A stretch of 48,404 nucleotides of DNA from an uncultured bacterium (GTDB lineage: Bacteria > Cyanobacteriota > Vampirovibrionia > Gastranaerophilales > Gastranaerophilaceae): the NCBI GenBank assembly GCA_902775025.1, contig CACYKP010000007.1, positions 1 through 48,404 of the forward strand, written 5' to 3'. Below, one piece after another: positions 1-48,404 of this stretch (its first letter is position 1; every line of letters begins with the position of its first letter). The notes beneath the pieces were generated by a model. That model made no database searches, was not told where the DNA came from, and saw only the letters and a list, made by a program, of their open reading frames with translations. The translations under genes were made by a program, and so were the position numbers.

Positions 1-254
1 AGTCTGTAACCTTTTTTAGGTCTTTGTTTGTAAACGATTATTTTCTTAGCGCGATCTGTTTTAAGGATAGTACCTTCAACTTTAGCATTATCAACGTATG
101 GTTGACCAACTTTTGATTTTTTGCCGTTAACAATCATAACAACTTTATCAAAAACAACCTTAGCATCTTTTTCTTCGCCTAATAATTCAACGTCAACATA
201 ACGTCCTTCTTCAACTTGGTATTGTTTACCACCTGTTTCGACTATTGCGTACAT
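1..254 (-). CDS. rplU: 50S ribosomal protein L21, partial (3' end outside window)
   Basis: The reverse strand encodes 84 residues beginning MYAIVETGGKQYQVEEGRYV, the classic L21 N-terminus, and running to a KQRPKKGYR segment typical of the L21 C-terminal third; about 20 residues and the stop lie beyond the left edge. L21 is a 23S rRNA-binding protein of the large ribosomal subunit. The start is the ATG at 254-252, preceded by an AAAGGA ribosome-binding site 5 bases upstream. A promoter with a perfect TTGACA box lies about 90 bases upstream, so the gene is probably transcribed independently of the acyl-CoA-synthetase-like gene before it. rpmA (L27) usually follows, but that region is outside the window. 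The identification is secure. Confidence 0.96.
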   Translation of the reverse strand, partial: MYAIVETGGKQYQVEEGRYVDVELLGEEKDAKVVFDKVVMIVNGKKSKVGQPYVDNAKVEGTILKTDRAKKIIVYKQRPKKGYR

Positions 255-343
255 TGCATTTTCCTTTCTTTTTAAGGGATTGTAGAGGTTATATACCTGC
301 TTTAGACACAATCAACCTATCTAATACTATTTATACTACTTAA

Positions 344-372
344 ATTTAACACAAGCATATTTTAACTGTCAA
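344..372 (-). promoter_or_regulatory. sigma-70-type promoter of rplU
   Basis: On the minus strand TTGACA (372-367) is followed by a 17-base spacer and TTAAAT (349-344). The -35 box is perfect and the -10 matches TATAAT at 4 of 6 positions. The predicted transcript has a leader of roughly 80 bases before the rplU ATG. Confidence 0.65.
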
Positions 373-408
373 TAATAAAACTATAAAAAGTTTACATTAT
401 ATAAACAA

Positions 409-2094
409 CTAAACTGCTCCTATTTGCGCCTTAACTTCTTTTCTTTTAACCTTGTTTGTAGTGGTTCTTGGAAGAGTTTCGCGTCTTATTATTATATTTG
501 TAGGACGTTTATAAGGAGTCAATCTTTGGAGAAGTTCTTTTATGTCTGCCCTTACAATTGTTTCTATTTCAGCATCGGTTTTTTCTTCGTACAAATAAGG
601 TTTTGGTACGACTACCGCAACAACTTCTTCTGTACCGTCTTTAGCACCGAAAGTTCTTTCTGCACCGAACACACAAACTTCAGCAAGGTATTCACTTTTT
701 TCAAGAACAGATTCAACTTCTTCCGGCAGAACTTTTTTACCGCCTGAAAGAACAATCATATTCTTGATTCTTCCTGTTATATAAATATAGCCGTCATCAC
801 CAATCTTTGCAACGTCTCCGGTGTGGAACCAACCGTCCGGTTCAAGAACAGAAGCCGTTAGTTCAGGTTGATTATGATATCCTTTCATAACAGATGGACC
901 TTTCACGAGTAGCTCCCCAGTTTTTGGATCTGTTTTATATTTCCAGCTCTTATATGGTTTTCCGATTGAGGCATAGTCGTTAATTTTGTCAGTATTTAAC
1001 GCAACAACAGGACTTGTTTCTGTTAAACCATACCCTTGGCAAACTTTGATACCAATCCTATTAAAGAATATAGCAACATTAACATCCATCGGTGCACCAC
1101 CTGATAAAATACCCCAGAATTTTCCGCCAAATTGTCTGTGGAGGTCTCTGAATAAGAATTTTTTAATTTTGCCAAATCCTAAGAATTTAGCTATATAGTG
1201 ATATTTAATATCAAACCACCATTTGCCAAGCGGTGTATATTTATTTATGCATTCAGCTTCAAGAGTAGTTTTTAGAAGTTTCATAAAAGCAGGAACCATT
1301 ATCATGAATTCAATTTCTTTATCCCTCATCATCTTTAAGATATCTTTCGGCTTAAGACTCTTTGTATAATATATTGAGTAACCAAAATTTAGGAATGATG
1401 AGAAGCCTACTGTCATTTCAAACATGTGATTCATCGGAAGTATTGATAAGATTGAAACACGTCTGTTATCAGGCAGGATTTTATCAAACGCATCTTTGGT
1501 AATTATAAGCTGGGAAGTAATATTACCAAATGTGATTTCAACTCCTTTAGGTGCGCCTGTTGTACCTGATGTGTAAATAATGAAAGCAACTGCTTTTCCG
1601 CTTCTTACTCTCCATTTTGAGTCATAAATATCAGGTAATTCATAGATATTTTTTATACCGTCTGCTTGGAATTTATCATCCATAACTAAAATTGTTTTTA
1701 GAGAAGGAATTTCATCTCTTAATTGATAAGCTTTGTCAATGTATGTTTTAGAAACCAATATTACAGTCGGTTCACTATCTAGAAGAATAGATTTTAATTC
1801 ATATATGGTAAGCTTGTTATCTAAAGGAACTGTAATAGTGCCTGCAAGAACTGATGCAAAAACGCATGCTCCGTATTCGGGTTTTGATTCCGATAAGATT
1901 GCCAATCTTTCACCTTTTACAACACCTAATTCTTCAATCAGGTATCTTGCAAGCTTTCTTGATAAAAGGCCTAGACCTTTATAAGTCAACTCTCTCCAAC
2001 CGTATTTACTTCTCATACCAAGAGCTACACGACCTTCATACTCTGATGATTTATTCGCTAAAATTGATAATAAATGTTTGCTTCTTGACTCCAT
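409..2094 (-). CDS. AMP-dependent synthetase/ligase, long-chain acyl-CoA synthetase-like
   Basis: This 561-aa protein is a complete member of the adenylate-forming (ANL) superfamily. The phosphate-binding motif YTSGTTGAPKG is at residues 174-184, the adenine/acyl-site motif GYGLTETSP at 354-362, TGDVA at 425-429 and the hinge GRIKNMI at 441-447. A lysine in the TTTNKVKRKEV segment near the C-terminus is the likely catalytic lysine of the mobile domain. Length and motifs fit long-chain fatty-acid:CoA ligases (FadD/FAA type), which activate fatty acids with ATP and CoA in the cytoplasm, often at the membrane. Acyl-ACP synthetase activity, as in cyanobacterial Aas proteins, is an alternative that sequence alone cannot exclude. 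It ends 155 bases before rplU and is probably a single-gene unit. Confidence 0.88.
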   Translation of the reverse strand: MESRSKHLLSILANKSSEYEGRVALGMRSKYGWRELTYKGLGLLSRKLARYLIEELGVVKGERLAILSESKPEYGACVFASVLAGTITVPLDNKLTIYELKSILLDSEPTVILVSKTYIDKAYQLRDEIPSLKTILVMDDKFQADGIKNIYELPDIYDSKWRVRSGKAVAFIIYTSGTTGAPKGVEITFGNITSQLIITKDAFDKILPDNRRVSILSILPMNHMFEMTVGFSSFLNFGYSIYYTKSLKPKDILKMMRDKEIEFMIMVPAFMKLLKTTLEAECINKYTPLGKWWFDIKYHYIAKFLGFGKIKKFLFRDLHRQFGGKFWGILSGGAPMDVNVAIFFNRIGIKVCQGYGLTETSPVVALNTDKINDYASIGKPYKSWKYKTDPKTGELLVKGPSVMKGYHNQPELTASVLEPDGWFHTGDVAKIGDDGYIYITGRIKNMIVLSGGKKVLPEEVESVLEKSEYLAEVCVFGAERTFGAKDGTEEVVAVVVPKPYLYEEKTDAEIETIVRADIKELLQRLTPYKRPTNIIIRRETLPRTTTNKVKRKEVKAQIGAV

Positions 2095-2194
2095 ATAAAC
2101 CTCTTATTCCTAACGGGATACCAGCTTTCCCTCTTTACTTAACATTCAATTCTAACATTAAAAAAGTTGTTGTCAAAGAATTTGTAAAAATACA

Positions 2195-3169
2195 TTACAA
2201 CTTTTCGGCTCTGTCTGCAATAAATGTGGAGATTAATGGTATTAAAATATAATAAATTGTACCCAATATCAAAAAAGGTTTCGCTATTTTTATTCCTTGG
2301 ATTTGTTTTGCTAAATTTTTATCTTTTGTGTTTATTTTTTTGTATTTATCTATAAATCTTTCAGTAGGTTTATCGAGGAGTTTATCTATTGTGTATCCTC
2401 CGGCGATACTTAAACCTGTTGATATTCCTGCATTATATATCAAAGCTTTTTTTCGTTTATCTTCAATTTTTTTACTTGAATTTGCCTGATGCATGAAAAC
2501 GAGCGTTGCTAAAGTGTCAGTTATTGCATTTATATGCATTGGGAAATTAGATTCTTTGAATCTGTTAGAAAATTTTTTCATTCCTTCTTTATCTAAAATG
2601 CTTCCGATTCCTTTAGCAATGTTATCTGTCGGCTTTCTTTTAAAAGAGATATTTTTGTCTTTGTCTTTTTCTTTTTTGTTTGAAGAAAGTGCATTAACTA
2701 TGTACGGCATTCCGCCTGCTGTCATAATTGCTTTTGGTATTGCAACAAATGAAGCAATTCCAAGTTTAAAAAGCTGCGTTGCAAAAATGTAACCTTTGGA
2801 ATTTGTTAGTTCTTTACCGCTATCTTTTAGGGCATTTATTGTATCTTTTTTTAAGTATTTTTCCGGTGTTTTGTCTATTTTTTGTATTGATTTTGCAAGC
2901 GGTACTGATAATAATAACATTAATCCTAAGTTTATAAAACTTGATGTTATTGATTTTGCAGCCGCAATTTTCTTATTTTCTTTATTTGTTTTCGGGGTGC
3001 ACATAATAGATAAAGGTCTGATTGCTGAGAATGCAACTGTTGCTGATGCACCAAAAAGCGCACCGTTTGAAGAAGCTAATTCAAGCCCTTTTTTTACGGC
3101 TTTATTTGTATATATATTTTTGAATGAGATATCCCTTTGTAATTTATTACTATTATAATTTACTTTCAT
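2195..3169 (-). CDS. Lineage-specific multi-spanning membrane protein with ISFK motifs
   Basis: I do not recognise a named family. The 324-aa product is basic and has about five or six hydrophobic segments (near residues 35-55, 78-95, 130-155, 215-230, 250-265 and 300-318) separated by Lys-rich loops. A short D/N-ISFK-x motif occurs twice, at residues 13-18 and again in the central Lys-rich loop (NISFKRK). There is no cleavable signal peptide. The protein is probably an integral inner-membrane protein. It is divergent from pnuC, with only 57 bases between the start codons, so the two share a promoter region. My memory that proteins of this type are frequent in Gastranaerophilales genomes is unverified. 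Confidence 0.7.
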   Translation of the reverse strand: MKVNYNSNKLQRDISFKNIYTNKAVKKGLELASSNGALFGASATVAFSAIRPLSIMCTPKTNKENKKIAAAKSITSSFINLGLMLLLSVPLAKSIQKIDKTPEKYLKKDTINALKDSGKELTNSKGYIFATQLFKLGIASFVAIPKAIMTAGGMPYIVNALSSNKKEKDKDKNISFKRKPTDNIAKGIGSILDKEGMKKFSNRFKESNFPMHINAITDTLATLVFMHQANSSKKIEDKRKKALIYNAGISTGLSIAGGYTIDKLLDKPTERFIDKYKKINTKDKNLAKQIQGIKIAKPFLILGTIYYILIPLISTFIADRAEKL

Positions 3170-3226
3170 CTTTGTTTATAAGATAACATATAATAATTGG
3201 TAAATAAATAATAGCGAGTAAATAGT

Positions 3227-3898
3227 ATGATTAAAAATAATAAAAAAACAGAGAGCTTTTTATTTATATTAATCTATATATTTCTTTTTACTTTGGCTTT
3301 TATAAGGCATGATAGTATAATAGCTTTAATCTCTGCGTTTTGCGGTATAACATATACTATTCTTGCTGGGAAAGGTGTTCCTATATGTTATCCTATAGGG
3401 GCAACTGGCTCTTGTTTTTATGCATATCTTTCTTTTGCAAGCAATTTGTGGGGAAACTTGATTTTGTATGTTTGCTATTATATTCCGATGCAGATATTAG
3501 GATTCTTTCAATGGAATAAAAATTTAAAATCAGATAAGTATGAAATAGTAAAAACTGTATTAACAAATAAAGAGCGTGTAATTTTATTCTTTATTTCAAC
3601 ACTAATCACAATAATAACTATATTTGTTCTTGCGCATTTTGGGGATAAAAACCCTATTATAGACGGAATTACTACAGTATTTTCAATACTGGGCATGTAC
3701 CTGACGGTAAAAAGAGTTCTTGAACAGTGGATTGTTTGGATGCTTGTAAACGGTTTATCTTTCTTGATGTGGCTTGATATTGCTCTAAAAGGAGAAAGAG
3801 TATACTCAACTGTTTTTATGTGGCTTGTATATTTTATTTTAGCTATTTATTTCTTTATAAATTGGAAGAAAGAACTAAAAGCACAACAAAAAGAATAA
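3227..3898 (+). CDS. pnuC: PnuC-family nicotinamide riboside transporter
   Basis: The 223-aa protein has about seven hydrophobic segments and PnuC-family signatures: YIPMQILGFFQW near residues 88-99, a helix after TVFSILGMYLTVKR, and the substrate-site motif EQWIVWMLVNGLSFLMW near residues 166-182. PnuC proteins are SWEET-like facilitators that import nicotinamide riboside for NAD synthesis; some family members instead carry thiamine (PnuT) or riboflavin (PnuX). No NadR-type kinase or riboswitch is visible next to the gene, so NR is the default substrate rather than a proven one. It is monocistronic, converging on the TPR gene that follows. No strong terminator is visible in the 40-base gap. 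Confidence 0.87.
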   Translation: MIKNNKKTESFLFILIYIFLFTLAFIRHDSIIALISAFCGITYTILAGKGVPICYPIGATGSCFYAYLSFASNLWGNLILYVCYYIPMQILGFFQWNKNLKSDKYEIVKTVLTNKERVILFFISTLITIITIFVLAHFGDKNPIIDGITTVFSILGMYLTVKRVLEQWIVWMLVNGLSFLMWLDIALKGERVYSTVFMWLVYFILAIYFFINWKKELKAQQKE

Positions 3899-3938
3899 AA
3901 GCAAAGAATTCAAGAATTCGTGAAGTATATATTTACCC

Positions 3939-5588
3939 TTACTCAAATAATTCATAAATTCTTTTACGAATATCTTTTTCTTCCATTTCTTCTGTAATTT
4001 TATTTAAGTCTAAAGTCATTTGAAAGTATTCTGCTGCCAGTGCTTTATCACCGATTATTTGATAAGCTCTGCCTAAATTAAAATATGCAAGAGTGTAATT
4101 GGGGTTGATTTCAATAGCATTTTTAAAATATTCAATTGATGCCTTGGGATCGCCGATTCCGTCAAGATAAACTACACCAAGATTATTTTGTGCAATTTCA
4201 AAATTAGGATTAATCTCGATTGATTTATGAAAAGCAACGATTGCTTCTTCTAAATAATCTTTTTCCCAAAGTGCTAAACCTGCTTTTGCATAACTTAAAT
4301 AGTTCTCAGGCTCTACGGAAATTGCATCGCAGTAGGTTTTGATTGCTTTGTCTAAATCATTTTGAGCCATGTACATGTCGCCTAAGGAAAGTTGAATGTC
4401 AACATTATTCGGATCAAGAACGATACCTGCATTGAATGTAGCTTCTGCGGCTTCATAATTTTCTTTTATCTCTGCATAAATCGCACCTAATGCGTGGCAT
4501 ACGATAGCAGTCCATTCAGCATCAGGATTTAGCCTTATAGCTTCTTGATAATATTCAATTGCATCATCATAAAGTTCAGCTTTTATGTACGCATAAGCAA
4601 GTGAATTGTTATAGTATGGATTTTCAGGGTCAAGCGTTTGTGCAAGCTTAAATGCACTAACGGCATGAATTTTATCAGATTTGTTTAAGTATAAATGACC
4701 AAGTTCATAATAAATTTTGTCCAAATCTATGCCGAATTCAAGTAATGAATTGTAGTAATCAATAGTTTCATCAACTTTATCTGGGAAGTAAGTTTGATTA
4801 ATTGTTGCGAGCTTAATAAGAATTTCTCTGTTTGATGGACTTAGTTCGTGTGCCTTTTTGAAAAACTCCATGCTTGCATCAATGTTGTTGCATTCTAAAG
4901 ATAAATCTCCCATTTTTTGATAGAACAAATTACCTTGCGAAGTCTTTTCCAAACCTTTAGAATACGCTTCCAATGCCGATGGGAATAACTTCATTTTTTC
5001 AAATGTTTCACCAAGAGTCTTATATGAAAAAACGGAAAAATCATTCGCAAGGAATTTGCAAAACATTTTTATTGAGGGGCAGTCCCACATTATCATCATG
5101 CTGCCCGATAGCAGGTAGTATAAAAACTTAACAGTATCTTTTATTGATGAATTATGATTTTTTATTTTTGAAAACAATAATTTTGACATAAATAAACGAG
5201 GGCGTGCTGAATTCTTACCTGAATTTGATATTGCCAGCTTGAATTCTTTTTCTGCTTCTTCATAATCACCGTTTAGGCATAAAAAGTACCCCGAGTAAAT
5301 ATGTGCATTTGCATTCTTTGGTTCAAGACTTAAAGCAGTTTTACATTGTTCTAATGCTCCGTCTACTGTAATTTGACCTTTTAGTAATAATAAACTTGCT
5401 AATCTGTAATATGATTCAGACATTGCAGGATCTGCTTTTATAGCATCAACATAGCATTCGATTGCTTTTTCTAAATCTGTCTCCTGTTGTCTTATTAAAT
5501 AATTTTCGTGAGCAGAGCGTGCTTCTTCAAGTAAACTCTTTGCATTAACGCTATGAGCATTAATAGGGGTAAGTAATGTATCTGTCAT
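3939..5588 (-). CDS. Tetratricopeptide repeat (TPR) protein, 549 aa
   Basis: The protein is built almost entirely of 34-residue TPR units, recognisable by repeated patterns such as NAxAYxxLGxxYxxxxxxxxAIxxYxxAIxLNP. At least ten units are readable, with a less regular stretch near residues 150-200. TPR solenoids are protein-interaction scaffolds, so no enzymatic role is implied. There is no signal peptide, suggesting a cytoplasmic location. The start is taken as the ATG at 5588 (MTDTLL), preceded by GGAGAG; an in-frame TTG 15 bases upstream has no better support. Its upstream region contains TAAAGTTT (5647-5640) and, 15 bases after TAAA, ACCGAATA, a weak resemblance to the sigma-28 promoters elsewhere in the window. 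Confidence 0.85.
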   Translation of the reverse strand: MTDTLLTPINAHSVNAKSLLEEARSAHENYLIRQQETDLEKAIECYVDAIKADPAMSESYYRLASLLLLKGQITVDGALEQCKTALSLEPKNANAHIYSGYFLCLNGDYEEAEKEFKLAISNSGKNSARPRLFMSKLLFSKIKNHNSSIKDTVKFLYYLLSGSMMIMWDCPSIKMFCKFLANDFSVFSYKTLGETFEKMKLFPSALEAYSKGLEKTSQGNLFYQKMGDLSLECNNIDASMEFFKKAHELSPSNREILIKLATINQTYFPDKVDETIDYYNSLLEFGIDLDKIYYELGHLYLNKSDKIHAVSAFKLAQTLDPENPYYNNSLAYAYIKAELYDDAIEYYQEAIRLNPDAEWTAIVCHALGAIYAEIKENYEAAEATFNAGIVLDPNNVDIQLSLGDMYMAQNDLDKAIKTYCDAISVEPENYLSYAKAGLALWEKDYLEEAIVAFHKSIEINPNFEIAQNNLGVVYLDGIGDPKASIEYFKNAIEINPNYTLAYFNLGRAYQIIGDKALAAEYFQMTLDLNKITEEMEEKDIRKRIYELFE

Positions 5589-5717
5589 AATCTCTCCAAC
5601 CAAATATGATTATATTATTCTATTCGGTCTAAAGAATAAAAACTTTAACTAAAATTTTAGCAAATCATCCATATATATTATTTTTGTTAAGAATTGTAAA
5701 ATTTTATATAAATTTTG

Positions 5718-5747
5718 CAAATTATTTTAATAAAAATACTTTATATA
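5718..5747 (+). promoter_or_regulatory. Shared bipartite promoter-like element (copy 1)
   Basis: CAAATT (5718-5723), 14 bases, then ACTTTATATA (5738-5747), ending 31 bases before the ATG of the gene at 5779. The same two blocks with identical spacing occur upstream of four other genes in this window. Its position and TATATA content suggest a -35/-10 promoter, but the upstream block is unlike TTGACA. Confidence 0.55.
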
Positions 5748-5778
5748 TATGTAAGTATTTAGTGTGTAAAGGTTTAAT

Positions 5779-6519
5779 ATGTCAACAGGTATTGTAACAG
5801 CAATAGTACCAACAGTTGTATCCGGCGGAGCATTTGCAACAAATAGGGTAAGAAAAGCTTGTCAGGCAAATGATGCTCTTCAAACGACTATGAATTCCGT
5901 TGTAGCGTCAGGACAAATTGAAAGAGCCGCAGAATGTTCTGCAAATATTGCAAAAGAAACAGAGGGCGGATTATCTAATGTGGTGCTAAGTGCTAAAGAA
6001 CAAATTGAAAAAGTTTCTGCAGCGGAGGGTAAGCAAATCGGAAGTTTTGCAAAACGTTTTTCAAGTTTTTTTAACGGTTTTAAAGAATTTGCAAAGTTTG
6101 TAGGTGATAATGTAAATAAGTTTATAATATTAACAAGTTTGTTTAAAGTTGCAAAATCTGATGACAAGTTAAGAGACGGCATTATTGAAGGTGCATCTGT
6201 AACAGGAATGCTGGCTGTCGCAGAACCTTCTTATAAAAGATTTGTCGGAATGTCTACTTATGAAAGAAAAAATGGTGAATTAATAGTTAATAAACATACG
6301 GGGTTATACAAAAAATACTTGCCTTTTGCTGAAAAAGCCGAAGAAGCGATAAATGACTATTGTAAAACTAAAAAGTTATTGGGAATGTCATTAGAACATG
6401 CTCCCAAAATTGCAAAAGGTATAGGTCTGGTAGCATCTTCAATGCTGGGATATTATACTTTTGGGAAGGCAGCAGAATATGCTTGTGATAAAATACTTCC
6501 TGCAAAACAAAAGGCATAG
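5779..6519 (+). CDS. Lineage-specific protein of unknown function, 246 aa
   Basis: I do not recognise a family. The protein starts MSTGIVTAIVPTVVSGGAFA, a short uncharged Ala/Val/Thr-rich segment that is not a typical signal peptide because it lacks a basic N-region. A predominantly helical, Ala/Lys/Glu-rich body follows, with moderately hydrophobic stretches around residues 105-150 and near the C-terminus (GIGLVASSMLGYYTFGKAAEY). AAAGG precedes the ATG by 6 bases. The gene is preceded by copy 1 of the shared promoter element, grouping it with the genes at 17066, 33527 (minus), 38323 and 43555. Its stop abuts the stop of the convergent gene 6520-7398 with no base between. Confidence 0.72.
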   Translation: MSTGIVTAIVPTVVSGGAFATNRVRKACQANDALQTTMNSVVASGQIERAAECSANIAKETEGGLSNVVLSAKEQIEKVSAAEGKQIGSFAKRFSSFFNGFKEFAKFVGDNVNKFIILTSLFKVAKSDDKLRDGIIEGASVTGMLAVAEPSYKRFVGMSTYERKNGELIVNKHTGLYKKYLPFAEKAEEAINDYCKTKKLLGMSLEHAPKIAKGIGLVASSMLGYYTFGKAAEYACDKILPAKQKA

Positions 6520-7398
6520 TTACTGTTGTTGAGAAATTTTTCCATGTTCCTTGTATAAAACCTGCCAATTTGTTTGAGACCGCCTGTGGTTATCAATGGT
6601 TGCTTCTAATGATGCATTTATTGCATAATAAACCAATGGGATAGATATAGATAATGTTAAAATTGCTATAACTATGTGTCTGATTAGATTTTGAATGACT
6701 CTAAATCTTCTTTTTGTTATTGATATATCATCTTGTTGTCGTAAAATATCGTTAATTAAATTCTTTCTTTCTTTTACTGTAAGGTGTTCAATAAAATCAA
6801 CATTTTGGGGGTCAATATATATGACATATTTTGAATATTTAACGTTTCCGTCAAGAAAATCTAAACTGTCATTATAATCTTTTAGTTCTTGAGTTAACGG
6901 ACGTTCAGAGATATTCCCTTGTGATAAATTTTCAATAGGTTCTCCGTTGTCTTCTATATCTTTCGGTTTTGTTTCTTCAGTGTATATATCTGTTTTTCCT
7001 GCTTTTTTATTTAATTTAGCTTTGTATTTTTTTATGAAATTGTCGTCAAAACTTTTATTAACTGTAATTTCTTCTTTAGATGCCGTTTTTTCTTCTTTGA
7101 TATTTTCCGCTGCAGGTGTGTTTTCTGTTAATGGCTCTGTTTGTTCAGGAGCTATTGTATTTTCAATCTGTGTTACGGAATTATTTTCTTGAGGCAGAAC
7201 ATTTTCAACCGGAGTTGTTTCTTCAAATAAAGTAGAGTCATCATTGATATTTATCGGAGATTTTTGTGAAGTATTAGGGATATTCCCCGTCAACTGCTGA
7301 GAAAGTTGTTCAATCATATCATCGGAAATATCGTCATTAAGTGCTGCTAATTCAGCTATATCTGAGGAATCATTATTGTTACGAAAACTGTTTGTCAT
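6520..7398 (-). CDS. Acidic protein with single C-terminal membrane segment, unknown function
   Basis: This 292-aa protein has a long, acidic, Asn/Thr/Glu/Pro-rich N-terminal region (about residues 1-165) that looks disordered. A charged segment follows, then one clear transmembrane helix near residues 243-263 (IVIAILTLSISIPLVYYAIN), and a short hydrophilic tail. The topology suggests a membrane-anchored protein with a large N-terminal domain on one side. I know no family with this layout. It is divergent from the heptose-kinase gene at 7478 and convergent with the gene at 5779. Confidence 0.7.
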   Translation of the reverse strand: MTNSFRNNNDSSDIAELAALNDDISDDMIEQLSQQLTGNIPNTSQKSPININDDSTLFEETTPVENVLPQENNSVTQIENTIAPEQTEPLTENTPAAENIKEEKTASKEEITVNKSFDDNFIKKYKAKLNKKAGKTDIYTEETKPKDIEDNGEPIENLSQGNISERPLTQELKDYNDSLDFLDGNVKYSKYVIYIDPQNVDFIEHLTVKERKNLINDILRQQDDISITKRRFRVIQNLIRHIVIAILTLSISIPLVYYAINASLEATIDNHRRSQTNWQVLYKEHGKISQQQ

Positions 7399-7477
7399 TA
7401 AATCTCTCTTTTTTTTATTTGTATTATAATCATTATATATTAGTTTTATATGTTAAGCAATCATAAGAGAAGATGAT
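7399..7477. promoter_or_regulatory. Divergent promoter region between 7398 (minus) and 7478 (plus)
   Basis: This very AT-rich 79-base spacer must carry promoters for both flanking genes. A TATAAT hexamer is readable on the plus strand (7425-7430 area), and on the minus strand TATAAT occurs within TGATTATAAT, an extended -10 form. No convincing TTGACA-like box could be assigned to either, so the exact promoters are uncertain. Confidence 0.35.
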
Positions 7478-8497
7478 ATGGATGTAGATTTAAACGAATT
7501 AAAGGAGCATATTAAAAATTTATCAAATGCCAAAATCCTTGTAATTGGTGATTTGGCTTTAGATGAGATGGTATATGGTGATACGGAAAGAATATCAAGA
7601 GAAGCGCCGGTGTTGATTCTTCAGCATACGCATACTAATTATATATTAGGAGGTGCTTCAAACGCAGCACACAATGTTTCTGCAATAAACGGAGGAAAAG
7701 TTAGTGTAGTAGGTGTTATCGGGGATGACTATCAAGCTATCGATTTAAAACAAGCATTTAAAGAGGCAAATATAAATTGTGATAATTTGATTGTTGACAA
7801 AACTCGAAAAACTATTACTAAAACCAGAATCTCAGGCTCTTGCTCTCAATCCGTAACTCAGCAAATTGTAAGAATAGACAGACAGACCAATGCGCCTATA
7901 TCAAAAGATACTGAAGATAAAATGATTAACGTAATCACAAAACTGATTCCATCGCATGATGCGATTATTTTGTCAGACTATCATATAGGAACTTTGACCG
8001 ATAAAATTATAGAAACTGTAATAAATACAGCAAAATTATACGATAAAGTTGTGGTTGTTGATGCGCAAAAAGATTTACATAGATATAAAGGGGTAACCTC
8101 TATGACACCAAATCTTCCTGATACGCAAAAGCATGTTGGATTCTATTTGAAAAACAAGGCAGACTATTTGCTTGCAGGAAGCAAACTTATAAAAGAAACC
8201 GGTGCTCCTGCCGTTTTAATAACCTGCGGTTCTGAGGGAATGGTAGTAGTAACTAAAAACGGTACATATACTCATATTCCTGTGTTCAATAAATCAAAAG
8301 TATTTGATGTAACAGGTGCAGGTGATACCGTTACTGCAACTTATACATTAGCATTGGCTACAGGCGCCGAACCCGTATATGCTGCTATAATTGGTAATAT
8401 TGCAGCTGGTATTGTAATTAAGCAATATGGTTGTGCAACTACTTCTATCGATGAAATATTAAAATCGATGCCAACTAAAATATATGTAGAAAATTAA
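7478..8497 (+). CDS. rfaE1: PfkB-family kinase, D-glycero-beta-D-manno-heptose-7-phosphate kinase (RfaE domain I) type
   Basis: The 339-aa protein is a ribokinase/PfkB-fold sugar kinase. Diagnostic features are the N-terminal VIGDLALDEMVYGDTERISREAPV, the glycine motif LGGASNAAHN, the TPNLPDTQ segment and the C-terminal DVTGAGDT motif (residues 277-284) with the catalytic base Asp283. These match the kinase half of HldE (RfaE domain I), which phosphorylates heptose-7-phosphate for ADP-heptose and lipopolysaccharide core synthesis. The C-terminal nucleotidyltransferase half of E. coli HldE is absent, so a separate RfaE2 would be needed. As first gene of the run to 14589, beside an O-antigen-ligase-like gene, a role in envelope sugar synthesis is likely. 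Another PfkB substrate is possible. Confidence 0.85.
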   Translation: MDVDLNELKEHIKNLSNAKILVIGDLALDEMVYGDTERISREAPVLILQHTHTNYILGGASNAAHNVSAINGGKVSVVGVIGDDYQAIDLKQAFKEANINCDNLIVDKTRKTITKTRISGSCSQSVTQQIVRIDRQTNAPISKDTEDKMINVITKLIPSHDAIILSDYHIGTLTDKIIETVINTAKLYDKVVVVDAQKDLHRYKGVTSMTPNLPDTQKHVGFYLKNKADYLLAGSKLIKETGAPAVLITCGSEGMVVVTKNGTYTHIPVFNKSKVFDVTGAGDTVTATYTLALATGAEPVYAAIIGNIAAGIVIKQYGCATTSIDEILKSMPTKIYVEN

Positions 8498-8513
8498 AAT
8501 ATGGAGTTTTATT

Positions 8514-9062
8514 ATGAAAAATCTTTTTGGAAAACTAAATATTGTTGATTTAATAATAATTCTAGGTGTAATAATTGCTTTGCTTGTCGGTTATGCAACA
8601 ATGAAACATTTCAGACAAACAGCCGATAAACAAATAGAGGCAACTTCTGATATCACATTTCAAGTTTTTCTTAGGGGTGTTACAGTAACAGGGGAAGAGT
8701 TTCCTGTAAAAATAAATGATAAAACGTTTATTACAATAAGAAATGTTCCTTATACAGAATTAAAAGTTTTGGATGTAACTTCAACACCCCGTCAAACTGC
8801 TATATCTACCGCAAAATCAGATAAACAATATATACTTGTTAATGATCCGTCTCAACCTGCAATTTTTGATGCAATAATCACAATCTCCGATACGGCAAAA
8901 ATAACTAAGGATGGTGCTGTAGTCGGCGGTAACAAGATTAAGATGGGATTACCTGTAACTTTAGAAGGTGAGAATTATAAATTTAACGGAACTATATCAG
9001 ATGTTCGTGTAATATCTGATGTAAAGGTTGAAGACTCCGGTGAGAACAAAGAAATAGGTTAG
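8514..9062 (+). CDS. DUF4330-family protein with N-terminal membrane anchor
   Basis: The 182-aa protein starts MKNLFGKLNIVDLIIILGVIIALLVGYATM, a single membrane segment with the 'FGKxNxxDLxI' pattern of the DUF4330 family. A beta-rich extracytoplasmic domain follows (ITFQVFLRGVT..., VTLEGENYKFNGTISDVRV). Function is unknown; the fold resembles periplasmic domains attached to the inner membrane. The start has GGAG 8 bases upstream. It lies 16 bases after the kinase and 10 bases before the O-antigen-ligase-like gene, so all three are probably co-transcribed, suggesting an envelope role. Confidence 0.78.
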   Translation: MKNLFGKLNIVDLIIILGVIIALLVGYATMKHFRQTADKQIEATSDITFQVFLRGVTVTGEEFPVKINDKTFITIRNVPYTELKVLDVTSTPRQTAISTAKSDKQYILVNDPSQPAIFDAIITISDTAKITKDGAVVGGNKIKMGLPVTLEGENYKFNGTISDVRVISDVKVEDSGENKEIG

Positions 9063-9072
9063 GTTAATTATT

Positions 9073-10338
9073 GTGCTTATAAATAGCATTTTGAATAATA
9101 TACAATCAATATTTAAAAATGTGTATGAAAAGAGTTTTGTATTACAAAAAATCGATTGGTTAATCGGAATAAATATATTTTTAGTAATATTTTCTTCAAT
9201 TTACGCAAGTTCCGATAACATAGGGTATTTTGCTCTTTTTGCAATATTGCTGACAATAGTGAAATTGTTTACAAAAACGGGTGAACATTTTGAGTTTAAT
9301 TTAGCTGATAAATTTTTACTTATATATTTACTATTTGTTATTGTTAGCGTAGCTGGCTCATCTCTTTTTTATTTAAGTTTAAAAGGATTTTTTAAGACAC
9401 TTACATATTTAGGTTTCTATGTATCTGTGGTTCATTATTTAAAAGATAATATGGATAAAATTAAGTGGATATTTTTGTCATTTGCGCTATGTTCATGTTA
9501 TGAAATGGTATTCGCTTTTCTACAAAATTCTGGAGCAGTAGAGGAAATATCAGGTTGGCAAGATATGAGCCATCTTAATCCGGAAGAAGTTATGACAAGG
9601 GTTTACGGAACATTAAAACCATATAATCCGAACCTTTTCGGCGGGTACATGCTATCTATAATACCTGCATTTATTACGCTTCCTTTTATAAATAAAAAAC
9701 TTACAATATTTGCATTAATATTTGGCGGACTGTCTTGCGTAAGTCTTGTTTTAACAGGGTGTAGAGGAGCATATATAGGACTGTTTTTTGAACTGTTAAT
9801 ATTATTTTTTGTGGTTTACAGATTCTTGCAGCCTCAATTAAAGAAATTATTTATTACAATATCAGGTGTAGTTACAGTATTTATATCATTGATTATTGTG
9901 TCAACGGCATCGCTTAGAGCGAGAATTTTTTCTATATTTGCAATGAGAAGTGATAGTTCTAATTCTTTTAGATTTAATGTATATCACTCCTGTATAAATA
10001 TGTTTAAAGATAATTGGTTTAGAGAAATATATGGATTATATATGAAAACGGGATTTGATGCTTTGAGTGCATATAATATTTACCTTGAAACGGCGGTAGA
10101 GAGCGGAGTATTTGCACTATTAGCTTTTTTAGGATTCATAGGTATAAATATATTTAAAGCATTTAGATTTGTTTTATCTAATAAAATAACTGATGCAGTT
10201 TTTATTTTGGCTGCTCTTTTATCAATTATCGGAATGCTGACTCACGGAATTGTTGACACAGTTTTCTTTCGTCCTCAAATCCAATTTACATTCTGGATTA
10301 TGGTTGGTATAATTGGGGTAAGTCTAAGAGATAAATAA
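9073..10338 (+). CDS. O-antigen ligase/polymerase-like (Wzy_C family) membrane protein
   Basis: The 421-aa protein has about ten transmembrane segments. It carries the hallmarks of the Wzy_C/WaaL superfamily: a YNPNLFGGYML segment, a GCRGAYIGL segment at the start of a helix, a large extracytoplasmic loop, and YNIYLETAVESGVFALLAFLGF in the C-terminal third, equivalent to the conserved HNxYLxxxxExGxxG motif with Tyr in place of His. Such proteins transfer or polymerise glycans on lipid carriers at the periplasmic face of the inner membrane. Whether this one ligates O-antigen, polymerises it, or acts on another glycan cannot be decided. The start appears to be GTG at 9073 with a weak ribosome-binding site. 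Confidence 0.8.
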   Translation: MLINSILNNIQSIFKNVYEKSFVLQKIDWLIGINIFLVIFSSIYASSDNIGYFALFAILLTIVKLFTKTGEHFEFNLADKFLLIYLLFVIVSVAGSSLFYLSLKGFFKTLTYLGFYVSVVHYLKDNMDKIKWIFLSFALCSCYEMVFAFLQNSGAVEEISGWQDMSHLNPEEVMTRVYGTLKPYNPNLFGGYMLSIIPAFITLPFINKKLTIFALIFGGLSCVSLVLTGCRGAYIGLFFELLILFFVVYRFLQPQLKKLFITISGVVTVFISLIIVSTASLRARIFSIFAMRSDSSNSFRFNVYHSCINMFKDNWFREIYGLYMKTGFDALSAYNIYLETAVESGVFALLAFLGFIGINIFKAFRFVLSNKITDAVFILAALLSIIGMLTHGIVDTVFFRPQIQFTFWIMVGIIGVSLRDK

Positions 10339-10354
10339 ACTAAAGGAGTGTGTA

Positions 10355-10579
10355 ATGGTTCATATAATCGGTGATATTGGTACGTTTCAAAAATGTTCAG
10401 CATTAAAAATTCAGATGCTGAGTTGTATGGAAAAAGAAACAAAATTTGTTCAAAAAGATATTTTTAATTCCGAATGTATTCAAAGAAGGATAGATGAAGC
10501 AGCTAAAGTAAGAGCAAAATTAGAAGAAGAAATTGCAAAAAGAGATGAGAATATTAAAAAAATAAATTTTTTGGGTTAA
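10355..10579 (+). CDS. Small protein of unknown function, 74 aa
   Basis: A well-placed AAGGAG ribosome-binding site 8 bases before the ATG supports translation. The N-terminal half contains two cysteines (KCSALKIQMLSCMEKE). The C-terminal half, from about residue 40, is a highly charged helix with coiled-coil character (RRIDEAAKVRAKLEEEIAKRDENIKK). There is no signal peptide or membrane segment. It sits in the operon between the O-antigen-ligase-like gene and ligA, 16 bases after the former and 9 before the latter. I do not recognise the family. Confidence 0.65.
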   Translation: MVHIIGDIGTFQKCSALKIQMLSCMEKETKFVQKDIFNSECIQRRIDEAAKVRAKLEEEIAKRDENIKKINFLG

Positions 10580-12568
<1,989 letters not shown>

Positions 12569-12576
12569 GTTAGAAA

Positions 12577-13020
12577 ATGAAAAAAAGTTTTAATGTTATA
12601 CAGATTAACGGGTTTAGAGGAATATTGTATTTAGCATTTATAGGTGTATGCTTGGCTGCAGGTTTTGGCTGGTTTCCCGGATGGCTGTGTATGAAGCTAT
12701 GGAATCTTGCTTCTGCTAAACTACTTCAAATTCCTGCAATTGGAATTTTTCAAGGAATTCTTTTATGGGGAATTATTGCGGGGGCATATTTTACATTCAG
12801 AAAAAACAAACTTGTTGTTTGCATGAAGGCTTCAGAAGGTCTTAGTGAAGAAGAATTAAAAGCTATTTTTGCTGATATGAAAAGAACTGTTCAAGATGAT
12901 ACTTTTATGCAAAGCATGATAAAAGCTCGCAGAGCAGAATTAAAAATAAATAATTTTGCAAACACTGATATCCCAAAAGCTGATATAAATAAAGATAAAG
13001 AAAAAATAGAAACTAAATAG
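12577..13020 (+). CDS. Small membrane protein of unknown function, 147 aa
   Basis: Two hydrophobic segments are visible, near residues 14-34 (GILYLAFIGVCLAAGFGWFPGW) and 48-70 (ILQIPAIGIFQGILLWGIIAGAYF), followed by a basic, hydrophilic C-terminal half that includes LSEEELKAIFADMKRTVQDD. The likely topology is two membrane helices with a cytoplasmic tail. No family recognised. It starts 8 bases after the ligA stop and ends 7 bases before the next gene. Confidence 0.65.
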   Translation: MKKSFNVIQINGFRGILYLAFIGVCLAAGFGWFPGWLCMKLWNLASAKLLQIPAIGIFQGILLWGIIAGAYFTFRKNKLVVCMKASEGLSEEELKAIFADMKRTVQDDTFMQSMIKARRAELKINNFANTDIPKADINKDKEKIETK

Positions 13021-13027
13021 GTATAAA

Positions 13028-13555
13028 ATGCCGAGTGTATCGAGAATAAGCAAATCACCAATCACAAAATATCTTAAAGCAAATAAATACCGTGTTGAAA
13101 AAAGTGCTGGGCGTAAGCGTGATATGTATTTTTATGGTGAAAATGGCGATTATTTAGGAACAATGACTGTACACCCCAAAGGTTTTAACGAAGTTGAAGT
13201 TTCAAAGCTTATATTTAAAGAAAAATTAAAGCCTATTTTTAAAGAATATACTCAAATCAAAAACAAAATGGGTACTTTCTGGAGTATGAAAGATAAAAAT
13301 ATAGATGAATATTTGCCAATTGGTTCAACTACAACAAGAGTTACAATAGATTTACAAAACAAAACTCAAACAAAAATGATTATAGAACGTGAGCTGGAAC
13401 AAGAACCAAAATTGATACAAGATGTGTACGAAAAATATAATACAAAAGTCTATGAACTTGAAGGTCAAAAATTTAACTATAAAATAAAATCTATAACAGA
13501 AGAAACAAAACCTTATAAATGGAATAAGTGGCATAAATATAACGTTTATGTCTAA
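13028..13555 (+). CDS. SPIxxYLxxNK tandem paralog 1, unknown function
   Basis: The first of three adjacent, strongly diverged relatives. The 175-aa protein carries KSPITKYLKANK at residues 9-20 and GDYLGTMTV at about 40-48, which line up with SPIARYLVENK / KLFGRLIKG and SPIAEYLRVNK / LYLGRLTKS in the two genes that follow. The rest is Lys- and Tyr-rich, beta/alpha in character, with no signal peptide or membrane helix. I recognise no characterised family. Spacing of 7 bases upstream and 12 bases downstream places it in the operon that ends at the terminator at 14596. Confidence 0.68.
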   Translation: MPSVSRISKSPITKYLKANKYRVEKSAGRKRDMYFYGENGDYLGTMTVHPKGFNEVEVSKLIFKEKLKPIFKEYTQIKNKMGTFWSMKDKNIDEYLPIGSTTTRVTIDLQNKTQTKMIIERELEQEPKLIQDVYEKYNTKVYELEGQKFNYKIKSITEETKPYKWNKWHKYNVYV

Positions 13556-13567
13556 GGGAGATGAAAA

Positions 13568-14083
13568 ATGAAAGTATCGCCAATCGCAAGATATTTAGTT
13601 GAAAACAAAGTCAAAGCATTTAAAACTTCCGAAAAAGGAGTTGTAGAATTTAGAAATGCCGAAAATAAGTTATTTGGCAGACTAATAAAAGGTGAAGCCG
13701 AATTAGGACAATACAGGTTTGTAAGTGTTGACTTATTCAAGCCCGATGATGGCAAATTATTTATGACAAAAAGAACTGAAATTGAAAAAACTTACAGATA
13801 TTTTCTAAATGAGCACCGATTTATGCCTGTAAGAATAGAAATTGAAAATAAATTATTTGATTTTGAACACAATACACTAGAAGAACATAAATTAACAAAA
13901 GGTTTAAAGTCTGATTTATATATAGAAAAGTTACAGGAGTCAGATGAATTAAAACAAGAACGAAAAAAACTAGGGGAGTGCATTCCTGACGATTACCCTA
14001 TGTATAAAATAAATAAATCGTTCAAATATGAGTTTAAAGCATCAATGTACAACCCTAAAAGAAAAATTGACCCTAATAAATAA
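13568..14083 (+). CDS. SPIxxYLxxNK tandem paralog 2, unknown function
   Basis: The 171-aa product begins MKVSPIARYLVENK and continues with a NKLFGRLIKG segment equivalent to the YLG motif of its neighbours. Outside these motifs, identity to paralogs 1 and 3 is low, although lengths (162-175 aa) and overall composition agree. An AGGGAG ribosome-binding site lies 7 bases before the ATG. It is soluble, basic and without a signal peptide. No function can be assigned. Confidence 0.68.
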   Translation: MKVSPIARYLVENKVKAFKTSEKGVVEFRNAENKLFGRLIKGEAELGQYRFVSVDLFKPDDGKLFMTKRTEIEKTYRYFLNEHRFMPVRIEIENKLFDFEHNTLEEHKLTKGLKSDLYIEKLQESDELKQERKKLGECIPDDYPMYKINKSFKYEFKASMYNPKRKIDPNK

Positions 14084-14100
14084 ATAGCAAAGGAATAAAA

Positions 14101-14589
14101 ATGATGAAAGTCTCACCCATAGCAGAATATTTAAGAGTAAATAAAGCTATTCCAAAACAAGATAAATACGGTTGCCATTTTATAAGCCCTGAAGGTTTGT
14201 ATTTAGGTCGTCTGACTAAATCTGTTGTTAATAATTATAAAGTGGTAACATTAGAAACTTTTGGCGAAGGATTAAAGAAGATGTACACAAAGTCTGTTGC
14301 TTACGGTCAACAATATGTATATATAAAAAATCCGTCATCACCTCTCGGAATTAGTTTGACTCCCATAAAAACCTATATGAGAAAAGTTTTTGTAGATTTT
14401 ATTGAGAGCAAAAATACTATTGAAGATACAGAAAAAACTCTTGCAAATAAACTTGATTTAATTGCGATAGATGAGAATACAAACGTTGGTTTATATGATA
14501 TAAAATCACCATTTTTGTATAAAACAAAACTTACTAATTATCAAAGTAACAAATTAAAAAAGCCTTTGTTTGTATATAAAGAAAATTAA
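14101..14589 (+). CDS. SPIxxYLxxNK tandem paralog 3, unknown function
   Basis: The 162-aa product begins MMKVSPIAEYLRVNK, with GLYLGRLTKS at about residues 36-45. By comparison with paralog 2 the second ATG (14104) may be the true start, since MKVSPIA then aligns exactly, but the AAGGA site fits the first ATG slightly better. It is the last gene of the plus-strand run and is followed at once by a strong terminator. Function unknown. Confidence 0.67.
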   Translation: MMKVSPIAEYLRVNKAIPKQDKYGCHFISPEGLYLGRLTKSVVNNYKVVTLETFGEGLKKMYTKSVAYGQQYVYIKNPSSPLGISLTPIKTYMRKVFVDFIESKNTIEDTEKTLANKLDLIAIDENTNVGLYDIKSPFLYKTKLTNYQSNKLKKPLFVYKEN

Positions 14590-14595
14590 TTATGT

Positions 14596-14633
14596 AAAAA
14601 AGGCGGGCAACCATTATGGTTGCCCGCCTTTTT
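14596..14633. terminator. Strong bidirectional intrinsic terminator
   Basis: A perfect inverted repeat with left arm ending AGGCGGGCAACC (to 14612), five-base loop ATTAT and right arm GGTTGCCCGCCT from 14618, flanked by A-runs on the left and T-runs on the right. It serves both the plus-strand run ending at 14589 and the convergent nusA transcript ending at 14652. The GC-rich stem stands out in this AT-rich sequence. Confidence 0.95.
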
Positions 14634-14651
14634 ATCTCTTTTAAATAACAA

Positions 14652-15899
14652 TTATTCTTCTTCAGAAGCTTCTTCTTCTACTTCCTCTTGAGCTAAATCT
14701 TCTTCATCATATGCTTGTTGATTCATTTCTTCTTCAATTTCTTCTTGAATTTCATCAGAATCAACTGCTCTTTCATCTTCTGCATCATCAATTTCATAGT
14801 CTTGCGAAGAGCCTTTCTGACTTACCCCTGCAGCTTCTTCTTGTTCCATTTGAGAAACAGATTTAATATCAATTTTCCAACCTGTTAATCTGTGAGCGAG
14901 TCTAACGTTTTGACCTTCACGACCGATAGCTAAAGATAGTTGGTCATCAGGAACAACTACCAAAGCATCTTTTTGGTCTTCACCATCTGTCATAATATCG
15001 ACTGAAACAACTCTAGCCGGTGATATAGCATTAACGATGTATTCTACTGGATCTTCAGACCAACGAACGATATCGATTTTTTCGTTCTTTAATTCGCCAA
15101 CTATTGTTTGAATTCTGCTTCCTCTAGGTCCTATACAAGCACCTACGGAGTCAACTTCAGGATCATTTGACCAAACTGCAATTTTTGTTCTAAATCCTGC
15201 TTCACGAGAAATTGATTTAATTTCAACTATTCCGTCTTCAATTTCAGGAACCTCTAATTCAAATAATTCTCTAACAATTTCAGGGTGTGCGTGTGAAACA
15301 ATAACTTGAGGAAGTCTGTTTGTTTCTTTTACGTTTAGAACGAATACTCTGATTCTGTTCCCCGGTTTATAGTATTCTCTTGGTATTTGTTCTCTTTGAG
15401 GCATAATAGCATCAGTTTTTCCGATGTTAACTATTACGTTTCTGTTTTCAACTCTTTGAATAATACCTGTTGTAAGAGTACCTTTCTTTTCTAAAAATTC
15501 GTTAAGAATATTATTTCTTTCTGCATCTCTAATTCTTTGAGTGATAACTTGTTTAGCTGATTGAGCTGCAATTCTTCCGAACTGTTCAGGAGTAACTTCA
15601 ATTTTTACTTCGTCATCAACTTCAACTTCATCATCAATTTCTTGAGCATCTTCTAAAGAGATTTCCATATCCGGATCTTCTACGTTTTTAACAACCGTCT
15701 TTGTCGAAAAAACGCCGATTTCACCTGTTTGTTCATCAAAAATAGCTTCAATGTTAGCAGCTTCTTTAACGTGCATGTGTTTTTTGTATGCTGCAACAAG
15801 AGCATCGCATAGAGAAGATATAATAACATCTTTGGATATTCCTCTTTCTCTTTCAAGCTCCTCGCAAGCTTCAAATAATGCTGTTCCGATTTTAATCAT
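14652..15899 (-). CDS. nusA: Transcription termination/antitermination factor NusA
   Basis: The 415-aa protein has the NusA order: N-terminal RNA-polymerase-binding domain (about 1-125), S1 domain (about 134-200, GTLTTGIIQRVENRNVIVNIG), then two KH domains containing GACIGPRGSRIQTI and LAIGREGQNVRLA. It modulates RNA polymerase pausing, intrinsic termination and antitermination. The last ~70 residues form a very acidic Glu-rich tail, unlike the folded AR repeats of E. coli NusA. It is the second gene after rimP (12-base gap). The gene ends at the 14596 terminator, so the ylxR-infB genes that often follow are absent here. Confidence 0.96.
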   Translation of the reverse strand: MIKIGTALFEACEELERERGISKDVIISSLCDALVAAYKKHMHVKEAANIEAIFDEQTGEIGVFSTKTVVKNVEDPDMEISLEDAQEIDDEVEVDDEVKIEVTPEQFGRIAAQSAKQVITQRIRDAERNNILNEFLEKKGTLTTGIIQRVENRNVIVNIGKTDAIMPQREQIPREYYKPGNRIRVFVLNVKETNRLPQVIVSHAHPEIVRELFELEVPEIEDGIVEIKSISREAGFRTKIAVWSNDPEVDSVGACIGPRGSRIQTIVGELKNEKIDIVRWSEDPVEYIVNAISPARVVSVDIMTDGEDQKDALVVVPDDQLSLAIGREGQNVRLAHRLTGWKIDIKSVSQMEQEEAAGVSQKGSSQDYEIDDAEDERAVDSDEIQEEIEEEMNQQAYDEEDLAQEEVEEEASEEE

Positions 15900-15911
15900 G
15901 TTTATTCTCCT

Positions 15912-16394
15912 TTAATCAATATATAATTTTGCTGACTGTATATTATCTTTTGGAATTTTTAATTCAATACCGTCTTCGAATCGTAAGAATGTTAGTCCGA
16001 AGTTGTCGTCCCAATCTATTATTTCACCTTTAAAAATCTTTTCCGTTTCACCTTCTAACGGTTCTTTTAGTTTTAGGCTTATTCTTCTGCCTTGAAAATA
16101 AACGAATTCTTTATTGGATTTGAATTTCCTTTCTAACCCGGGAGATGAAACTTCAAGATAGTATTTAACAGGAATCAGTTCATCTAAGAAGTCATTAAGA
16201 GAACGTGTCACGTTTTCACAATCATCTAGCGTAACATCTTTTTCTTTGGAATAAAGATAAATTCTTAAAAACCATCGATGGTTTTCTTTTATGAATTCTA
16301 TCTCTATTGGAATATACCCATACCTCATCGCTGTATTTTCAATAAGCGGTGTAATTTTTTCGAGTACTTCGTGCCTGTTAATTTCCTGTTTCAT
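15912..16394 (-). CDS. rimP: Ribosome maturation factor RimP
   Basis: The 160-aa protein matches RimP in length, domain order and position before nusA. The N-terminal alpha/beta domain includes IEFIKENHRWFLRIYL and a YYLEVSSPGLERKF segment near residues 80-93; a C-terminal SH3-like domain follows. It assists 30S subunit assembly. The start ATG (16394) has GGAGG only 3 bases upstream, a short but usable spacing. The leader of about 105 bases contains an intrinsic-terminator hairpin. Confidence 0.93.
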   Translation of the reverse strand: MKQEINRHEVLEKITPLIENTAMRYGYIPIEIEFIKENHRWFLRIYLYSKEKDVTLDDCENVTRSLNDFLDELIPVKYYLEVSSPGLERKFKSNKEFVYFQGRRISLKLKEPLEGETEKIFKGEIIDWDDNFGLTFLRFEDGIELKIPKDNIQSAKLYID

Positions 16395-16450
16395 AAGCCT
16401 CCATTTTTAGGTCGCGGGGACGATTAGATATTTACCCCTTGCCCCTTAAT

Positions 16451-16487
16451 AAAAAAAGAACGGGTAACAAATGACCGTTCTTTTTTT
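16451..16487 (-). terminator. Intrinsic-terminator hairpin in the rimP-nusA leader (putative attenuator)
   Basis: A 13-base perfect inverted repeat (arms 16451-16463 and 16475-16487, core GAACGG/CCGTTC) with an 11-base loop ends in seven T on either strand. On the minus strand it lies between the rimP promoter and the rimP start, starting about 14 bases after the predicted transcription start. No upstream minus-strand gene exists for it to terminate, so premature termination of the rimP-nusA transcript is the simplest role. Confidence 0.75.
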
Positions 16488-16507
16488 AAGAAACTATTCA
16501 CACAAAG

Positions 16508-16536
16508 ATTATAGCAAAGATTATTTTTAAAGTAAA
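16508..16536 (-). promoter_or_regulatory. Extended -10 promoter of rimP-nusA
   Basis: On the minus strand TTTACT (16536-16531), a 17-base spacer and a perfect TATAAT (16513-16508) preceded by TGC, giving an extended -10. Transcription should start near 16501, about 107 bases before the rimP ATG. Confidence 0.7.
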
Positions 16537-16605
16537 GCGAACAAGGTTAAAACTATATTTATAAAATCACGTTATATTTGTGTTAAGACGACGTATTGTA
16601 AAGAA

Positions 16606-16656
16606 TTGTTACAATTTATCAAAAAAAGCTAAAGTTTTTAAAAAATATGCCGATAT
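16606..16656 (+). promoter_or_regulatory. Sigma-28-type (FliA) promoter with upstream TTGTNACAATTT element, copy 1
   Basis: TAAA (16630-16633, within TAAAGTTT), 15-base spacer and GCCGATAT (16649-16656) match the flagellar sigma-28 consensus TAAA-N15-GCCGATAA at 11 of 12 positions. TTGTTACAATTT (16606-16617) lies 12 bases upstream of the -35. The same pairing occurs at 24922-24972 and 48215-48276. Confidence 0.75.
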
Positions 16657-16699
16657 ATATTTTGTAAGAAAAAAGAAGGTTCACAGAAAGGAGTATTTT

Positions 16700-16828
16700 A
16701 TGTACGGAATGTGGCCGGGATGTTACAGTTTCAGAGAAGAATTAAGCTTATTTGCTCTCTGGCTTAAAGAACAAACAGAAGCGTTTGTATTAAAAATTTA
16801 TGAACTGGACAGAATGATTAATTCATAA
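16700..16828 (+). CDS. 42-aa protein expressed from a sigma-28-type promoter
   Basis: The ORF begins at ATG 16700 with AAGGAG 7 bases upstream and a sigma-28-type promoter about 45 bases upstream. A longer in-frame ORF starting at 16580 crosses the promoter and is not credible. The 42 residues begin MYGMWPGCYSFREE and continue as an amphipathic helix (LSLFALWLKEQTEAFVLKIYELDRMINS). There is one cysteine and no signal peptide. A terminator follows at 16911, so this is a small monocistronic unit. Function unknown; the promoter suggests expression with flagellar genes. Confidence 0.68.
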   Translation: MYGMWPGCYSFREELSLFALWLKEQTEAFVLKIYELDRMINS

Positions 16829-16910
16829 TTCTGTTAATAGTTCAAATATAGCACGGTAAGTATATTAATAAAGATTTATATTTCTCTCTTTCTCTTAAAT
16901 AATAATATTT

Positions 16911-16941
16911 AAACACCTTTTAACTAAAAGGTGTTTTTTTT
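16911..16941 (+). terminator. Intrinsic terminator after the 42-aa gene
   Basis: Left arm AAACACCTTTT (16911-16921), loop AACT, right arm AAAAGGTGTTT (16926-16936), continuing into a run of T to 16941. Confidence 0.88.
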
Positions 16942-17016
16942 ATGGCAAATGTGCTTAGCTGAGTAAGAATAAACAATTCTGATAAATTTTATGCTTTACA
17001 AAACTTTACATAAAGT

Positions 17017-17046
17017 CAATTTCTCATGACAAAAATACTTTGTATA
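17017..17046 (+). promoter_or_regulatory. Shared bipartite promoter-like element (copy 2)
   Basis: CAATTT (17017-17022), 14 bases, then ACTTTGTATA (17037-17046; one mismatch to ACTTTATATA), ending 19 bases before the ATG at 17066. The ten bases CAATTTCTCA are identical to copy 4 at 38264. A short palindrome, ACTTTA-CA-TAAAGT, lies just upstream (17003-17016). Confidence 0.6.
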
Positions 17047-17065
17047 TTTAACGAGGTATATTTCC

Positions 17066-18868
17066 ATGGTTTTAAAAAGTAGTTTTAATACAACAAATAT
17101 ATATAAAGATTATCCTGCAAAAGGTTTATCAAATAATACCGGCAGTTCAGTTTTATCTAAACCTAATTCTGCGGTTAATCCGACAGACAAGTTGGTTGGT
17201 ACCGTTGGAGATAAATTTACCAAAGCTGATAAAACAAAAAGCCAAAAACCAATAGAACCGGTTTCCGTTATATTCAACAGAATAAAACAAAAATGTGATG
17301 AGAATGATATAGATATAAATGAATTGCAGCGAGGTATAGAAAATATTACAGGTTTGGTAACAGAAGAAGACAAGAATAAATTGACCGAAAAACAACAAGC
17401 AGTTCTGTTTTCAATTGTAGAAAAAATATTAGACAGATCTATTAAACTTAAAAAAGTACATAAAAATAATGATATTGATTTGTTAAAATCTGTTTTAAAT
17501 CAAGCTGCATTTGCATCAGAGGTTATTATAAAACAGAAATCATATCAAGATTACAATTCTTTGGATAACGATGTTAATAGTTTAGGTAATGAATTTTTAA
17601 ATGCAATAGAAAATCTAACTTTAGATGAACTTGATTCCAGAATATCAAAGTTAAAAAAAGATACAAAAAAAGAAATAGAAGAATTTAATAAAAGTATTGC
17701 CGGATATTCAGAAAAAGAACAAAAAGAAATGAAAAAGGCAAAACTTGAACAAATGAATGCCACTCTTAGCTTGATGTATTTGAGATTATGTGAAAGAGCA
17801 TCAAAGGAAGTTTCTTTGAATGCTTTAACAATGTTATCACCAAATGATGCTGAAAAATGTCATGAAGCTTTATATGATATGCAGGCAAGTGATGAGTTAA
17901 GAAAAGAATTAGCAAAAGCTGACGATTATAATATTGATAAAAGGCTTTTGAAATCTTATGAAGCTGAAGGCATAAAATTTGATGAAGAAGCTTACCAAAA
18001 AATGGTAGCCAGAAAGACAAGCTGGAAAGACAAAACATCTTTAACAGAATATTATGCTCAGTTTAACTCAGCTTTGGAGAACAGAGAAGAAAATACTTAT
18101 TTAACAGAAGAAGTAGTAAATACAACTTATAAAGGTATTGGAGTCGGTGCTCAAATTAACCATGTTATGACGGAAGATGAGAAATCTGAATTTGTTGAGA
18201 CATGGAATTCTGATGTTAAAGCATATTATGGTGAAGATTCTAAGCAATATAAAGAATTAAAATCTCATGTTGAACAAAAAGTTGAAGAATATAATAAAGG
18301 AGAAGTACAAAAACAAGAAGCTAATTTATCGGCAAGTGAGGTGAAAACTGAGCTAAGTGTAAAACAACACTACCAATCATTAAGCCGCACACAAGTACCG
18401 ATTATGCCAAGTCCTGCATCGTTAAGCAATTTTACAAAAACTTTTGGCAACAATCATTTTGATTTAAATAATAAATTTGTTGTTACTAATCCCGAGAACG
18501 TAGATATATCTGATATTAGAAGAAGAATATCTGAAGGAGAACTGAGAACGGATAAGGATATCCAAGAGGCAATTGGAGCAAATTCAAATCATGAAGTAGT
18601 AACCTTTTTAGCTAAAGATCCTGTTTTAAGGGTAACCCAAAAAGCAAGAATTCGTAATTATATAAGCAATGAAAACCCTGCTAATGGTAATCTTCAAACA
18701 TTAGCAGAAAAAGTGCCTGTTATTATACCTGATATAATGAATTATATGCGAGGAGATAAACAAAAATTTGTTGAACAATTGATATCGCAGCGTAAAGTTA
18801 GTTATGATAGAGCTAAAGGTATAGAGAAGGAACTAGAGGATGAAAATGGTCAAAAAATTTCTGTATAA
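17066..18868 (+). CDS. Lineage-specific 600-aa helical protein of unknown function
   Basis: The first ~70 residues are Ser/Thr/Asn/Lys-rich and look disordered. The remainder is highly charged, Lys/Glu-rich and mainly helical, with coiled-coil-like stretches near residues 190-240. A second Ser/Pro-rich linker lies near residues 420-450 (SLSRTQVPIMPSPASLSNF). There is no signal peptide, membrane helix or enzyme motif. The start ATG has ACGAGG 10 bases upstream. It carries copy 2 of the shared promoter element and its 3' end overlaps the next gene by 23 bases. It resembles the 43555 protein in size and general build, but I see no clear sequence similarity. Confidence 0.72.
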   Translation: MVLKSSFNTTNIYKDYPAKGLSNNTGSSVLSKPNSAVNPTDKLVGTVGDKFTKADKTKSQKPIEPVSVIFNRIKQKCDENDIDINELQRGIENITGLVTEEDKNKLTEKQQAVLFSIVEKILDRSIKLKKVHKNNDIDLLKSVLNQAAFASEVIIKQKSYQDYNSLDNDVNSLGNEFLNAIENLTLDELDSRISKLKKDTKKEIEEFNKSIAGYSEKEQKEMKKAKLEQMNATLSLMYLRLCERASKEVSLNALTMLSPNDAEKCHEALYDMQASDELRKELAKADDYNIDKRLLKSYEAEGIKFDEEAYQKMVARKTSWKDKTSLTEYYAQFNSALENREENTYLTEEVVNTTYKGIGVGAQINHVMTEDEKSEFVETWNSDVKAYYGEDSKQYKELKSHVEQKVEEYNKGEVQKQEANLSASEVKTELSVKQHYQSLSRTQVPIMPSPASLSNFTKTFGNNHFDLNNKFVVTNPENVDISDIRRRISEGELRTDKDIQEAIGANSNHEVVTFLAKDPVLRVTQKARIRNYISNENPANGNLQTLAEKVPVIIPDIMNYMRGDKQKFVEQLISQRKVSYDRAKGIEKELEDENGQKISV

Positions 18869-19535
18869 GGTATTGGAGTTGCAGGAAAAGTTTTTGCGTT
18901 TTCGTCTTTCAAAAACAATAGGTGTGAAAAATGTATCAAAGCGCAAACGTCATTATTCCGATAATTGTGTGTTGGATTTAACAACAATGGCTGATGCTGA
19001 AAAGCAAGAGCTTGAAGATAAGATTACAAATATATTAAAGACTTATGATTATAACCCTGAAAGAATTTTAAAATATATAAAATCTCAAGGTACTCAAGTT
19101 ATCTTTTTAAAAGATGCAAAGAAGCTTCTGAATCCGATTTTTGAGAATGAAGGATTTATTTACCCTGCAAAGGGGATGAAAGCACTTTATTTGTCTATCG
19201 CAGTAAATCGTACTTTTGCATTAAAAACAAAAGAGATGTTTATTTTATCCAAAGGTGAGATTAATAAATACTATTTTATATACCATTTTTATAATTGGTT
19301 TGCATTTAAAAATGATATAGCAGGCATGGATTGTGAGTCTCAAGAGCTTTTGAAAAAATATCTTTTTTCAGATAGTGATACAAAAGAATTGCAGCTTGCA
19401 GAAATATTTAAACTTAAAGATGCGATAAAGCAAGATAAAGCATCTCTGGAATTTGTTATTAATCTATGCAGAAATTATGATGGCGCAAAACAGGCATTAG
19501 AAAAGATGAAAAATGAAGGAAGTGTAAACTTATAA
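18846..19535 (+). CDS. Unknown protein translationally coupled to the 600-aa gene, 229 aa
   Basis: The start is taken as ATG 18846 (MVKKFLYKVLELQ) because AGAGG lies 6 bases upstream; an ATG at 18840 sits directly against that site. The gene therefore overlaps the preceding gene by 23 bases in another frame, which implies coupled translation. The protein is basic at its N-terminus (KNVSKRKRHYS) and alpha-helical, with an aromatic central segment (INKYYFIYHFYNWFAFKND). No signal peptide and no family recognised. The overlap suggests that its product works with the 17066 product. A terminator follows at 19547. Confidence 0.7.
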   Translation: MVKKFLYKVLELQEKFLRFRLSKTIGVKNVSKRKRHYSDNCVLDLTTMADAEKQELEDKITNILKTYDYNPERILKYIKSQGTQVIFLKDAKKLLNPIFENEGFIYPAKGMKALYLSIAVNRTFALKTKEMFILSKGEINKYYFIYHFYNWFAFKNDIAGMDCESQELLKKYLFSDSDTKELQLAEIFKLKDAIKQDKASLEFVINLCRNYDGAKQALEKMKNEGSVNL

Positions 19536-19546
19536 GAAACGAAAAA

Positions 19547-19569
19547 CCGTCATTATTGATTAATGACGG
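19547..19569. terminator. Bidirectional intrinsic terminator
   Basis: CCGTCATTA (19547-19555), loop TTGAT, TAATGACGG (19561-19569). The T-rich flank is stronger on the minus strand (TTTTTC after the stem), so it serves the Cys-rich gene ending at 19598 as well as the plus-strand gene ending at 19535. Confidence 0.8.
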
Positions 19570-19597
19570 CTTTAAAATTTTAAGTTATGCAGAATTC

Positions 19598-19885
19598 TTA
19601 TCTGTTCATCATTTCCTGTTGAAGTCTGTCGCAAGAATCGCATGGTTTGTTAATTTGTTTTTGTGTTGTTGTACAAGGTGTGCTGCATGGAGCTTTCTTT
19701 TCACAAGGATTGCATGGTGCGGCATATCCTGTCGAACATGGACAATTGTCGACTTTCTTCTCACATTTGTTGCATTTGCCCCAATTAAAAGGGTTCAAGT
19801 TTGACCAAGAAAAAGCATTTGCACTTTGCATACAAACCATTGATACAACCCCTAAAACAGCTAACATAGATAATGTTTTTTTCAT
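19598..19885 (-). CDS. Small cysteine-rich secreted protein, 95 aa
   Basis: A typical signal peptide (MKKTLSMLAVLGVVSMVCMQSANAF) with probable cleavage after SANA near residue 24 is followed by about 70 residues with 12 cysteines in CxxC, CPC and PCxPC arrangements (GKCNKCEKK, NCPCS, PCNPCEKKAPCSTPC, PCDSCD). The CEKK unit appears twice, hinting at internal repetition. Such a protein could be disulfide-linked in the periplasm or on the surface, or bind metal. I recognise no family. The ribosome-binding site is a clear AAAGGAG. It is divergent from the gene at 20016. Confidence 0.72.
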   Translation of the reverse strand: MKKTLSMLAVLGVVSMVCMQSANAFSWSNLNPFNWGKCNKCEKKVDNCPCSTGYAAPCNPCEKKAPCSTPCTTTQKQINKPCDSCDRLQQEMMNR

Positions 19886-19981
19886 TTTTTACTCCTTTTA
19901 TTTTTTATCTTGTATTTTGTTCAAATACACATACATTTTAAAAAACTGCGCAGATTTTCCAATTGCCTGACAGGGTATAAC

Positions 19982-20009
19982 TTTACTTTTATGGGTATAT
20001 AGTTATAAT
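19982..20009 (+). promoter_or_regulatory. Promoter giving a probably leaderless transcript for 20016
   Basis: TTTACT (19982-19987), 16-base spacer, perfect TATAAT (20004-20009), then exactly six bases to the ATG at 20016. Transcription would start at or beside the A of the start codon, and no Shine-Dalgarno sequence is present. Confidence 0.6.
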
Positions 20010-20015
20010 AAAACT

Positions 20016-20591
20016 ATGAGATTTATAATTACTTTATTATTGCTATTTACTTTTAACTTATGTTTAGCTGCTGACGTAAAGTTGAGGGGGTATGATGAGT
20101 TTGATATACCTGAAGGCAGTCATATTCCCGTAATATCGTTGCAAGAATTTTCGACTGCATATTGTGAAGAAGGAGAGGAAGTCAGTTTTAAAACAACTTC
20201 AGATATATTTTTATATAACAAAAATGTTATTCCTGAAGGGACAGTTATCAAAGGGTATATTGATAATAAACACGAACCTATTATAGGCACTCATGCCTCA
20301 ATGAAGGTTGTGATTAATAAAATGTATTTTTCTGACGGATATGAAGTACCAATAAAAGGTTATATATATACTTCAAATAATAATATTATAGGCGGTGGAA
20401 TTACCGAACCTGCGGATTATTTAAAAATACCTCATTATCAACGTTGGGTTATGTTTAGGGCATATAGCGTAAACAGATATGTTCCCGGAAAACAAAGAAG
20501 AATGGGAGAACATATTACTGTTTCTTCAGGTGCTAATTTAATTGTTGTGCTTACGGCACCTTTGCACCTAACCCATACGGTAATTGATTAA
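20016..20591 (+). CDS. Exported beta-rich protein, relative of the 20698 product
   Basis: The 191-aa protein has a signal peptide (MRFIITLLLLFTFNLCLAAD; cleavage near residue 18), which fixes the start. The mature part contains an IPEGSHIP...VSFKTTSDIFLYNKNVIPEGTVIKG core that aligns with VPAGSQFP...VSLILGKDFYYNNKLVAPAGSSVYG in the next gene. This layout resembles the C-terminal beta-barrel domain of VirB10/TrbI proteins (an entry of the form PxGTxIxxxL, then LxPxGSxxxG), but no other secretion genes are present, so this is only a fold-level suggestion. It lies upstream of the TonB/ExbBD-like cluster and may be an envelope component. Probably translated from a leaderless mRNA. Confidence 0.7.
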   Translation: MRFIITLLLLFTFNLCLAADVKLRGYDEFDIPEGSHIPVISLQEFSTAYCEEGEEVSFKTTSDIFLYNKNVIPEGTVIKGYIDNKHEPIIGTHASMKVVINKMYFSDGYEVPIKGYIYTSNNNIIGGGITEPADYLKIPHYQRWVMFRAYSVNRYVPGKQRRMGEHITVSSGANLIVVLTAPLHLTHTVID

Positions 20592-20649
20592 AAAGATATT
20601 TTGAACAATCCCTTGTTATATTCGTTAAAGTAAATGTAACTGGTAAAAA

Positions 20650-20678
20650 TTGACAAATATAAAATCGATTAATAGAAT
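20650..20678 (+). promoter_or_regulatory. Sigma-70-type promoter of 20698
   Basis: Perfect TTGACA (20650-20655), 17-base spacer, TAGAAT (20673-20678; 5 of 6). The AAGGAG ribosome-binding site of the gene follows 7 bases later. Confidence 0.8.
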
Positions 20679-20697
20679 ATTATAGAAGGAGATTGCT

Positions 20698-21450
20698 ATG
20701 GATTACAGAAAATTATTTTCATTAGCGTTAGTTATTTCAACAATTTCGCTTAATACAGTATTTGCAGCTGCAAATTTTAATTATACACAAGAACAACCTC
20801 AAATGCCTGCTAGTAATTATAATTATCAGCAGCCGTTAACATACAATAATACACCGTTAAGGGGTAGTGTTATTACCGTACCGGCCGGTTCTCAATTCCC
20901 TGCAACACTAACAACGGAACTATCGTCAGAGAGTGCAGCCGTAGGTCAGACCGTTAGCTTAATACTTGGTAAAGACTTTTATTATAATAACAAACTTGTA
21001 GCGCCTGCCGGCAGTTCAGTATATGGTACTGTTATAGAAGCTCAATCTGCAAAGCATGGCAGTTTAAACGGGAAATTAGCTGTAAGGTTTAATCAAATCT
21101 CAACTCCTATGGGTACTCAAATCCCCATTTCTGCAGTTATTAAGACAGATGATAATTCAGGCGTTTTAAAAGGCGGTACAGGCAGGGACGTTGCAAAAGA
21201 ATACACTAAAGATGTAGCAGCCGGTTCTGCTGTAGGTGCTTTGTCAGGACTTGTTTTTGGCGCATTAGCAAGCGGTGATAAGCTTGGAAGAGGCGTTGCT
21301 TTAGGTACTGCCGTAGGTGCAGGAGGCGGACTTATTAAATCCGCAATTGATAAAGGCAAAGACGTTAATATACCTGCTAATTCAACCGTAGAACTTTATT
21401 TGACACAGCCAATAACAGTATCTTCATCTAATTATAGTTTTGAAAATTAA
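20698..21450 (+). CDS. Exported protein with VirB10-like core and glycine-zipper-like C-terminal half
   Basis: The 250-aa protein has a signal peptide (cleavage after NTVFA, near residue 24) and a Gln/Asn/Tyr/Pro-rich linker (about 28-55). The beta-rich core shared with the 20016 product follows (about 58-150). Next come Gly/Ala-rich segments GSAVGALSGLVFGALASGDKLG and GVALGTAVGAGGGL (about 178-220), resembling glycine-zipper segments of outer-membrane-associated proteins, and a final strand VELYLTQPITV. It is probably periplasmic or outer-membrane associated. It has its own TTGACA promoter and precedes the TonB-like gene by 112 bases. Confidence 0.72.
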   Translation: MDYRKLFSLALVISTISLNTVFAAANFNYTQEQPQMPASNYNYQQPLTYNNTPLRGSVITVPAGSQFPATLTTELSSESAAVGQTVSLILGKDFYYNNKLVAPAGSSVYGTVIEAQSAKHGSLNGKLAVRFNQISTPMGTQIPISAVIKTDDNSGVLKGGTGRDVAKEYTKDVAAGSAVGALSGLVFGALASGDKLGRGVALGTAVGAGGGLIKSAIDKGKDVNIPANSTVELYLTQPITVSSSNYSFEN

Positions 21451-21562
21451 AAATTAGTAGGCAGGATAATTTATTTTGTTGTATAATAAAGTTACTCTAT
21501 ATGAGTTAATAAAAAACTGTTTATTCAGTAATTGGGAGACAGAGGATAGAGAGATATAGATT

Positions 21563-22753
21563 GTGTCGTTATTAGATAGAAAAAATTTTTTATACGAAGA
21601 GGATGATTCAAATTATGAGGAATATAAACTTCCGAAACTTGTAACAACAAAGCCGGAAGTTATTCCGATAAAAAAATCACTTGCAATATCAACTGCACTT
21701 CACCCTGGTGTTGTACTTTTAATATGGTTGATAACAGTAGCGTTAGCATTGATGGGTATTCATTTGTTTACCTTTCACAAGCCTGATGCAAAACTAAAAA
21801 AAGATATTGAGTTTGTATTGGTTGATAAAGAAGCCATGCCGAGAAATATGAAAACAAAAAATCGTGCAGATATGAATTCAAGAAGCGGTGGAATAAATGA
21901 TCCTAAGAGAAAGGTATCAATGCCTTCCCCTGCGCCTCAAAAGTCTGTAAAACCATCATCTGCGGCTAATAGTGCAAATAAGTTAATTAAAAAACAACAA
22001 CAGGCTGCACAGCAAAAAGCTGCACAACAAAAGGCTAAACCAAAAGCTCAACAAACACCGGTTAAGTCTGCTCAGCCTGTTACAACAAATAAACCGTCTC
22101 CTGCAAAACCGGCACCACCTACAGCAAGACCGAGTGCAAAACCGGTTGCAGCACCTGCTGTTGCGGTTAAGCCTACTACTCCGTTTGCTATTCCAAAACC
22201 TGCAAATGCTCCCTCCGGAAAGTCTTTAGCAACAGGACCTATAGGGGGAACATCAGCTCCAACAGGAACTTCAAAAGGTGGTACAGGCAGCGGTTCTGCA
22301 ACGGGCTCAAGAACTGGGGTGCCGGCTCCTTCTTTGGCTCCTGGAAAAGGAGGCAGCAGTTCTTTAGGTAGAACAGGTTCAGGTACAAAAGGCGGAACCG
22401 GTAATATAGGAAATCCGGGAGGCGGCGGAGGTGCTCCGGGTATTGATGCTTTAAGAGAGCCTGATTTCGGTCCTTATATGAGAGAACTGCAAAGAAGAAT
22501 TAAAATGAATTGGGATCCTCCAAAAGGAAATGAGTCAAAACGTGTAGTTTTATTATTTAAGATAGCAAAAGACGGCAGACTACTATCTTGCAGGGTAAAC
22601 AAGTCATCAGGACTACCTTCTGCTGACCAAGCGGCATTGAAAGCTGTTGAACTGACTGCACCGTTTAGACCTTTGCCTGCTGATTTTAGAGGACAAAGCA
22701 TTGATATACAATTTACATTTGATTATAACGTGTTCAATGCTTCAAGATATTAA
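21563..22753 (+). CDS. TonB/TolA-like energy-transducing protein
   Basis: The 396-aa protein has TonB-type architecture. A cytoplasmic N-terminus precedes one membrane helix (about residues 46-70), whose Ser43-x3-His47 pair recalls the S-x3-H of the TonB transmembrane motif. A Pro/Ala/Lys/Gln-rich periplasmic spacer (about 110-220), a Gly/Ser/Thr-rich spacer (about 220-295) and a TonB/TolA C-terminal domain (about 300-396, YMRELQRRIKMNWDPP...VNKSSGLPSADQAALKAVE) follow. Translation starts at GTG 21563, with GAGAG upstream and TATAAT at 21482. Together with ExbB/ExbD-type genes downstream it should couple the proton gradient to an outer-membrane process. Whether that is receptor-driven uptake (TonB) or envelope maintenance (Tol) is undecided; no receptor gene is in the window. 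Confidence 0.83.
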   Translation: MSLLDRKNFLYEEDDSNYEEYKLPKLVTTKPEVIPIKKSLAISTALHPGVVLLIWLITVALALMGIHLFTFHKPDAKLKKDIEFVLVDKEAMPRNMKTKNRADMNSRSGGINDPKRKVSMPSPAPQKSVKPSSAANSANKLIKKQQQAAQQKAAQQKAKPKAQQTPVKSAQPVTTNKPSPAKPAPPTARPSAKPVAAPAVAVKPTTPFAIPKPANAPSGKSLATGPIGGTSAPTGTSKGGTGSGSATGSRTGVPAPSLAPGKGGSSSLGRTGSGTKGGTGNIGNPGGGGGAPGIDALREPDFGPYMRELQRRIKMNWDPPKGNESKRVVLLFKIAKDGRLLSCRVNKSSGLPSADQAALKAVELTAPFRPLPADFRGQSIDIQFTFDYNVFNASRY

Positions 22754-22776
22754 TGTAACTGATGAGGATAATGAAT

Positions 22777-23241
22777 ATGAAAGGTAAAATATTAAAAATA
22801 AAAAAGATTGGTTTAAGCGTATTTTTAGCATTAGCTTTAAGTACAGGATGTTTTTTAATTTATAATTCCTGCTATGCAGATGAAGTAAGCCTAACGCCAT
22901 ATTATGAAAAAATAACAAAGCAATATCCGAGTATGGAAGAATATATAGCTCAAGCAAGAAAAAATGTTAAAAATAATTGGTATCCGTCTTCAAAATCCTT
23001 TGAAAAATCGGCAACAATTGTTTTAACTCTTAACAAGGACGGTGAATTATTAAACAGTTATATATCTGCTTCATCGGGGGATAACTCATTTGATGCATCA
23101 CTTTTAGAAGCAGCTGGTAAAACAAAGTTTTTGCCTCTTCCTCAGGAGGTAAAAGAAAATAGCGTTGATATAGATATGTTATTTCAAATGCAAAAACGAA
23201 ATTTATTGTTCGGGAACAAAATTCAAATACAAGATAACTAA
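22777..23241 (+). CDS. Exported stand-alone TonB C-terminal-domain protein
   Basis: About 154 aa. After a basic N-terminus, a hydrophobic segment ending NSCYAD (cleavage near residue 34) acts as a signal peptide or anchor. The mature part is essentially only a TonB C-terminal domain (ARKNVKNNWYPS...ATIVLTLNKDGELLNSYISASSGDNSFDASLLEAA), aligning with the C-terminal domain of the preceding gene. It lacks the Pro-rich spacer of a full TonB. ATG 22777 is chosen because AGGA lies 8 bases upstream; ATGs at 22762 and 22771 are in frame. It lies between the TonB-like gene and exbB, so it probably works in the same complex. Confidence 0.76.
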   Translation: MKGKILKIKKIGLSVFLALALSTGCFLIYNSCYADEVSLTPYYEKITKQYPSMEEYIAQARKNVKNNWYPSSKSFEKSATIVLTLNKDGELLNSYISASSGDNSFDASLLEAAGKTKFLPLPQEVKENSVDIDMLFQMQKRNLLFGNKIQIQDN

Positions 23242-23269
23242 AAAATAAATAATAAAAGGGGAATAAATT

Positions 23270-23920
23270 ATGGAACTATTATTACATTCAATTCAATTAG
23301 ATTGGCCGGTATTGTTACCGATATTGATTTGTTCAATCTTAACAGTTATGGTTGCTATTGACAGAGCAGCATTTTACAAAGCTAATAAAAGAAACGTAAT
23401 CGAGTTTATACCGAGATTACAAAAAGAGCTTACAAGAAACAACCTGATGGGAGCTCAAAATTTGGCAGTTCAATGTGGCGGTATTATTGGTGAAGTAACT
23501 GAAGAAGCTGTAAGAATTTTGTCAGAACAGAAAAAAGGCTTTTCTCGTTCATTTGATATCGCATCAGCTCTTGCTACAAGAAAACTTGAACACAGATTAA
23601 CAATTCTGGGTACAATTGGCGGTGTTGCTCCTTTCTTAGGTTTGTTTGGTACTGTTGTAAGAATTCTATACACATTCCAAGATTTAGCATCTCAAGGAAA
23701 TCAATCTGCAGCTGTTGCAATGGGAATTGGTTCTGCACTGATAGCTACGGCTTTCGGTCTGGGAGTCGCTATAGTTGCAGTAATTTGCTACAATACATTC
23801 CAATCTACAGTAAAAAGATTTGAGGATGATTTCCAATTAATTAAACTATTGTTCTTAAGTTTTGTAGATTCTGAAGAAGAAGTAAAAGTAAAATCAGCAT
23901 CATCATCAGTTGCTTTATAA
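23270..23920 (+). CDS. exbB: ExbB/TolQ/MotA-family proton channel protein
   Basis: The 216-aa protein has three membrane segments (about 13-33, 105-130 and 148-175). The conserved ExbB/TolQ core is present: LEHRLTILGTIGGVAPFLGLFGTVVRILYTF followed by AVAMGIGSALIATAFGLGVAIVAVICYN. With ExbD proteins it forms the inner-membrane proton-driven motor that energises a TonB/TolA-type protein. An AGGGG ribosome-binding site precedes the ATG. It is 10 bases upstream of the first exbD gene. ExbB versus TolQ is not resolved by sequence alone. Confidence 0.9.
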   Translation: MELLLHSIQLDWPVLLPILICSILTVMVAIDRAAFYKANKRNVIEFIPRLQKELTRNNLMGAQNLAVQCGGIIGEVTEEAVRILSEQKKGFSRSFDIASALATRKLEHRLTILGTIGGVAPFLGLFGTVVRILYTFQDLASQGNQSAAVAMGIGSALIATAFGLGVAIVAVICYNTFQSTVKRFEDDFQLIKLLFLSFVDSEEEVKVKSASSSVAL

Positions 23921-23930
23921 AGGATAAAAA

Positions 23931-24446
23931 ATGGCAATTAAAACAGGGAAAAAAGCTTTATTCACAGATATTAATATAACTCCGCTTACGGATATCTTTT
24001 TGGTATTGCTTATCATCATGATGGTTGTTGCGCCAACTTTTCAAACGATGGATAATTCGATATCTATTCCGGAAGTCAATAGCGGTACTGCTATTGAACA
24101 AGGTAAAGTAACAGTTGCGGTTACAAAAGACGGAACAATTTATGTAGATGGTAATAAAACCTCTATATCTATGCTGCAAGGTGATTTAGAACGTTTGAAA
24201 ACAGATGATGAGAACGCTGAAGTTGTAGTTAAAGCTGACGAAAAAGTTAAAAGTTCTGTAATTTTAGAAATAATGGATGCTGCACAAGATGCTCATTATA
24301 AAAAACTAATTGTTGCAGGTGAACCTTTGAACAAAAAGGAACAAAGGGAGCTTGAGCAAATGAATGAGAATTCTGATACAAACAGTACCTTAGATGGTGC
24401 AAATGTATCAATTCCGCAGGACGGCTACGAAAATTGGAATGACTAA
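23931..24446 (+). CDS. exbD: ExbD/TolR-family protein 1
   Basis: The 171-aa protein has the short cytoplasmic N-terminus, the INITPLTDIFLVLLIIMMV helix with the essential membrane Asp (Asp21), and a periplasmic ExbD/TolR domain ending near residue 135. A hydrophilic tail of about 35 residues (NENSDTNSTLDGANVSIPQDGY) extends beyond the usual family end. It forms the ion-driven motor with ExbB. The second exbD follows after 15 bases. Confidence 0.9.
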   Translation: MAIKTGKKALFTDINITPLTDIFLVLLIIMMVVAPTFQTMDNSISIPEVNSGTAIEQGKVTVAVTKDGTIYVDGNKTSISMLQGDLERLKTDDENAEVVVKADEKVKSSVILEIMDAAQDAHYKKLIVAGEPLNKKEQRELEQMNENSDTNSTLDGANVSIPQDGYENWND

Positions 24447-24461
24447 TATAGAGGTAATAGA

Positions 24462-24839
24462 ATGCGTGACAGCTTTAATGAAATAAATATTACACCGCTC
24501 ACAGATATCTTTTTGGTTCTGTTGATTATAATGATGGTTATTGCTCCAATGCTTGATCAACAAGGTTTGAATTTGGCGGTTCCTGAGATTGTTAATCAAG
24601 AAGATATTGTTAAGGACAGTAAGATTATGAATTTTACTGTAACAAACGATAATAAATATATTTTTGACGGTGCTGAAATTGCTTCTGCTGATTTAGAGAA
24701 AACAGTATCCGACAGTATGAAGGATTATCCTGATGGAATGCTTATTCAAGTTGATGATGATGCAGAACACGGAGCTGTCGTAAAACTAATGGATAGTGCA
24801 AGAAATGTAGGTGTAACAAGTATTTCTTTGTCAAGATAA
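24462..24839 (+). CDS. ExbD/TolR-family protein 2
   Basis: The 125-aa protein shares INITPLTDIFLVLLIIMMV with its neighbour (membrane Asp15) but has a diverged, shorter periplasmic domain and no C-terminal tail. Two ExbD paralogs in one operon are known from several TonB/Exb systems and could allow a mixed ExbD dimer. It is the last gene of the cassette and is followed by a terminator. Confidence 0.88.
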   Translation: MRDSFNEINITPLTDIFLVLLIIMMVIAPMLDQQGLNLAVPEIVNQEDIVKDSKIMNFTVTNDNKYIFDGAEIASADLEKTVSDSMKDYPDGMLIQVDDDAEHGAVVKLMDSARNVGVTSISLSR

Positions 24840-24862
24840 AGATAGAAAGAAAATATAAAAAT

Positions 24863-24890
24863 AAAAATAGCATTTCTATGTGCTATTTTT
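24863..24890 (+). terminator. Intrinsic terminator of the TonB/Exb cassette
   Basis: AAAAATAGCA (24863-24872), 8-base loop, TGCTATTTTT (24881-24890) running on into further T. The stem is AT-rich, so efficiency may be modest. Confidence 0.72.
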
Positions 24891-24921
24891 TGTTAAGAAT
24901 TATAACAGATTTTATTAAGTT

Positions 24922-24972
24922 TTGTAACAATTTAGTCCAAATATTAAAGTTTTAACTTATTTGTGCCGATAT
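24922..24972 (+). promoter_or_regulatory. Sigma-28-type promoter with upstream TTGTNACAATTT element, copy 2
   Basis: TAAA (24945-24948, within TAAAGTTT), 16-base spacer, GCCGATAT (24965-24972). TTGTAACAATTT (24922-24933) lies 11 bases upstream. The leader contains AAAAGGGACAA, also found in the leader of the 48312 gene. Confidence 0.78.
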
Positions 24973-25010
24973 ATATAACAAAAGGGACAACTAAAAGGAA
25001 AAGCGATTAA

Positions 25011-26507
25011 ATGGGCTTATCAGCATCACAAGGTAGAGAATTAACATTAATAGATAACAAGCATCGAGATAATTTGAAGCTGTTACAGTTAACTGCAACT
25101 AAAACTTCTTTGGCAAGAGAGATGCAAGCTGCTTCCAGAGATTATCAGAATGCACTATCTGCAAAACGCTTACATTGGACAAACAATAACGGGATAACTA
25201 CTAATGATATTAGTTACAGTACTTTGATGCGTCCAAATTCTTCAAATATGAAGAGTCCTGTGCTTATTACAAATAGCGCAGGAAAAATTGTTTTGGATAG
25301 TAAGTATAGTGATTATGCTCAAATGTTTTCTCCTGATGGTGTATCCGGTGCAGAGTGGGGAGGTAGCGTAAGAACGGCTATTCTTTCAAAATTGACGGGA
25401 ATCCCTGAAGAAGATATTGATAATGCAGATGCAGCATCAGCAATTAAAGATTCCTCATCTGCTAAGTATACTGAAGCTTATACTGCTTATAAAGATTGGC
25501 TTGCTGCTGAAGAAAGCGGGCGTGGCGCAAATACAAAATATGTAACTGCTTCGGAATTGGGTAAACAATTGGGTAGTACATCTAACGGTGTTGATTTAGC
25601 AAAGTTGTGCGGTAAAGGAGAAAATGGTCAATATACATTTAGTACCGCAGGAGACATATCATCATTAATAAATGATATACAAAACAATTTAATTAAATAT
25701 TTTGTTGATGATGATTTGTTAGGTAAAGATAAAACTGCATTTAAGCAAGCATGTTCTGATGCAATAACCGAGTATAAAGAAATTTTATCATCATCATCCG
25801 ATGATGCAAAAGATGCAATGGGAGTATCAGGCTCTGCAGGTGATTATAAAGTTAGAATCGATACTTTATTGCTATTCATTATGGAAAAATATACAGGTAC
25901 AAGAAAAACCGATAGTTCTAATGAAAAAACTTATCCTCTCAGAGATACAACATCACCATCTTGGAAAGCTTGGCGTGATGAGTTAGACAAACGTTATAGT
26001 GCAATGTTAGAGTCGGAAACTGATTACAAATCTTCTTCTGAAGCTGCTGATACTTCCATGACGGCAGAACAAGAATCTATGATTAAATACTATGATGATT
26101 TGTTTACAGCTATAGCTGATAATGGCTGGGTTTTCGATTCAAAAATCAATGACGATGATTATCTAAACCAAATGTTCCAAAATAATGCATTTTATATAAC
26201 GACAATGAAAAAGAATGAGTGTTATGATAACACAATTGAAGAAAGCGGCAGAAATTGGAATTATGAGTATGATACAAGCTTGGCAAGTAATTTCAGTAAT
26301 ATTATTGCAGTAAATGATAATAATGCTCTCAGCAAAGCTTTAGCAAAATATGAGGATGAAAAAGCTAAAATTAATGCAAAAGAAACAAATATAGACACTA
26401 AAATTACAGATTTAAATACTGAAATTTCTGCAATAAATGAAATGTTAGAAAGTATTAAAAAAATGAAAGAAGAAAACATAGAAAGAACATTTAAGATATT
26501 TGGATAA
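25011..26507 (+). CDS. MGxxASQ-family protein, 498 aa, sigma-28-type promoter
   Basis: The protein begins MGLSASQGRELTLIDNKHRD, matching MGMAASQARLLSITARIHDV of the gene at 48312. The N-terminal ~55 residues and the C-terminal ~60 residues (AKETNIDTKITDLNTEISAINEMLESIKKMKEENIERTFKIFG) are helical with heptad character. Between them is a Ser/Asp/Ala/Tyr-rich variable region. Helical ends with a variable middle recall flagellar axial and hook-associated proteins. That is an analogy of layout, not detected homology. No signal peptide is present, as expected for a substrate of the flagellar export apparatus. I believe the family is common in Gastranaerophilales, unverified here. Confidence 0.74.
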   Translation: MGLSASQGRELTLIDNKHRDNLKLLQLTATKTSLAREMQAASRDYQNALSAKRLHWTNNNGITTNDISYSTLMRPNSSNMKSPVLITNSAGKIVLDSKYSDYAQMFSPDGVSGAEWGGSVRTAILSKLTGIPEEDIDNADAASAIKDSSSAKYTEAYTAYKDWLAAEESGRGANTKYVTASELGKQLGSTSNGVDLAKLCGKGENGQYTFSTAGDISSLINDIQNNLIKYFVDDDLLGKDKTAFKQACSDAITEYKEILSSSSDDAKDAMGVSGSAGDYKVRIDTLLLFIMEKYTGTRKTDSSNEKTYPLRDTTSPSWKAWRDELDKRYSAMLESETDYKSSSEAADTSMTAEQESMIKYYDDLFTAIADNGWVFDSKINDDDYLNQMFQNNAFYITTMKKNECYDNTIEESGRNWNYEYDTSLASNFSNIIAVNDNNALSKALAKYEDEKAKINAKETNIDTKITDLNTEISAINEMLESIKKMKEENIERTFKIFG

Positions 26508-26558
26508 AGATGTTTTTGTGATATCCTGATTTTGTAAAGTAAAAAAGGGATATTATTA

Positions 26559-27950
26559 ATGTTTGATTCACTATCTGACAAGTTGCAGGATATAATAAAA
26601 CGTACTGCCGGACAAAAAGAGCTTACTCAAGATAATATGCAGGACGCTTTGCGTGAGATAAGGCGTGCATTATTGGAAGCTGATGTAAATTTAAGGGTTG
26701 TTAAAGCTTTTATATCAAGTATTAAAGATAAGGCTGAAGGTGAAAATGTTTTATTAGGCGTTAATCCTTCTCAGCAGCTTGTAAAAATTGTGCATGATGA
26801 ACTTATAGAACTTTTGGGTAAAGAAGTTAAACCGCTTGATTATTCAGGACATCCGAATTTAATTATGATGCTGGGACTTCAAGGAAGCGGTAAGACAACA
26901 TCATCAGCAAAACTGGCAGTGAAGTTAAAAAAAGAGGGCAGAAAACCTTTACTTGTTGCATGTGATGTGTATAGGCCGGCGGCCGTTACTCAATTAAAAG
27001 CTTTAGGTGAGCAAATAGGTGTAAATGTTTATTCTGAAGATAGTAATGATGTTCAATCAATTATTAATAATGCAATAAATTATGCCAAAGAGAATGGTTT
27101 CAATACTCTAATCCTTGATACTGCAGGGCGCTTACAGATTGATACTGATATGATGGCAGAGCTTTTACTTATTGACAGGGTATTCCATCCTGCAGAAAAG
27201 CTTCTTGTAATTGATTCGATGACAGGTCAGGAAGCTGTAAATGTCGCCGAAAATTTTGATGCACAACTTGGTGTTACAGGTTTGGTGTTAACAAAATTAG
27301 ATGGTGATTCCAGAGGCGGGGCCGCATTAAGCGTCGTATATTGTACTCAAAAACCTATAAAATTAACAGGTACGGGTGAAAAACTGAATGCATTAGAAGA
27401 TTTTTATCCTGAGAGAATGGCAACAAGAATTCTAGGTATGGGTGATATAGTTTCACTTGTAGAAAGGGCGCAGGAAGTCTTTGATGAAAAGTCTGCTAAA
27501 GAAATGTCTGAAAAGATGGCAAAAGCAGAATTTTCTTTTAATGATTTCTTAAAAATTCAAAAACAGATGAAGATGTTTGGTTCTATGGATAATCTTTTGG
27601 GTATGATACCGGGGTTAGGATTATCAAAGGATGACAGGCAGCTTATATCACATGAAGGTGAAAAACAATTTAAGCGTATAGAAGTATTTATACAAAGTAT
27701 GACTCCAGAGGAAAGAGAACACCCTGAGGTGATGAACAGTTCCAGAAAGAAAAGAATCGCTCAAGGTTCAGGAATTCCAATTCATGATGTTAATTTATTT
27801 ATTAGTCAATTTGAGCAGATGCGTTCTATGATGAAGGGTTTTTCCGATGTTAAAAAGAATATGGGAAGATTAGCAGGCAAACTAGGTTCTGATATTGGCG
27901 GAAAACTTTCAATGCATCAGATGATGAAAAATATGAGAAGATTTAAGTAG
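26559..27950 (+). CDS. ffh: Signal recognition particle protein Ffh (SRP54)
   Basis: The 463-aa protein has the N domain (about 1-95), the GTPase G domain with P-loop GLQGSGKTT at residues 106-114, DTAGR at 187-191 and TKLDGD near 246, and a Met-rich M domain from about residue 310 (KIQKQMKMFGSMDNLLGMIPGLG). It binds signal sequences with 4.5S RNA and targets proteins to the membrane. An AAAGGGA ribosome-binding site precedes the ATG. It heads a likely operon with pth, a TPR gene and the U32-family gene. No 4.5S RNA gene was found in the window. Confidence 0.97.
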   Translation: MFDSLSDKLQDIIKRTAGQKELTQDNMQDALREIRRALLEADVNLRVVKAFISSIKDKAEGENVLLGVNPSQQLVKIVHDELIELLGKEVKPLDYSGHPNLIMMLGLQGSGKTTSSAKLAVKLKKEGRKPLLVACDVYRPAAVTQLKALGEQIGVNVYSEDSNDVQSIINNAINYAKENGFNTLILDTAGRLQIDTDMMAELLLIDRVFHPAEKLLVIDSMTGQEAVNVAENFDAQLGVTGLVLTKLDGDSRGGAALSVVYCTQKPIKLTGTGEKLNALEDFYPERMATRILGMGDIVSLVERAQEVFDEKSAKEMSEKMAKAEFSFNDFLKIQKQMKMFGSMDNLLGMIPGLGLSKDDRQLISHEGEKQFKRIEVFIQSMTPEEREHPEVMNSSRKKRIAQGSGIPIHDVNLFISQFEQMRSMMKGFSDVKKNMGRLAGKLGSDIGGKLSMHQMMKNMRRFK

Positions 27951-27963
27951 GGGTAAATGTATA

Positions 27964-28521
27964 ATGAAGCTTATTGCAGGATTGGGTAATGTAGGAACGA
28001 AGTATACTTTTACACGACATAATGCCGGATTTATGTTAATAGACAGTATTGCAATTAATGCAGGTCTGGATTTAAAAGAAAATTCAAGATTAAAATGTTT
28101 TATGACAAAATTTTCTAATGCCAGTGATGATTATATTTTAATTAAGCCGACTACTTTTATGAATTTATCTGGAGAAGCTGTAAGGGCTGTCGTTGATTAT
28201 TATAAAATTGATATTAGTGATGTTTTAATTGTATATGATGACTTATCGTTAGAACTCGGAAAAATAAGATTTAGAGCAAATGGTTCTGATGGCGGGCATA
28301 ATGGTATTAAATCCGTAATTCAACATTTAGGGACGAATAGTGTTGCAAGATTAAAAATCGGTATTGGTCCTCAGCCAACTATTCCTTCTGAGGTTTTTGT
28401 TTTACAAAATTTTTCAAAGGAAGAACTGGAAAAATTAAAAGAAACCTTATCAATAGCAAAAGAAGGAATTGCATGTTATTTTACAAATGGTATAACAGTA
28501 GCGCAAAATAAGTACAATTAG
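27964..28521 (+). CDS. pth: Peptidyl-tRNA hydrolase
   Basis: The 185-aa protein matches bacterial Pth: LIAGLGNVGTKYTFTRHNAG with the catalytic His19 and adjacent Asn20, TTFMNLSGEAV, VLIVYDDLSLELGKIRFRANGSDGGHNG. It releases tRNA from peptidyl-tRNAs that drop off ribosomes. It lies 13 bases after ffh, preceded by GGGG as part of a ribosome-binding site. Confidence 0.96.
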   Translation: MKLIAGLGNVGTKYTFTRHNAGFMLIDSIAINAGLDLKENSRLKCFMTKFSNASDDYILIKPTTFMNLSGEAVRAVVDYYKIDISDVLIVYDDLSLELGKIRFRANGSDGGHNGIKSVIQHLGTNSVARLKIGIGPQPTIPSEVFVLQNFSKEELEKLKETLSIAKEGIACYFTNGITVAQNKYN

Positions 28522-28551
28522 TAACGAATATTATATAAAGAGGTATAAATA

Positions 28552-29841
28552 ATGAATACAGCTGAACAACTAGAACAGAGTGAAAAATATGAAGAGGCTT
28601 ATGCTGAGTATAAAAAAATACTTATGCATAAACCTGATGATGTAGATATACTTACACGCATGGCACATATTGCTTTAATTCTTGATAAAAAAGCTGATGC
28701 AAAGCAATTATATGCTCGAATATTAGAAGTTGATCCTTCAAATATAATGGCGCATGAACAGCTTCTTGATATTTTTGTTGACGAAGATAAATTTAAGTAC
28801 TATTTGTTAAGGGGTAATTTACATGCACTTCAGCAGCAGATGAGTTACGCAAATAGTGATTATAAAAAAGCGATTGCTCATGCCAAAGACTCAGAAGAAG
28901 CTTTACCTGCAAGATATTTACATGCAGGAATTTGTGAAGGACAGGAAAAATATCAGGAAGCTATTGATGAATATTTAAGAATAGCTGATGACGATGATAA
29001 AAATCCTATGGTTTATGTAAAACTGGCAGAATTATATGAAAAGACTGAAGGTATAATCTCTGCAATACAAACTTTGGAAAGGGGAAAACGTGATAATGGT
29101 TTTACTGAATATGATGAAGTCCTTGCCGGTTTGTATATCAGAAATTCTCAGCCGGATAAAGCTTTGGCAATTACAAAACATGAACTTACAAAAGCAAGAG
29201 CATTATTTGATATGGGAGAAAATGATAAAGGATACGAAGTTCTTATAAGTGTAAAAGACAAATATGCTCAAGAGGCAACATTCCATTCTCTAATGGCTCA
29301 ATATTATTTTCAGAAGGGAATGTATAATGAAGCGTTTACTTCTATAGATGATTTTGAGAAACTTGCACCTAATTCTCCTCTAATTTATCAGATGCGAGCT
29401 TTAATATATGAGCAACAAGGTGATAATTTTAATGAGCACATAAATTGGGGTAAGTACAATATCCTAAGAAATGACAAAGATGTTGCACTAAATGAATATA
29501 TGACAGCATATAGGTTTAATAATAAAGATGCTGATTTAATAGAAACTATAGCATCTTTATTAGAGGCAGATGGTGATAAAACGAAAGCCAGCGAATTCTA
29601 TGAACGCTTAGCGGATGTTGATCCTAAAAATACTCTTGCTCTACAAAAATTGGTTGAGTTTAGAGAATCTATAGGTGATAGCTATGGGGCTCAGGATTAT
29701 TTAAATAAGTTAAAAGAAATAGATCCGAGAAATAAATTTGTAGAAGAAAATTATGAACGCATTCAAAATGGCGGCTCAGTGGAAGGCGGCGGATTACTTT
29801 CAATATTCAAGAATATTTTTGGAAGAAAGATGCGGGGGTAA
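28552..29841 (+). CDS. Tetratricopeptide repeat protein, 429 aa
   Basis: Readable TPR units span most of the protein, e.g. AYAEYKKILMHKPDDVDILTRMAHIALI near the N-terminus and EFYERLADVDPKNTLALQKLVEF near residue 345. A glycine-rich C-terminal end (NGGSVEGGGLLSIFKNIFGRKMRG) terminates in a short hydrophobic/basic tail that could touch the membrane. No signal peptide. It lies 30 bases after pth and 19 bases before the U32 gene. Function is unknown beyond protein-protein interaction. Confidence 0.85.
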   Translation: MNTAEQLEQSEKYEEAYAEYKKILMHKPDDVDILTRMAHIALILDKKADAKQLYARILEVDPSNIMAHEQLLDIFVDEDKFKYYLLRGNLHALQQQMSYANSDYKKAIAHAKDSEEALPARYLHAGICEGQEKYQEAIDEYLRIADDDDKNPMVYVKLAELYEKTEGIISAIQTLERGKRDNGFTEYDEVLAGLYIRNSQPDKALAITKHELTKARALFDMGENDKGYEVLISVKDKYAQEATFHSLMAQYYFQKGMYNEAFTSIDDFEKLAPNSPLIYQMRALIYEQQGDNFNEHINWGKYNILRNDKDVALNEYMTAYRFNNKDADLIETIASLLEADGDKTKASEFYERLADVDPKNTLALQKLVEFRESIGDSYGAQDYLNKLKEIDPRNKFVEENYERIQNGGSVEGGGLLSIFKNIFGRKMRG

Positions 29842-29860
29842 ATAATAAAGGGGTAAACAC

Positions 29861-31654
29861 TTGAGAACAGAACTTCTTGCACCTGCAAAAGATAAAGAAA
29901 CCGCTATAGAAGCGATAAATTGCGGAGCTGATGCAATTTATATCGGAGCATCTTGTTTTGGAGCAAGACATAATGCTTGTAATTCTTTAGATGATATACG
30001 GGAAGTTGTTAATTATGCTCACAAATTTTGGGTAAAGGTGTATGTTACAGTTAATACTATATTAACTGATAGTGAATTAGAAGATGCTGTAGACCTTGTT
30101 AAAGAACTGGATAAAATTAATGTAGATGCGGTACTTATTCAGGACATGGGATTGCTAAATAAGCTGGTAAATTTGCATTTACCCCTTCCAATTCACGCAA
30201 GTACTCAATGCGATAACAGAGATTTTGAAAAAGTAGAATTTTTCCATAATGTAGGTCTATCAAGAGTTGTTCTTGCAAGAGAGTTGTCGTTAGAACAAAT
30301 AAAACAAATTCATGAACAGAATCCTGATATAGAACTTGAGGCATTTGTGCATGGTGCATTATGTGTTTCTTATAGCGGTCAATGTTATTTGAGTCAATAT
30401 ATCGGAGGACGTTCTGCTAACAGGGGAGAATGTGCGCAGCCTTGTCGTAAAAAATATTCTGTTATAGATGAAAAAGGTAATATAATAAAAAAAGATTTTT
30501 ATGCTCTCTGCTTAAAAGATTTTAATGCTTCAAACCATATAAAAGATATGATCGATAGCGGAATTTATTCTTTTAAAATAGAAGGCAGATTAAAGGATAA
30601 AGGATACGTTAAAAATGTTGTGTCATATTATCGACAGGAGCTTGATAAATATTCTCAAAAGTCATCATCAGGGAAAATTATATACCCATTCACTCCTGAT
30701 GTAGAAAAAAGTTTTAATCGCGGCTTTACAGATTATTTTCTAAAAGGAAGGACTGATTGTTTTAATCTGATATCTCCAAAATCAATGGGGAAATATTTAG
30801 GTATAGTAAAACGTGCTGATAAAAACTCTATTTATATAGAAACCGGCATGGATATTCGTAATCAAGACGGACTGTGTTTTGTGCAAAATGACAAGTTGGA
30901 TGGATTTTTAGTAAATAAAGTTCAAAAAACTGATAAAGGGTGTATTGTTTACCCAAATAAGCAAATTCTAATTAGTAAAGGTACAAAAATATACAGAAAC
31001 TTAGATGTACAATTTGAAAAAGAACTTTTAAAACCTGTAAAACGTCAAATAGGGGTAAATGTAAATATAGAAAATAATATCATTACTGTTAAAGATGAAG
31101 ATGGAACAAGTATATTGAAAAAATTTGATTCAGCAGAAACAGCTAAAAATCAGCAAAAAATGAATGAAACATTTTTAAAACAATTTTTTAAAACAGGTGA
31201 TAGTGATTTTTACATTATTCATATAAAAATAAATTCAGACATTCCGTTTATGCCAATCAGCGAGATTAATGAATTAAGGCGTAATGTATTTGATGAGCTT
31301 ATGAAAAAACGTTTATCCGAATACAAGAGGGACACTCAAAAAACATTAAAATATGCTGATTTTTATAAAAAAGAGCTTGATTATAGAGCAAATGTGCATA
31401 ATAAAAACGCGCAAGATTTTTATGAAAAATGCGGCTCCGGAGTAAATGAATGGAGTATGGAAACTAACATTCCCAATAGGCAAATTGAACTGATGAGAAC
31501 AAAACATTGCATAAAGTACGCTTTGAATATGTGTAAATCCTCTAAAAAATTATTTTTAAAAGATGAAAAAAATGTTATTTTCCCGCTAAAATTTGATTGC
31601 AAAAAATGCGAAATGGTATTAATAACACCTAAAAAATTTATGCAGTTGCATTAA
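29861..31654 (+). CDS. U32-family protein (RlhA/YdcP-like)
   Basis: The 597-aa protein starts at TTG 29861 with AAGGGG upstream. The U32 core runs from MRTELLAPAKDKETAIEAINCGADAIYIG through the cysteine set Cys168, Cys175, Cys191 and Cys195 (CVSYSGQC...NRGECAQPC) and ends with a MRTKHCIKYALNMC segment. The long C-terminal half fits the DUF3656-containing RlhA branch rather than TrhP/YegQ. Although named peptidases, characterised members install hydroxyl groups on RNA: RlhA at 23S rRNA C2501, TrhP at tRNA U34. I infer an RNA-hydroxylation role. The 3' end overlaps the convergent gene by 17 bases. Confidence 0.84.
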   Translation: MRTELLAPAKDKETAIEAINCGADAIYIGASCFGARHNACNSLDDIREVVNYAHKFWVKVYVTVNTILTDSELEDAVDLVKELDKINVDAVLIQDMGLLNKLVNLHLPLPIHASTQCDNRDFEKVEFFHNVGLSRVVLARELSLEQIKQIHEQNPDIELEAFVHGALCVSYSGQCYLSQYIGGRSANRGECAQPCRKKYSVIDEKGNIIKKDFYALCLKDFNASNHIKDMIDSGIYSFKIEGRLKDKGYVKNVVSYYRQELDKYSQKSSSGKIIYPFTPDVEKSFNRGFTDYFLKGRTDCFNLISPKSMGKYLGIVKRADKNSIYIETGMDIRNQDGLCFVQNDKLDGFLVNKVQKTDKGCIVYPNKQILISKGTKIYRNLDVQFEKELLKPVKRQIGVNVNIENNIITVKDEDGTSILKKFDSAETAKNQQKMNETFLKQFFKTGDSDFYIIHIKINSDIPFMPISEINELRRNVFDELMKKRLSEYKRDTQKTLKYADFYKKELDYRANVHNKNAQDFYEKCGSGVNEWSMETNIPNRQIELMRTKHCIKYALNMCKSSKKLFLKDEKNVIFPLKFDCKKCEMVLITPKKFMQLH

Positions 31655-33527
31655 GAATTTTATCACATTCGTCGATTTTTGCTTGAATTTGTTTTTCTGC
31701 CTCTTCATAATCTGCTTTTGCTTGAGCTAATTCTTCTGCGCTAAGCAGTGTTTTTTCAGAAGCTTCATAATATGGTTGCTCCAGCATCATTAAATGTAAA
31801 GGCATAGCTTCTTTATCACCTACATAATGGTTTAATACAAATATAGGATCAAAAAGCATAAAACCGTGTCCTGCAATTGTTTCCATTTTGTTATGGCTAA
31901 TGTCTTTCCATTTATATATTTCTTTTTTAAATATATTTATCGGATTCTGAATAAGTGGTATTTTTCTCCAAAATCCGTTTGTACTAAATCCAAAGTCTTT
32001 AACTTCTTTATTATATACCTTCTTTTTGCCCATTTCGTACATTGTTTCTATTTTTTGATGTCTTACTTCACGCACGCTCTTGTTAATATCTTTTTGTGAT
32101 TTTCGTATCTCTTGCAATATATCGCGTGCAAAATTACTATCGGCATTGTCGAATTTTTGACCATTAACCTCTATGGTACCCTCTTTTTTCCAGAATTTCC
32201 TTCCGCCAAAATTGAAACCGTAATAATTCTTTCTATACCCATTAATTTCTTTCAATTGGCCGTTTAGAAGTTTTGTAAAAGCAGTCCAGTCTTTATAAGT
32301 TTTTGCATCATTTAATTTTGTTAAAATATCTTCAAAGTGCATTTTTTGCATATTATAAAGAGCTGCACCTTTGACATCACCATTTGTACGACAAACTGCC
32401 AATTTTATATCGCATTCGCATATTTGGTTTTGTATTTTAGAGACAGTAGAATTAAAGGCTTCTTCAAATTTTTGTTTCGCAAGTTCAGCTTTTTGCGTAC
32501 CTAATTTTACATTTGCATCTTTCATTCCTTTAAAATATCCTTTGAAGTTTCCCCAATTCCTTGCAAAGTATCCTTTTGTTGCATTTGTGCTTCTAGCAGC
32601 ATCTCTTGCTGCCAGAACAGCATCTCTTGCTGTTATCGTATTTTCCCACGTACCTTTTACCGGATTTATAAATGTATTTTTCAAAAAGCTCCCAATATTA
32701 CCTATAACACCTTTTCCTTTCGTCCAAACTCCTGCTCCCTTTCCAATACTTCTAACACCGGTAATTGACGAAATACCGATTGTTAAACCGGCACCTATAT
32801 CCTGAGTAGCTTTGTCAAATTTTTGTGTATCGTCTGATTCAATTGCTTTATCTAATTTTTTAACAGCTTTATATGTCATTATTCCGCCTGCAGCGACACC
32901 AGCTCCTGCAAGAACAGTAGGAATAGATGATACTCCTGCGCCAATAGCAGTAGCTATTAAACCACCACCAAGTTTAGCTGCAATAGCACCTCCAACAGGT
33001 CCGGCAGCTGCACATAAAGCTCCTGCCCCGACAGCTATACCTACATTTCTTAAACATTTTACCGGATCCCATTTTTTTGTTTTATTATCATATCCTGCCA
33101 GTGATTTAAGAACATTAAATGTACCATTTAATACATTTAAGGCTCCTCTTTTCCATAATGCAAGTTTTCCTTCTTTTTGTTTAATAGTATTTAGGTTTAC
33201 CAATACTTCTGCACTTCCGTCAGAATTAACTTTCGCATTTCTGAATGCATTTGTCTGAATTGAGATTTGTTTTTTTTGCTTTATTAATTCTTTTTTTGTA
33301 GCATCTGCTTCAGGTTTAAGCTTCTGAAGTTCAGACATTTTTTTTAAATTTTCGTCATATTCTTTAAGTTTTGTTCTAAGTTCTTCCGCTGCTTTATGAT
33401 CAGTTTCTTTGCGCACACGTTCTTTCTTTTCTTCTTCCGTTTCTGTTTTTGCATTATTAAATAACCCGTTAAATCCAAACGGTGGCATGCTATATTGCGG
33501 AAATGTTGTATTAAATCCGAATCCCAT
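31638..33527 (-). CDS. Lineage-specific 629-aa protein with coiled coil and Gly/Ala-rich hydrophobic core
   Basis: No named family recognised. The first 30 residues are Phe/Gly/Pro/Asn-rich (MGFGFNTTFPQYSMPPFGF). A Glu/Lys-rich coiled coil follows (about 30-95), then a long Gly/Ala-rich hydrophobic region (about 161-220, VGIAVGAGALCAAAGPVGG...) and a second near 245-265. The remaining ~360 residues are helical, basic and aromatic, with a final acidic coiled coil. Coiled coils flanking Gly/Ala-rich hydrophobic segments are also seen in pore-forming translocators, but this is a structural analogy only. It has copy 3 of the shared promoter element and is divergent from era. Confidence 0.72.
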   Translation of the reverse strand: MGFGFNTTFPQYSMPPFGFNGLFNNAKTETEEEKKERVRKETDHKAAEELRTKLKEYDENLKKMSELQKLKPEADATKKELIKQKKQISIQTNAFRNAKVNSDGSAEVLVNLNTIKQKEGKLALWKRGALNVLNGTFNVLKSLAGYDNKTKKWDPVKCLRNVGIAVGAGALCAAAGPVGGAIAAKLGGGLIATAIGAGVSSIPTVLAGAGVAAGGIMTYKAVKKLDKAIESDDTQKFDKATQDIGAGLTIGISSITGVRSIGKGAGVWTKGKGVIGNIGSFLKNTFINPVKGTWENTITARDAVLAARDAARSTNATKGYFARNWGNFKGYFKGMKDANVKLGTQKAELAKQKFEEAFNSTVSKIQNQICECDIKLAVCRTNGDVKGAALYNMQKMHFEDILTKLNDAKTYKDWTAFTKLLNGQLKEINGYRKNYYGFNFGGRKFWKKEGTIEVNGQKFDNADSNFARDILQEIRKSQKDINKSVREVRHQKIETMYEMGKKKVYNKEVKDFGFSTNGFWRKIPLIQNPINIFKKEIYKWKDISHNKMETIAGHGFMLFDPIFVLNHYVGDKEAMPLHLMMLEQPYYEASEKTLLSAEELAQAKADYEEAEKQIQAKIDECDKILNATA

Positions 33528-33560
33528 CTAAATATCCTAAGTTTTATAAATACCCTTATA

Positions 33561-33590
33561 TATATAAAGTTTATCGATTATTGGAAATTG
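33561..33590 (-). promoter_or_regulatory. Shared bipartite promoter-like element (copy 3)
   Basis: On the minus strand CAATTT (33590-33585), 14 bases, ACTTTATATA (33570-33561), ending 33 bases before the ATG at 33527. A TTGTTACAA palindrome (33596-33604) lies just upstream. Confidence 0.6.
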
Positions 33591-33652
33591 ATTTTTTGTT
33601 ACAAATATTTACATAGCATGAATGTTAATATATTTTTTCTTATATCCTTCGT

Positions 33653-33660
33653 GATACAAT
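33653..33660 (+). promoter_or_regulatory. Extended -10 promoter giving a probably leaderless era transcript
   Basis: TACAAT (33655-33660) preceded by TGA, with exactly six bases to the era ATG at 33667 and no Shine-Dalgarno sequence. The -35 region has no clear match, as expected for an extended -10 promoter. Confidence 0.55.
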
Positions 33661-33666
33661 AAGTAT

Positions 33667-34563
33667 ATGAAGTGTGGATTTGTAGCGATATTAGGTCGTC
33701 CTAACGTTGGAAAGTCGACTTTGCTTAATCAGATTTTGGGGCAAAAAATCGTTATTACAACAGATAAGGCGCAAACGACAAGGAAACGTATAAAGGGAAT
33801 TTTAACTGATGAACAAGGACAAATAATTTTTGTTGATACTCCAGGGGTGCATCGTCCTTTAAATAAGCTTGGTGAATTCCTGTTAGATGAAGCAAAAATT
33901 GCAGTTCCGGATGCAGACTTAGTTCTGTTTTTGGTTGACGGCTCTGAGTCCGCAGGTAAAGGTGATAAGTGGATCGTTGAGAATATATTAAAAGGAATAA
34001 ATATTCCTATAATTCTTGTTATGAATAAGTTAGATAAAATAAAGAATCTTCAAAAAGTTGAAGAAAATATGATGTCATATAAAACTCTGTTTGATGAAAA
34101 TGTTCCAATTGTAAGAATATCAGCAAAAACAGGCAGAAATAAAGATACTTTGCTTAATAATATTCTTAAAAAACTTCCCGAAGGTGAAAAGTTGTATCCG
34201 GATGACATCGTAACAGAAGAGAGCATGCGATCTGTAGCAGAAGAGATTATAAGAGAAAAAATCCTTATAAATACTCAGGATGAAATTCCTCATTCAGTTG
34301 CTATAAAAGTCGAAAAATATCAAGAAAATGAAGATATTGACAGAATTTATGCAAATATTTATTGTGAAACAAAAAGTCAAAAAGGAATATTAATAGGAAA
34401 AGGCGGAGGACTTTTAAAAAAAGTAGGAACCCAAGCCAGAGAAGAGTTAGAAAAAATAGTTGAAAAAAAAGTTTTTTTAGGATTGGAAGTAAAAGTAGAA
34501 AAAGACTGGAGAAAAAAAGATAAAATATTAAAAGATTTCGGGTATGTATTACAAGATAGTTGA
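33667..34563 (+). CDS. era: GTPase Era
   Basis: The 298-aa protein has the Era layout. The GTPase domain carries GRPNVGKST (residues 10-18), the switch sequence TTDKAQTTR, DTPG near 57-60 and NKLDK near 118-122. A C-terminal KH domain includes KGILIGKGGGLLKKVG. Era binds the 3' end of 16S rRNA and acts in 30S assembly. The ATG has no ribosome-binding site and lies six bases after a -10 box, so the mRNA is probably leaderless. The gene is divergent from the 31638-33527 gene. Confidence 0.96.
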   Translation: MKCGFVAILGRPNVGKSTLLNQILGQKIVITTDKAQTTRKRIKGILTDEQGQIIFVDTPGVHRPLNKLGEFLLDEAKIAVPDADLVLFLVDGSESAGKGDKWIVENILKGINIPIILVMNKLDKIKNLQKVEENMMSYKTLFDENVPIVRISAKTGRNKDTLLNNILKKLPEGEKLYPDDIVTEESMRSVAEEIIREKILINTQDEIPHSVAIKVEKYQENEDIDRIYANIYCETKSQKGILIGKGGGLLKKVGTQAREELEKIVEKKVFLGLEVKVEKDWRKKDKILKDFGYVLQDS

Positions 34564-34637
34564 CAAAGATAGTTCTCAAGAACTAGCAAAAGAATAATTT
34601 TGAGATTTTAATATAAGTATAAATAGGAGTGTGTATT

Positions 34638-36905
34638 ATGTGGGTACAAAGCATAGGAATAGAAAACAGAGATTTTGGGAGAAACAATGGGAAAAAACAG
34701 CCTGCTTTTAAAAGAGTCTGGGAAGAACATGTTAGTTGGGGTGCAAATTATGTTGCAAAAACCGGAAAAACCAATTTTAAACTGTTTTCTTTTCCTGATG
34801 CAAAAGCGGTATTTGTAGAAGTTGCCGATAAGGCAAAAATCGGTTTATCAAATATGAAGGAAAGAATTGTTAATTTTGTAGGAATTGCAGGTGCAGCAAC
34901 AGCAATAACAAATGTTGTTCCAAAAGATGACGAATCAAAAATTTATCCAATGGCACATAATGGTGATGGAGTGTATGAAATAAAGGATGTTGATGCAAAA
35001 CCGGAAGATAAATATAGATATATAGTAGTAACAAAAGATAATGATGTAAATTTGGTAAAAGATCCTTATGCTAAAAAACAAGAAGATATAAATGGTTGGA
35101 GTTCTATATATGTAAATAATTATGAGTGGAAAAATACTGCTTGGCTAAAAGGACTTGATACTCGCCGAATTGTAAGAAAACCGCAAGAAAATTTAAGAGG
35201 CTTAGAACGTTTGGTTATAGCTGAAATTAATATTCCTACAATGTCAGATGCCGGAAATTTTGATGCTGCAAAGGAGAATATAGATAAAATTGCTTCAAAA
35301 AAAATTGCCACTGCTATAGAAATCTTACCAGTTGAGAATACTTATTCTTTACAATGGGGATATGATGGTGTAGATAAGTTCGCTGTAAATGAAAAATTAG
35401 GTGGAGCGACTAAGCTAAAAGAATTAGTGGACTATGCACATGGAAAGGGCTTGAATGTAATAATAGATATGGTTCCTAACCACATGGGGCCGGACGGAGA
35501 TTATCTAACACAAACTGGTCCTTATGAAAAGGGCCCCGGCGAATTCGGCGGTGAATTCAATTACGAAGGTAAAAATAATAGGTATGTCAGAGATTGGATG
35601 ACTAATGCAGCTTTGTGGTGGGCAAGCGAGTACAAGGTAGATGGATTAAGGCTTGATATGACAAAGCTTTGCGGTTCAGATTATTTGCTAATGCAAATCG
35701 TAAATGAAATAAATGAACATTTTCCTGATGTGTTTATAATAGCGGAAGACGGACGTGATAATAAGGAATCCATAACGCGTTATGAACCTAATAAAGGAAG
35801 TCATATAGATAATTTATCATTTATAGATACACAGGTGGATTATATATCAAAACAAAAGGGGTGGAATTCAACCCCAGGAAATATCGGATTTGATTCAGAA
35901 TGGGATTTCCCATTTATGCAAATCTTGAAAAAAGCGTTGTTGGAACCTGGGGCAAATTTGTTGTCATCTTTAGATTACAGAATAAAAACTTCTAACCATA
36001 GGGTAAAGTATGCAATGAGCCATGATGAGATTGGTAACGAAGACGGGACACGTTTAATTGTAAAAGTTGTTTCAAGACATTTAGATTTATTTAACAAAGT
36101 AAACGGATATTCTGATGCAGAAAAAGGACAACGTGCCGCTCATGCCGCTCAAAAACTCAGTGAGTTGATTGTGTCAAATGATTTCCCTAAAATGACTGAT
36201 GAACAACTAAAAGCAAAAGAAGAAGAGTTCGGTTTAAATACATTTATAAGTAAAAATGATTTGCGTGATGCATTTAATACGGCAATAGCAAAACAAAAAC
36301 TTGCACATGGAACGATATTTACAATTCCAGGCCCAAAAATGTATTTCCAAGGTGATGAAGTTGGTGATCTTTCGTATTTTAAATTTTTTAGAGAATTTTC
36401 AGGAGAAAAGTATAAACGTGCCGAATCAGATGGATATAAAAATTCAATAATCGGTCAAAAGGGATATGATACATTAGAAGAAATTGCCAGACCTGATTCT
36501 ATTGTTTGCAAAATTGAGCCCCAAGGGTATTATAAAGATGTTAAAAATCAAATGCGGAATTTTAACGCTGAGTTGAGGTGTTTGATTGACAAAACACCAG
36601 TTCTGCAATCAGGGAATATTGTCTCAACATATAATGATAATAACCATAATGTTCATATTCATCATTTACAATTAGGAACAGATGAAGTTTTAATTATAAA
36701 AAATTATGGTCATGGCTTCCATGATAAAAATTATGGTTTTTATGGTTTTCCTCAAAATGGTCAATGGAGAGAAATTTTCTCAAGCGATGAGAAAAAATAT
36801 GGAGGTTCAGGTTATAATAACAAAAGACCGGATGTAATTACAAATATGAATCAAAATCTTTCTCTTGCTCCGTATAGTTTTATTATTCTTAAAAAGGTGG
36901 GTTAG
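34638..36905 (+). CDS. GH13-family alpha-glucan enzyme (trehalohydrolase/branching-enzyme-like)
   Basis: The 755-aa protein has an N-terminal CBM48-like beta domain (about 35-175), a GH13 TIM barrel and a C-terminal beta domain. The four GH13 regions are present: DMVPNHMG, GLRLD with nucleophile Asp340, IIAEDGRD with acid/base Glu370, and SHDE with His462-Asp463. WGYDGV, GPDGDYL and AEDGRDN are closest to malto-oligosyltrehalose trehalohydrolase (TreZ) and to branching enzymes. Substrate is therefore an alpha-glucan such as glycogen or maltooligosyltrehalose. An insertion between regions IV and the barrel end (AEKGQRAAHAAQKLSELIVSNDFP) is unusual. ATG 34638 is preferred over GTG 34629 because GGAG lies 8 bases before it. 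No treY or glg gene is adjacent. Confidence 0.83.
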   Translation: MWVQSIGIENRDFGRNNGKKQPAFKRVWEEHVSWGANYVAKTGKTNFKLFSFPDAKAVFVEVADKAKIGLSNMKERIVNFVGIAGAATAITNVVPKDDESKIYPMAHNGDGVYEIKDVDAKPEDKYRYIVVTKDNDVNLVKDPYAKKQEDINGWSSIYVNNYEWKNTAWLKGLDTRRIVRKPQENLRGLERLVIAEINIPTMSDAGNFDAAKENIDKIASKKIATAIEILPVENTYSLQWGYDGVDKFAVNEKLGGATKLKELVDYAHGKGLNVIIDMVPNHMGPDGDYLTQTGPYEKGPGEFGGEFNYEGKNNRYVRDWMTNAALWWASEYKVDGLRLDMTKLCGSDYLLMQIVNEINEHFPDVFIIAEDGRDNKESITRYEPNKGSHIDNLSFIDTQVDYISKQKGWNSTPGNIGFDSEWDFPFMQILKKALLEPGANLLSSLDYRIKTSNHRVKYAMSHDEIGNEDGTRLIVKVVSRHLDLFNKVNGYSDAEKGQRAAHAAQKLSELIVSNDFPKMTDEQLKAKEEEFGLNTFISKNDLRDAFNTAIAKQKLAHGTIFTIPGPKMYFQGDEVGDLSYFKFFREFSGEKYKRAESDGYKNSIIGQKGYDTLEEIARPDSIVCKIEPQGYYKDVKNQMRNFNAELRCLIDKTPVLQSGNIVSTYNDNNHNVHIHHLQLGTDEVLIIKNYGHGFHDKNYGFYGFPQNGQWREIFSSDEKKYGGSGYNNKRPDVITNMNQNLSLAPYSFIILKKVG

Positions 36906-36925
36906 TTTTTACGATAAATGATTTA

Positions 36926-36934
36926 TGTTAGTAT
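36926..36934 (+). promoter_or_regulatory. Extended -10 element before mtaB, probable leaderless start
   Basis: TGT followed by TAGTAT (36929-36934; 4 of 6 to TATAAT), then six bases to the mtaB ATG at 36941. No Shine-Dalgarno sequence is present between the preceding stop and this ATG. Confidence 0.45.
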
Positions 36935-36940
36935 TTAAGT

Positions 36941-38215
36941 ATGAATAAATTCTACTTAAAATCCATGGGGTGCAAATCAAATCAATTTGAAGGACAAATT
37001 GTCGCTGAAAAAATGGTGGAAGCAGGATACTCACAAACCCAAAAACTTGAAGATGCAGATTTCTATATCCTCAATTCCTGCTCCGTTACGCATAAAAGCG
37101 ATAATGAAGCGTTTTATTTGCTTCGTCATGCTCATTCTGTAGGATTAAAAACAATACTAACGGGTTGTATTGCCCAAATTGAAAGGGATAAACTTCTAAA
37201 AGAAGATTATATAGATTACGTTTTTGGGAATGAGGATAAATTCAAACTCGCAGAATATTTAAACAAAGAGCAAAATTACGCAGTAAAAGATTTGATGGGG
37301 GTAAATGAAAAGGTTGAATTTTGCCCTGTTTCTCTAAATGACACAACAAAAACCCGTATAAGCCTGAAAATTCAAGACGGTTGTGATAACAGATGTTCGT
37401 ACTGTATTATTCCTTTTGGCAGGGGAAAGTCAAGAAGCGCAAATCCTGAATTCATCATAAATGAGATTAATCGCTATGCTCAAAATGGTTATAAAGAAGT
37501 TGTTTTAACAGGAATTCATATAGGTTTATGGGGGAACGATTTAAAAATTGCCGGAGCATGCTCCAGCCTGCTTGATTTATTAAAATTGATCGAAGATAAA
37601 ACTAATATTCACAGATACCGTCTTGGTTCTCTAAACCCGCACGAGATTACAAAAGAACTTTTGGATTTTCTTCAAGGAAGTGAAAAATTCTGTCCGCATT
37701 TTCATCTTTCCCTGCAATCAGCTTGCAACAATACATTAAAGCGCATGAATAGACATTACACGGTTGAATATTATTTAGAACAGATTGAAGATATTACCTC
37801 CAGATTTAAAAATCCGTTTTTAGGAAGCGATATTATTGCAGGTTTCGTCGGTGAAACAGAGGAAGATTTTTATACAACTGTAGAAAATCTCAAAAAATCT
37901 AAGTTATCAAAAATTCATGTTTTCCCTTATTCAATCAGAACAGGTACTGCGGCAGAAAAAATGGAAGGACATTTGCCAGATGAGGAAAAAGAAAAACGTG
38001 CAAATATTCTAAAAAAAATATCTATCGACAAGCATAAAAAATTTTTAGCAAATAATATTGGTACTGTGCAAGAAATATTAATTGAAAAACATCTTGATAA
38101 ACATACCGGATTGTATAAAGGTGTAACAAGAAATTACATAAATGTTTTACTAAAAGAAGGTAAATTTAATTCTCTAAAAAATGTAATAATTACCCAAGAT
38201 TTAATAATATCTTGA
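36941..38215 (+). CDS. mtaB: tRNA N6-threonylcarbamoyladenosine (t6A37) methylthiotransferase
   Basis: The 424-aa protein is a radical-SAM methylthiotransferase. The N-terminal UPF0004 domain has the MtaB-type GCKSNQFEGQ start and NSCSVTHKSD. The radical-SAM cluster motif CDNRCSYC supplies Cys148, Cys152 and Cys155, and a C-terminal TRAM-like region ends the protein. MtaB converts t6A37 to ms2t6A37 in tRNAs reading ANN codons. The GCK-N-F/Y start distinguishes it from MiaB and RimO. It starts 36 bases after the GH13 gene and appears to have its own extended -10 promoter. Confidence 0.9.
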   Translation: MNKFYLKSMGCKSNQFEGQIVAEKMVEAGYSQTQKLEDADFYILNSCSVTHKSDNEAFYLLRHAHSVGLKTILTGCIAQIERDKLLKEDYIDYVFGNEDKFKLAEYLNKEQNYAVKDLMGVNEKVEFCPVSLNDTTKTRISLKIQDGCDNRCSYCIIPFGRGKSRSANPEFIINEINRYAQNGYKEVVLTGIHIGLWGNDLKIAGACSSLLDLLKLIEDKTNIHRYRLGSLNPHEITKELLDFLQGSEKFCPHFHLSLQSACNNTLKRMNRHYTVEYYLEQIEDITSRFKNPFLGSDIIAGFVGETEEDFYTTVENLKKSKLSKIHVFPYSIRTGTAAEKMEGHLPDEEKEKRANILKKISIDKHKKFLANNIGTVQEILIEKHLDKHTGLYKGVTRNYINVLLKEGKFNSLKNVIITQDLIIS

Positions 38216-38237
38216 TTTTTATAAACTCATCTTAACA

Positions 38238-38255
38238 TTTCTTAATATTAAGAAA
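38238..38255. repeat. Perfect 18-base palindrome upstream of the 38323 promoter
   Basis: TTTCTTAATATTAAGAAA reads identically on both strands and lies 8 bases before the CAATTT block at 38264. It may be an operator for a dimeric regulator, or a weak terminator for mtaB because A and T runs flank it. Confidence 0.5.
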
Positions 38256-38263
38256 AAATAAGG

Positions 38264-38293
38264 CAATTTCTCAAGCGATATATACTTTATATA
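38264..38293 (+). promoter_or_regulatory. Shared bipartite promoter-like element (copy 4)
   Basis: CAATTT (38264-38269), 14 bases, ACTTTATATA (38284-38293), ending 29 bases before the ATG at 38323. CAATTTCTCA is identical to copy 2 at 17017. Confidence 0.62.
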
Positions 38294-38322
38294 TACAAGA
38301 GAGATTAAAGAGAGTTTAAAAA

Positions 38323-39096
38323 ATGGCTAACAGTTATCACAAAATGCTGAATAACAAATTAAAAACAAGTTATAAAGAAAAATTTATAGCAGGACTTCAT
38401 CAGGAATTAAAACGCTCTATACAAACAGAGAGTGATGATATTTTTAGCATGATTAATACTATAAATGATTCAAAAAACTCAAAGTTAGATATCAATTTAT
38501 TATTGAAATATTATATGTTAAATCAAATTATTGAAGAGGTAAATGATAGTAATTCTAAACAATCATATTATGATACAAAAAATTCAAATATTAAAAAAGA
38601 TGAAAGCGGAAAGTATTATAGAGTAAAGGGCAGTTCGGTTATTTTAGATGAAAGTATCGTATCTGTAAATGATGATGGCAGCTATATAGTACAAGAAAAG
38701 CAATGCGTTCATTCTATAAAGATTTTAAAAACATACGATGCAGATAATAAGGCACTATCAATTCAAGTCTTGGATGGTGCAGGTAATATAGTATTCAATA
38801 AGAATTTAGCTGCAGAGCTTATTGGTTTAAGACGTGAATATAAAAAGAAATACAAATATTCCGGATATAGCGGAAATTCTAATGATATTGTTGCAGGTCT
38901 TAGAAATATGTTTTCTTCACCAATAGAGACCGGATATTTTATGGACTTCCATTGTAATTTCTACAAGTGGCAGGCATCAACATCATCTTTTGTTAGAGTG
39001 GCAGAAAGAGAAGGTGATTCTCCGCTTCTTATGGATATTGAATTTCGTGATAACGGTACGATTTTAAGACAAGAATATACAGGTGTTGTTAAATAG
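38323..39096 (+). CDS. Lineage-specific 257-aa protein of unknown function
   Basis: A basic helical N-terminal region (MANSYHKMLNNKLKTSYKEKFIAGLHQELKRS) leads into a Ser/Asn/Lys-rich segment. A beta-rich middle and C-terminal half follow (DGSYIVQEKQCVHSIKILKTYD, YFMDFHCNFYKWQASTSSFVRVAERE). There is no signal peptide or membrane segment and I recognise no family. It carries copy 4 of the shared promoter element plus an 18-base palindrome. A small ORF follows 18 bases downstream and is probably co-transcribed. Confidence 0.7.
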   Translation: MANSYHKMLNNKLKTSYKEKFIAGLHQELKRSIQTESDDIFSMINTINDSKNSKLDINLLLKYYMLNQIIEEVNDSNSKQSYYDTKNSNIKKDESGKYYRVKGSSVILDESIVSVNDDGSYIVQEKQCVHSIKILKTYDADNKALSIQVLDGAGNIVFNKNLAAELIGLRREYKKKYKYSGYSGNSNDIVAGLRNMFSSPIETGYFMDFHCNFYKWQASTSSFVRVAEREGDSPLLMDIEFRDNGTILRQEYTGVVK

Positions 39097-39114
39097 TTAA
39101 AAAGGAGAAATATA

Positions 39115-39261
39115 ATGATTCTAGAAACAGAAGGCAAAATCGAATTCAAAGAAGAAAAAAGTTTAGAAGAAAGAATTCAAAGATTCAAATATTCAATGGT
39201 TTATGATTACAGAAACAGAAAGAACCAAGAATCACTTCTAATGTTTATTATGGACGTATAG
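39115..39261 (+). CDS. Small basic/acidic helical protein, 48 aa
   Basis: An ATG with a strong AAAGGAG ribosome-binding site 7 bases upstream opens a 48-residue ORF beginning MILETEGKIEFKEEKSLEER and ending LLMFIMDV. It is charged and mainly helical, with no cysteine and no signal peptide. It lies 18 bases after the 38323 gene and 53 bases before gatC. The ribosome-binding site and codon pattern make translation likely. No family recognised. Confidence 0.58.
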   Translation: MILETEGKIEFKEEKSLEERIQRFKYSMVYDYRNRKNQESLLMFIMDV

Positions 39262-39314
39262 ATAACTTTTTTTCGTTTTTGTGTTATCATAATTCTATTG
39301 GAGTATAGATAATT

Positions 39315-39596
39315 ATGATAACAGTAAAAGATGTAGAACACGTCGCTAAATTAGCGCGTTTAGAATTAACAGAAGAAGAAAAAGAGAAGTTTACCAAGCA
39401 ATTAGGTGATGTATTAAAGCATGTTGACGCTATGAATGAAGTTGATACATCTAATGTGGAGCCAATGGCTCATGCAATAGATTTTGTAAACGTAATGAGA
39501 GAAGATAAAGTATATTATGAACAATCTAAAGAAGAGCTTATGAAAAATGCACCTGATGAAGAGAATGGCTTCTTTAGAGTACCGAAGATTAATTGA
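39315..39596 (+). CDS. gatC: Aspartyl/glutamyl-tRNA amidotransferase subunit C
   Basis: The 93-aa protein matches GatC: ITVKDVEHVAKLARLELTEEE at the start, LGDVLKHVDAMNEVDTSNVEPM in the middle and FFRVPKI at the end. GatC bridges GatA and GatB in the enzyme that converts misacylated Glu-tRNAGln or Asp-tRNAAsn to the correct amide. gatA and gatB are not adjacent. GGAG lies 11 bases before the ATG, a long spacing. A TATAGA sequence 5 bases before the ATG leaves open a leaderless start. Confidence 0.93.
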   Translation: MITVKDVEHVAKLARLELTEEEKEKFTKQLGDVLKHVDAMNEVDTSNVEPMAHAIDFVNVMREDKVYYEQSKEELMKNAPDEENGFFRVPKIN

Positions 39597-39600
39597 GGAA

Positions 39601-39632
39601 GGCAATAAGGCAGTAAGGCAGTAAGGTAATAA
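39601..39632 (+). repeat. Four tandem 8-base repeats after gatC
   Basis: GGCAATAA, GGCAGTAA, GGCAGTAA and GGTAATAA follow one another without gaps, starting 5 bases after the gatC stop. The consensus is GGCARTAA. This is a short tandem repeat in the gatC-pyrG spacer. Confidence 0.85.
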
Positions 39633-39701
39633 GTTGTTTCTTATAAAATTTAGCCAAATTGTCATTTCTCCTTATATACTTTCTCTGCTATGGAGAAAAT
39701 G

Positions 39702-41312
39702 ATGACAAAATATATTTTTATAACAGGTGGTGTTGTTAGTTCGTTGGGTAAAGGAATTATTGGAGCATCATTAGGTAAGCTATTAAGAGCAAGAGGGTTT
39801 GCAGTTGCTATTCAAAAATTTGACCCATATATTAATGTTGATCCGGGAACTATGAGTCCGTTTCAGCACGGAGAGGTTTTTGTAACAGACGACGGGGCTG
39901 AAACAGATTTGGATTTAGGTCATTATGAAAGATTTATTGATTCAAATTTCTCTCAATTAAGCAGTGTAACATCAGGGAGTGTTTATCAAACTGTTATAAA
40001 TAAAGAACGCAGGGGGGACTACTTGGGCGCTACAGTTCAAGTTATTCCGCATATTACAAATGAGATTAAATCCAGAATTGTAAAAGCGCAAAAACAGTTT
40101 AAACCTGATTTTCAAATTATAGAAATTGGGGGTACTATAGGTGATATTGAAGGCTTGCCGTTTATTGAAGCAATCAGACAATTTAAAACTGAAGCAGGAA
40201 TCGGAAATGCTATAAATATTCATTGTACACTTTTACCTTATTTGCAGACATCAGGTGAATTAAAAACAAAACCTTCGCAACACTCTGTTTCTGTGTTAAG
40301 AAGTTATGGCTTGCAGCCTGAAATTCTTGTTTGTCGTACGTCAAAAGCCATTCCAAAGACAGAAAAAGAAAAACTCGCTTTATTCTGTTCTGTTGCAAAA
40401 GATGCAGTTATAGAGTGCAGAGATATGAAAAGTATTTATGAAGTTCCGCTTGCACTTGAGGAACAGAATTTTGCAAATGTTGTTTTAAAACTCTTGCAAA
40501 CACCTGAACAAAAGCCGGATTTATCAGCTTGGACAAAGCTTGTAGAAAGAATAAATCATCCAAAGGCAAGTATAAAAATTGCGATTGCAGGAAAATACAC
40601 AAAACTTTCTGATGCCTATATCTCGGTTGTTGAATCTATTAAGCACGCAGGTTATTCTGATGAAGTTAAGACAGAGATTAAATGGATAAATTCTGAGGAA
40701 TGCGTTGATTGGGATAATTGCAAAGAGCTTATGAAAGATGTAGACGGTGTAATTGTTCCCGGTGGATTCGGCATTAGAGGTATTGAAGGTAAGCTTAATG
40801 TTATTAAGTACGTAAGAGAAAACAATGTTCCGTTTTTAGGAATTTGCTTAGGTATGCAATGTGCCGTTATTGAATATGCAAGAAATGTTGCTAAAATTCA
40901 AGGTGCTAATTCAACAGAATTTGATGAGAATGCAGTAAATCCTGTTATTGATTTAATGCTTGAACAAAAGAATGTTAAGGGTTATGGGGCGACAATGAGA
41001 TTGGGTGCCTATGATTGTAAAATAAAATCAGGTACCAAAGCTCATGATGTTTACGGTTCAAATAAAATATCAGAACGTCATAGACACAGATATGAAGTTA
41101 ATACTGATTATATAGAACAATTAAAGAAAGCAGGGCTTGTATTTTCAGGTATGTCGCCGGATGGAATGTTATCTGAGATTGTAGAACTTCCAAATTTGGA
41201 TTGGTTTGTGGCTTGTCAGTTCCATCCTGAATTTAAATCAAGACCGGAAAGACCGCATCCGTTGTTTAAAGGTTTAATTGATGCAGTTATTAAACAGAAA
41301 AATTTAGTTTAG
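39702..41312 (+). CDS. pyrG: CTP synthase
   Basis: The 536-aa protein begins MTKYIFITGGVVSSLGKG, the standard PyrG start, with the N-terminal amidoligase domain containing the P-loop and KFDPYINVDPGTMSPFQHGE. The C-terminal class I glutamine amidotransferase domain (from about residue 290) carries GICLGMQ with nucleophile Cys382 and a FHPE motif near the end. It makes CTP from UTP, ATP and glutamine. ATG 39702 is preferred over 39690 or 39699 because GGAG then sits 6 bases upstream. Its 3' end overlaps the convergent gene by 9 bases. Confidence 0.97.
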   Translation: MTKYIFITGGVVSSLGKGIIGASLGKLLRARGFAVAIQKFDPYINVDPGTMSPFQHGEVFVTDDGAETDLDLGHYERFIDSNFSQLSSVTSGSVYQTVINKERRGDYLGATVQVIPHITNEIKSRIVKAQKQFKPDFQIIEIGGTIGDIEGLPFIEAIRQFKTEAGIGNAINIHCTLLPYLQTSGELKTKPSQHSVSVLRSYGLQPEILVCRTSKAIPKTEKEKLALFCSVAKDAVIECRDMKSIYEVPLALEEQNFANVVLKLLQTPEQKPDLSAWTKLVERINHPKASIKIAIAGKYTKLSDAYISVVESIKHAGYSDEVKTEIKWINSEECVDWDNCKELMKDVDGVIVPGGFGIRGIEGKLNVIKYVRENNVPFLGICLGMQCAVIEYARNVAKIQGANSTEFDENAVNPVIDLMLEQKNVKGYGATMRLGAYDCKIKSGTKAHDVYGSNKISERHRHRYEVNTDYIEQLKKAGLVFSGMSPDGMLSEIVELPNLDWFVACQFHPEFKSRPERPHPLFKGLIDAVIKQKNLV

Positions 41313-42056
41313 CCTTAAAAAAGCTTCAATTTTAGCTTTAACTGATGTTGTTGCATAATCATCAATATCAATATATAATCCGTTGTATTTATCTGCTAAA
41401 TATTTCGCAAGCTGTGTTTTTGAACAGAAGGCTTGAGCATAAAATACTGTCGGTACGTTTGGATTAACATACATTTCCAAATCTATGTCCGCAGGTGTAC
41501 CTGCTTCAACGCATCTTGTCCAACCGTAAACGTGGGTTGTATCGGGGAAAAGTTTAAGTATTTCTAAATCATTAGGCGGCACTCCCCAAAAACCTGGGGT
41601 AAACATAGGATTTGATGAAGTGTTATTTTCAGGTATAACAGCCTCTTTATATTCCGATTTTGTATTAGCGATAATATTCCCTGTTATCGTTTGTATTTTA
41701 TTGATTAGCGGGATATTGCTTCTGCATATTTTTATTTCTTTTTTAGGTTCTATTTCCTCAAATATTGTTTGAAGAACATTAAACCCCATATCAGCAAGAA
41801 TTTTTGAAGCAAACCAACCGCTATCGCATTTGTCTTTGCCGATTGGCGCAAGTATTAAATCAGGCTTAAGATAAATAGTGTTATCTATTATATTCCTTAT
41901 TATTTTGCAATAAGATTCAGGAAGAATGTTTGTTTTCGGATAGTTAAAATCAATATCCAAATCTATCCATTCGGCGCTTGGATATTTTTCTTTTGTTTCT
42001 TTAATTATATTCGGGTGCGGATATCCCCAAAAACCTATTTTGAAAATGTTTTTCAT
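41304..42056 (-). CDS. Internally duplicated protein of unknown function, 250 aa
   Basis: The protein contains two related segments: IGFWGYPHPNIIKETKEKYPSAEWID near residues 7-32 and PGFWGVPPNDLEILKLFPDTTHVYGW near 153-178. Each is followed by an alpha/beta stretch with DLDIDF or DIDLEMY. This implies an ancient duplication of an alpha/beta (Rossmann-like) unit. Each half contains cysteines. No signal peptide or membrane helix is seen and no family recognised. It is convergent with pyrG (9-base overlap) and divergent from the TSCPD gene. Confidence 0.68.
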   Translation of the reverse strand: MKNIFKIGFWGYPHPNIIKETKEKYPSAEWIDLDIDFNYPKTNILPESYCKIIRNIIDNTIYLKPDLILAPIGKDKCDSGWFASKILADMGFNVLQTIFEEIEPKKEIKICRSNIPLINKIQTITGNIIANTKSEYKEAVIPENNTSSNPMFTPGFWGVPPNDLEILKLFPDTTHVYGWTRCVEAGTPADIDLEMYVNPNVPTVFYAQAFCSKTQLAKYLADKYNGLYIDIDDYATTSVKAKIEAFLRLN

Positions 42057-42080
42057 AGACTAATAATAGCATAAATAAAT

Positions 42081-42110
42081 TTGATAAAATTATTTATAAT
42101 ATGGTATAAT
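42081..42110 (+). promoter_or_regulatory. Promoter of the TSCPD gene
   Basis: TTGATA (42081-42086; 5 of 6), 18-base spacer, perfect TATAAT (42105-42110) preceded by TGG (extended -10). Confidence 0.75.
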
Positions 42111-42135
42111 TTTGTTGTGATAAAAAGGAGTATAT

Positions 42136-42441
42136 ATGAGCGAAAATATTGAGATTAAAACAATAGACGGAGTTGATGAGGTTCGTTTTTTACCAAAAGG
42201 TGTTTGCAGTAAATTGATGAATTTAAAAATTAAAGATAACAAAATTTTATCAATGGAAACAGTAGGAGGTTGCAGCGGTAACCTTAAAGGTATTGGTTCT
42301 CTTGTAGTTGGAATGGATATAAACGAAGTAATCTCAAGACTACAAGGACTTCCATGCGGAAGCAGACCTACAAGCTGCCCTGATCAACTATCTGTTTGTT
42401 TAGGATTATATTTGGAAGAAAAATCAAAAGTTGCTGTATAA
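42136..42441 (+). CDS. TSCPD domain-containing small protein (TIGR03905-like)
   Basis: The 101-aa protein carries the signature RPTSCPDQLSVCL near the C-terminus and conserved GGCSGNLKG and GLPCGS segments, identifying a stand-alone TSCPD domain. The same domain closes some class II (B12-dependent) ribonucleotide reductases, where its cysteines may bind metal. The stand-alone protein has no established function. AAGGAG precedes the ATG, and an extended -10 promoter lies just upstream. It is followed by a GC-rich palindrome and isocitrate dehydrogenase. Confidence 0.85.
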   Translation: MSENIEIKTIDGVDEVRFLPKGVCSKLMNLKIKDNKILSMETVGGCSGNLKGIGSLVVGMDINEVISRLQGLPCGSRPTSCPDQLSVCLGLYLEEKSKVAV

Positions 42442-42452
42442 TAGATAGATTT

Positions 42453-42487
42453 CCCCGCCCCTTGAGGGAGGGGACTGAGGGGTGGGG
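42453..42487 (+). repeat. GC-rich REP-like palindrome overlapping the ribosome-binding site of the next gene
   Basis: CCCCGCCCCT (42453-42462) can pair with AGGGGTGGGG (42478-42487), with one G-T wobble, across a 15-base loop (TGAGGGAGGGGACTG) that offers further alternative pairings. The right arm is the only purine-rich tract in position to serve as ribosome-binding site for the ATG at 42491. This is the most G+C-rich stretch noticed in the window. Confidence 0.75.
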
Positions 42488-42490
42488 TAT

Positions 42491-43480
42491 ATGCATAATA
42501 TTACATTAATAAAAGGTGATGGTATAGGACCTGAAATTTCTGATGCGGTTCTTAAAATAATAGAAGCTTCAGGTGTTCAAATAAATTGGGATGTACAAAC
42601 AGCAGGAGCTGATGTTATTGAAATAGAAGGTGTCCCGCTTCCTGAGAGGGTTATTGATTCTGTTAAAAAGAATAAAATTGCCTTAAAATCACCTGTTACT
42701 ACACCTATTGGCAAGGGGTTTCGTTCGGTTAATGTTCAATTAAGAAAAGAATTGGATTTGTATGCAAACCTTAGACCTTGTTATAATCTTCCTAATGTCA
42801 AAACAAGATATGACGGAGTTGATATTGTTGTAGTAAGAGAAAATACAGAGGACTTGTATGCGGGTATTGAACACCAAGTTGACGAAGATACAATGGAAAG
42901 TATTAAACGCATTACTCGTTCTGCGTCTGAAAGGATTGCAAAATTCGCATTTGATTATGCGGTAAAGAATAACAGAAAATTTGTAACAGTTGTTACAAAA
43001 GCCAATATTTGTAAACTTTCTGATGGATTATTTCTAGATTCAGCCCGTAATATCGCTAAAAATTATAATTTACCCCTGAAAGAGATTTTGGTTGATAATT
43101 GTTGTATGCAGCTGGTACAAAACCCTAATCAGTTTGATGTTCTACTATTACCAAACTTGTATGGTGATATAGTTTCTGATTTGTGTGCCGGTCTTATTGG
43201 TGGTCTTGGAGTCGCACAGGGAGCAAATATCGGTAACGATTATGCGGTATTTGAACCTGTTCACGGTTCTGCTCCTGATATAGCAGGTCAGGATAAGGCT
43301 AACCCGACAGCTATGCTTATGTCAGCTATTGAGATGTTGAATTATATAGGTGAAGTGGAAGCCGGTAAAAAGATTAAATTTGCATTATTTGATACCCTAA
43401 AATCAGATATAAAAACTGCAGATCTGGGCGGTTCCGTTTCTTGCAGTAAATTTACAAATGAAATTATTTCACGATTGTAA
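42491..43480 (+). CDS. icd: NAD-type isocitrate dehydrogenase (isocitrate/isopropylmalate dehydrogenase family)
   Basis: The 329-aa protein has the family layout: LIKGDGIGPEI start, SVNVQLRKELDLYANLRPC, VVVRENTEDLYAGIEH, a VTKANICK segment with the catalytic Lys, NLYGDIVSDL with the metal-binding Asp residues, and FEPVHGSAPDIAGQDKANP near the C-terminus. The phosphosite-loop sequence and short length fit the NAD-dependent isocitrate dehydrogenases related to mitochondrial IDH3, which oxidise isocitrate to 2-oxoglutarate. Homoisocitrate or isopropylmalate dehydrogenase is less likely. ATG 42491 is preferred over GTG 42482, which lies inside the GC-rich palindrome. Confidence 0.87.
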   Translation: MHNITLIKGDGIGPEISDAVLKIIEASGVQINWDVQTAGADVIEIEGVPLPERVIDSVKKNKIALKSPVTTPIGKGFRSVNVQLRKELDLYANLRPCYNLPNVKTRYDGVDIVVVRENTEDLYAGIEHQVDEDTMESIKRITRSASERIAKFAFDYAVKNNRKFVTVVTKANICKLSDGLFLDSARNIAKNYNLPLKEILVDNCCMQLVQNPNQFDVLLLPNLYGDIVSDLCAGLIGGLGVAQGANIGNDYAVFEPVHGSAPDIAGQDKANPTAMLMSAIEMLNYIGEVEAGKKIKFALFDTLKSDIKTADLGGSVSCSKFTNEIISRL

Positions 43481-43508
43481 ACTTTTGTAAACAAATTAAG
43501 ACCTTCTG

Positions 43509-43538
43509 AAATTAGCCATTTTATTTATACTTTATATA
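43509..43538 (+). promoter_or_regulatory. Shared bipartite promoter-like element (copy 5)
   Basis: AAATTA (43509-43514), 14 bases, ACTTTATATA (43529-43538), ending 16 bases before the ATG at 43555. The downstream block is exact and the upstream block is the most degenerate of the five. A direct repeat TTGTAAAC-TT-TTGTAAAC lies upstream, across the stop of the preceding gene. Confidence 0.52.
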
Positions 43539-43554
43539 CATGAGGTATAGTAAG

Positions 43555-45390
43555 ATGGCAGTAAAATTTACAACAGAAACAAATAATAATGAGTTTGTAA
43601 AAACTACATCGACTGATGTTAAAAGTACACAGATTAGCGGTGCTCTTTCTTCTGGTAATGTTGGTTCTGTTAATGCTACATCTGAAACTCTTTCTATAGA
43701 AAAAACTAAAAATAATGCAGAAATAAATAAATTAAAGCAAGAGATTGATACTAAGTGCAGTCTGTTAGGAGTAACAAGTCAACAACTTTTCAGTACTTTT
43801 AGTCAAAATATTTTACAAGAAGAATATTTGACTGTTGAAATTTGCAAAAAGCGTTTAGAAGCATTAGAAGCTGCAATTAAAGATGCTACTAAAAACGGAA
43901 AACTTGATAAAGAAAAAGCTATTGAGTTGGCAAAAGATTATGTAATAGCTTTAAATACACGTTGGTCAATTGAAGGTATAAAAAAACAAAATCAAAAATG
44001 TGGTGAACAGTCTCTTAGAGAAAGACTTATTAAAGCAGGTTTTTTAAAGAATAAAAATGGTAATGAATCACCGGAAGAACTTGAAAAAGCTGCTGAAATA
44101 TTCTTTAAAAAGTTTTTCATAGGAAAACTTTCTGATGCTAAGACTGAAAAAGAAAAAAATAAGATTATTACAGAGCAGTTACAAACATTTGGTAGGATTT
44201 TAATCAATACTAAAGGAGAAGATAGGACAGTAATTGTAAAGGCAGTAAAAAACTTATTCAAAGAAAACAGAGTTGAAGGTACAAAAAATTTATTCATCAG
44301 TGCAATTAGTGATGAACAAAAGCACGAAATGGCAGCTAAATTAAGAGCTGAAATGCCAGAGATTGCAGAAGGATTAAGCGATGAAGCCTTAGTTCAGATT
44401 GAATCTTTGAGAGTTATAAATTTATCTGCTGAAGATAAAAAACAATTACCGGAAGAAGTTAAAGCTGAATGGAATCAATTCTGTCAAAAGTTTAGTGAAA
44501 AAGACAGAGAAGTTGTCTCAAACTACTATGCAAACCGTTGTTCAATTGATGACGTACCTGAAAATTATAAAGAAGCTTTCAAAGAATATACTTACTTAGT
44601 TAACAAAATGTCAGGGGATAAGATTGGTCTTGTTCCAAGAGATACTGCATTAACAGAAACAGAACAGTTTGATGTAAATAAAAATTTAGATTCAAATATT
44701 CAAGGTTTTGGTGATGCCGCATATAATGCAGTCCAAAATAAAACTGCTGAAATAGTTGATAAATATCCTGAAATTTTAAATATGTCAAGAGAAGAAGCTG
44801 TATCATATTTAGACAAAGTTTCAGACGGCAAATTTTCAGCAATAGCTAAAGAATCAAATGTAGCACCTAATCTTTTTAAAGGTGATGCAGCTTCTAAGTT
44901 AGGCGTTGGGCTTGAACAGAATATAACCAAAGAAAATTGCTGGACAACAATGGCTGCAGTCGATAATAAGTTACAAAAGTTATACGAAGAAGATAAAAAA
45001 GAAGCAAAAGTTCCCTTTATAGTAGAATCTTATGGTCAAACTTCAAATAAAACAACATTTGATAAATTCCAAACTTTAAAGGGACTTTCATCTAAGGATA
45101 TTCTTGACGGCCTTGCTAATAAATTTATAAAAATTGGTGATGTCCTTGATAAATATAATGATTTAACCCAATCTGCAAAAGATTTTCTTAATAAGTTTAT
45201 AGAATCTATGTCGACAGGTATTCAAAATTATTTGTTAAATGGTTTAAGCGGCAATATTGTAGTAAAAATAGCTAAACATACTAACATTGATTTTTCAAAA
45301 TTAGAACTTAATTCATTAACATATGATGAAAAGCAGCAGATTAAACAAATTCAGGAAGAAAGAAGCAGAGAAACAAAAGTAAACTCATAA
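43555..45390 (+). CDS. Lineage-specific 611-aa helical protein of unknown function
   Basis: The start is taken at ATG 43555 (MAVKFTTETNNNEF), with GAGG 9 bases upstream. An ATG at 43540 overlaps the promoter element. The N-terminal ~50 residues are Ser/Thr/Asn-rich and probably disordered. The rest is a long, charged, mainly helical protein with coiled-coil-like stretches (about 50-115), Ser/Lys-rich turns and no membrane helix, signal peptide or enzyme motif. It resembles the 17066 product in size and layout. Copy 5 of the shared promoter element lies directly upstream. Convergent with flagellin. Confidence 0.72.
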   Translation: MAVKFTTETNNNEFVKTTSTDVKSTQISGALSSGNVGSVNATSETLSIEKTKNNAEINKLKQEIDTKCSLLGVTSQQLFSTFSQNILQEEYLTVEICKKRLEALEAAIKDATKNGKLDKEKAIELAKDYVIALNTRWSIEGIKKQNQKCGEQSLRERLIKAGFLKNKNGNESPEELEKAAEIFFKKFFIGKLSDAKTEKEKNKIITEQLQTFGRILINTKGEDRTVIVKAVKNLFKENRVEGTKNLFISAISDEQKHEMAAKLRAEMPEIAEGLSDEALVQIESLRVINLSAEDKKQLPEEVKAEWNQFCQKFSEKDREVVSNYYANRCSIDDVPENYKEAFKEYTYLVNKMSGDKIGLVPRDTALTETEQFDVNKNLDSNIQGFGDAAYNAVQNKTAEIVDKYPEILNMSREEAVSYLDKVSDGKFSAIAKESNVAPNLFKGDAASKLGVGLEQNITKENCWTTMAAVDNKLQKLYEEDKKEAKVPFIVESYGQTSNKTTFDKFQTLKGLSSKDILDGLANKFIKIGDVLDKYNDLTQSAKDFLNKFIESMSTGIQNYLLNGLSGNIVVKIAKHTNIDFSKLELNSLTYDEKQQIKQIQEERSRETKVNS

Positions 45391-45393
45391 AAA

Positions 45394-45422
45394 CCACCCC
45401 GCAGGATTAACCTTTGGGGTGG
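45394..45422 (-). terminator. Intrinsic terminator, mainly for flagellin
   Basis: CCACCCC (45394-45400) pairs with GGGGTGG (45416-45422), with an inner AGG/CCT pairing. On the minus strand the stem is followed by TTTTTA, while on the plus strand there is no T-run, so it terminates the flagellin transcript. Confidence 0.75.
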
Positions 45423-45469
45423 CTTCAATGTATAACTCTTTATATTTCTTGTGTAGCGTATATAAATTA

Positions 45470-46564
45470 TTATAGTAAGTTCAATGCAATACTTGGTGTT
45501 TGGTTTGCAGTTGAAAGAAGTGTAGCGGAAGATTGTTGCAAAATTTGATATTTAATATAGTTAGAAGATTCAGTTGCAACGTCAGCATCCTTAAGTGATG
45601 AGTTAGCTGATACGATGTTCTCCTTTTGTACACTTATTGCATCAACAGCTGATTCAACACGGTTCATATAAGCACCGATTAATGACGTTCTGCTTGATAC
45701 GTTTGTAATAGCATCATCGATGAATGTTAAGAATTCACGAGCAGTAGCATCATCTGTGTAAACTGCATCACAAATTGCTGTGATACAAGATTTATTTGCA
45801 CTTGTTGTTCTGTTGTCTTTCCAGTCGTAAACATTATCTTCAATCTTCTTATAACCTTTTATTTCATAGTTATATTCACGATTATCATCAGATATTTTAG
45901 TACCACCTTCTATTCTTGCTTGTAAAGCAGCAGTAGCACCAGGATCTCCCTTTCTCATGTACCATGCTTGGTTAGGACCTGTAGCCCCAGGATTAGCCGA
46001 ATTTGGATTGTGAGTTAGAAGTAATGCTGTTAATGTAGCTGCTTCGAACAAGGTATATTTTAAGTTAATAATGTTGTTCTTACCTGAATTGTTACTTACT
46101 TGAAGGTTAATACCGTTTTTAGATGTAGCTGCGATACTTGTACCGTCTAAAAGCTTAACACCATTAAAGTCAATTACTGTACACAGACGGTTAATTTCTT
46201 CCATTCTTTGTTGAACTTCTGTTCTGATTGCTGTCATTGATGAAGTTCCGTAGGTACCGTTTGCTGCTTGTTCGGTCAAGTCTCTGATACGTTGTAAGTA
46301 ATCACCAACGATATCAAGTACGCCTTCAGCAGTGTCCAATAGTGATAAACCCATTGCAGCGTTTGCTTCTGCTACATCATAACCTGAAATTTGGGCTTCC
46401 ATTAATGTTGATACTGATGATCCTGCAGCATCGTCCTTACCTGAATTGATTTTGTAACCTGTTGTTAATCTTTCCATTGCGGTGTTCATACCGTCTGTTG
46501 CTAAAGACAAGTTACGTTGCGCTGTTAATGACGCAATGTTTGTGTTGATTGTGATTGAAGCCAT
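45470..46564 (-). CDS. fliC: Flagellin
   Basis: The 364-aa protein has conserved flagellin ends. The N-terminal D0/D1 region begins ITINTNIASLTAQRNLS and includes TTGYKINSGKDDAAG. The C-terminal D1/D0 region includes RTSLIGAYMNRVESAVD and ends ANQTPSIALNLL. The central D2/D3-like part (about 165-270) is short and unique. Residues 90-104 (LQRIRDLTEQAANGT) match the region recognised by host TLR5 in Salmonella FliC (QRVREL...). It forms the flagellar filament after export by the flagellar type III system. The ATG has AAAGGA upstream and a leader of about 100 bases with two hairpins. Confidence 0.96.
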   Translation of the reverse strand: MASITINTNIASLTAQRNLSLATDGMNTAMERLTTGYKINSGKDDAAGSSVSTLMEAQISGYDVAEANAAMGLSLLDTAEGVLDIVGDYLQRIRDLTEQAANGTYGTSSMTAIRTEVQQRMEEINRLCTVIDFNGVKLLDGTSIAATSKNGINLQVSNNSGKNNIINLKYTLFEAATLTALLLTHNPNSANPGATGPNQAWYMRKGDPGATAALQARIEGGTKISDDNREYNYEIKGYKKIEDNVYDWKDNRTTSANKSCITAICDAVYTDDATAREFLTFIDDAITNVSSRTSLIGAYMNRVESAVDAISVQKENIVSANSSLKDADVATESSNYIKYQILQQSSATLLSTANQTPSIALNLL

Positions 46565-46603
46565 AATCGATTTCCTTTCTTTTTATTTTCTTCCATGATA
46601 AGA

Positions 46604-46661
46604 TTCTGCGTCCACAAAAATACGCAGAACCGTATGTTACATTGCAGAAATCTCTGTAATG
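46604..46661 (-). promoter_or_regulatory. Two hairpins in the flagellin mRNA leader
   Basis: Hairpin A: TTCTGCGT and ACGCAGAA (46629-46604 on the minus strand), 8 perfect pairs with a 10-base loop. Hairpin B: CATTACAGA and TCTGCAATG (46661-46640), 8 of 9 pairs with a GATT loop. Both lie between a TATATA-rich candidate promoter (about 46664-46700) and the ribosome-binding site. Downstream the leader has ATGGA and AAGGA, two ANGGA sequences of the kind bound by CsrA. Confidence 0.6.
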
Positions 46662-46745
46662 CCTATATATACGGGATAAATGTATATTTTATTCCTTCAC
46701 AGTAACATAGTATTACTTTTATTAATTATTTTTAATTCTAAATTA

Positions 46746-46765
46746 GTTAGATTTTTCTCTAACTT
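46746..46765. repeat. Inverted repeat between flagellin and the CNNM gene
   Basis: AGTTAGA (46746-46752), TTTTTC loop, TCTAACT (46759-46765). It lies between the two divergent promoters, just upstream of the -35 box at 46779, and could be a regulator site. Confidence 0.45.
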
Positions 46766-46778
46766 AAGGTGGAAAATT

Positions 46779-46807
46779 TGCAAAAAAGTAACAAGTATTG
46801 TAGAATT
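46779..46807 (+). promoter_or_regulatory. Sigma-70-type promoter of the CNNM/CorC-type gene
   Basis: TTGCAA (46779-46784; 4 of 6), 17-base spacer, TAGAAT (46802-46807; 5 of 6), 34 bases before the ATG at 46842. Confidence 0.65.
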
Positions 46808-46841
46808 TTATTTATAAATTGAAGGATATTTAGAAAAATAA

Positions 46842-48185
46842 ATGGACGTGTCGGACATATTTATTAATATATTTATAATTGCATTTTTATTATTTGTGAA
46901 CGGTTTTTTTGTATCAGCAGAGTTTGCCCTAGTAAAAGTTAGAAAAACTCGTCTTGAGCAGTTAGTCAATGACGGGAATGATCAGGCTAAGGTTGCACTA
47001 AGATTAGTAAATAATGTAAACAAAATGTTGGCGGCAGCGCAATTGGGTGTTACGATAGCAAGTATTGCTTTAGGTTGGGTTGCTGAAGCTACTATGGTAC
47101 AGTTGGTTACTCCGATTATTCAATATGTACCTCATGGACATATTGCTGTTCATGCAGTTGCAATACCGGTTTCATTTTTGCTAGTAACATATTTCCATGT
47201 TCTTTTGGGTGAACAGTTGCCAAAATGTTTAGCATTAAAGCATACTGAGCATTTTGCATTGTTAATTGCTCCCCCTATGGAGATGTTTATAACTATACTA
47301 AAACCTTTTGTTTGGTTATTGCAAGTTTCAGGTGATTTGTTGCTAAAGATTCTTCGCGCTGATACAGAAGATGCATCTTTAATACATTCAACAGAAGAGT
47401 TGGATATGCTTGTTGATGCAAGTTATAACGAAGGTGTATTGAATGAAACGGAAGCTGAGATGCTTCATAATATGTTTAAATTTTCTGATTTAATGGCAAA
47501 GCAGGTAATGATACCGAGAACTGATATGATTTGTGTTCCTGATGATATTTCTTATGATGAGATTAATAAACTTGCATTAGAGAATGGTTATACAAGATAT
47601 CCTGTTTATGAAAAAGAAAATATTGATAAGATAATAGGTTTTATTCACGTCAAAGATTTGTACGCAATTGCAATGACTAAAGAAGAGTATTCTGTACAGT
47701 CGCTTCTAAGACCGATAATATTAATACCTGAGACAATGACTTTAGATAACTTGATGATGGAATTTAAAAAACTCCATAGCCAAATGGCAGTTGTCGTTGA
47801 TGAATATGGAGGAACGTCAGGCTTAATTACTTTAGAAGATGTTTTAGAAGAAATTATTGGCGAAGTTCAAGATGAGTTTGACGAAGAAGAAGAAGAAGCT
47901 AATATTCAAGAAGTCGGAGAAAATACTTATATCGCAAATGCAATGATGAGAATGGATGAGCTTGCCGAATTTTTTGATTTAAGCTCCGATATTTTAGAAG
48001 ATGATGATGTTGAAACAATAGGCGGTCTTGTTGTTAAAATATTGGGCAGAATTGCAAACGTAGGAGATACTGTTTCATTTAAAGGCCTAACTTTTACTGT
48101 AAAAGAAGTTGACGGGGCAAGGATTATACAGTTAGAGATAAAAAAAGAAAATATAGAAGAAACACCTGCTTCAGAAGAAGCATAA
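46842..48185 (+). CDS. CNNM/CorC (HlyC)-family transporter
   Basis: The 447-aa protein has the three family domains in order. The DUF21/CNNM transmembrane domain (about 1-195) has FVNGFFVSAEFALVKVRKTRL and a GEQLPK segment. A pair of CBS domains (about 210-335) includes VMIPRTDM and VVVDEYGGTSGLITLEDVLEEIIGEVQDEFD. A C-terminal CorC_HlyC domain (about 350-430) follows. Structurally characterised CNNM/CorC proteins move Mg2+ using the Na+ gradient; the old name 'hemolysin' is not supported. It sits in the inner membrane. The ribosome-binding site is weak and distant. Confidence 0.92.
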   Translation: MDVSDIFINIFIIAFLLFVNGFFVSAEFALVKVRKTRLEQLVNDGNDQAKVALRLVNNVNKMLAAAQLGVTIASIALGWVAEATMVQLVTPIIQYVPHGHIAVHAVAIPVSFLLVTYFHVLLGEQLPKCLALKHTEHFALLIAPPMEMFITILKPFVWLLQVSGDLLLKILRADTEDASLIHSTEELDMLVDASYNEGVLNETEAEMLHNMFKFSDLMAKQVMIPRTDMICVPDDISYDEINKLALENGYTRYPVYEKENIDKIIGFIHVKDLYAIAMTKEEYSVQSLLRPIILIPETMTLDNLMMEFKKLHSQMAVVVDEYGGTSGLITLEDVLEEIIGEVQDEFDEEEEEANIQEVGENTYIANAMMRMDELAEFFDLSSDILEDDDVETIGGLVVKILGRIANVGDTVSFKGLTFTVKEVDGARIIQLEIKKENIEETPASEEA

Positions 48186-48214
48186 TTTTAATCAACCAAT
48201 TTTAATGTAAATTT

Positions 48215-48276
48215 TTGTAACAATTTTCGAAAAAATAGCTAAAAAAGCTAAAGTTTTTAGACAAAAGTGCCGATAA
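48215..48276 (+). promoter_or_regulatory. Sigma-28-type promoter with upstream TTGTNACAATTT element, copy 3
   Basis: TAAA (48249-48252, within TAAAGTTT), 16-base spacer, GCCGATAA (48269-48276), an exact match to the FliA consensus hexamer regions. TTGTAACAATTT (48215-48226) lies 22 bases upstream, about twice the 11-12 bases of the other copies. The extra bases look like a duplication of AGCTAAA. Nineteen bases around the -35 (48241-48259) are identical to copy 1. Confidence 0.82.
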
Positions 48277-48311
48277 CCATGTAAAAGGGACAAAAAAAGG
48301 AATATCAAACC

Positions 48312-48404
48312 ATGGGAATGGCGGCATCACAAGCAAGATTGTTGTCAATAACCGCAAGAATCCACGATGTAGAGTACCAAGCACAACAGATACAGAGTAG
48401 GAAG
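48312..48404 (+). CDS. MGxxASQ-family protein, partial (3' end outside window)
   Basis: Thirty-one codons are visible: MGMAASQARLLSITARIHDV followed by EYQAQQIQSRK. This matches the MGLSASQGRELTLIDNKHRD start of the 498-aa protein at 25011, defining an N-terminal family motif MGxxASQxRxLxL. AGGA lies 10 bases before the ATG. Promoter, leader (AAAAGGGACAA) and protein start are all similar to the 25011 gene, so the two are probably co-regulated paralogs. The helical N-terminus without a signal peptide is compatible with export by the flagellar apparatus, as inference only. Confidence 0.75.
   Translation, partial: MGMAASQARLLSITARIHDVEYQAQQIQSRK

What the first reader, a model, noticed from the sequence alone, without database searches (positions are those of the whole stretch)
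25011..26507. MGxxASQ family: multi-copy, flagellar-regulon proteins of unknown role
The 498-aa product and the partial protein at 48312 share the N-terminal motif MGxxASQxRxLxL, the same type of promoter and a similar leader. The 498-aa protein has helical heptad-rich ends and a variable Ser/Asp-rich middle, as axial flagellar proteins do. Two copies within 25 kb suggest a larger family. They could be filament-associated, chaperone-like or secreted through the flagellar export system.
Basis: partly seen in the sequence, partly recalled or inferred. Interest (0 to 1): 0.62.

Follow-up and report, generated by a model that had tools for sequence, protein, structure and literature searches.

The report
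Hairpin proteins of filament-less secretion machine
The 498-residue protein belongs to a large, unnamed family that follows not the flagellum but a second, flagellum-like export machine of gut-dwelling relatives of cyanobacteria, many of which have no flagella, so its members are probably exported by, or built onto, that undescribed machine.

Summary
Window 25011-26507 encodes a 498-aa protein with no Pfam or NCBIfam match. It has a consensus sigma-28 promoter (24945) and shares an N-terminal motif, promoter and leader with a second gene cut off at 48312. The family is real and multi-copy (about 10 genes in this genome, all 33 congeners). Each member is two long conserved helices, N- and C-terminal, forming a hairpin; in this taxonomic family, unrelated middles of about 100-700 aa are inserted. 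In deeper families the core occurs alone: 21 of 21 members are exactly 109 aa. The flagellar-filament reading fails. In 156 genomes, 58 of 79 family-positive genomes have no flagellin, including 57 Gastranaerophilaceae genomes that also lack canonical FlhA. Nearly all family-positive genomes keep a second, ancient FlhA clade. In a 99%-complete flagellin-free genome this goes with FliE, FliF, FliH, FliN, FliO, FliP, FliQ, FliR, four FlgB/C/F/G-type rod proteins and FliA. A long and a short member lie near the fliE-fliF-fliH-flhA2 cluster. FliA-type promoters sit on family genes but are mostly absent from flagellins. Best explanation: substrates or axial subunits of a flagellin-free, flagellum-type secretion machine. 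Export itself is inferred, not shown.

The parts
24945..24970 (+). sigma-28 (FliA)-type promoter TAAAGTTT-N12-GCCGAT of the 498-aa gene
   Evidence: Pattern search with reversed control; Markov control.
24994..24999 (+). probable ribosome-binding site (AAAGGA)
   Evidence: Read from the sequence.
25011..26507 (+). 498-aa MGxxASQ-family gene (P0001)
   Evidence: Translation; orthologs in the genus.
25014..25157 (+). conserved N-terminal helix (aa 2-49), first arm of the hairpin core
   Evidence: AlphaFold2 model; alignments.
25158..26318 (+). inserted middle (aa 50-436); unrelated between paralog groups
   Evidence: Model; 23 unrelated middle clusters.
26319..26501 (+). conserved C-terminal helix (aa 437-497), second arm, ending NIERTFKIF
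   Evidence: Model; residue frequencies.
48249..48274 (+). sigma-28-type promoter of the second member
48312..48404 (+). 5' end of a second MGxxASQ-family gene, cut by the contig end
   Evidence: near-identical copy at the end of contig C77.

Best explanation
The 498-aa protein is one of about ten paralogs in this genome that share a helical-hairpin core (two helices of roughly 45-60 residues at the two ends) with a paralog-specific domain in the hairpin loop. They are most likely substrates of a second, flagellin-free, flagellum-type type III export machine: FlhA2, with FliE, FliF, FliH, FliN, FliO, FliP, FliQ, FliR, FlgB/C/F/G-type rod proteins and FliA as sigma factor. Proposed working: FliA transcribes many members; the conserved N-terminus (and perhaps a conserved ~272-302-aa partner beside the locus) takes the protein to FlhA2; the protein passes through the rod; the hairpin packs with its like at the cell surface, the short ~109-aa form as the plain subunit and the long forms displaying their middles, as flagellin D0/D1 carries D2/D3. 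Shown: family, architecture, promoters, co-occurrence, gene neighbourhood. Inferred: export, route, polymerisation, display.
For: (1) Co-occurrence: 78 of 79 family-positive genomes have an FHIPEP protein; 58 of 79 lack flagellin. In the FlhA tree, FlhA2 is an ancient, vertically inherited clade kept where FlhA1 is lost. (2) Neighbourhood: in flagellin-free G077 and G059 a long and a ~109-aa member lie 5-9 kb before the start of fliE-fliF-X-fliH-flhA2; about ten genomes show a member 9-15 kb from flhA2. The member plus MSYKND-partner pair is kept from f9 to f1. (3) G077 (99% complete) has the basal-body and rod genes and FliA. (4) Promoters: 84 of 141 members have a sigma-28 site with at most 2 mismatches in 16 (none in shuffles); in flagellin-free genomes 9 of 15 with at most 3 (0.3% in shuffles); 9 of 10 flagellins have only chance matches. 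(5) Features of a type III substrate: no signal peptide or membrane helix, 0.5% Cys, no proline in the ends, exchanged middles; core of exactly 109 aa in 21 of 21 members from f9, f14 and f15, modelled as a hairpin at pLDDT 93.6.
Against: No direct evidence of export. Families f10, f11 and f12 have FlhA2-clade proteins but no member found by the profile, so the tie is not universal. Genome G162 (family f8, no FHIPEP) has one borderline hit. Members scatter over the genome. The fold of a two-helix hairpin is too common to decide. FlhB, FliI, outer rings and hook genes were not looked for in flagellin-free genomes. Co-occurrence counts are not corrected for phylogeny.
Confidence: 0.6

Rival explanations
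1. They are accessory parts of the ordinary flagellum (filament-associated, cap-like or chaperone).
For: FliA-type promoters; one paralog next to fliA in several genomes and one immediately upstream of fliD in G032; the organism is flagellated, with 11 flagellin matches.
Against: Fifty-seven of 60 Gastranaerophilaceae genomes have the family but no flagellin and no canonical FlhA. Family f10 has flagellin without the family. No relation to flagellin. Flagellins mostly lack the promoter.
Confidence: 0.1
2. They are released or injected effector or translocator proteins of the FlhA2 machine, sharing a helical export module, rather than subunits of a built structure.
For: Many dispersed paralogs with unrelated middles; best Foldseek hits of the core are the T3SS translocator IpaB (TM 0.84, rmsd 1.5-2.0, E 0.03-0.08), and tip proteins IpaD and SipD appear for P0001.
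Against: Those hits are not significant, and many unrelated hairpins score alike. No enzymatic or toxin domain in ten diverse middles. A conserved C-terminal helix and a fixed 109-aa length suit an assembling subunit better than a signal. Effectors normally share no such core (general knowledge).
Confidence: 0.2
3. They are cytoplasmic coiled-coil or scaffold proteins controlled by FliA, not exported at all.
For: No signal peptide; coiled-coil helices; Foldseek brings many cytoplasmic coiled coils.
Against: Linkage to export genes, low Cys, and Thr/Ser/Asn/Asp-rich variable middles of surface-protein type.
Confidence: 0.1

Closest known systems
Flagellin and other flagellar axial proteins (PF00669/PF00700)
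   Same: Conserved N- and C-terminal helices that pair, variable insert between, many copies, sigma-28-type promoter; the modelled ends overlay flagellar filament chains at Z 8.9, rmsd 2.5 A over 106 residues.
   Different: No Pfam hit, no profile relation (hhalign probability 0.4%), different motif (MGxxASQ), present without flagellin or FlhA1.
Flagellin-free flagellar basal bodies of Buchnera aphidicola (PMC8109811)
   Same: Flagellar-type export genes (flhA, fliP, fliQ, fliR), fliE, fliF and rod genes kept while flagellin is lost (paper).
   Different: Here it is a second, ancient paralogous system present beside the flagellum in flagellated species, with its own large candidate-substrate family and a kept FliA.
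Non-flagellar T3SS (injectisome) as defined by Abby and Rocha 2012 (PMC3459982)
   Same: Homologous export gate; a non-motility role is likely.
   Different: This machine keeps fliE and rod genes, which that definition excludes; a secretin was not looked for.
WXG100/LXG helical-hairpin proteins of type VII secretion
   Same: About 100-aa hairpin, alone or with a variable part; EsxA-type chains appear among weak hits.
   Different: The variable part sits inside the hairpin loop, not behind it; the linkage found is to a type III system.

Membership tests
Flagellin / flagellar axial proteins | Flagellin_N or other flagellar axial domain by profile | tested here: not met
   Pfam and NCBIfam scans empty of flagellar models; hhalign against flagellins 0.4%.
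Flagellin / flagellar axial proteins | Paired conserved terminal helices with variable insert | tested here: met
Flagellin / flagellar axial proteins | Found only together with a flagellum | tested here: not met
   58 of 79 family-positive genomes lack flagellin.
Flagellin / flagellar axial proteins | Structural match to flagellin beyond a generic hairpin | tested here: inconclusive
   Z 8.9 with flagellar filament chains, tied with unrelated coiled coils.
Flagellar-type export machine (for FlhA2 and partners) | FliE, FliF, FliH, FlhA, FliO, FliP, FliQ, FliR and rod homologs present | tested here: met
   G077 and G059 loci.
Flagellar-type export machine (for FlhA2 and partners) | FlhB, FliI, P/L rings, hook | not tested
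Non-flagellar T3SS (Abby and Rocha 2012) | Absence of fliE, flgB, flgC | tested here: not met
   fliE present, FlgB/FlgC-type rod genes present; definition from PMC3459982.
Non-flagellar T3SS (Abby and Rocha 2012) | FlhA homolog scores as SctV | tested here: not met
   FlhA2 of this genome: 706 bits to FlhA (cut-off 772), 588 to SctV (cut-off 692); below both, nearer FlhA.
T3SS translocator or tip proteins (IpaB, IpaD/SipD) | Significant structural or sequence relation | tested here: inconclusive
   IpaB top hit E 0.03, TM 0.84; IpaD/SipD E 0.26 and above; hairpins are common.
FliA (sigma-28) regulon | TAAAGTTT-N11/12-GCCGATAA-type promoter and a FliA in the genome | tested here: met
   Use by FliA itself is not shown.

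The most novel reading that the evidence does not exclude
Non-photosynthetic relatives of cyanobacteria carry, beside the flagellum and often instead of it, an ancient second flagellum-type secretion machine dedicated to building a surface fibre or brush from a new class of hairpin subunits, in which many paralogs display different domains; FliA has become the sigma factor of this machine rather than of flagellin.
Probability: 0.4. Interest if true: 0.85.

Novelty: new variant of a known kind. Interest (0 to 1): 0.7.

Why it matters
Incomplete flagellar gene sets in Gastranaerophilales have been read as remains of lost flagella (PMC4040986). These data suggest they are instead a kept, vertically inherited second system with its own regulon and candidate substrates, in bacteria common in animal guts. 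It would give a natural case of a flagellar-type type III machine working without a filament, make the function of such machines testable, and explain why non-motile species keep FliA, rod and export genes.

Tried and rejected
Pfam and NCBIfam on P0001: nothing above cut-off. PDB by sequence, single and profile: only coiled-coil noise. Foldseek with the full model and with the core: no hit at E 0.001 or better; VIA-align gives many unrelated hairpins at like Z, so no fold-based family claim is made. hhalign against flagellin: no relation. Pfam on ten diverse middles: no catalytic or adhesion domain. The MSYKND partner: no convincing PDB match, no Pfam match for the G059 copy. The protein in the fliG position: no Pfam match and no PDB match, so it is not called FliG. 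Literature: nothing that describes a type III secretion system in Melainabacteria or Gastranaerophilales in the held library (judged from titles and abstracts only).

Full report
WHAT IS THERE. The ORF at 25011-26507 is real: 498 aa, MGLSASQGRELTL... to ...NIERTFKIFG. A second start at 48312, cut by the contig end, reads MGMAASQARLLSITAR. Each follows a consensus sigma-28-type promoter, TAAAGTTT-N12-GCCGAT, at 24945 and 48249. The genome holds 35 such sites and none for the reversed control; a Markov model of the window gives none. The 48312 gene has a near-identical 5' copy at the end of contig C77. Pfam and NCBIfam give nothing above cut-off.

THE FAMILY. All 33 congeners have a match to P0001; full-length matches are 34-48% identical. 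Among 141 starts collected from fetched loci, positions 1, 2 and 7 (M, G, Q) are invariant, S6 is 99%, and the C-terminus tends to ...NIExTFKxFS. The motif was the search criterion for these starts, so its conservation is partly by selection. A profile of the first and last 55 residues (A3) finds about 10 genes in this genome: C5, C7 (two), C18 (two and a fragment), C20, C55 (two) and C77. In family f1 the two ends flank middles that fall into 23 unrelated clusters. In families f9, f14 and f15 the same profile matches short contiguous ORFs over its full length (E to 1e-33); 21 of 21 distinct ones recovered are exactly 109 aa. The core is therefore one hairpin domain and the middles are most simply read as insertions into its loop. 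AlphaFold2 models agree: P0001 pLDDT 86 with helices 2-49 and 437-497; the 109-aa core pLDDT 93.6 with helices 3-46 and 53-108. Members have no signal peptide or membrane helix by hydropathy (one of 130 passes 1.6 anywhere), little Cys, no Pro in the ends, and no known domain in ten diverse examples.

NOT A FLAGELLAR FAMILY. Over 156 genomes of the class, 79 have the family, 30 have flagellin and 102 have FHIPEP. From the per-genome rows: family and FHIPEP 78, family only 1 (a borderline hit in G162), FHIPEP only 24. Family and flagellin 21, family only 58, flagellin only 9 (all family f10). All 60 f1 genomes have the family; only three have flagellin, and exactly those three have an FHIPEP match above 850 bits, the canonical FlhA. 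A tree of FHIPEP proteins splits into two strongly supported clades, each broadly following the organism groups: FlhA1, and FlhA2. Flagellin-free f1 genomes in the tree keep FlhA2 alone. NCBIfam scores FlhA2 below both the FlhA and SctV cut-offs, nearer FlhA.

THE SECOND MACHINE. In G077 and G059 (99% complete, no flagellin) one stretch holds a long member, a 272-aa protein (MSYKND...), a 90-aa protein and a short member of 108-110 aa, then, some 5-6 kb on, fliE, fliF, an unidentified protein in the fliG position, fliH and flhA2. Elsewhere G077 has fliN, fliO, fliP, fliQ and fliR and four rod proteins of FlgB/FlgC/FlgF/FlgG type about 4-6 kb from fliA. The window's own genome has the same sets next to a full flagellum: C15 (fliE-flhA2), C20 (a syntenic fliN-to-fliR-like run with a second FliP) and C55 (long member, 287-aa and 91-aa partners, 109-aa member). 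In deep-branching G057 the member in this position is the bare 109-aa form beside a 302-aa MSYKND protein and an 87-aa ORF. In about ten genomes the hit lists place a member 9-15 kb from flhA2.

PROMOTERS. Eighty-four of 141 members have a sigma-28-like site with at most 2 mismatches in 16, against none in shuffles; a -10 variant GCCGTAAT is common. In flagellin-free genomes 9 of 15 have at most 3 mismatches, against 0.3% of shuffles; the members near fliE lack it. All 28 genomes tested, 15 of them flagellin-free members of f1, keep a FliA over cut-off. Of ten flagellins checked, nine have only chance-level sites.

FOLD COMPARISON. No Foldseek hit reaches E 0.001. For P0001 the T3SS tip proteins IpaD and SipD recur among weak hits, and flagellar filament chains overlay the ends at Z 8.9. 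For the core the first three hits are the translocator IpaB (TM 0.84, E 0.03-0.08), but unrelated hairpins reach like Z. These are leads, not tests. Profile comparison with flagellin is negative.

WHAT IT MOST LIKELY DOES. The family is best read as the substrates or axial subunits of the FlhA2 machine (about 0.6). Shown: family, architecture, promoters, co-occurrence, linkage. Inferred: export, polymerisation, display. Secreted effector or translocator is the main rival (0.2); a part of the ordinary flagellum (0.1) and a cytoplasmic scaffold (0.1) are less likely.

LIMITS. Counts are not phylogeny-corrected. Families f10-f12 have FlhA2-clade proteins without a detected member. FlhB, FliI, rings, hook and secretin were not searched in flagellin-free genomes.

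RELATION TO THE LITERATURE. Soo et al. 2014 (PMC4040986) found complete flagellar sets in three of nine Gastranaerophilales and read the rest as unable to make a flagellum; a 2018 termite-gut study (PMC5877343) calls one species probably motile. Buchnera keeps flagellar basal bodies without flagellin (PMC8109811). No paper found describes a type III secretion system in this class.

Noticed in passing
L099:1446-3056 (G000:C24:1476-2522 match): A 536-aa protein whose second half matches the cytoplasmic half of FlhA (FHIPEP positions 321-655, 159 bits) without the membrane part; such matches recur in many genomes, flagellin-free ones included. It lies beside genes that look like skp/ompH and bamA.
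   Followed up: partly
window 45470-46564 (-) and other flagellin loci: Flagellin genes mostly lack the sigma-28-type promoter that the MGxxASQ genes carry; what transcribes them is open.
   Followed up: partly
window 16630-16654 (+): A third consensus sigma-28-type site in the window, followed by a very short ORF (MYGMWPGCYSF...) with no identity.
   Followed up: no
genome-wide, 35 sites: Many sigma-28-type sites precede small uncharacterised proteins; these may be further substrates of the same machine.
   Followed up: no
L185:8585-9403, L258:6066-6929, L193:3524-4432: A conserved 272-302-aa protein (MSYKND...) beside the family genes from f9 to f1, without a convincing Pfam match; a candidate chaperone or gatekeeper.
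   Followed up: partly
G000:C15:17977-18381 (L189): A flagellin N-terminal domain at the start of a 1801-aa open stretch; oversized or fused flagellin-like proteins also occur in G025, G003 and G028.
   Followed up: no
L114:2965-4023: A member whose start is doubled: MGMAASQARFLTMGMAASQARFLGLTARKT.
   Followed up: no
upstream of P0001 orthologs in about half of the congeners: The -10 element reads GCCGTAAT instead of GCCGATAA at a mostly constant 12-nt spacing, suggesting a lineage shift in FliA specificity.
   Followed up: partly
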